Source: a virus
Length of the DNA stretch: 26,142 bases
IMG/VR virus record: IMGVR_UViG_3300000101_000048
Location: 12,957 to 39,098 of that record
Reading direction: 5' to 3' (one strand)
In this document: piece after piece, positions 1 through 26,142 of the stretch
How the letters are laid out: the number at the start of each line of letters is the position of its first letter
Position numbering within the stretch: position 1 is the stretch's first letter
Translations under genes and position numbers: made by a program
The notes under the pieces: model-generated
What the model was told of the DNA's origin: nothing
Seen by the model: only the letters and a program-made list of their open reading frames with translations
The model's database searches: none

Positions 1-200
1 GGTAACATTTTAGTCTTTGCAAGTATAGACATATAAACAACTGAGTTTAATGCTACTGCTACGCCTACAAGTAACAATGTTATAATATAGGCGGTTCCTA
101 AGTCATATGTGGTAACTGCATAGTAAGCAGACCAAGCATACATGATAGGTATTACGATTACGTAAAGGACTTTGATGAATGATTTAATAAGGTTTTTCAT
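1..200 (-). CDS. Small integral membrane protein, partial (runs off the left edge)
   Basis: Reading leftwards from an ATG at 200-198, 66 codons are open to the window edge, so the C-terminus is missing. The visible part starts MKNLIKSFIKVLYVIVIP and contains two long hydrophobic stretches, about residues 8-28 and 37-58, separated by a short polar loop. This is what is expected of a small inner-membrane protein with at least two helices. Its ATG overlaps the TGA of the upstream lipoprotein gene (ATGA), so the two are probably translationally coupled in one leftward operon. I do not recognise the family. A holin, or a membrane partner of the two lipoproteins, are possibilities, but nothing in the sequence decides this. 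Confidence 0.72.
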   Translation of the reverse strand, partial: MKNLIKSFIKVLYVIVIPIMYAWSAYYAVTTYDLGTAYIITLLLVGVAVALNSVVYMSILAKTKML

Positions 201-376
201 GATAGTTTAGTATTTAATTGATTAATGATTAATGCATTTTGATATGCATATGAAGTTTTAGTTCTTTTCTTACGGTATTTTCTCATGTTTTTACATCCAC
301 GAGATGATCCACAAGACTGAAGGATTGGTCCTCCTATGAATAGGAGTAACATAAGGTAAAGGAATTTCTTTTTCAT
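197..376 (-). CDS. Small lipoprotein, 59 aa
   Basis: This 59-codon gene starts MKKKFLYLMLLLFIGGPILQSCGSS: a lysine n-region, a hydrophobic core and a lipobox ending at Cys22 (LQSC). It is therefore a predicted type II signal peptide followed by only 37 mature residues. The mature part is strongly basic around residues 29-40 (KNMRKYRKKRTK). The start ATG overlaps the stop of the upstream lipoprotein gene by four bases (ATGA), and its own stop overlaps the next start in the same way, so the three genes form a tight leftward operon. There is no acidic surface-export signal after the Cys, unlike its neighbour, so it may stay periplasmic. Its function is unknown. A role in envelope modification or superinfection exclusion is inference from context. 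Confidence 0.75.
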   Translation of the reverse strand: MKKKFLYLMLLLFIGGPILQSCGSSRGCKNMRKYRKKRTKTSYAYQNALIINQLNTKLS

Positions 377-732
377 AATTTTGCTATTAATGATTGAACT
401 GTTATTACTACGTATTGCTGATCATCATTGATAAGTCTATCATCAAAGAGATAATATAAATCATCTCCTACATACTCTGGTTGCCCATTTGCTCCTGGTA
501 TATACGATGGTCTAACTATATATACATAGTTATAGTCCGATGGTACAGGTAATGATGGTAAACATTGGTTAGAAGGCCAAGCTATATTGTAGTCTACTAA
601 TTTTACTTCAAAGTCATATTGAATAAGTATGTTAGTACACTGTATTTGTTCTGGTTCAGTAATTTCTAATTCCTCTTTCTGACAAGAGGTGAATGCTAAG
701 GTTAGGCATAAGCCTAGGAATATATGTTTCAT
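373..732 (-). CDS. Lipoprotein with a Bacteroidota-type surface-export signal, 119 aa
   Basis: The N-terminus MKHIFLGLCLTLAFTSC is a classic lipoprotein signal peptide with the lipidated Cys at residue 17. The residues after it, QKEELEITEPEQ, closely resemble the lipoprotein export signal described in Capnocytophaga (consensus QKDDE at +2 to +6), which sends lipoproteins to the outer leaflet of the outer membrane. The mature part of about 100 residues has no family I recognise and looks like a small beta-rich domain with two further Cys (residues 32 and 57). It is the first gene of a leftward operon with a second lipoprotein and a membrane protein, joined by ATGA overlaps. By analogy with phage lipoproteins such as Llp of T5, it could block a receptor against superinfection. 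That role is inference. Confidence 0.8.
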   Translation of the reverse strand: MKHIFLGLCLTLAFTSCQKEELEITEPEQIQCTNILIQYDFEVKLVDYNIAWPSNQCLPSLPVPSDYNYVYIVRPSYIPGANGQPEYVGDDLYYLFDDRLINDDQQYVVITVQSLIAKL

Positions 733-959
733 AAGATTTAGTATTAAATGATTATTGAAATTGCGGGTACTATGCTTCTTATCCTATAGAAGGAGAGACA
801 TAAACTACCCATGTAGTATTGTTGTGTGTAATAGCTACTCTTGTAGTAGTGTTAGCTATATTAATATATTAATGTGCTATAGAAGTTATAGTAGTGGTAA
901 AAGGTGGTATTATGTGGGAATAAGATGTCCCATTGAAAGTATAACACACACATGAGTAC
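733..959. other. Non-coding leader upstream of the lipoprotein operon
   Basis: No convincing gene lies here; the only open frame over 60 codons (plus strand, 755-955) has no family-like or signal features. The stretch contains small potential hairpins: ATAGCTA (831-837) with TAGCTAT (853-859), and CTATA with TATAG near 878-895. On the minus strand, about 50 nt before the lipoprotein start, a CTCTCC...CTATAG segment (about 784-803) weakly resembles the promoter-like element found three times further right. The operon promoter is probably here, but no clean consensus can be read. Confidence 0.4.
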
Positions 960-998
960 AAAATAAAAAGATTAACCAGCTATCACCCTGGCTAATCT
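960..998 (-). terminator. Rho-independent terminator of the 1021-1356 gene
   Basis: On the minus strand AGATTAGCCAG (998-988) can pair with CTGGTTAATCT (979-969), an 11-bp stem with one mismatch and an 8-nt loop. It is followed directly by TTTTTATTTTG. It lies 22 nt past the stop of the leftward gene at 1021-1356, in the right orientation for its 3' end. Confidence 0.8.
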
Positions 999-1020
999 CA
1001 TTATCTCTTGGTTTACTAAA

Positions 1021-1356
1021 CTAAACTGCTTCTACCCACTTTAAATCTGTTTCTTCACCTGTTGATAGGTTCATTACTGGATTATCAGACAATCTAAAGT
1101 TAGGCATCTCATCACCTCTCTTTAGTTTGGTCTGTAATAGACCTATTGTAGGGTGATCTGCTTTCATAACCTGTCCAGTCTCTGGATCCATCAGGCTTAA
1201 CACACCAAAATTAATGTTGGTCTGCTTTCTACTTGCCACTTTTAAACCGGCTATAGTAGTTTCTGACTGTACCATTGGCACATCAGATACAATTAATGTT
1301 GCACTGTTAGTATTCTTGTTGATACTAAACTTTCTAAAATAAACTGCTGTTTGCAT
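1021..1356 (-). CDS. Left-arm paralogue A, 111 aa, unknown function
   Basis: This is a soluble, single-domain protein with no signal peptide or membrane segment. It aligns over its full length with the neighbouring gene at 1742-2071. Shared blocks in order are VYFRK (residues 5-9), a beta-rich SATxIVSxxPM segment, TxIAGLxVA, FGVLSLxDPxT, QVMKAxHPTI, GDEM and a C-terminal W-V-E. The pattern suggests an OB-fold or other small beta-barrel. Such proteins in phages often bind single-stranded DNA, but no diagnostic motif proves that here. The gene has its own promoter-like element (1400-1422) and terminator (960-998), so it is expressed as a single unit. An abundantly made early protein is a reasonable guess; I do not recognise the family. 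Confidence 0.8.
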   Translation of the reverse strand: MQTAVYFRKFSINKNTNSATLIVSDVPMVQSETTIAGLKVASRKQTNINFGVLSLMDPETGQVMKADHPTIGLLQTKLKRGDEMPNFRLSDNPVMNLSTGEETDLKWVEAV

Positions 1357-1399
1357 AATAAATGAATTTAATTAATAATATGTTTTTGTATAATGTATA

Positions 1400-1422
1400 C
1401 AATCTATAGGTGGGGAGAAGTG
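1400..1422 (-). promoter_or_regulatory. Promoter-like element, copy 1 (before paralogue A)
   Basis: Read on the minus strand this is CACTTCTCCCCACC then TATAGATTG, 44 nt upstream of the paralogue A start. The same 23-nt block, with identical internal spacing, occurs at 1676-1698 and 2132-2154, with 19 of 23 bases shared between each pair. The 3' part (TAnnTTG) resembles the Bacteroidota -7 element TAnnTTTG. The C-rich 5' part is not a standard -33 box, which suggests a phage-specific promoter or an activator or operator site. Confidence 0.6.
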
Positions 1423-1509
1423 AAAAAAAAGGAAGAGAGCAGTGAGGGAAGGTATACTCTATAGCATGTGAGAGAATTATATTTGGATTGTATACTCTGA
1501 AGATAGTGG

Positions 1510-1669
1510 TACAAAGAGTGTTGTTACACACTCTCTTCTTAATATATGCTTGCACCAACCTTAACGGTCTGCACATCCTACCTTGTAGGATAATGCGTGT
1601 TTTGTGGCTTGTTAACTAAACACCAAGTCTGAACTACGTCTAATCCATTCCATGCAAGCATAATTATTA
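1510..1669 (-). ncRNA. Candidate small structured RNA of about 150 nt
   Basis: GCTTGCA (1659-1653 on the minus strand) can pair perfectly with TGCAAGC (1554-1548), closing a domain of 112 nt. Inside are a very stable hairpin, ATCCTAC-AAG-GTAGGAT (1591-1575, flanked by GCA/TGC), and a GTGTTT/AAACAC helix (1623-1618 with 1602-1597). The region has its own upstream promoter-like copy (1676-1698), which would place the start near 1669, and a downstream hairpin at 1515-1534. It matches no RNA family I can name. A T-loop and 3' CCA are absent, so it is not a standard tRNA. It could be a regulatory or decoy RNA, or a long leader of paralogue A. The strand is inferred from the flanking signals. Confidence 0.42.
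1515..1534 (-). terminator. Hairpin, possible 3' end of the candidate small RNA
   Basis: On the minus strand AGAGTGT (1534-1528), a 6-nt loop and ACACTCT (1521-1515) form a perfect 7-bp stem, followed by TTTGTACC. The T-tract is short, so termination may be partial. The loop sequence GTAACA also occurs in the terminator loop of paralogue B. Confidence 0.45.
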
Positions 1670-1675
1670 AAGTAA

Positions 1676-1698
1676 CAAAATAAAGGTTGGGAGAAGTG
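1676..1698 (-). promoter_or_regulatory. Promoter-like element, copy 2 (before the candidate RNA)
   Basis: Minus-strand CACTTCTCCCAACC then TTTATTTTG. It has the same length and spacing as the copies at 1400-1422 and 2132-2154. It sits just beyond the paralogue B terminator and before no open reading frame, pointing instead at the foldable RNA region 1548-1659. Confidence 0.55.
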
Positions 1699-1700
1699 TT

Positions 1701-1732
1701 TAAAAAAGAGGAGAGCTGTTACACCCTCCTCT
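1701..1732 (-). terminator. Rho-independent terminator of the 1742-2071 gene
   Basis: Minus-strand AGAGGAG (1732-1726) pairs with CTCCTCT (1713-1707) across a 12-nt loop and is followed by TTTTTTA. It begins 10 nt after the stop of paralogue B, the expected position for its 3' end. Confidence 0.85.
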
Positions 1733-1741
1733 GTTCTTGAT

Positions 1742-2071
1742 TTAGATTTGTTCAACCCAAAACAAGTTCTGGTTCTCCTCACCAGTCTGTAAGTTCACAA
1801 CCTTTTGCTCACTTAACTTGAAGCCTTTCATCTCATCACCAAGGTTGAGCTTCTGCCCCAACGCTGTGATTGTTGGATGACTAGCCTTCATCACTTGGTT
1901 AGTGTCAGGGTCAATGAGACTCAACACACCAAAAGATAAGTTACCTTGAGTACGAGTTGCAACAGGTAGTCCAGCAATGGATGTCTTGTTGTTTGACATT
2001 GGAGCTGAGCTCACAATGATAGTTGCTGAGCCAGTTGACTCATTGATGTTCATTTTTCTAAAGTAAACCAT
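1742..2071 (-). CDS. Left-arm paralogue B, 109 aa, unknown function
   Basis: This is a full-length paralogue of the protein encoded at 1021-1356; by eye roughly half of the residues are identical. It keeps every conserved block: MVYFRK at the N-terminus, SATIIVSSAPM, TSIAGLPVATR, FGVLSLIDPDTNQVMKA, HPTI, GDEM and a final WVEQI. There is no signal peptide, membrane helix or recognisable catalytic motif; the pattern of short alternating hydrophobic strands suggests a small beta fold. It is expressed leftward from its own promoter-like element (2132-2154) and stopped by its own terminator (1701-1732). Two retained copies with duplicated control elements suggest selection for dosage, or for divergent binding partners. 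I do not recognise the family. Confidence 0.82.
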   Translation of the reverse strand: MVYFRKMNINESTGSATIIVSSAPMSNNKTSIAGLPVATRTQGNLSFGVLSLIDPDTNQVMKASHPTITALGQKLNLGDEMKGFKLSEQKVVNLQTGEENQNLFWVEQI

Positions 2072-2325
2072 AATAAAAATAATTTAAAAATAATTAATTA
2101 ATGTGGATAATTACGGGGGGTACCCCAACCACAAACTAAAGGTGGGGAGCAGTTTTATTATGGCATCTCAAGCACGCCAAATATATAATTTTGCCAGGAC
2201 CGGGAGGGGGGTATGGAATATATTTTACTCAGGCGGGGGGTATGTTATGAGTAAAAAATTTTTATGGGTCTGGGAAATTTAGTATATTGTTTGTATAGAC
2301 GCAGTGTAACTAAAACAATTAAGAT
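2072..2325. promoter_or_regulatory. Divergent control region with G-tracts and inverted repeat
   Basis: This gap separates leftward from rightward genes. Within otherwise AT-rich DNA it carries GGGGGGTA three times, at 2115-2122, 2206-2213 and 2235-2242. The first copy is part of the palindrome GGGGTACCCC (2117-2126). The third lies in the 16-nt loop of a perfect 9-bp inverted repeat, TTTTACTCA (2223-2231) and TGAGTAAAA (2248-2256). A minus-strand TATATTTG (2185-2178) matches the Bacteroidota -7 box but lacks a -33 partner. On the plus strand TATTGTTTG (about 2284-2292) is a weak -7-like match before the gene at 2326. An operator, a replication origin or both are possible. Confidence 0.5.
2132..2154 (-). 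promoter_or_regulatory. Promoter-like element, copy 3 (before paralogue B)
   Basis: Minus-strand AACTGCTCCCCACC then TTTAGTTTG, 61 nt upstream of the paralogue B start. It is the third member of the 23-nt family at 1400-1422 and 1676-1698. The constant distance between the C-rich block and the TAnnTTG block argues that both parts are read together by one protein. Confidence 0.58.
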
Positions 2326-2652
2326 ATGGGACAATGGGATGACAGCAATGAGGGTGAGACAAGCAGTGGATTGAGTGAGATAGAACAAATGCAGCTTGAC
2401 GCTGTACTATTAGAAACTGCCTATGATAATTCTTATCTAGTTCTAACTGATCAAATCACATTTGAGGACTTGATGCACAAAAGATTTCATGACGGGCATG
2501 AGGCAATTATGGCTTATGATCCTACAAGCGGTCCAAAACATGAAGAATTAACTAATATGATAAGTTATTATATTGAGATAGAAGCGTATGAAAGGTGTGC
2601 AAAGATTCAAAAAGTAATAGATAATATATTTCCTGAGATGATAAAAGAATAA
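2326..2652 (+). CDS. Small acidic protein, 108 aa, unknown function
   Basis: This is the first rightward gene. The protein is acidic at the N-terminus (MGQWDDSNEGE) and mostly helical after residue 18. The last 40 residues (LTNMISYYIEIEAYERCAKIQKVID) resemble the helical UVR-type motif of UvrB/UvrC, in which an E-x-x-x-Y-E-x-C/A-A pattern forms a helical hairpin that binds partner proteins. The resemblance is short and by eye only. There is no signal peptide or membrane segment. The stop is followed after three bases by the next small gene, so it heads a tightly packed rightward cluster. The start codon follows an A-rich leader with no Shine-Dalgarno site. Its role is unknown; a small adaptor protein is a guess. 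Confidence 0.75.
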   Translation: MGQWDDSNEGETSSGLSEIEQMQLDAVLLETAYDNSYLVLTDQITFEDLMHKRFHDGHEAIMAYDPTSGPKHEELTNMISYYIEIEAYERCAKIQKVIDNIFPEMIKE

Positions 2653-2655
2653 TTT

Positions 2656-2781
2656 ATGGCAACTAAAAAGAAAATGTCTTGCTGGAAAGGATATAAGGCA
2701 GTAGGAAAAAAGAAATCCCCAAGTGGAAAAAAAACAAAAAGCGGTAAAGCTAAAATGGTAAATAAATGCGTAAAAAAATAA
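2656..2781 (+). CDS. Lys-rich microprotein with CWKGY motif, 41 aa
   Basis: This short gene encodes a very basic protein: Cys9-Trp-Lys-Gly-Tyr near the start, a run of K, G and S, and an ending NKCVKK. A CWKGYxxVGxKKK...NCV-type microprotein is a pattern I recall from many marine phage genomes, where it is left as a domain of unknown function. It starts 3 nt after the upstream stop and ends 3 nt before the next ATG, so it is clearly part of the cluster. With about 16 lysines and two Cys it could bind nucleic acid or be packaged in the particle. That is inference from composition and neighbours. Confidence 0.72.
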   Translation: MATKKKMSCWKGYKAVGKKKSPSGKKTKSGKAKMVNKCVKK

Positions 2782-2784
2782 TCA

Positions 2785-3039
2785 ATGGCAACACCAAGAA
2801 AAGGAAAAGCAAAGGTAAAAGTAACAGCTAGTGGTAAAAAAGTTAGTTACGGACAGGCAGGAAAAGCTAAAGGAGGAGGACCTAGAGTTAAACCAGGTAC
2901 ATCTAAAGGAGATAGCTATTGTGCTAGAAGTTTAGGTATAAAGAAAAGAGTTTCAAAGAAAAAAAGAAATGATCCTAATACTCCTAATAATTTATCTCGT
3001 AAGCGTTGGAAATGCTCAGGAGCCAAATCAAAAAAATAA
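2785..3039 (+). CDS. Basic Lys/Gly-rich protein, 84 aa
   Basis: The N-terminal half is low-complexity Lys/Gly/Ala (MATPRKGKAKVKV). The C-terminal half carries the conserved-looking block GDSYCARSLGIKK, then DPNTPNNLSRKRWKCSG. I recall this C-terminal block (VKPGT.KGDSYCARS and NNLSRKRWKC) as a small family of unknown function in marine phages and some large viruses. It is strongly basic, with two Cys and no hydrophobic segment. It lies directly after a second basic microprotein and 0 nt before the next ATG (TAAATGG junction), so co-expression is certain if the cluster is transcribed. DNA or RNA condensation in the virion is plausible but not shown. Confidence 0.82.
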   Translation: MATPRKGKAKVKVTASGKKVSYGQAGKAKGGGPRVKPGTSKGDSYCARSLGIKKRVSKKKRNDPNTPNNLSRKRWKCSGAKSKK

Positions 3040-3201
3040 ATGGTAGAAATAATTAGACATACATTAGGTATTTGTGGAGAGCATTGGCATCCAAATATAT
3101 TTACTGCTATTGCTTCTACCCCTGTAATTGCGTCTACAGTATATTACATAAAATGTAAATGTGGTGGATGGTTTCATAAAAGCCACTGCAAAAAGAAATG
3201 A
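3040..3201 (+). CDS. Cys/His-rich microprotein, 53 aa
   Basis: The ATG begins directly after the upstream TAA. The protein has an N-terminal RHTLGICGEHWHP block (Cys12, His15, His17), a moderately hydrophobic middle (residues 20-36) and a C-terminal IKCKCGGWFHKSHCKKK. The last part offers Cys39, Cys41, His46, His49 and Cys50 as possible zinc ligands. The middle might be a weak membrane segment, but it is short and contains Pro and Thr. I do not recognise the family with certainty. Its place between a basic microprotein and another small gene, with a 3-nt gap to the next ATG, supports it as a real gene. Confidence 0.68.
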   Translation: MVEIIRHTLGICGEHWHPNIFTAIASTPVIASTVYYIKCKCGGWFHKSHCKKK

Positions 3202-3204
3202 GTT

Positions 3205-3456
3205 ATGACAGAAAAAGATTTAACAGATTTAGGATTTATAAAACAAGTACAAGATGCTTGTTGTGATCCACAAGTATATACATTCTACAAAACAGTGGGG
3301 AACAGTTCACCTTTTATTACACCAGACAGTAGTACTATTGATGATGACAATTGGCCAGTAGAAAACTATGCTATCAACTTTAAAACGTATATTAAATTGG
3401 ATCTCGTTAATATGATAACTCTTCTAGAAAATAATCCAATATATCCGCCTACATAA
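3205..3456 (+). CDS. Hypothetical protein, 83 aa
   Basis: The last gene of the small-protein cluster. It is acidic, with two adjacent Cys at 19-20 (DACCDP), a central DSSTIDDDNWPVENYAINF segment and a C-terminal helix ending NNPIYPPT. No known motif, signal peptide or membrane helix is visible. The start is 3 nt after the upstream TGA. After its stop an 80-bp gap with a strong promoter begins, so this gene probably closes the first rightward transcription unit. No hairpin terminator is visible behind it, so readthrough is likely. Function unknown. Confidence 0.68.
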   Translation: MTEKDLTDLGFIKQVQDACCDPQVYTFYKTVGNSSPFITPDSSTIDDDNWPVENYAINFKTYIKLDLVNMITLLENNPIYPPT

Positions 3457-3477
3457 AAAATAAACGTCTGTAAACTT

Positions 3478-3506
3478 TTGAAATGTAAACTATTTATGTA
3501 CATTTG
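3478..3506 (+). promoter_or_regulatory. Bacteroidota-type promoter before the gene at 3536
   Basis: TTG (3478-3480) and TACATTTG (3499-3506) are separated by 18 nt, which matches the -33 TTG and -7 TAnnTTTG consensus known for Bacteroidota primary sigma factor. Transcription would start near 3511-3514, leaving a leader of about 25 nt (AAGTTTAATTTTAAAACCAA). A closely similar leader lies before the gene at 12927. Confidence 0.8.
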
Positions 3507-3535
3507 CTATAAGTTTAATTTTAAAACCAAATAAA

Positions 3536-3841
3536 ATGGCAGACGTTAAAAATTTAAATCCTGATTTACAGGACAAAGATCCTCAGCTTTCTAAAGAAGA
3601 ACTTAATGCTAGGAGAGAAGAAATTACACAATTTTACAAAGACAACATTCCTCACCTAACAGTGCAAGCTGAATATGAGGCATTACTTTCTGACATAGAT
3701 AAGTCAAGAGCTGAAAGATTACAAGCTCAATTGTTTATGGCACAAACTGCAGCACAACAGAAGTCTGACGGAGAAGGGGCATCTGAAGATGAAATTGCAT
3801 TTAAAGAAGCAATGGAGAAAGCAGCAACAAACGCAGAATAA
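3536..3841 (+). CDS. Acidic helical protein, 101 aa
   Basis: A soluble, mostly helical protein, very likely a coiled coil from residue 20 onward (LNARREEITQFYKDN, then SDIDKSRAERLQAQ), with an acidic C-terminal tail. There is no signal peptide, membrane segment or catalytic motif. I recall similar short helical proteins with a TQFYKDNIPHL-like block in uncultured phage genomes, always without an assigned function. It is the first gene after the strong promoter at 3478-3506 and ends one base before the endolysin start, so it is the leading gene of a long operon. A structural or scaffolding helper is possible but unproven. Confidence 0.75.
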   Translation: MADVKNLNPDLQDKDPQLSKEELNARREEITQFYKDNIPHLTVQAEYEALLSDIDKSRAERLQAQLFMAQTAAQQKSDGEGASEDEIAFKEAMEKAATNAE

Positions 3842-3842
3842 C

Positions 3843-4772
3843 ATGAGAGTCTTAAAAAAGGGTGATAAAGGACCTGAAGTTCAGACATTACAGCAGAATC
3901 TTATGATTACTCCTGATGGAGTATTTGGAAAACAAACAGAAAAGCATGTAATAAGATTTCAACTTATGCATAATCTTGCTGCAGACGGAATTGTTGGTTC
4001 AGATACATGGGCACTTCTTTTACAATTACCTACTAATATTACTGTAGCAATTGATGAAGACACTGATGTAACAAACCAATATTTCACAACACCATATAAT
4101 CAAGTAGTTCATAAACACTACTTACCTAAAGGTGAATATGTAAATGGACCAGTTTCAAATGATTATATGTTTCTTCATCATACTGCAGGGAATAACAATC
4201 CTTATAAATGCATTGATCACTGGGGTAGAGATGACAGAGGACGTATAGCCACTGAATTTGTATTAGGTGGGATAAACCATAGAAATGGGGATGATGAATA
4301 TGATGGTATTATGGTTCAAGCATTTCCTACAGGTGCACAAGGATGGCACTTAGGTAAAACAGGATCAGGATGGATGAACCGTCACTCAGTAGGAATAGAG
4401 ATATGTAATATGGGTTATCTAACACCAGAAGATGGTGTATATAAGACATATGTAAATTCCACTGTTCAAAGAGAACAAGTTATTGGTTTATCTGAAGCAT
4501 TTAAAAACAGATTGTTTTGGCATGCATATACAGAAGATCAAATCAAAGAAACTGAAAAGTGGATAAGGTGGATTGGTGAAAGAGATGAGATAGATATTAG
4601 ATTAGGATTAAAACAATATATCAAAAAGTATGGCCCAAATAAAGCATTTGATTTTCAAGTTGATGCATGGGCAGGGAAAGTAAAAGGTTTATTGACTCAC
4701 GGAAATGTTAGAAAAGGTAAGTCAGATATATATCCACACCCAGATATGGTTGATATGATAATAAGTTTATAA
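3843..4772 (+). CDS. Endolysin: peptidoglycan-binding domain plus N-acetylmuramoyl-L-alanine amidase
   Basis: This enzyme cleaves the amide bond between N-acetylmuramic acid and the first L-Ala of the stem peptide. Residues 1-62 form a peptidoglycan-binding type 1 domain (LKKGDKGPEVQTLQ, DGVFGKQTE, ADGIVGSDTW). Residues about 105-300 form an Amidase_2-type domain with FLHHTAG (His112/113), GWHLGK (His169), SVGIEICN (Glu185) and a distal THGNVRKGKSD block (His286, Asp295) for zinc. I use the ATG at 3843 because the binding domain begins exactly there; an in-frame ATG at 3789 would add 18 residues inside the upstream gene. No signal peptide is present, so a holin would be needed. The stop overlaps the next ATG (TAATG). 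Confidence 0.92.
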   Translation: MRVLKKGDKGPEVQTLQQNLMITPDGVFGKQTEKHVIRFQLMHNLAADGIVGSDTWALLLQLPTNITVAIDEDTDVTNQYFTTPYNQVVHKHYLPKGEYVNGPVSNDYMFLHHTAGNNNPYKCIDHWGRDDRGRIATEFVLGGINHRNGDDEYDGIMVQAFPTGAQGWHLGKTGSGWMNRHSVGIEICNMGYLTPEDGVYKTYVNSTVQREQVIGLSEAFKNRLFWHAYTEDQIKETEKWIRWIGERDEIDIRLGLKQYIKKYGPNKAFDFQVDAWAGKVKGLLTHGNVRKGKSDIYPHPDMVDMIISL

Positions 4773-5143
4773 TGGCAATAGTAAATAAAGTAGATTTAAA
4801 ATTGAAAGTAGACATTGATGTGTCAATAAAGTATCAGATACTTACGTATTGTTTCTTTAATGATACACTATTGTCTAATTCTGATTTAAAGTTTTTATGT
4901 GAATTAGCAAAAAATAATAATGTAGAATTAACCAAGTTTTGTATAAACCTTGTTTCTCAAGGAATATTTAAAAGCCCACAATCTGCAAGAAATGCAATTA
5001 CTAAAGCAGAAAAAAAGGGTTTGCTAATTAAAAAAGGGAACAATAAAAAGACAATCTTTTTAAATAAGGATATGAACGTTCAAGTAGATGGGTTAGTTTT
5101 GCTTGACTATAAAATCCTAGGCAATGTTCCCCAAGTCTCATAA
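4772..5143 (+). CDS. Winged-helix-like DNA-binding protein candidate, 123 aa
   Basis: Residues 53-86 (LTKFCINLVSQGIFKSPQSARNAITKAEKKG) look like two helices and a recognition helix. They are followed by a short basic hairpin LLIKKGNNKKTIFLN (85-98), typical of the wing in winged-helix proteins. An N-terminal segment of about 50 residues and a C-terminal extension of about 25 have no known motif. It starts inside the stop of the endolysin gene and its end overlaps the HU/IHF-like gene by 20 nt, so it is coupled to both. A regulator or an architectural partner of the HU-like protein is a reasonable inference. The fold call is by eye. Confidence 0.75.
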   Translation: MAIVNKVDLKLKVDIDVSIKYQILTYCFFNDTLLSNSDLKFLCELAKNNNVELTKFCINLVSQGIFKSPQSARNAITKAEKKGLLIKKGNNKKTIFLNKDMNVQVDGLVLLDYKILGNVPQVS

Positions 5144-5480
5144 AGAGTTTAAAAAAGAAATAGCAGATGAAGTGGGTGTCCACCAACAAGTAGTAGATGA
5201 TTTTATATCTTTCTATTATGCAAAGGTTAGAAGGAAGCTATCAGATTTATCTTTTCCAAGATTATATATTGAAGGTTTAGGTACATTTGAATTAAGAAAA
5301 AATAAGTTAGAAACAGCTATATTAAAGAATAAAAGTTTATTAGGTAATATAGCAAAGAGAACTTATAATGGTTATGCTAAAAGTGAAGATGTTAAATTAA
5401 ACATTAAACAAATGGAAGCAGCCTTAAAGCAAATACATAAAGATATAATAACTAAAAAAGAATTTAGAAAAAATGAGTAA
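5124..5480 (+). CDS. HU/IHF-like DNA-bending protein, 118 aa
   Basis: The protein matches the HU/IHF fold in layout: an N-terminal helical pair (residues 5-40, including VGVHQQVVDDFISFYYAKV) followed by YIEGLGTFELRKNK (48-61), which corresponds to the GFGTFEVRxR signature at the base of the DNA-gripping arms. It then departs from bacterial HU: the arm region is short, and a Lys-rich helical tail (about 88-118) follows. HU/IHF homologues are known in crAss-like phages. It overlaps the preceding winged-helix-like gene by 20 nt and the next gene by 8 nt. The likely role is bending or compacting phage DNA for replication or packaging. Confidence 0.82.
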   Translation: MFPKSHKEFKKEIADEVGVHQQVVDDFISFYYAKVRRKLSDLSFPRLYIEGLGTFELRKNKLETAILKNKSLLGNIAKRTYNGYAKSEDVKLNIKQMEAALKQIHKDIITKKEFRKNE

Positions 5481-5802
5481 GTGGAAAAAATATCTAGATG
5501 CCTTTAAGAATGCAGACAAAATAGCTGACGGGATAGTCAACAACATCTTTAAAAAAGAACACATTGAAGCTGTTGCAACTCACAGGTTTCAAATATGTAT
5601 AGGATGCTCTTTGTTTGATGCAAAAGGTGATGATTGCTTGGCTCAAGGCACGCAGCCATGCTGTAGTGACTGTGGTTGTAGTCTAACGTTTAAGGTTAGG
5701 TCATTATCCTCAGAGTGTCCAAAAGGATACTGGGAAGCTTATACAACAGAAGAACAAGAAGAATTAATAACCAAAAAAATTGAAAATGGAAAAGTTGACT
5801 AA
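5473..5802 (+). CDS. Cys-rich, probably zinc-binding protein, 109 aa
   Basis: The core, residues 39-88, holds eight Cys: CIGC (42, 45), C55, CC (63-64), CGC within SDCGCS (67, 69) and C82 in ECPKGYW. The layout CxxC...C...CCxxCGCxL...CPxGxW recurs in Bacteroidota phage proteins that I recall as unannotated. Two structural zinc sites or a disulfide-rich fold are possible. The N-terminal 35 residues are a helical Lys/Asp-rich extension. The gene overlaps the HU-like gene by 8 nt (ATGAGTAA) and the next tiny gene by 17 nt, so all are translated together. Function is unknown; a DNA- or RNA-binding ribbon is the simplest guess. Confidence 0.8.
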   Translation: MSKWKKYLDAFKNADKIADGIVNNIFKKEHIEAVATHRFQICIGCSLFDAKGDDCLAQGTQPCCSDCGCSLTFKVRSLSSECPKGYWEAYTTEEQEELITKKIENGKVD

Positions 5803-5944
5803 AGAAGAAATAGTAGGGGAATTACTAATTATTGGTGAGATCACTGCTGAAGAAGCAATAACACTATTAAGTGAATCAACGCCAGATTGTGATGATGAGT
5901 TAGAAATCATTAACCCTTATAATTATACAACAACAAGAACATAA
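5786..5944 (+). CDS. Acidic microprotein, 52 aa
   Basis: This short gene begins 17 nt before the upstream stop, in another frame. It encodes MEKLTKEEIVGELLIIGEIT followed by AEEAITLLSESTPDCDDELE. The pattern E-I-T-A-E-E-A-I-x-L-L fits one amphipathic helical hairpin, similar to many short phage proteins. The tail is acidic, then NPYNYTTTRT. There is no membrane or metal motif. Its overlap with the upstream gene, and the 10-nt gap to the nuclease gene, fill the space exactly, supporting it as real. Function unknown. Confidence 0.62.
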   Translation: MEKLTKEEIVGELLIIGEITAEEAITLLSESTPDCDDELEIINPYNYTTTRT

Positions 5945-5954
5945 AAACAAAACC

Positions 5955-6767
5955 ATGGGACTAAGATTTATAGAAGAAGGTCATGTGTATGAAAGTACAG
6001 ATGATGAAAAAATAAAATGGACAAGTGTAACTTCATTGGTTGCTAAGTTTAAACCTAAATTTGATAGGGATGGGCAAGCTAAAAAATCTTCAAAAAATAA
6101 AAGATCCAAATGGTTTGGTATGACACCCAAAGAAATAATATCAGCTTGGGATAATGAAACAGCAAGAGCAATTAAACTAGGTAACTTTTATCATGACCAA
6201 AGAGAGTCTGATATGATGGAGATTGATACTATTGGAAGACATGGTGTTGAAGTTCCTATTGTCAATCCCATTGTTGATAGTGAAGGAATTAAAATAGCTC
6301 CTATTCAAAAAATAGATGAAGGGGTATACCCAGAACATTTAGTATATCTTAAATCATTGGGTGTATGTGGACAAGCAGATTTAGTTGAAGTTGTAAATGG
6401 GTATATTAACATTCATGATTATAAGACTAATAAAGAAATAAAGGATAAAGGCTTTACAAATTGGGAAGGCATTACTAATAAAATGTTTATACCTGTTAAT
6501 CATTTAGATGATTGTAATCTTAATCACTATAACCTACAGCTCAGTATTTATGCGTATATTATTAAGAAGCATAACCCCAAACTTAAAATAGGTAAACTTA
6601 CTATTCAACATGTAAAGTTTAAAAAAGTAGGGGAAGATAAATTTGGTTATCCAATCAATGAACATGTAAATGGAGAGCCGGTTTTAGAAGATATTAAAAT
6701 TTATGAACTACCATATTTAAAAGATGAGGTAACATCTATGATGATGTGGTTAAAAGAAAATCAATGA
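5955..6767 (+). CDS. PD-(D/E)XK nuclease of the RecB/Cas4 type, 270 aa
   Basis: The protein has the ordered signatures of RecB-family exonucleases: GNFYHDQRE (His80), then GQADLVE (Asp142), IHDYKTNK (Asp155, Lys157) and a downstream YNLQLSIYAYII (Gln195, Tyr199). These match the motif I His, the D...D-x-K catalytic metal site and the QxxxY helix. Such enzymes degrade or process DNA ends and serve in phage recombination, DNA repair or host DNA breakdown. No helicase or Cas1 partner is in the window, and there are not enough Cys for the Cas4 iron-sulfur cluster. The start follows AAAACAAAACC directly. Its stop overlaps the next start (ATGA at 6764). Confidence 0.87.
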   Translation: MGLRFIEEGHVYESTDDEKIKWTSVTSLVAKFKPKFDRDGQAKKSSKNKRSKWFGMTPKEIISAWDNETARAIKLGNFYHDQRESDMMEIDTIGRHGVEVPIVNPIVDSEGIKIAPIQKIDEGVYPEHLVYLKSLGVCGQADLVEVVNGYINIHDYKTNKEIKDKGFTNWEGITNKMFIPVNHLDDCNLNHYNLQLSIYAYIIKKHNPKLKIGKLTIQHVKFKKVGEDKFGYPINEHVNGEPVLEDIKIYELPYLKDEVTSMMMWLKENQ

Positions 6768-7018
6768 AAAAATATAAAGAATATACAGTAGCTATTGCTA
6801 TACAATCTAAACATTCTAAAGTACCAACAGACTTTAGATTTGAGAATACAAGTATTATGTTAGACTTAGACCAAGTGATTTGGTGTAAACAATATTTTCA
6901 TGAGGCAACAGATAAGTTTAAGGATGAGTACACAGATATATTAATATTTGGTCAGTCAAAACCTATTACACTTAAGATCAATTATGAAAAATTTAAAAAG
7001 GAACTTAAACAAAATTAA
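6764..7018 (+). CDS. Hypothetical protein, 84 aa, translationally coupled
   Basis: I use the ATG at 6764, which overlaps the nuclease stop as ATGA; an earlier in-frame ATG at 6746 would add six residues (MVKRKS). The protein is small, with alternating strands and helices: YKEYTVAIAIQSKHSK, LDLDQVIWCKQYFHEA, and DILIFGQSKPITLKINY. No known motif is visible. Its coupling to the nuclease gene suggests a partner or inhibitor, but that is only positional. It ends 2 nt before the next ATG. Function unknown. Confidence 0.7.
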   Translation: MKKYKEYTVAIAIQSKHSKVPTDFRFENTSIMLDLDQVIWCKQYFHEATDKFKDEYTDILIFGQSKPITLKINYEKFKKELKQN

Positions 7019-7020
7019 AA

Positions 7021-7539
7021 ATGATAGTAAAATTATTTGATATACAGAATAGTAAAGTTGTATTAACTGAGCATTGTTATACATTACCTTTCCTAAAAAA
7101 AATTATGGATGAATATCCTGATAATTATATGCAGGTATATCAATATATATTTTATTTAAGTTGTCCTGATCCAGATCTAAATCCTTTTTTTAATCTACCA
7201 GAACATGAGAAAGAAGATATTATTATAGAAGAAATTGGATTAGAAGAATCTCCTGAAGATGGAAAAATAAGATATGCATTAGATATGTGTAAAAAAATGT
7301 ATGAAACACCTACGTATAGGGCTTATGTAGGAATTAAAGCTATGTTAGATAGGCTTGCTAAGTATATGGAGGTAACCCCTATAGAGCATGGTAGAGATGG
7401 TAACATGAACTCTATGATAAATGCTGCAGCTAAATTTGAGAACATTAGACAATCATATAAGGGTGCATTTTTAGATATGAAACAAGAACAAGAAAGTTCA
7501 GTACGTGGTGGTGCGGGATTGGCATATGATCAATTATAA
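7021..7539 (+). CDS. Unknown protein upstream of the packaging genes, 172 aa (small terminase possible)
   Basis: A mostly helical protein with an acidic middle (EHEKEDIIIEEIGLEESPEDGK) and a long C-terminal helix (about residues 120-160: HGRDGNMNSMINAAAKFENI). There is no signal peptide, membrane segment or HTH that I can be sure of. Its place just before the GroES-like and terminase large subunit genes makes a terminase small subunit or packaging helper the first hypothesis, since no other small-subunit candidate sits near the terminase. Against this, the usual N-terminal DNA-binding HTH of small terminases is not obvious. The gap after its stop contains the AAAACCAAA leader of the next gene. 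Confidence 0.75.
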   Translation: MIVKLFDIQNSKVVLTEHCYTLPFLKKIMDEYPDNYMQVYQYIFYLSCPDPDLNPFFNLPEHEKEDIIIEEIGLEESPEDGKIRYALDMCKKMYETPTYRAYVGIKAMLDRLAKYMEVTPIEHGRDGNMNSMINAAAKFENIRQSYKGAFLDMKQEQESSVRGGAGLAYDQL

Positions 7540-7556
7540 TTATAAAAACCAAACAA

Positions 7557-7838
7557 ATGAAAAATCAGATAGTAGTACCAGTAGGCATGAAATTATTAAT
7601 AAAGGAAATTAAACCAGAAACTAAAACCAAATCTGGGTTGTATTTACCTGAACAATTTTCTAAACAAACATTTCAGGGTATTGTTGTGGGTAGAGGAGAT
7701 GAAGTAACATCAATAGAAATTGGTGATACAGTACAATATGCAGATCATGCTATGCCAACACCAATGAAACATAATGGTGAAGAACACTTATTATTGCAAT
7801 TAGGAGATGTTTATGCAATTATAAGATATGATGAGTAG
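7557..7838 (+). CDS. groES: GroES-like co-chaperonin, 93 aa
   Basis: Length and layout match GroES (about 95-100 aa). Residues 5-18 form the first strand region (IVVPVGMKLLIKEI). Residues 20-35 form the mobile loop with the GroEL-contact tripeptide as LYL (28-30, within TKSGLYLPEQFS). Then follow GIVVGRGDE, IGDTVQYA (55-62) and the C-terminal EEHLLLQLGDVYAII. Phage GroES analogues (gp31 of T4, CocO of RB49) replace host GroES so that host GroEL can fold the capsid protein. No GroEL gene is seen, so host GroEL is probably used. It overlaps the terminase gene by 11 nt, placing it in the packaging and capsid operon. The leader contains AAAACCAAA (7545-7553). Confidence 0.88.
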   Translation: MKNQIVVPVGMKLLIKEIKPETKTKSGLYLPEQFSKQTFQGIVVGRGDEVTSIEIGDTVQYADHAMPTPMKHNGEEHLLLQLGDVYAIIRYDE

Positions 7839-10023
7839 AATCATACCAACATATGAGCTAGGTGCTTGGACAACAACTGAGTTTAAGGATGACCAAGAAT
7901 TCCAAGAATATATTTATGATATATTTAAAGAGCCTGGAAAATATGAATTTGATGAAACAGCATATTTGTTTAATACAGAAGCAAAAAGATTTAATGAAGA
8001 AGGCTTGTATTGTAGTGCACCTTTTAGGTCTAAAGATTTTATGGCTTATTGGGATGACCAAAAAAACAAATGCAGGCAGGGTGTAATCTACAATAACAAT
8101 GGTAGGTCTTGGTTTTTGACTAGGGATTATTATATGTGGTTAAACTTTCTACCTATATTTGATAAAGAAGAAAAAAAATATGGTTTTGCTAAAGTACGTG
8201 ATGCTCAATATCATATGGCATTATATGAATTATTAGCAGAACTAAATAATCAACATTCCGCAATACTTAAAAAAAGACAGATAGCTTCTTCATATTTTCA
8301 TATGGGTAAGCTTATTAATACATACTGGTTTGAAGAAGGAGCTACGTTAAAAATTGGTGCATCCTTAAAAGATTACATCAATGACAAAGGCTCATGGAAA
8401 TTTCTAGATGAGTACAAAACTTTTTTAAATGAACACACAGCTTGGTATAGACCTAGTAACCCTGAAAAGGTTTTACTCTGGCAACAACAAATAGAAGTTA
8501 AGGTAGGTAATAGAAAAACATCTAGAGGTCTTAAGTCTAAAATACAAGGAGCTTCATTTGAAAAGAATGCTACTACTGGGGTAGGTGGACCTTGTTCATA
8601 TTTCTTTCATGAAGAAGCTGGTATTGCCCCTAAAATGATGCAGACATATGAGTACTTGCGTCCTGCAATGTCTTCAGGAATGGTTACAACAGGAATGTTT
8701 ATAGCAGCAGGTTCAGTAGGAGATTTAGAACAATGTAATCCTTTAAAAGACATGATACTAAATCCTGTAGCAAATGATATATATGCTGTAGAAACTAACC
8801 TTATGGATGCAGATGGAACAACAGCAATGGCTGGACTATTTATACCAGAGCAATGGTCAATGCCTCCCTACATAGATGCATATGGTAACTCTGAAATAGA
8901 AGAAGCTATAGTTGCAATAGATCTAGAAAGATCACGTTGGAAAAATGAATTAGGTGCAGAACAATTCCAATTAAGAATATCACAGAAGCCTAAAAATATT
9001 GCTGAAGCATTTGCATATAGAAAAGCATCAGTATTTCCACAAGGTATACTAGCAAAGCAATTAAAAAAGATAGAAGAAAAAGAATACCCATATGAATTAA
9101 TTGAATTAGAAAAAGAACAAGACGGTATTGTTGCTAAAAGAACAAGAAAATTACCTATATCTGAATTCCCAGTAAACAAAAAACAAACAGATAAAACTGG
9201 ATCTATAGTTGTATGGGAAAGACCTGCAGCTAAGAGGCCTGCGTTTGGTGCATATTACGCATCTATTGATCCAGTCTCAGAAGGAAAGACAACAACTTCA
9301 GATTCATTATGTAGTATTTATGTATACAAAAATGCAACAGAAGTTACAAGGACAATAGCATCAGGAGAAGTAGAACAATTTATAGAAAAAGATAAAATTG
9401 TAGCAGCATGGTGTGGAAGATTTGATGACATAAATAAAACACATGAGAAACTTGAGCTTATTATAGAATGGTATAATGCATGGACTATTGTTGAAAATAA
9501 TATTTCATTATTTATACAGCATATGATTGCTAGAAAAAAACAAAGATACCTTGTTCCAAAACAACAAATATTATTCCTGAAAGATCTGGGTTCTAACAGA
9601 ACAGTTTATCAAGAGTATGGATGGAAAAATACTGGAACACTATTTAAAAGTCATTTAATATCTTATGCTATAGAATTTATCAGAGAAGCAATAGATGAAG
9701 AATTAGATGATGAAGGCAATGTAATGTCACAAACATTAGGTGTTGAAAGAATACCGGATCCTATGTTGATAAAGGAGATGTTGGCCTATTACCCTGGATT
9801 GAATGTTGATAGATTAGTTACATTTGGTGCACTGATTGCATTTGCTAAAATACAACAATCTAATAGGGGTTATACCAAAAGACGTGAATCAGACAGTCAA
9901 TCTTTGGTAAATTCAGAAAAAATAAGTAAATTAAAGTATACCAGTGCGTTTAAAAATATAGGCCGTAAAAAGTCTAGTATGGGTGGAAGAACAGGACGCA
10001 CAGGGTTTAAAAATATTAAATAG
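7828..10023 (+). CDS. terL: Terminase large subunit, 731 aa
   Basis: The ATP-driven DNA packaging motor and headful or site nuclease. The N-terminal ATPase half has a deviant Walker A-like loop KKRQIASSY (148-156), in the place of the usual GRQxGKS, and a Walker B with catalytic acid SYFFHEEAG (257-265). The C-terminal RNase H-like nuclease half has YYASIDPVSEG (Asp481), SD at 491-492 and TIVENNI (Glu556). A basic low-complexity tail follows (about 690-731, RRESDSQSL then GRKKSSMGGRTGRTG). At 731 aa it is longer than most terminases, as in crAss-like and other large-genome phages. The start overlaps the GroES-like gene. The missing canonical lysine pattern in the P-loop deserves an alignment check. 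Confidence 0.9.
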   Translation: MMSRIIPTYELGAWTTTEFKDDQEFQEYIYDIFKEPGKYEFDETAYLFNTEAKRFNEEGLYCSAPFRSKDFMAYWDDQKNKCRQGVIYNNNGRSWFLTRDYYMWLNFLPIFDKEEKKYGFAKVRDAQYHMALYELLAELNNQHSAILKKRQIASSYFHMGKLINTYWFEEGATLKIGASLKDYINDKGSWKFLDEYKTFLNEHTAWYRPSNPEKVLLWQQQIEVKVGNRKTSRGLKSKIQGASFEKNATTGVGGPCSYFFHEEAGIAPKMMQTYEYLRPAMSSGMVTTGMFIAAGSVGDLEQCNPLKDMILNPVANDIYAVETNLMDADGTTAMAGLFIPEQWSMPPYIDAYGNSEIEEAIVAIDLERSRWKNELGAEQFQLRISQKPKNIAEAFAYRKASVFPQGILAKQLKKIEEKEYPYELIELEKEQDGIVAKRTRKLPISEFPVNKKQTDKTGSIVVWERPAAKRPAFGAYYASIDPVSEGKTTTSDSLCSIYVYKNATEVTRTIASGEVEQFIEKDKIVAAWCGRFDDINKTHEKLELIIEWYNAWTIVENNISLFIQHMIARKKQRYLVPKQQILFLKDLGSNRTVYQEYGWKNTGTLFKSHLISYAIEFIREAIDEELDDEGNVMSQTLGVERIPDPMLIKEMLAYYPGLNVDRLVTFGALIAFAKIQQSNRGYTKRRESDSQSLVNSEKISKLKYTSAFKNIGRKKSSMGGRTGRTGFKNIK

Positions 10024-10038
10024 CCTAAAAAAATTTAG

Positions 10039-12798
10039 ATGAGAGTATTAAATGCAATGCAATTAAAGAACGGTGCTAAAGCAGAAGAGGGAGCTTCCTA
10101 TTCTAGTTTAACACAACCCACACAGTTTTTACCATACAGGAAAAAAACAGATGATTGGGCGGCTTGGAATCTAGATTGGTTAGAATTACAAGGTATAGAA
10201 TTTCTTAAAATTAATTCAAGAAGACTATTAAAAAACTATAAACTTGCTGTAGGTATAATAGATAAAACAGATTACATTGTTGAACCAGACAATGATTATA
10301 AAGAAATGATGGACGTTCTTACCCAAGAGAATGAATCAGCTCTTGAACTAAAATTTTATCCAATTGTACCCAATGTAATAAATGTGTTGACAGGTGAATT
10401 TGCTAAGAGATATTCTAAAGTTCAATTTAGAGCAGTAGATGACACATCTTACAATGAGATGCTTGAACAAAAAAGATTACAAATTGAGGAAACTTTGTTA
10501 GCTGATGCAGAGTCAAATTTAGTAATGAAAATGTTAGAGATGGGTATGGACCCAGCATCTGAAGAAGCACAACAAAAACTATCACCAGAAGGCTTAAAGT
10601 CTTTACCAGAAATTGAAGATTACTTTAGTAAGTCTTATAGAAGTATGGTTGAAGAATGGGCAACTCACCAGCTTAATGTGGATGAGGAAAGATTCAAAAT
10701 GCAAGAGCTAGAAGAAAGAGGCTTTAGAGATATGCTTATTTCTGATAGAGAGTTCTGGCATTTTAGAATGTTAGAAGATGATTATGATGTAGAACTATGG
10801 AATCCTGTATTAACATTTTACCAGAAATCTCCAGATCAAAGATATATATCTGATTCTAACTATGTAGGTAAGATAGATTTGATGACAGTATCAGATGTTA
10901 TAGATAAGTTTGGTTATCTTATGGATGAGAGACAACTTAAATCTCTTCAAAAAATATATCCAGCAAGATCTGCACAATATCAAGTAAATGGATATCAAAA
11001 TGATGGTTCATATTATGATGCAACTAAGTCACATGAGTGGAATACAAATTCTCCTGGTTTAGCATACAGACAATATACAAGTAACTACTGGAATGATCCA
11101 GCAACAGGAGGGGATATCATTAGTGAGATATTAGATAACTCAGAAGATATGACTCCTTTAGATGAAGGAAACTTGATGAGAGTTTCTACTATATATTGGA
11201 AGACACAAAGAAGAATTGGTCATTTGACTAAGATAGAAATTGATGGTTCAGTAACTCAAGAAATAGTTGATGAAACATTTAGAATAACTGAGAAGCCAGT
11301 ATTTGATACTTCAATATTTAAAAATAAAACAAAAGAAACATTACTTCAAGGAGAGCATATTGACTGGATATGGATTAATGAAGTATGGGGTGGTGTTAAG
11401 ATTGGTCCAAATTTACCAGCAATGTGGAGATCCACTATGGGTGATAATATTAATCCAATCTATGTTGGTATAAATAGAACTAAGCCTGGAAGACTACCTT
11501 TCCAGTTTAAAGGCAATAATACACTCTATGGATGCAAACTTCCAGTAGAAGGAAGAGTATTTTCTGATAGAAATACTAAGTCTACGTCTTTAGTAGATTT
11601 GATGAAAGCATATCAAGTTGGATACAATATGGTTAACAACCAAATTGCTGACATTCTAATAGATGAATTAGGAACAGTAATTATGTTTGATCAAAATGCT
11701 TTACCACGTCACTCAATGGGAGAAGACTGGGGGAAAAATAATTATGCTAAAGCATGGGTTGCAATGAAAGACTTTCAAATGCTACCTCTTGATACATCAA
11801 TTACAAATACTGAGAATGCTACCAACTTTAATCACTATCAAACTCTTAATATGGAGCAGACTAGTAGATTGATGTCTAGAATACAATTAGCAAATTATTT
11901 TAAACAACAGTGCTTTGATGCAATTGGAATCAACCCACAACGTCTAGGAGGCGCTGTATCAGCTCAAACTGCTACAGGGGTAGTTCAGGCTATGCAACAA
12001 TCTTACGCTCAAACAGAGATGTATTTTGTACAGCATTCAGATCAATTAATGCCTAGAGTTCATCAAATGAGAACTGACCTTGCTCAATACTATCAAAGTA
12101 GTAACCCTAGTGTTAGATTGAGTTATATTTCTTCTGAGGCAGAAAAGGTAAATTTCTCTATTAATGGAACTGATTTACTACTTAGAGATTTTAATATTTT
12201 TGCAACAACTAAAACAAACCACAGAGCTATATTAGAAAATCTAAAACAAATGGCTCTTTCAAATAATACTACAGGAGCAAGCATATATGAATTAGGTAAT
12301 ATTGTTAAAGCAGATTCTATAGCTGAAGTAACAGATATACTAAAAGATTCACAAGAACGTGTTGAACAGCAGAGACAACAAGATATGCAACAGCAACAAC
12401 AAATGCAGCAAGAGCAAATCCAAGCTAAACAACAAGAAGAGCAAATGAAACTTCAAGTTGAAATGACTGAGAAGGAAAAAGATAGACAGAATGATGTACT
12501 ACTAGCAGAGATAAGATCAGCTGGATATGGATCTATGGTTGACTTGAATGAGAATAAACAGTCTGATTATCAAGATGCTATGAAAGATATAAGAGAATCT
12601 GATAGATATCAAGATCAAGCAAACCTTAAAAGAGAAGAAAACGTTGCAAAACAAAGCATGGAACAGAGTAGACTAAATGTTGAACGTGAAAAAATAGCTG
12701 CACAAAAGAGTATTGCACAAACTAAATTAGACATTGCAAGAGAGAATAAAAATAAATATGATGTCAAGTCTTCAAAAGAAAATAAGGATAAAAAGTAA
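10039..12798 (+). CDS. Portal protein, 919 aa
   Basis: It is placed directly after the terminase and before the scaffold and capsid genes, and has the length range and architecture of large portals. The N-terminal half contains VINVLTGEFAKRYSKVQFRAVD (about residues 110-135). The central part has repeated Trp-rich segments and the conserved-looking YQVGYNMVNNQIADILI (about 528-545) followed by GTVIMFDQNALP. The region GINPQRLGGAVSAQTATG then leads into the long stem helix. The C-terminal 145 residues are Gln/Glu/Lys-rich coiled coil (QQRQQDMQQQQQMQQ onward), resembling the C-terminal extension of crAss-like portals. The portal forms the dodecameric ring through which DNA is packaged. The assignment rests on gene order and pattern, not on a search. 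Confidence 0.83.
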   Translation: MRVLNAMQLKNGAKAEEGASYSSLTQPTQFLPYRKKTDDWAAWNLDWLELQGIEFLKINSRRLLKNYKLAVGIIDKTDYIVEPDNDYKEMMDVLTQENESALELKFYPIVPNVINVLTGEFAKRYSKVQFRAVDDTSYNEMLEQKRLQIEETLLADAESNLVMKMLEMGMDPASEEAQQKLSPEGLKSLPEIEDYFSKSYRSMVEEWATHQLNVDEERFKMQELEERGFRDMLISDREFWHFRMLEDDYDVELWNPVLTFYQKSPDQRYISDSNYVGKIDLMTVSDVIDKFGYLMDERQLKSLQKIYPARSAQYQVNGYQNDGSYYDATKSHEWNTNSPGLAYRQYTSNYWNDPATGGDIISEILDNSEDMTPLDEGNLMRVSTIYWKTQRRIGHLTKIEIDGSVTQEIVDETFRITEKPVFDTSIFKNKTKETLLQGEHIDWIWINEVWGGVKIGPNLPAMWRSTMGDNINPIYVGINRTKPGRLPFQFKGNNTLYGCKLPVEGRVFSDRNTKSTSLVDLMKAYQVGYNMVNNQIADILIDELGTVIMFDQNALPRHSMGEDWGKNNYAKAWVAMKDFQMLPLDTSITNTENATNFNHYQTLNMEQTSRLMSRIQLANYFKQQCFDAIGINPQRLGGAVSAQTATGVVQAMQQSYAQTEMYFVQHSDQLMPRVHQMRTDLAQYYQSSNPSVRLSYISSEAEKVNFSINGTDLLLRDFNIFATTKTNHRAILENLKQMALSNNTTGASIYELGNIVKADSIAEVTDILKDSQERVEQQRQQDMQQQQQMQQEQIQAKQQEEQMKLQVEMTEKEKDRQNDVLLAEIRSAGYGSMVDLNENKQSDYQDAMKDIRESDRYQDQANLKREENVAKQSMEQSRLNVEREKIAAQKSIAQTKLDIARENKNKYDVKSSKENKDKK

Positions 12799-12863
12799 GT
12801 GTTAGCTATATACTGCAAAAAATTTTAGAAAACTTTTAAAAGATTTAAAATATTATAAGTTTA

Positions 12864-12893
12864 TTCTAAAAGTTTATTCTTATATTATATATG
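12864..12893 (+). promoter_or_regulatory. Probable promoter before the scaffold-capsid genes
   Basis: TATATATG (12886-12893) stands where TACATTTG stands in the promoter at 3499-3506. Both are followed after 4-5 nt by the near-identical leader AAGTTTAATWTTAAAACCAA (12899-12918 here, 3511-3530 there). The -33 match is poor (ATTCT near 12863-12867). The alignment with the stronger promoter, more than the consensus, supports the call. Confidence 0.45.
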
Positions 12894-12926
12894 TATAGAA
12901 GTTTAATATTAAAACCAACAAATATT

Positions 12927-14225
12927 ATGAGTACAGAAACAACTACAGAAAAAAGAACTGTGAATAGTAAAGTAGAACAAGTAGACGTAAACTTAGATGA
13001 AATTTTTGCAGCAGCTCCGGGTGCAGCAGAAGTAATCACTCAAGATGAAAAACCTGCACAAAGTATCTTCTCAAGAGGAGAAAAAGCTGATATGTCATTT
13101 GCTGATCCTGATGTTAATGATACAGATGATCTAAACTCTAAGGTAGAAGCAGAAGATACTACTATTGAAACTGTTGATGAAGAAGGTAAAGAGAAAGAAG
13201 TAGAAAAAATTGATATTGATGATGTAATAGATTCAATTGACCAATCAACTGAAGAAGAAGAAAAAGAAGAAAAAAGAGGCAGGAAGAAAATTTCTGGTAT
13301 AAGTGATGTGTTTAGCAAACTTATTAAAGATGATAAGATTGTTCCTTTTGATGATGACAAGGAGTTAGATGATTATACAGCTAAAGATTGGGAAGAACTT
13401 ATCCAAGCAAACTTAGATGAAAAAGCTAATCAAGTAAGAAGAGAAACTCCAAAACAATTCTTTGAAAGTTTACCAGAAGAATTACAAATAGCTGCACGCT
13501 ATGTTGCTGATGGTGGTCAAGATATGAAAGGCTTATTTGCTACTCTAGCATCTGTTGAAGAAAACAGAGGGTTGGATATCAAAAAAGAAAAAGATCAAGA
13601 AAGAATTATAACTGAATACTTATCTGCAACAGGATATGGTAATTCAGAAGAGATTGCTGAAGAAATAGAAATTTGGAAAGACTTAGGAAAGCTTGAAAGT
13701 CAAGCTGGTAAGTTTAAACCAAAACTAGATAAGATGCAAGAGAAAGTTGTTGCAAGAAAATTGCAAGAACAACAACTCAAGAAAAAGCAACAAGAGCAAG
13801 CATCTCAACAATACATGAAAAATGTATATGAAACATTAAAAGGTGGAGCAATAGGAGAAATTAAGTTGGACAAGAAGACACAAGCCATGATATATAATGG
13901 TTTAGTTCAACCTTCTTATCCTTCTGTTAGTGGTAAAAACACTAACCTATTAGGACATCTATTAGAAAAATATCAATTTGTTGAACCAAACTACGGATTA
14001 ATATCTGAAGCACTATGGTTATTGCAAGATCCTACAGGATACAAAGCAAAAATTATGGACAAAGGTGCTCAGGCATCTGTAGAAAAAACAGTGAGGAAAC
14101 TTAAAACTGAACAAGCAAATGCAGGTGGGTCCGCATCATTAGGTGTAAAGGATAGTGAACCAGCTACGCAAAGAACAGCTAAAAGAAAGATTCCAAGAGC
14201 TAACAACATATTTAAAAGAATTTAA
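12927..14225 (+). CDS. Scaffold-like protein between portal and capsid, 432 aa
   Basis: I use the ATG at 12927 instead of the upstream in-frame ATG at 12891. The latter overlaps the probable promoter -7 box, while 12927 follows the leader motif shared with two other genes. The protein is very acidic in its first 130 residues (many E/D, including STEEEEKEEKRGRKK), then helical with LPEELQIAARYVADGG (about 175-190). A Lys/Gln-rich coiled coil follows (about 260-300), then a basic C-terminus ending RKIPRANNIFKRI. Acidic, coiled-coil proteins coded just before the capsid gene are usually scaffolds. The basic tail could contact the capsid shell. No catalytic protease motif is visible. Confidence 0.72.
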   Translation: MSTETTTEKRTVNSKVEQVDVNLDEIFAAAPGAAEVITQDEKPAQSIFSRGEKADMSFADPDVNDTDDLNSKVEAEDTTIETVDEEGKEKEVEKIDIDDVIDSIDQSTEEEEKEEKRGRKKISGISDVFSKLIKDDKIVPFDDDKELDDYTAKDWEELIQANLDEKANQVRRETPKQFFESLPEELQIAARYVADGGQDMKGLFATLASVEENRGLDIKKEKDQERIITEYLSATGYGNSEEIAEEIEIWKDLGKLESQAGKFKPKLDKMQEKVVARKLQEQQLKKKQQEQASQQYMKNVYETLKGGAIGEIKLDKKTQAMIYNGLVQPSYPSVSGKNTNLLGHLLEKYQFVEPNYGLISEALWLLQDPTGYKAKIMDKGAQASVEKTVRKLKTEQANAGGSASLGVKDSEPATQRTAKRKIPRANNIFKRI

Positions 14226-14279
14226 TTAAGTAAATTAAATATAAACAAAAACAATTATTAATCAAAAACAATCAAATTT

Positions 14280-15899
14280 ATGGCAACTCCAGTATTAAAT
14301 AATGGGATTTTCCTACGTGATACAAGCTACAAAGCAAGTTCTCATGTTGATTCTTATCACCTAACCCAAATGCTTGGTAACTCTGAGCCTATGGATATGG
14401 GACCAATTGATCTATGGGCTATGACCCAAAAGGTAGAAATGCCTTTGTATCAAATGGCTTCATTCGGTGGAAAGAATACAATATTAGTAGACAACGCTAG
14501 AGGTGAGTACAAGTGGCAAACTCCTATTGCACAAGATCTTCCCTACGTAGTAGCGGATATTGAACCAGCCAATGCAAGCAAAGGTATTGACGGAACACTA
14601 TTCAAGATCAAAATTAACAAAAGAACTTTTGGACATGGTGACATTATTACTTATGATAAGTATAATGGACTTGAACTTTACATCACAGCTGATGATATTA
14701 TCCCAGCAGGTGACGGTTTTGTTTACACTGTTCAATTAGTTAACAACAACAATGCAGCTATCTTGGATAACAAGTATTTAGCTAAAGGTACAAAGTTCTT
14801 CAGAAAAGGTTCTGCAAGAGGTGAGTACGGAGAAAGATTCTCTGATATTGAAACTGGTTCTGGTTTCCGTGAATTCTACAACTTTGTAGGAGGAGCAGAA
14901 GCACACGTACACTATTCAGTATCTTCAAGAGCAGATTTAATGATCAAAGGCGGATTAAACGCTGATGGTACTGTACCTGTTACTGAAATCTGGAGAAACT
15001 TCAACACAGATCCAAACAATCCATCAGTACCTAGTATTGAAGGACTTGTAGCAAATATGGGTAAAGCAGGCGCTAGAGAAGCATTTGAAAATGGAACTCT
15101 AACAAGAACTTTCATTACAAATATGGAAGCAGCTCACTTATCTAAAATTGCAACGGATATTGAAACTTACCTAATGTGGGGTAAAGGTGGTAGAATTAAA
15201 CAAGATGGACCAGATGATATTAGATTATCTGTAGGTTTATGGTCACAGTTAGATAACTCTTTCAAGAGAGTATATAACAAGTCATCATTTACTCTTGATA
15301 TGTTTAAGTCTGAACTTTATAACTTCTATCAAGGTAAAGTTGAATTCAAAGGGCCAGACCCACAAAGATCACTTGTTGTACAAACAGGTATTGGAGGTAT
15401 GCAGTTAATCAACAAAGCAATTGCTGATGAAGTGTATGGTTCAGGTCTAGTTCAAAATGCAACTGATATTGGAGCCGTTAAAGGTTCTGGTATGGATTTA
15501 GATTATGGTTTTGCTTACACAAGCTTTACTATTCCTTTCTTAGCTAACGTTAAGTTTGTACTGAATCCAGCATTTGATAACTTAAACACAAATGATATTG
15601 AGAATCCATTAATTGATGGAAGACCTCTAAGTTCTTATAGCTTTATTATCTTTGATGTAACTGATGAAGGAAATGACAACATTCACTTGTTGAAACTTTC
15701 TTGGGATAATCAACTTAAGTGGTTCTACCAAAATGGTACTATGGACTACATGGGAAGAACTCAAGGGTTTGCATCTTCTGGAAACTTCAATGGATATAGA
15801 GTATATATGACTCAGACTATGCCAGCTATTTGGGTTAAGGATCCAACCAAAGTTCTTAAAATTGTAATGAGAAACCCTGTTACAGGCGGATCATTCTAG
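14280..15899 (+). CDS. Major capsid protein candidate, 539 aa
   Basis: Position after the portal and scaffold-like genes, length, and the balanced composition with many Gly/Asn turns fit an HK97-fold capsid protein. Recognisable stretches include FFRKGSARGEYGERFSD (about 173-189), FREFYNFVGGAEAHVHYSVSSRADL (196-221) and the long-helix-like segment with LSKIATDIETYLMWGKGGR (about 285-303). I recall similar HVHYSVSSRA-type sequences in capsid proteins of uncultured Bacteroidota phages. The gene is followed 13 nt later by a strong terminator (15912-15948), which would cap a high-abundance transcript, as expected for a capsid gene. A search or structure prediction would settle the fold. Confidence 0.78.
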   Translation: MATPVLNNGIFLRDTSYKASSHVDSYHLTQMLGNSEPMDMGPIDLWAMTQKVEMPLYQMASFGGKNTILVDNARGEYKWQTPIAQDLPYVVADIEPANASKGIDGTLFKIKINKRTFGHGDIITYDKYNGLELYITADDIIPAGDGFVYTVQLVNNNNAAILDNKYLAKGTKFFRKGSARGEYGERFSDIETGSGFREFYNFVGGAEAHVHYSVSSRADLMIKGGLNADGTVPVTEIWRNFNTDPNNPSVPSIEGLVANMGKAGAREAFENGTLTRTFITNMEAAHLSKIATDIETYLMWGKGGRIKQDGPDDIRLSVGLWSQLDNSFKRVYNKSSFTLDMFKSELYNFYQGKVEFKGPDPQRSLVVQTGIGGMQLINKAIADEVYGSGLVQNATDIGAVKGSGMDLDYGFAYTSFTIPFLANVKFVLNPAFDNLNTNDIENPLIDGRPLSSYSFIIFDVTDEGNDNIHLLKLSWDNQLKWFYQNGTMDYMGRTQGFASSGNFNGYRVYMTQTMPAIWVKDPTKVLKIVMRNPVTGGSF

Positions 15900-15911
15900 A
15901 ACTAAATAATT

Positions 15912-15948
15912 AAAGGGGAGGGGTTAAACCTCCTCCCTTTTTATTTTA
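15912..15948 (+). terminator. Terminator after the capsid gene
   Basis: AAAGGGGAGG (15913-15922) pairs with CCTCCCTTT (15932-15940) with one bulged G. The loop GGTTAAACCT can pair further on itself. A T-rich tail TTATTTT follows. The stem is G+C rich against an AT-rich background. Confidence 0.85.
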
Positions 15949-15967
15949 ACCTTTAAAATATTATAAA

Positions 15968-16165
15968 ATGGCACTAGATATTCAAAGACAAAATAAAACA
16001 TATGAGTTTTCAAATTCAAGTGTTTCCAAAATACTTGCTTCAAAGGCAGTTGGTAAAGATATTTTAGCAAGAGATCACGCAGATGATACAGCAGCAAAAG
16101 CAGCTGGATTAGCTAAAGGTGATATATATCATACCACAGGAGCTTTAAAAATAGTTGTTGGGTAA
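15968..16165 (+). CDS. Small virion protein, decoration or fibre type, 65 aa
   Basis: The C-terminal half (DHADDTAAKAAGLAKGDIYH followed by TTGALKIVVG) is a short module I recall from many phage structural proteins: an A-A-A-x-A-G-L-x-x-G-D-x-Y-x-T-x-G-x-L-K pattern that forms a small beta element. The N-terminal half (IQRQNKTYEFSNSSVSKILAS) could anchor it to the shell or tail. It is a complete gene of its own, bounded by strong terminators on both sides (15912 and 16181), so it can be expressed at its own level. That layout suits a decoration or head-fibre protein. The exact role is inference. Confidence 0.75.
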   Translation: MALDIQRQNKTYEFSNSSVSKILASKAVGKDILARDHADDTAAKAAGLAKGDIYHTTGALKIVVG

Positions 16166-16180
16166 AAGTCAAAAAACTTT

Positions 16181-16204
16181 AGCAAGGGTAAAACCTTGCT
16201 TTAG
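16181..16204 (+). terminator. Terminator after the 65-aa virion protein
   Basis: AGCAAGG (16181-16187) and CCTTGCT (16194-16200) form a perfect 7-bp stem with loop GTAAAA. The downstream T-tract is short (TTA), while AAAAAA lies on the upstream side, so it may also act for leftward transcripts. Confidence 0.65.
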
Positions 16205-16233
16205 AAATTAGTAATAAAATGTACATAATAATG

Positions 16234-16241
16234 TACTTTTG
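16234..16241 (+). promoter_or_regulatory. Possible -7 box before the gene at 16280
   Basis: TACTTTTG fits the Bacteroidota TAnnTTTG -7 consensus and lies between a terminator and the next gene. No TTG is found 17-21 nt upstream, so the promoter is incomplete by consensus. The leader further down contains TTAATTTAAAACCAAA (16259-16274), shared with the genes at 3536 and 12927. Confidence 0.45.
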
Positions 16242-16279
16242 ACTGTGAATAATAATTATTAATTTAAAACCAAAGTAAA

Positions 16280-17296
16280 ATGAGTGATTACACTATTGTA
16301 GAAAAGTATCAACAGACTAAAAACCAATCTGTTGCAATACGTCCCTTTTTTAATCCCAACAGAGAAAATATGGGATTAGAAAAATATGGCCTATCATTGC
16401 ATGATGGAGTTTTCCATGAGGAATCTTTAGCATGTTTAGAAATGAATGGCGTAAAAAGGTATGTAACAGGACTTAATGAATTTGCACCGGAAGTTAAAAT
16501 GTTAGCTCCAAAAGAAAAGAAAGCAAAGATTGAAGAAATTAGATCTGTTGTTGCAACGCTAGAAGCTGAATTAGCTGCTAATGTAGTTGATCCAAAAGAT
16601 AAAGATTTTTGGAATAACTTGACTATTATGAGTCCTAACAATGATAAGTTTTGGGATAAGATTAGTTTAAGATGTGGTAATGAACCAGTATTCTTAGATC
16701 CAGAAGTTGACCCATATGATAGAATTAAACTGTATGCTGTTAAAGCAGGTGGTTTTTCTATTGTTGCAGGATCATTGAAAGAGGCTAAACAAAACCCAAG
16801 AGGAGTTAAGTTTTACCTTGATACTTTAGAAGAGTCATTAACAACAAGAACTGAATTAACTAAAGTTAAAAATAAAGCTCTGGTTGAATTACAAAAGATG
16901 TTTGATGGTAACACTACCAAGTTAATGTATGTATCTAAAATATGTGATGTAAACAGTACTCAGTACGTTAAGTCAACACCTAATGACATTCTATATGAAA
17001 ATATGAATGATTATATTGAAGGTCACGGTTCTGAATCAAACAAGAAAAGAGCAGCTCAAAACTTCCTAGATGTGTCAACACTATCTGCTGAAGAGATTAA
17101 ACTAAGAGCATTAATTAAAGATGCTTTATTTTACAGATTTCTTGCAACAAAAGCAGGAGGATGGATTGAGCCACTAGATAGTGGAATTAGATTGGGTAAA
17201 TCTCCATCAGAATGTTTAGATTTTCTAATGGATCCAAAGAATGAAGAAACATTAATTTCTTTAATGGAAAAAATTGAACCGTACTGGAATTCATAA
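16280..17296 (+). CDS. Conserved-looking structural-region protein, 338 aa, unknown function
   Basis: A soluble protein of mixed helices and strands, without signal peptide or membrane segments. Blocks that look folded are AIRPFFNPNRENMGLEKYGLS (about 19-39), a helix PKEKKAKIEEIRSVVATLEAE (about 76-96), FWNNLTIMSPNNDKFW (107-122), and the C-terminal helical part (FYRFLATKAGGWIEPLD). I do not recognise a family. It opens a new transcription unit after a terminator, carries the TTAATTTAAAACCAAA leader, and is followed by a connector-like gene 10 nt downstream. The neighbourhood indicates a virion or assembly protein. A head-completion or internal head protein are options that the sequence does not separate. 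Confidence 0.72.
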   Translation: MSDYTIVEKYQQTKNQSVAIRPFFNPNRENMGLEKYGLSLHDGVFHEESLACLEMNGVKRYVTGLNEFAPEVKMLAPKEKKAKIEEIRSVVATLEAELAANVVDPKDKDFWNNLTIMSPNNDKFWDKISLRCGNEPVFLDPEVDPYDRIKLYAVKAGGFSIVAGSLKEAKQNPRGVKFYLDTLEESLTTRTELTKVKNKALVELQKMFDGNTTKLMYVSKICDVNSTQYVKSTPNDILYENMNDYIEGHGSESNKKRAAQNFLDVSTLSAEEIKLRALIKDALFYRFLATKAGGWIEPLDSGIRLGKSPSECLDFLMDPKNEETLISLMEKIEPYWNS

Positions 17297-17306
17297 ATAC
17301 TAAATA

Positions 17307-18008
17307 ATGGAAAATAATACTCTACTTATAAAACTTAAGCAACGTTTGAATAAACTTGATAGTCAAGATTATGATAACATAGAATGTTGGCAGTTTGTAG
17401 AAGCTTTTAATAAAGCTCAGGTTGAGTGGTGTAGAAGAAACTTACACGGAGGTAATATGTATAAAGAGGGTGATGAATTATCTAAAAGAAGAATAGATGA
17501 TTTACAACCTCTTCTTATAGAATTATCACTTACAGGTAATGTTTTTCCTGACTATTTTGAAACTGATAATTTTCCCATTGAAACATATATGGAATTTAAG
17601 AAAGTTACTACTAGAGCAAAAGATGATTGTTGTACACCAAGATCAATGACAGTTTACTTGGCTGAAGAAGCTAATGTAGAATTGATAATGAGGGATCCTT
17701 TAAAGAATCCTGACTTTGAATGGGGTGAAACATTTTGTACTATGCTAGATAACAGAGTAAGAATATACAGAAAGAATTTTGATATTGTAGACCCAGTATT
17801 AACGTATTATAGACAACCAACTTTAATTCAAGTACAAGGTTGTGTTGATCCGTATACAGGTAATGTTAGTTTATTTAATGTTGAATGTGAATTTAAAGAT
17901 GATTTAGTAGAAGTAATACTAGATGATACAGCTGCCTTGATTGGAGGAGATATAGAAAATATGTATCAAGCCCAAAGAGGTGCACAAGCTGCAGAAAGAA
18001 ATAATTAA
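17307..18008 (+). CDS. Head-tail connector-like protein, 233 aa
   Basis: The N-terminal helix QDYDNIECWQFVEAFNKAQVEW (about 19-40) and the C-terminal helix DDLVEVILDDTAALIGGDIE (about 203-222) bracket a beta-rich middle. Helical bundles of this kind with a VEVILDDTAALI-like end are common in phage adaptor or head-completion proteins that bind the portal ring, such as the gp4 or gp10 types. Three Cys lie in DDCCTPR and GETFCTM. It follows the 338-aa gene by 10 nt and precedes a 124-nt leader. The assignment is from gene order and helix pattern only, so a connector role is likely but the exact class is not known. Confidence 0.65.
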   Translation: MENNTLLIKLKQRLNKLDSQDYDNIECWQFVEAFNKAQVEWCRRNLHGGNMYKEGDELSKRRIDDLQPLLIELSLTGNVFPDYFETDNFPIETYMEFKKVTTRAKDDCCTPRSMTVYLAEEANVELIMRDPLKNPDFEWGETFCTMLDNRVRIYRKNFDIVDPVLTYYRQPTLIQVQGCVDPYTGNVSLFNVECEFKDDLVEVILDDTAALIGGDIENMYQAQRGAQAAERNN

Positions 18009-18132
18009 TATATAGTTTTTAAAAAAAAATGATTATATTATTATAGTAACACAGATGTTACAACCAGAGTAAACTGTTAAAATCTTTATATATAACCAGA
18101 GGGGGTAATGGTCCTCTCACAAATTAATAATT
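18009..18132 (+). promoter_or_regulatory. Structured leader before the 499-aa virion protein
   Basis: This 124-nt gap holds two hairpins, GTAACA-CAGA-TGTTAC (18046-18061) and AGAGG...CCTCT (18098-18117, 10-nt loop). The octamer AACCAGAG occurs twice (18062-18069, 18094-18101), each time near a hairpin. No consensus promoter and no T-tract terminator are visible. The second hairpin ends 16 nt before the start codon, so it could affect translation or message stability. Confidence 0.45.
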
Positions 18133-19632
18133 ATGGCATATTTTAATAATGCGTTTAACAAAACGTTTGTTGTGTCTTCAGTAGATTTAGCAGGTGGTGT
18201 AGCCACTAGTGCTTTGACTGCAGGACAACTTGCTTTAGTTGACGGATCTGATTGGGAATCAGTAGCACTACCAGGTGGTGCTGGAATTCCTGCAATTGGA
18301 ACTGGAGACCTAGGGTACGTTGTTCAAGGTTCTTTCTACACTAAAGACACAATTGGTAACAATCCAGGACATGGAGGTTACAAAGAATCAGTAAAATCTA
18401 AAGGGATTAACCCAAGATATCTTACTAGATTATGGAAAACAAATTGTCTTACTGCAAGTCAATCAACAGCTTCTTTATCTTTAGCTTCTGATTGTGCTCC
18501 ATGTGGTAAAACACAATTTATGAGAATTGATGTGAAGGGTTCACCTGCACTTAGATTCTTAAATCACAATGCATACTCAATTGGTGATTCAGCTAATGTA
18601 TGTTGCATAGATGGTCAAGAATATATTGACCCAGCTCTTATTTCTGCTACAATGGCTCAAATGGTTTTGTCAAATCCTTTGATCAAACCTTTTGTTGCTG
18701 AAGCTGATTTAATGGCAGTTGCAACTTCAACTTTATCTGCTGGTGGTACTGGTTATGTTGTAACAGCTGCACAAGGTGCTGCTTCAGCTACTTCTGGTAG
18801 TGCAACTGGTTCTGGATTTGCAGTAAACATTTTAACACTTGCAGCTTCTGATGCTATTGGATCTTATTCAGTTGCAGCAGCAGGGTCAGGATATGTTTCT
18901 GGTGATGTTTTAACTGTAGCTGGTGGAAACGATGATGCAACTGTATTAGTAGATAGTGTATCTGCTGGTGGTGTTGTTGTATCTGTAGTAACTGCAGGAA
19001 TCACAAGTCAAGCAGTTTATACTATTGATCAAGCAATGGGAACTGCAGCAAATGGAAACTATGTTGCTTCAACTGATCCAAACGGTGCTTCTAAAGTATC
19101 TGCTAAGGTATCATTTGTAGGAGCTTACGTTGACACAGTATTTGGAAACTGTTCTTTTGACACAAGAGATCACTTCAATGCTGAGCCTGTTGAAATCATT
19201 GTATCTTTACTAGATGAAACTGGTAATCCATGTAATGATTGTGGTGTTGCTACAATGACTCCAGGGTCAATGCAACAAACTCAAGGTGAAGAAGTAATAA
19301 GAGACTTAATCTTATCTGAAAGATACCGTCAATCTCCTTATAACCAAGGAAATGCTGATAGTGCTAGAATCAGAGAGATTGAATTATCTGATGAGCTTTT
19401 AGCTGCTGTTGATAGAAGTGCAACTTATAAAGCATACTACATTCAACATACTGTACCAAGGTTTAACAACCCAACTGGTGTATTTGACAATGACCAATAC
19501 GTATATAAAGTATTTGTTAAATGTTCAGATACAGCTGCTATTGGGCAGGTAGATGATCTCTTTGAAGGTCTTCAAGCATGGGCAGGTGACAATGGCAATA
19601 AAATTGCAATTGAAGCAAATGCAGTGTGGTAG
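18133..19632 (+). CDS. Major structural protein, 499 aa, with inserted surface domain
   Basis: The core segments at residues 1-196 and about 300-499 look like one protein split by an insert. N-terminal blocks include FYTKDTIGNNPGHGGYKES and KSKGINPRY; similar HGGYxESxKSKxINP blocks are familiar to me from uncultured marine phage virion proteins. The insert (about 197-300) is a Gly/Ala/Ser-rich beta domain with AAGSGYVSGDVLTVAGGNDD, a module found on many phage structural proteins and probably surface exposed. Several Cys pairs (CAPCG, NVCC, CNDCG) are present. The gene is monocistronic, with a strong terminator at 19658-19690. A tail tube, tail sheath or second shell protein is possible; I cannot choose between them. 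Confidence 0.75.
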   Translation: MAYFNNAFNKTFVVSSVDLAGGVATSALTAGQLALVDGSDWESVALPGGAGIPAIGTGDLGYVVQGSFYTKDTIGNNPGHGGYKESVKSKGINPRYLTRLWKTNCLTASQSTASLSLASDCAPCGKTQFMRIDVKGSPALRFLNHNAYSIGDSANVCCIDGQEYIDPALISATMAQMVLSNPLIKPFVAEADLMAVATSTLSAGGTGYVVTAAQGAASATSGSATGSGFAVNILTLAASDAIGSYSVAAAGSGYVSGDVLTVAGGNDDATVLVDSVSAGGVVVSVVTAGITSQAVYTIDQAMGTAANGNYVASTDPNGASKVSAKVSFVGAYVDTVFGNCSFDTRDHFNAEPVEIIVSLLDETGNPCNDCGVATMTPGSMQQTQGEEVIRDLILSERYRQSPYNQGNADSARIREIELSDELLAAVDRSATYKAYYIQHTVPRFNNPTGVFDNDQYVYKVFVKCSDTAAIGQVDDLFEGLQAWAGDNGNKIAIEANAVW

Positions 19633-19657
19633 TAAGTAACTACTAACCAAAATAATT

Positions 19658-19690
19658 GAGCAGGGGAGAAATCTCCTGCTCTTTTTATTT
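19658..19690 (+). terminator. Terminator after the 499-aa structural gene
   Basis: GAGCAGGGGA (19658-19667) pairs with TCTCCTGCTC (19672-19681), 10 bp with one G-U pair, closing a GAAA tetraloop. TTTTTATTT follows. It is one of the clearest terminators in the window. After it, TTG (19709-19711) and TATTTAAT (19728-19735) may be a weak promoter for the gene at 19749. Confidence 0.9.
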
Positions 19691-19748
19691 TATAATGTCT
19701 AGTTTTTTTTGTATATTATTTATATAGTATTTAATAAAAAAAAGTAAA

Positions 19749-20303
19749 ATGGCAGATAGACATATATTAAGCTTAGAAATACCTACAGTATCTAACTGTG
19801 ATTTGTTATGCATTAAAGATACAAGTCAGTATTCAAAAGATCTGGCAGTGGATTGTGAAGAGCTTTTAATTACTCTACCAGGCTATTCAGTTCCAGTACT
19901 CCTTAAAGTTACTAAAGGTTTTGACATGTGCCTTACAGCATGTGCATTAGCATTACAAACTGTTGATTGCGGAACAACTCAGCAAAAAATTCCAGATGGG
20001 ATATATATTATAAGATATAGTGTATCTCCAAATGAGAAAGTATTTGTAGAGTATAACCATTTAAGAACTACAAGGATACTTACACAATACTATGAAGTAC
20101 TATGTAGTTTAGATATAGAACCTTGTTTACCAGATTCTGAAAAACAAGATCTACTTGCAGAGATGCATTACATAAAAACAATGATTGATGCAGCAGTTGC
20201 AAATGTAGAATTTTGTCAATCTTCTGCACAAGGAATGCAGATATATAATTTTGCAAAAGCAAGACTAGATAAAATAACTTGTCCAACAGGAAATTGTAGA
20301 TAA
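19749..20303 (+). CDS. Hypothetical structural-region protein, 184 aa
   Basis: The N-terminal 120 residues are beta-rich with many Cys (CDLLCIK, CEELLI, CLTACALA, VDCGTT), followed by a helical C-terminal part (EKQDLLAEMHYIKTMIDAAV). The last residues are CPTGNCR. There is no signal peptide. It begins a unit of three small genes (19749, 20327, 20499) leading into the fibre genes. That position, before tail-fibre-type proteins, suggests a baseplate, connector or fibre-attachment part. I do not recognise a family, so function is unknown. Confidence 0.75.
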   Translation: MADRHILSLEIPTVSNCDLLCIKDTSQYSKDLAVDCEELLITLPGYSVPVLLKVTKGFDMCLTACALALQTVDCGTTQQKIPDGIYIIRYSVSPNEKVFVEYNHLRTTRILTQYYEVLCSLDIEPCLPDSEKQDLLAEMHYIKTMIDAAVANVEFCQSSAQGMQIYNFAKARLDKITCPTGNCR

Positions 20304-20326
20304 TATAAATAATAAACCAAATTATT

Positions 20327-20497
20327 ATGAGTAAATGTAAAATATGTAGTAGAACTTTTACATGCGGTTGTCAAAAAGCATATGATGAAACAGGAGCTGC
20401 AGTATGTAAAACATGTAAACCAGTAAAACAACAAACAGCAAGTAATGATTTGAATTTAGAACTTGCTAAACAAAAAATAAAAGATCTCACATCATAA
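20327..20497 (+). CDS. Zinc-ribbon microprotein, 56 aa
   Basis: Six Cys lie in the first 30 residues: CKIC (4, 7), CGC (13, 15) and CKTC (27, 30). This fits one zinc ribbon made by CKIC and CKTC, with CGC in between. The rest is a short polar helix (DLNLELAKQKIKDL). I recall similar CKIC...GCGC...HKTC microproteins next to virion genes in marine phages. It follows the leader AAACCAAA (20314-20321) and ends 1 nt before the next ATG, so it is coupled to the gene at 20499. A role as an assembly factor is inference. Confidence 0.72.
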   Translation: MSKCKICSRTFTCGCQKAYDETGAAVCKTCKPVKQQTASNDLNLELAKQKIKDLTS

Positions 20498-20498
20498 T

Positions 20499-21038
20499 AT
20501 GGGAAAAGCAAGAACAATATCAAATGCTGAGCATAAAGCTCAAATAGGTTTAATAAAGCAAATTGACGTAGAACAAAATTTTGCAAATCAAGCATATGCA
20601 GATTTTAAGTCACACAAGTTTGGTATTGAATCATGTTGTTATACTGATTTTCAAAATGCATTATTACAGAAAGAGCTGTGTGATTGGTTAAATGCATCAA
20701 GTAAAAAGGTTGTGGTTTCCACAGAAGTAGCAGGAGTATTTGTAGAACCTTTAGCAAAAATAAATTCAGGATCAAGTATCTCATGCCCATCAACACCAAC
20801 TAATGTATGTACTGTTTTAGATCTAGCATCTATTATTGGTGCAACAGGAACATTTACAGAATGCTTTACAAGTAATTCTAAACTATGGACTATAACACAT
20901 GACTTAGGAAAATATCCTTCTGTTACTGTAGTAGATGATAATAATGAAGTAGTAGTAGGAGCAATAGATTATGTTTCAACAAATCAAGTTACTGTTTCTT
21001 TTAATAGTCCTTTTGATGGATGTGCATTTTTAAATTAA
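20499..21038 (+). CDS. Tail/baseplate protein with C-terminal fibre-type beta domain, 179 aa
   Basis: Residues 1-70 are helical and polar (MGKARTISNAEHKAQIGLIK, DIEQ-like stretches and ELCDWLNASSKK). Residues about 130-179 form a domain I recall from many phage tail proteins: WTITHDLGKYPSVTVVDDN, then VGAIDYVSTNQVTVSFNSPF and a final GCAFLN. It is a small beta sandwich with a W-x-I/V-x-H-x-L-G-x-x-P-S-V signature. Such proteins sit at the base of tail fibres or on the baseplate. It ends 30 nt before the first fibre gene, so it is probably the adaptor for it. The domain call is good; the exact location in the particle is inferred. Confidence 0.82.
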   Translation: MGKARTISNAEHKAQIGLIKQIDVEQNFANQAYADFKSHKFGIESCCYTDFQNALLQKELCDWLNASSKKVVVSTEVAGVFVEPLAKINSGSSISCPSTPTNVCTVLDLASIIGATGTFTECFTSNSKLWTITHDLGKYPSVTVVDDNNEVVVGAIDYVSTNQVTVSFNSPFDGCAFLN

Positions 21039-21068
21039 ATAAATAATAACAACTAAAATAAAAAAACA

Positions 21069-23474
21069 ATGGCAATTAAGTATTTAGTGGGTTTAGACAT
21101 TGATGGCAACATTGAGTTAAACTCAAATCAAATTAAGGAGGTCCGTATAGACAACCTTGCAGCTGACCCAACGGGATCCGCTGGTAGAATCTATTACAAC
21201 ACTAGTTCTACAAAATTAAGGTATTATAACGGAACTGCTTGGAATGATTTATCTTCTGCAGTAGATACGGATACTACCTATTCTCTATCAGGTGTTGGTG
21301 CAGCAAATGGAACAGCGGGTGTAAGACTTGCAGGTTCAGATGGAACTAATGATGATGTAATTATTACAGGTGCAGGTACAGTAGGAGTAACTAGAAGTGG
21401 TAATACACTTACAGTTACAGGAACTGATTCAGCACTTGGAACAGTTACAGATGTAAGTGCAGGTACAGGAATTACTGTCACAGGTACATCAACTGTAACA
21501 CCAACCGTAAACATTACGTATAGTGGTGCAGCCAATGCTATCTTAGAAGCAGCCGCAACACCTATTAAAGCTGACGATTACTTATGGTTCTCAGCTAAAG
21601 CAGATAATACTATTTACAAGACTACTCTTGCTACTATGCCAGGATTTGGTAAAGATGGTACAGTTACTTCTGTAGGATCTGGAGCAGGTTTAACAGGTGG
21701 TGCAATTACTGCATCAGGATCACTAGCAGTAGATTATGCAGGAGCAGACAACGTTATATTAGCAGCTGCTGATGGTACAGCAGTAAGTGTAGCTTCAACA
21801 GATAAAATAATTATAAGTGATGCTACTGATAGCAATGCTAAATTTGTAAATATATCTCAAATTACTGCAGCAATTGGTGGTGGTACTGTAACAAGTATTG
21901 ATGTAAGTGGTGGAACAACTGGATTAACTACTTCAGGTGGACCAGTTACTTCATCAGGAACAATAACACTAGCTGGTACATTAGCTGCTGGAAACGGTGG
22001 TACTGGTCAATCAAGTTACACGAAAGGAGATATTCTATATGCATCAGGAACAGGTGCTCTAAGTAAATTAGGGATAGGTTCAACAGGACAAGTATTAAAA
22101 GTAGCATCAGGTATTCCATCATGGGCAACAGATGCTAATGCAGGTGGAACAGTAACAAGTATAGGTATTACTGAAACAGGTAGTGCTCTTACAATTACAA
22201 ATACACCTATTACTACATCAGGAGATATTAATATTGCAGGTGCCGGTAATAACACACAAGTAATCTTAGGTGATTTAACTCTAGGATCTTATACACAAGG
22301 TACAGTAACAAGTGTTGCTACAGGTGCAGGTCTTAAGGGTGGAACAATAACAGCTACAGGTACAGTTGAAGTTGATTATGGAACAGCTGGTCTTATACAA
22401 GATGCTCCATTAATGGGACAAGTTCCAGATAATGATGACTTGATATTAATACAAGATGTTTCAACTGGTACAGGTGTAACAGCTAAACAACCACTTGGTA
22501 AGGTTTCATTATCTGTATTTGATGCACCTTCTGCTAATTTAAGTTTTGGAAACTTCAAACTTACATCTCTAGCAAATGGTACAGCATCAAAGGATGGAGT
22601 TAACTTAGGACAAGTACAAGCACTTGTAGCCGGAGTTGGTGTATTCCAAGGTGGATATGACGCATCTGCAAACTCACCAGCAATAGCAGGAGCAAGTAAT
22701 ATTGCTCTTACAACGGGTGATTTCTTTGTTGTTACTAAAGATGGTACTATAGCATTTAATGGAAGCACGGTAGACGTAGAGGTTGGTGATACAATTTATG
22801 CTAATCAAGCAATTGGAGCAGGTTCTAATCCTCCAGCTTCAGATTATGCTATAGTAATACAAGATCAAAACATTGCGGGTGTAGGTGCTACAGATGGAGC
22901 AACTGAAAAAGGTGTTGCTGGATTTAGTAGTGCAACTTTTGCTGGTACAGCAACTGGATTCATTACTGTTAAAGCAGGTGGAATTAGTGATGCTCAACTA
23001 GCAAGTACATTCAATAAGATTATTGGTACTGACGTAGATCTTGATACTAGTGGTGTAGATGTGGTTGATCAGATTAATGTTACTGATGGTGTTATTCAAT
23101 CAATGAGTAAAAGAACACTACCTAATGCTGCAACAGGATCAGTTGGTGTTACAGAGATAGCAACACAAGCTGAAGTAGATGCAGGAACAGATACATTTAG
23201 ATATGTAACTCCAGCAACATTAGCAAGTGCTCAGTCTAAACAATCATACACAGGCATTTGGCCAGCTACTTCAGCTGGATCATCTTTTGTTGTACAAAAT
23301 AGTGATCATAGCTTAGGTAATGGACCATTTATTATTCAAACTTACGCTGTAAAATCAGGTGATCAAATATTTATGGATGTTAACTTAAACATTACTAATG
23401 GAGAAGTAACATTTACAGCTGCTAAGATTATAGCTGCTAATACTATAAGAGTTGTTATGCAGGCTATTGATTAA
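21069..23474 (+). CDS. Tail fibre protein, 801 aa
   Basis: The N-terminus (MAIKYLVGLDIDGNIELNSN and later GRIYYNTSSTKLRYYNGTAW) is the usual fibre base module. The shaft is built of repeated GTVTSVxxGxGLxGGxITxxGxxxVDY units (for example near 21658-21735 and 22300-22380). It also contains NGGTGQSSYTKGDILYASG (from about residue 310) and EIATQAEVDAGTDTFRYVTP (about 696-715), both frequent in phage fibres. The last 80 residues form a separate beta-rich tip (GIWPATSAGSSFVVQNSD onward) that may touch the receptor. The composition is Gly/Thr/Ser/Ala rich with almost no Cys. A strong terminator follows at 23488-23531, so this is a complete unit. Host binding is its likely job. Confidence 0.9.
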   Translation: MAIKYLVGLDIDGNIELNSNQIKEVRIDNLAADPTGSAGRIYYNTSSTKLRYYNGTAWNDLSSAVDTDTTYSLSGVGAANGTAGVRLAGSDGTNDDVIITGAGTVGVTRSGNTLTVTGTDSALGTVTDVSAGTGITVTGTSTVTPTVNITYSGAANAILEAAATPIKADDYLWFSAKADNTIYKTTLATMPGFGKDGTVTSVGSGAGLTGGAITASGSLAVDYAGADNVILAAADGTAVSVASTDKIIISDATDSNAKFVNISQITAAIGGGTVTSIDVSGGTTGLTTSGGPVTSSGTITLAGTLAAGNGGTGQSSYTKGDILYASGTGALSKLGIGSTGQVLKVASGIPSWATDANAGGTVTSIGITETGSALTITNTPITTSGDINIAGAGNNTQVILGDLTLGSYTQGTVTSVATGAGLKGGTITATGTVEVDYGTAGLIQDAPLMGQVPDNDDLILIQDVSTGTGVTAKQPLGKVSLSVFDAPSANLSFGNFKLTSLANGTASKDGVNLGQVQALVAGVGVFQGGYDASANSPAIAGASNIALTTGDFFVVTKDGTIAFNGSTVDVEVGDTIYANQAIGAGSNPPASDYAIVIQDQNIAGVGATDGATEKGVAGFSSATFAGTATGFITVKAGGISDAQLASTFNKIIGTDVDLDTSGVDVVDQINVTDGVIQSMSKRTLPNAATGSVGVTEIATQAEVDAGTDTFRYVTPATLASAQSKQSYTGIWPATSAGSSFVVQNSDHSLGNGPFIIQTYAVKSGDQIFMDVNLNITNGEVTFTAAKIIAANTIRVVMQAID

Positions 23475-23487
23475 TTAAATTAAATCT

Positions 23488-23531
23488 AGAGGGATTCTTG
23501 AATTTAAACATTTAAGAATCCCTCTTTTTTT
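23488..23531 (+). terminator. Terminator between the two fibre genes
   Basis: AGAGGGATTCTT (23488-23499) pairs perfectly with AAGAATCCCTCT (23514-23525), a 12-bp stem with a 14-nt loop, followed by a T-tract. It lies 14 nt after the stop of the 801-aa fibre gene. A near-consensus -7 box TATATTTA (23541-23548) follows, possibly the start of the next transcript. Confidence 0.92.
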
Positions 23532-23564
23532 AAAAAGTAGTATATTTACATTTTATAAAAGGAC

Positions 23565-25241
23565 ATGGCAAAAATAATTAGTAATCTACACGTTGAAGGA
23601 AATGTACAAATGGATACAATGGCTAATGCTACTGTAGACACAAACCACTTTGTAGTAAGTGATGGGGGTATGTTAAAATACCGTACTGGGGCTCAACTAA
23701 GATCTGATATTGGAGCTGGAACAGGAAGTGGTTCTGTTACATCTATTACAGTAACTGGATCAAATGGTTTATCTGGAACAGGTACAATTACTTCTTCTGG
23801 AACAATTACTTTATCAAATTCTGATAGAGGTTCTTCTCAAGCAATTTATAAAAATGTAGTAGCTGATTCCGGTGGAACAGCAACTGCTAATAGTAATAAT
23901 GATTCTATTACTATAGCAGGTGGTAGTAATGTCAGCACAGTTAGAAGTGGTGATACTATTACAATTAATGCTACAGATACAAATACAAATAATTATGTTA
24001 GTTCCGTAAGTTTTAATACATCTAATGGAATATTAACATTAAACAGATCAGGGCTTAGTGCCCTTACTGTAGATTTAGATGGAAAATATGTTGATCTAAC
24101 ATCTAACCAAACTGTAGCAGGTGACAAGATATTTACAGGCACCACTACACTTAAAAATGCATATCAAGCTTATCATCAAGTAGCTACAGGTGATTATTAT
24201 TATGATTCATATGGTGGTTCTAAAAACTTAAGATGGTTAGTACAAGGAGCTAAGTCTGATATAATTAGATATCAATCCTATAGCAATACAGAGTATTGGA
24301 ATGGTTCATCTTGGGTTTCATGGACTCAAACTACCATGTTTAATAATATATTAGATGGCCAAAAATCTACAAGTTCTGGGGGTTCCATTACAAATACAAC
24401 TAAAAAATTTAGATTTGAAGTTCAATCAAACACTGGATGGCCAACTACTGCTATATTATGGGTTGAAACTTCTTGGACTGGAGCAGCATGGCCCGGTCTT
24501 AATGTTGAAATAGAAGAGTGGGATACTGCTACTAGTTCTTGGTCTACAAACCCTGGAGCCAATGCAGCATTTACGTCTGCTAACGGTATTACCAATTGGG
24601 GTTTAATGGGGCATGTTGTTACTTCATTACACACAGGTGATAGTCTTACTAGGATCACATTAGATTTTGGGGCAATGCCTACAAGTGGTGGTTATCAAAC
24701 AGTACCATTGTTAAATGTAATGATTACATCTAACTTTTCAGGACTTGATAATACTGTATTTCCTTTTACCGTAGACTATAATAAAAACCTTACAACAACA
24801 GGTAATTTTTATGGAGCTGGAGGTAACTCAACAGAGTGGAATACTGCTTATGACAATACAATAAAAACACTTGCTGTAACAGGAACAACAACAAAAACAT
24901 TAACAGCTACACAGCAAGATGGTGGTACACTAACTACATCTTGGGCAGATGTTAATACAGATACTAATAACTATGTTAGTGCTGTAGCATTTAATACAAC
25001 TAATGGTATTTTAACTTTATCACGTAGCGGCCTTACAGCCCTTACAGTTGATCTGGACGGTAGATATTTAACATCTGCATCTAATTACTATTTGAATGGT
25101 ATAAGTAAATCAGGTAATACACTTACATTTAGTGTTAGTGGTACCACAAATCAAACATATACATTTGGAGGCAATGCCTTTAATAGTACTACAATTTATG
25201 CTGAGCCAGGTATATATAGAGGTGGTGGCCACCAACTTTAG
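23565..25241 (+). CDS. Second tail fibre, N-terminal part (558 aa, frame-interrupted)
   Basis: This fibre begins MAKIISNLHVEGNVQ with the base module KYRTGAQLRSDIGAG at about 44-58. The shaft then carries a block NNYVSxVxFNTxNGILTLxRSGL, LTVDLDG, present twice (about residues 143-170 and 469-496). Between them lies a globular domain (about 205-405) with many Trp (WNGSSWVSWTQTTMFN). Near the end, IYAEPGIYRGGG runs into the stop TAG at 25239-25241 after a nonsense HQL. The other frame continues the expected fibre sequence. I read this as one gene with a single-base deletion near 25220-25234, not as a natural end. Confidence 0.78.
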   Translation: MAKIISNLHVEGNVQMDTMANATVDTNHFVVSDGGMLKYRTGAQLRSDIGAGTGSGSVTSITVTGSNGLSGTGTITSSGTITLSNSDRGSSQAIYKNVVADSGGTATANSNNDSITIAGGSNVSTVRSGDTITINATDTNTNNYVSSVSFNTSNGILTLNRSGLSALTVDLDGKYVDLTSNQTVAGDKIFTGTTTLKNAYQAYHQVATGDYYYDSYGGSKNLRWLVQGAKSDIIRYQSYSNTEYWNGSSWVSWTQTTMFNNILDGQKSTSSGGSITNTTKKFRFEVQSNTGWPTTAILWVETSWTGAAWPGLNVEIEEWDTATSSWSTNPGANAAFTSANGITNWGLMGHVVTSLHTGDSLTRITLDFGAMPTSGGYQTVPLLNVMITSNFSGLDNTVFPFTVDYNKNLTTTGNFYGAGGNSTEWNTAYDNTIKTLAVTGTTTKTLTATQQDGGTLTTSWADVNTDTNNYVSAVAFNTTNGILTLSRSGLTALTVDLDGRYLTSASNYYLNGISKSGNTLTFSVSGTTNQTYTFGGNAFNSTTIYAEPGIYRGGGHQL

Positions 25242-26142
25242 CTTCAGGTGTAACTGGAGCAGAAGTAAGATCTTTAATTGGTGCTGGTACTTCCAGTTTA
25301 GTGATTGGTACAACTGCATCTACAGCAATGGCAGGTAATACAACAACTATTACTTCTGGACAGGCAACAGATATTGCAAATAACAATAAGAAAGTAACTG
25401 ATTCTGGAGTACCAGCAGTAACATCTAATGGTAGCACACCAGCATTAAACACTGGAATAAGTGCTGCAGAAATGAGAAGTCTTATTGGGGCAGGAACAGG
25501 ATCATCTAATTTAGTATTAGGAACCACATCAACAACAGCAAAGAGAGGTGATACTACAACTATAACTTCTACTCAAGCATCAAACATTCTTACTAATAAT
25601 GGTAAAGTAAGTGATACAGGTACACCTGCAGTCTTATCAAATGGATCTACTCCTTCACTAAATTCTGGAATATCAGCTAGTGAAATGAGGGGACTTATAG
25701 GAGCTGGTACATCTAGTCTTACAATAGGTACAACCTCATCAACTGCAAAAGCAGGTAACACTACAACAATAACAGGTGCTCAAGCAACTGCTATTACAAA
25801 CAACTCTAAAAAAGTATCTGATACAGGCACACCAGCAATTCTATCTAATGGAGCAACACCTACATTAAACTCAGGTATATCTGCTGCTGAAGTAAGAAGC
25901 CTTATTGGAGCAGGTACTTCAAGTAGTGCTGGAGTTACAAGAGTAAGAGGTACTGCAAATAGAATATCAGTAACTTCAGGAACAGATCCTATAGTAAATG
26001 CAATTACAGGTACAGTAAATTCCTCTTCTGCTAATTTAGCTACAGGTGCTCAGATACAAACAGCTATTAATTCAGCTGTAACAGGAGTATTAAAGTATAA
26101 AGGAACTTGGGATGCTGCTGCAAATAGTCCAGCACTAGTAAG
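25220..26142 (+). pseudogene. Second tail fibre, continuation in the -1 frame, runs off the right edge
   Basis: The frame is open from AGG at 25220 (after a TAG at 25217-25219) to the window end. It has no suitable start at its head; the first ATG is inside a repeat. It reads PPTLASGVTGAEVRSLIGAG from 25229, a direct continuation of the upstream fibre module RTGAQLRSDIGAG. One additional base between GGTGGTGG and CCACC would give an uninterrupted IYRGGG-PPTLASG. The last visible part, VLKYKGTWDAAANSPALV, is the usual start of another fibre module, so the protein goes on past the window. It may be an assembly error, a true null mutation or a variant subpopulation. Confidence 0.75.
25229..25939 (+). 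repeat. Three and a half tandem fibre repeats of about 70 residues
   Basis: The SLIGAG core recurs with starts of its codon block at 25271, 25478, 25691 and 25898, spacings of 207, 213 and 207 nt. Each unit reads TPxLNxGISAAEMRSLIGAG, then a GTTxxTAxxGxTTTIT segment, an A-x-x-I-x-N-N helix-like stretch and KVSDTGTPA, S-N-G-S/A. The fourth copy diverges after the core. The third-position bases differ between units, so the repeats are not recent exact duplications. Confidence 0.85.

What the first reader, a model, noticed from the sequence alone, without database searches (positions are those of the whole stretch)
1510..1669. Candidate small RNA with its own promoter copy and end hairpin
A 112-nt domain closed by a perfect 7-bp helix (1659-1653 with 1554-1548) contains a 7-bp/3-nt hairpin and a further helix. 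Promoter-like copy 2 is at its 5' side, and a 7-bp hairpin with a short T-run is at its 3' side. The unit is bracketed like the two protein genes that flank it, but has no credible reading frame. A phage regulatory or anti-defence RNA would look like this.
Basis: partly seen in the sequence, partly recalled or inferred. Interest (0 to 1): 0.7.

Follow-up and report, generated by a model that had tools for sequence, protein, structure and literature searches.

The report
Swappable structured RNA in marine phage
A marine crAss-like virus of bacteria very probably makes a small folded RNA from a swap-in slot between two replication-type genes, where close relatives carry other folded RNAs or tiny genes; no such RNA family is in the reference library searched, and its job is unknown.

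Summary
On the minus strand, 1671-1538 folds at -43.1 kcal/mol (z -5.2, 0 of 1500 shuffles). It is a five-way junction closed by a 10-bp perfect helix plus 6 more pairs. A 14-nt motif found 3 times in the window (0 in 100 shuffles) precedes gene 1, the RNA and gene 2, always on one strand. A hairpin follows.

The key evidence is L035, a near-identical relative. Its flanks match at 92/92 and 794/797 bases, yet window 1701-1534 (motif + RNA) is replaced by 504 other bases: a putative second RNA and two small ORFs. So the unit is an exchangeable cassette. Other relatives have nothing, small ORFs, or other candidate RNAs in the slot. One of these (family B) shows compensatory changes in its closing helix and recurs, with a near-identical core, in phages whose terminases are only 26% identical to the window's.

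The window RNA has no diverged homologue in the collections searched, so its own covariation cannot be tested. No Rfam match, no tRNA, no antisense target above chance. Best reading: a stand-alone, trans-acting structured RNA carried as phage cargo. An anti-defence role is plausible but untested.

The parts
1538..1671 (-). Structured RNA domain 'A' (five-way junction)
   Evidence: MFE -43.1 kcal/mol, z -5.2, 0/1500 shuffles
1653..1671 (-). 5' strand of closing helix (10 bp perfect 1662-1653 + 6-7 bp 1671-1665)
   Evidence: pair probabilities mostly 0.8-1.0
1538..1554 (-). 3' strand of closing helix
1630..1647 (-). Arm P2: 1647-1641 with 1636-1630
   Evidence: pair probabilities 0.91-0.97
1597..1623 (-). 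Arm P3: 1623-1618 with 1602-1597, least certain long arm
   Evidence: pair probabilities 0.71-0.83
1571..1596 (-).
   Evidence: pair probabilities 0.94-1.0 apart from one lower pair at 0.51
1557..1569 (-). Arm P5: GACC/GGUU hairpin
   Evidence: pair probabilities 0.7-0.99
1684..1697 (-). Promoter-like motif copy 2, ACTTCTCCCAACCT
   Evidence: 3 in window, 0 expected; one strand only in 9 records
2140..2153 (-). Promoter-like motif copy before gene 1
1408..1421 (-). Promoter-like motif copy before gene 2
1513..1536 (-). 3' hairpin, GUAACA loop, weak T-run; probable terminator belonging to the flank
   Evidence: kept in L035 without the RNA; same hairpin with long T-run in L088 and L099
1707..1732 (-). 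Terminator of gene 1, left edge of the slot
   Evidence: identical in L035
1534..1701 (-). Exchangeable cassette: motif + RNA, replaced by 504 nt in L035
   Evidence: blastn: flanks 92/92 and 794/797 identical
1742..2071 (-). Gene 1 (109 aa), OB-fold SSB/PriB-like by predicted structure (weak match)
1021..1356 (-). Gene 2 (111 aa), paralogue of gene 1 (60% identity)
1578..1661 (-). 27-codon ATG frame inside the RNA (rival reading)
   Evidence: sequence; no credible tblastn relative

Best explanation
The unit is a cassette for a stand-alone structured RNA of about 150-160 nt. It is transcribed on the minus strand from a phage-specific promoter (motif copy 2, 1697-1684). The start lies a few bases downstream, near 1675, and the end at or near the hairpin 1536-1513. 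It folds into a five-way junction closed by a long helix and acts in trans. The cassette sits in a cargo slot between two paralogous OB-fold (SSB/PriB-like) genes, bounded by terminator hairpins, where related crAss-like phages exchange small ORFs and other structured RNAs. Shown: the fold statistics, the motif, the exchange between near-identical genomes, and the presence of other candidate RNAs in the slot. Inferred: transcription, the ends, and trans action. The most likely role is binding a host factor during early infection, such as counter-defence, host take-over or exclusion of rival phages; this is inferred only from the fast turnover.
For: Fold z -5.2, 0/1500. One-strand motif ahead of gene 1, RNA and gene 2, 0 expected. 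The closing helices of RNAs A, B, C, E and H start about 5-12 nt after the motif (read by eye). L035: flanks 92/92 and 794/797 identical, RNA cassette replaced by 504 nt. Relatives: empty slot (L003-L007, L011, L016, L028), small ORFs (L008-L010, L018-L020) or other candidate RNAs. Family B: 10 of 30 pairs with compensatory changes, 20 cells vs 6.7 in shuffles, 0/500, slid controls far lower. B occurs once per record, in several gene neighbourhoods, with a near-identical core between phages with 26% terminase identity.
Against: So its structure lacks covariation support. The 3' hairpin has a weak T-run. No transcript data. Promoter identity rests on conservation, not on a known polymerase. Several sister RNAs (D, E, H) have unremarkable fold z-scores.
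Confidence: 0.68

Rival explanations
1. The segment is a small protein gene: the 27-codon ATG frame 1661-1578 encodes a peptide, and the fold is incidental or stabilises the mRNA.
For: The ATG follows TTTAATAATT, like the AT-rich leaders of the phage's genes. Related slots do hold small ORFs.
Against: The start codon lies inside the near-certain closing helix. It is 23 nt after the motif against 36-69 nt for protein genes read here. No credible tblastn relative (best E 7). A 27-codon frame is common by chance, and the stop falls inside the P4 hairpin.
Confidence: 0.12
2. It is a cis-acting leader or attenuator of gene 2: the branched domain senses something and the weak hairpin controls read-through into gene 2.
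For: It lies upstream of gene 2 on the same strand, and the following hairpin is a weak terminator.
Against: Gene 2 has its own motif copy at 1421-1408, after the hairpin. In L035 the RNA is gone while the hairpin and gene-2 region stay 794/797 identical. Empty slots keep gene 2 with its motif. Family B recurs beside unrelated genes.
Confidence: 0.1
3. The fold is a chance product of a spacer, and only the motif and hairpin matter.
For: A itself has no covariation. 29 windows of the record rank above it in the grid scan.
Against: 0/1500 shuffles; several higher-ranking intergenic windows are ordinary terminators. A spacer would not need its own motif copy and would not be exchanged as a unit.
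Confidence: 0.1

Closest known systems
RNA anti-CRISPRs (Racr), phage RNAs that mimic CRISPR repeats (from general knowledge)
   Same: Small stand-alone RNA carried as phage cargo; would act in trans against a host system
   Different: Racr RNAs are repeat mimics; A is a 134-nt branched domain. The host and its repeats are unknown, so mimicry could not be tested
Accessory ('moron'-type) phage cassettes: single genes with own promoter and terminator (from general knowledge)
   Same: Promoter-to-terminator unit, presence/absence and exchange between near-identical phages
   Different: The cargo here is most likely an RNA, and the slot alternates between RNAs and small ORFs
Structured phage RNAs in Rfam 15
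   Same: Intergenic, strongly folded RNA in a phage genome
   Different: No Rfam family matches the window at gathering scores, or the slot regions of 18 loci at E<=1 beyond two sub-threshold hits outside the slot RNAs
Slot RNA family B (this study: L014, L015, L020-L027, L240-L268)
   Same: Same slot and motif in P0001-type phages, closing helix directly after the motif, branched domain
   Different: No sequence or structure match between A and B (R1 and R2 do not cross-match)

Membership tests
Any Rfam 15 family | Match at or above gathering score | tested here: not met
   0 matches in the window; L001, which holds the RNA, has none at E<=1
tRNA / tmRNA | ARAGORN-detectable cloverleaf or tmRNA | tested here: not met
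   0 genes in the window and 20 related loci
Slot RNA family B | Match to covariance model R2 | tested here: not met
   R2 finds no match in G000
Trans-acting phage small RNA | Significant folded domain | tested here: met
   z -5.2, 0/1500
Trans-acting phage small RNA | Own promoter-like element and 3' end signal | tested here: inconclusive
   Motif significant; 3' hairpin present but weak T-run and shared with the flank
Trans-acting phage small RNA | Detected transcript of the predicted size | not testable with these tools
   No RNA data held
Trans-acting phage small RNA | Covariation of helices among homologues | tested here: inconclusive
   Only identical copies of A exist in the collections searched
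Antisense sRNA on phage mRNA | Complementarity to a target beyond chance | tested here: not met
   Longest complement 12 nt, as in shuffles (10-15 nt); host targets not tested
RNA anti-CRISPR (Racr) | CRISPR-repeat mimicry of the host's system | not testable with these tools
   Host unknown, no repeat library held
Crassvirales-type phage (host genome of the RNA) | Terminase and portal related to crAss-like phages | tested here: met
   Terminase E 2e-29 to NC_055900 and Flavobacterium/Bacteroides crAss-like phages; PHROG terminase and portal

The most novel reading that the evidence does not exclude
Environmental crAss-like phages carry an exchangeable library of at least half a dozen unrelated structured RNAs (A, B, C, D/E, G, H and others) as accessory genes, swapped at terminator hairpins, and these RNAs act on host or rival-phage machinery as RNA-based counter-defence or exclusion factors.
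Probability: 0.3. Interest if true: 0.82.

Novelty: new variant of a known kind. Interest (0 to 1): 0.57.

Why it matters
Phage accessory loci are usually mined for small proteins; searches for anti-defence genes skip intergenic RNA. A slot in which otherwise near-identical phages exchange folded RNAs for small ORFs suggests that RNA is ordinary cargo in this abundant phage group. It gives a defined place to look for RNA effectors: between the two SSB-like paralogues.

Tried and rejected
The hits that nhmmer then linked weakly to A lie, in seven loci, in what reads as one conserved coding segment (judged a terminase by eye), so they were dropped. Three more patterns in viral contigs and one in genome contigs found no new copy. 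CM R1 on 42 loci and 62 whole records: only the window. blastn in annotated phages: no match for A, B or H. Antisense targets in the phage record: no excess over shuffles. Shared origin of A with family B: not supported. MAFFT of the slot could not place the insertion uniquely, because both flanking hairpins are alike; the L035 blastn solved this. A full z-score scan timed out and was replaced by a residual scan. Literature searches gave no paper describing this slot.

Full report
What is there. The window is bases 12957-39098 of a 39-kb viral record. Its terminase and portal place it among crAss-like phages, distant from isolates (<60% identity; best E 2e-29). The finding lies on the minus strand between two paralogous genes, 2071-1742 (109 aa) and 1356-1021 (111 aa), 60% identical. 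AlphaFold2 gives the first a confident mostly-beta model (pLDDT 86); Foldseek's best, non-significant matches are mostly PriB and SSB proteins (E 0.09 at best). So they are probably OB-fold single-strand-binding proteins; this is a lead, not proof.

The RNA. 1671-1538 folds at -43.1 kcal/mol against -26.1 +/- 3.3 for dinucleotide shuffles (z -5.2, 0/1500). It has a closing helix of 10 perfect pairs plus 6-7 more across a 2-nt bulge, and four arms: P2 1647-1641/1636-1630, P3 1623-1618/1602-1597, P4 1596-1571, P5 1569-1566/1560-1557. Pair probabilities for P1, P2 and P4 are mostly above 0.9; P3 is the least certain long arm. The opposite strand folds less well (-34.0; z -3.1 for 1546-1661). In a grid scan of the record the region is in the top 1.2%; several stronger intergenic windows are ordinary terminator hairpins.

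The signals. ACTKCTCCCNNCCT precedes gene 1, the RNA and gene 2. It occurs 0 times in 100 shuffles. In nine records of this group (the window's own included) it occurs 2-5 times, always on one strand, with no hit for the reversed control; five more distant records have none. In RNAs A, B, C, E and H, the closing helix starts roughly 5-12 nt after the motif (read by eye), whereas protein genes start 36-69 nt after it. That suggests a compact promoter whose start site abuts the RNA; which polymerase reads it is unknown. The 3' hairpin 1536-1513 has the GUAACA loop seen in many terminators of these phages, but a weak T-run. The same hairpin stem and loop with a long T-run is found in L088 and L099.

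The slot. Thirty-five loci with gene 1 relatives, then 79 with a nine-protein profile, were read. After gene 1 the content varies: nothing but terminator and next promoter; small ORFs ending in similar terminators; or non-coding segments that look like RNAs (B, C, D/E, G, H, I, J, M). The decisive case is L035. Its first 92 bases are identical to window 1793-1702, and its 597-1393 matches window 1533-737 at 794/797. Between them, window 1701-1534 (motif plus RNA A) is replaced by 504 bases holding a possible hairpin RNA (z -2.1, weak) and two small ORFs. The break-points are the two terminator hairpins. So motif and RNA travel together, while the 3' hairpin belongs to the flank. Another contig (L149) is 99.93% identical over 12,233 bases and keeps RNA A unchanged.

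A sister family with covariation. Family B occupies the same slot in L014, L015 and L020-L027, behind the same motif. Its core was found in 29 viral-contig stretches and in no genome contig. In ten representatives, 10 of 30 pairs show changes on both sides (20 cells against 6.7 in shuffles, 0/500), mostly in the closing helix, and slid controls collapse. Each of the 15 matching records has one copy, in several different gene neighbourhoods. The core is nearly identical between records whose terminases share only 26% with the window's and those at 87%, as expected for horizontal exchange. Folding statistics alone support C and G2 strongly, B moderately to strongly, J moderately; D, E, G and H are not clearly better than shuffles, so their RNA nature rests on conservation and inspection.

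What could not be shown. RNA A is known only from the window and its identical copy. Its own covariation is therefore untested. It matches no Rfam family and no tRNA, does not match family B, and shows no antisense excess against the phage record. Transcription and function were not observable.

Interpretation. A stand-alone trans-acting RNA cargo fits best (0.68). A 27-codon peptide gene (0.12), a gene-2 leader (0.10) and a chance fold (0.10) remain. Exchange of the cassette between near-identical phages resembles the turnover of accessory genes for host conflict; counter-defence is the most attractive role, but it is inference only.

Noticed in passing
740-1000, minus strand: Long non-coding element downstream of gene 2 (..TATTAATATAGCTAAC..CTATAGGATAAGAAGCATAGTACCCGCAAT). 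A 60-nt probe from it gave 90 nhmmer hits across the fetched loci, many redundant, so it is far more conserved than the RNA slot. Possible RNA, origin or leader.
   Followed up: partly
L014:3498-3589, L240:1545-1660, L246, L253, L262 and others: RNA family B: branched RNA with covarying closing helix and near-invariant core, one copy per record, in deeply diverged crAss-like phages; no Rfam match in the loci scanned.
   Followed up: yes
L081:2839-2899, L084:2866-2939, L112:1425-1485, L272, L273: Candidate RNA family H (TTGACACAGTTTGCCT..ATGGACATCAGGC..AACCAACGAGTGTCAA) in several contexts. Conserved core, but fold z only -0.5.
   Followed up: partly
L027:4402-4487, L021:4491-4576, L081:3166-3250, L080:2867-2940: Candidate RNA family G sharing AAACATTAAATTGGRT with variable hairpin parts; the L080 member folds at z -4.9.
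   Followed up: partly
L027:3405-3623, L030, L008-L010, L262:3717-3935: Small slot ORFs share a C-terminal tail like IDRxFQEDMIxD while the N-terminal part differs between phages, which suggests modular shuffling.
   Followed up: no
1395-1404 and 1486-1495: 10-bp inverted repeat GTATACAATC/GATTGTATAC and related GTATACnnTCC repeats around the gene-2 promoter; possible operator sites.
   Followed up: no
L035:1394-1736 compared with window near 737: A second exchange between the same two near-identical phages: L035 carries about 340 extra bases just after the conserved element downstream of gene 2.
   Followed up: no
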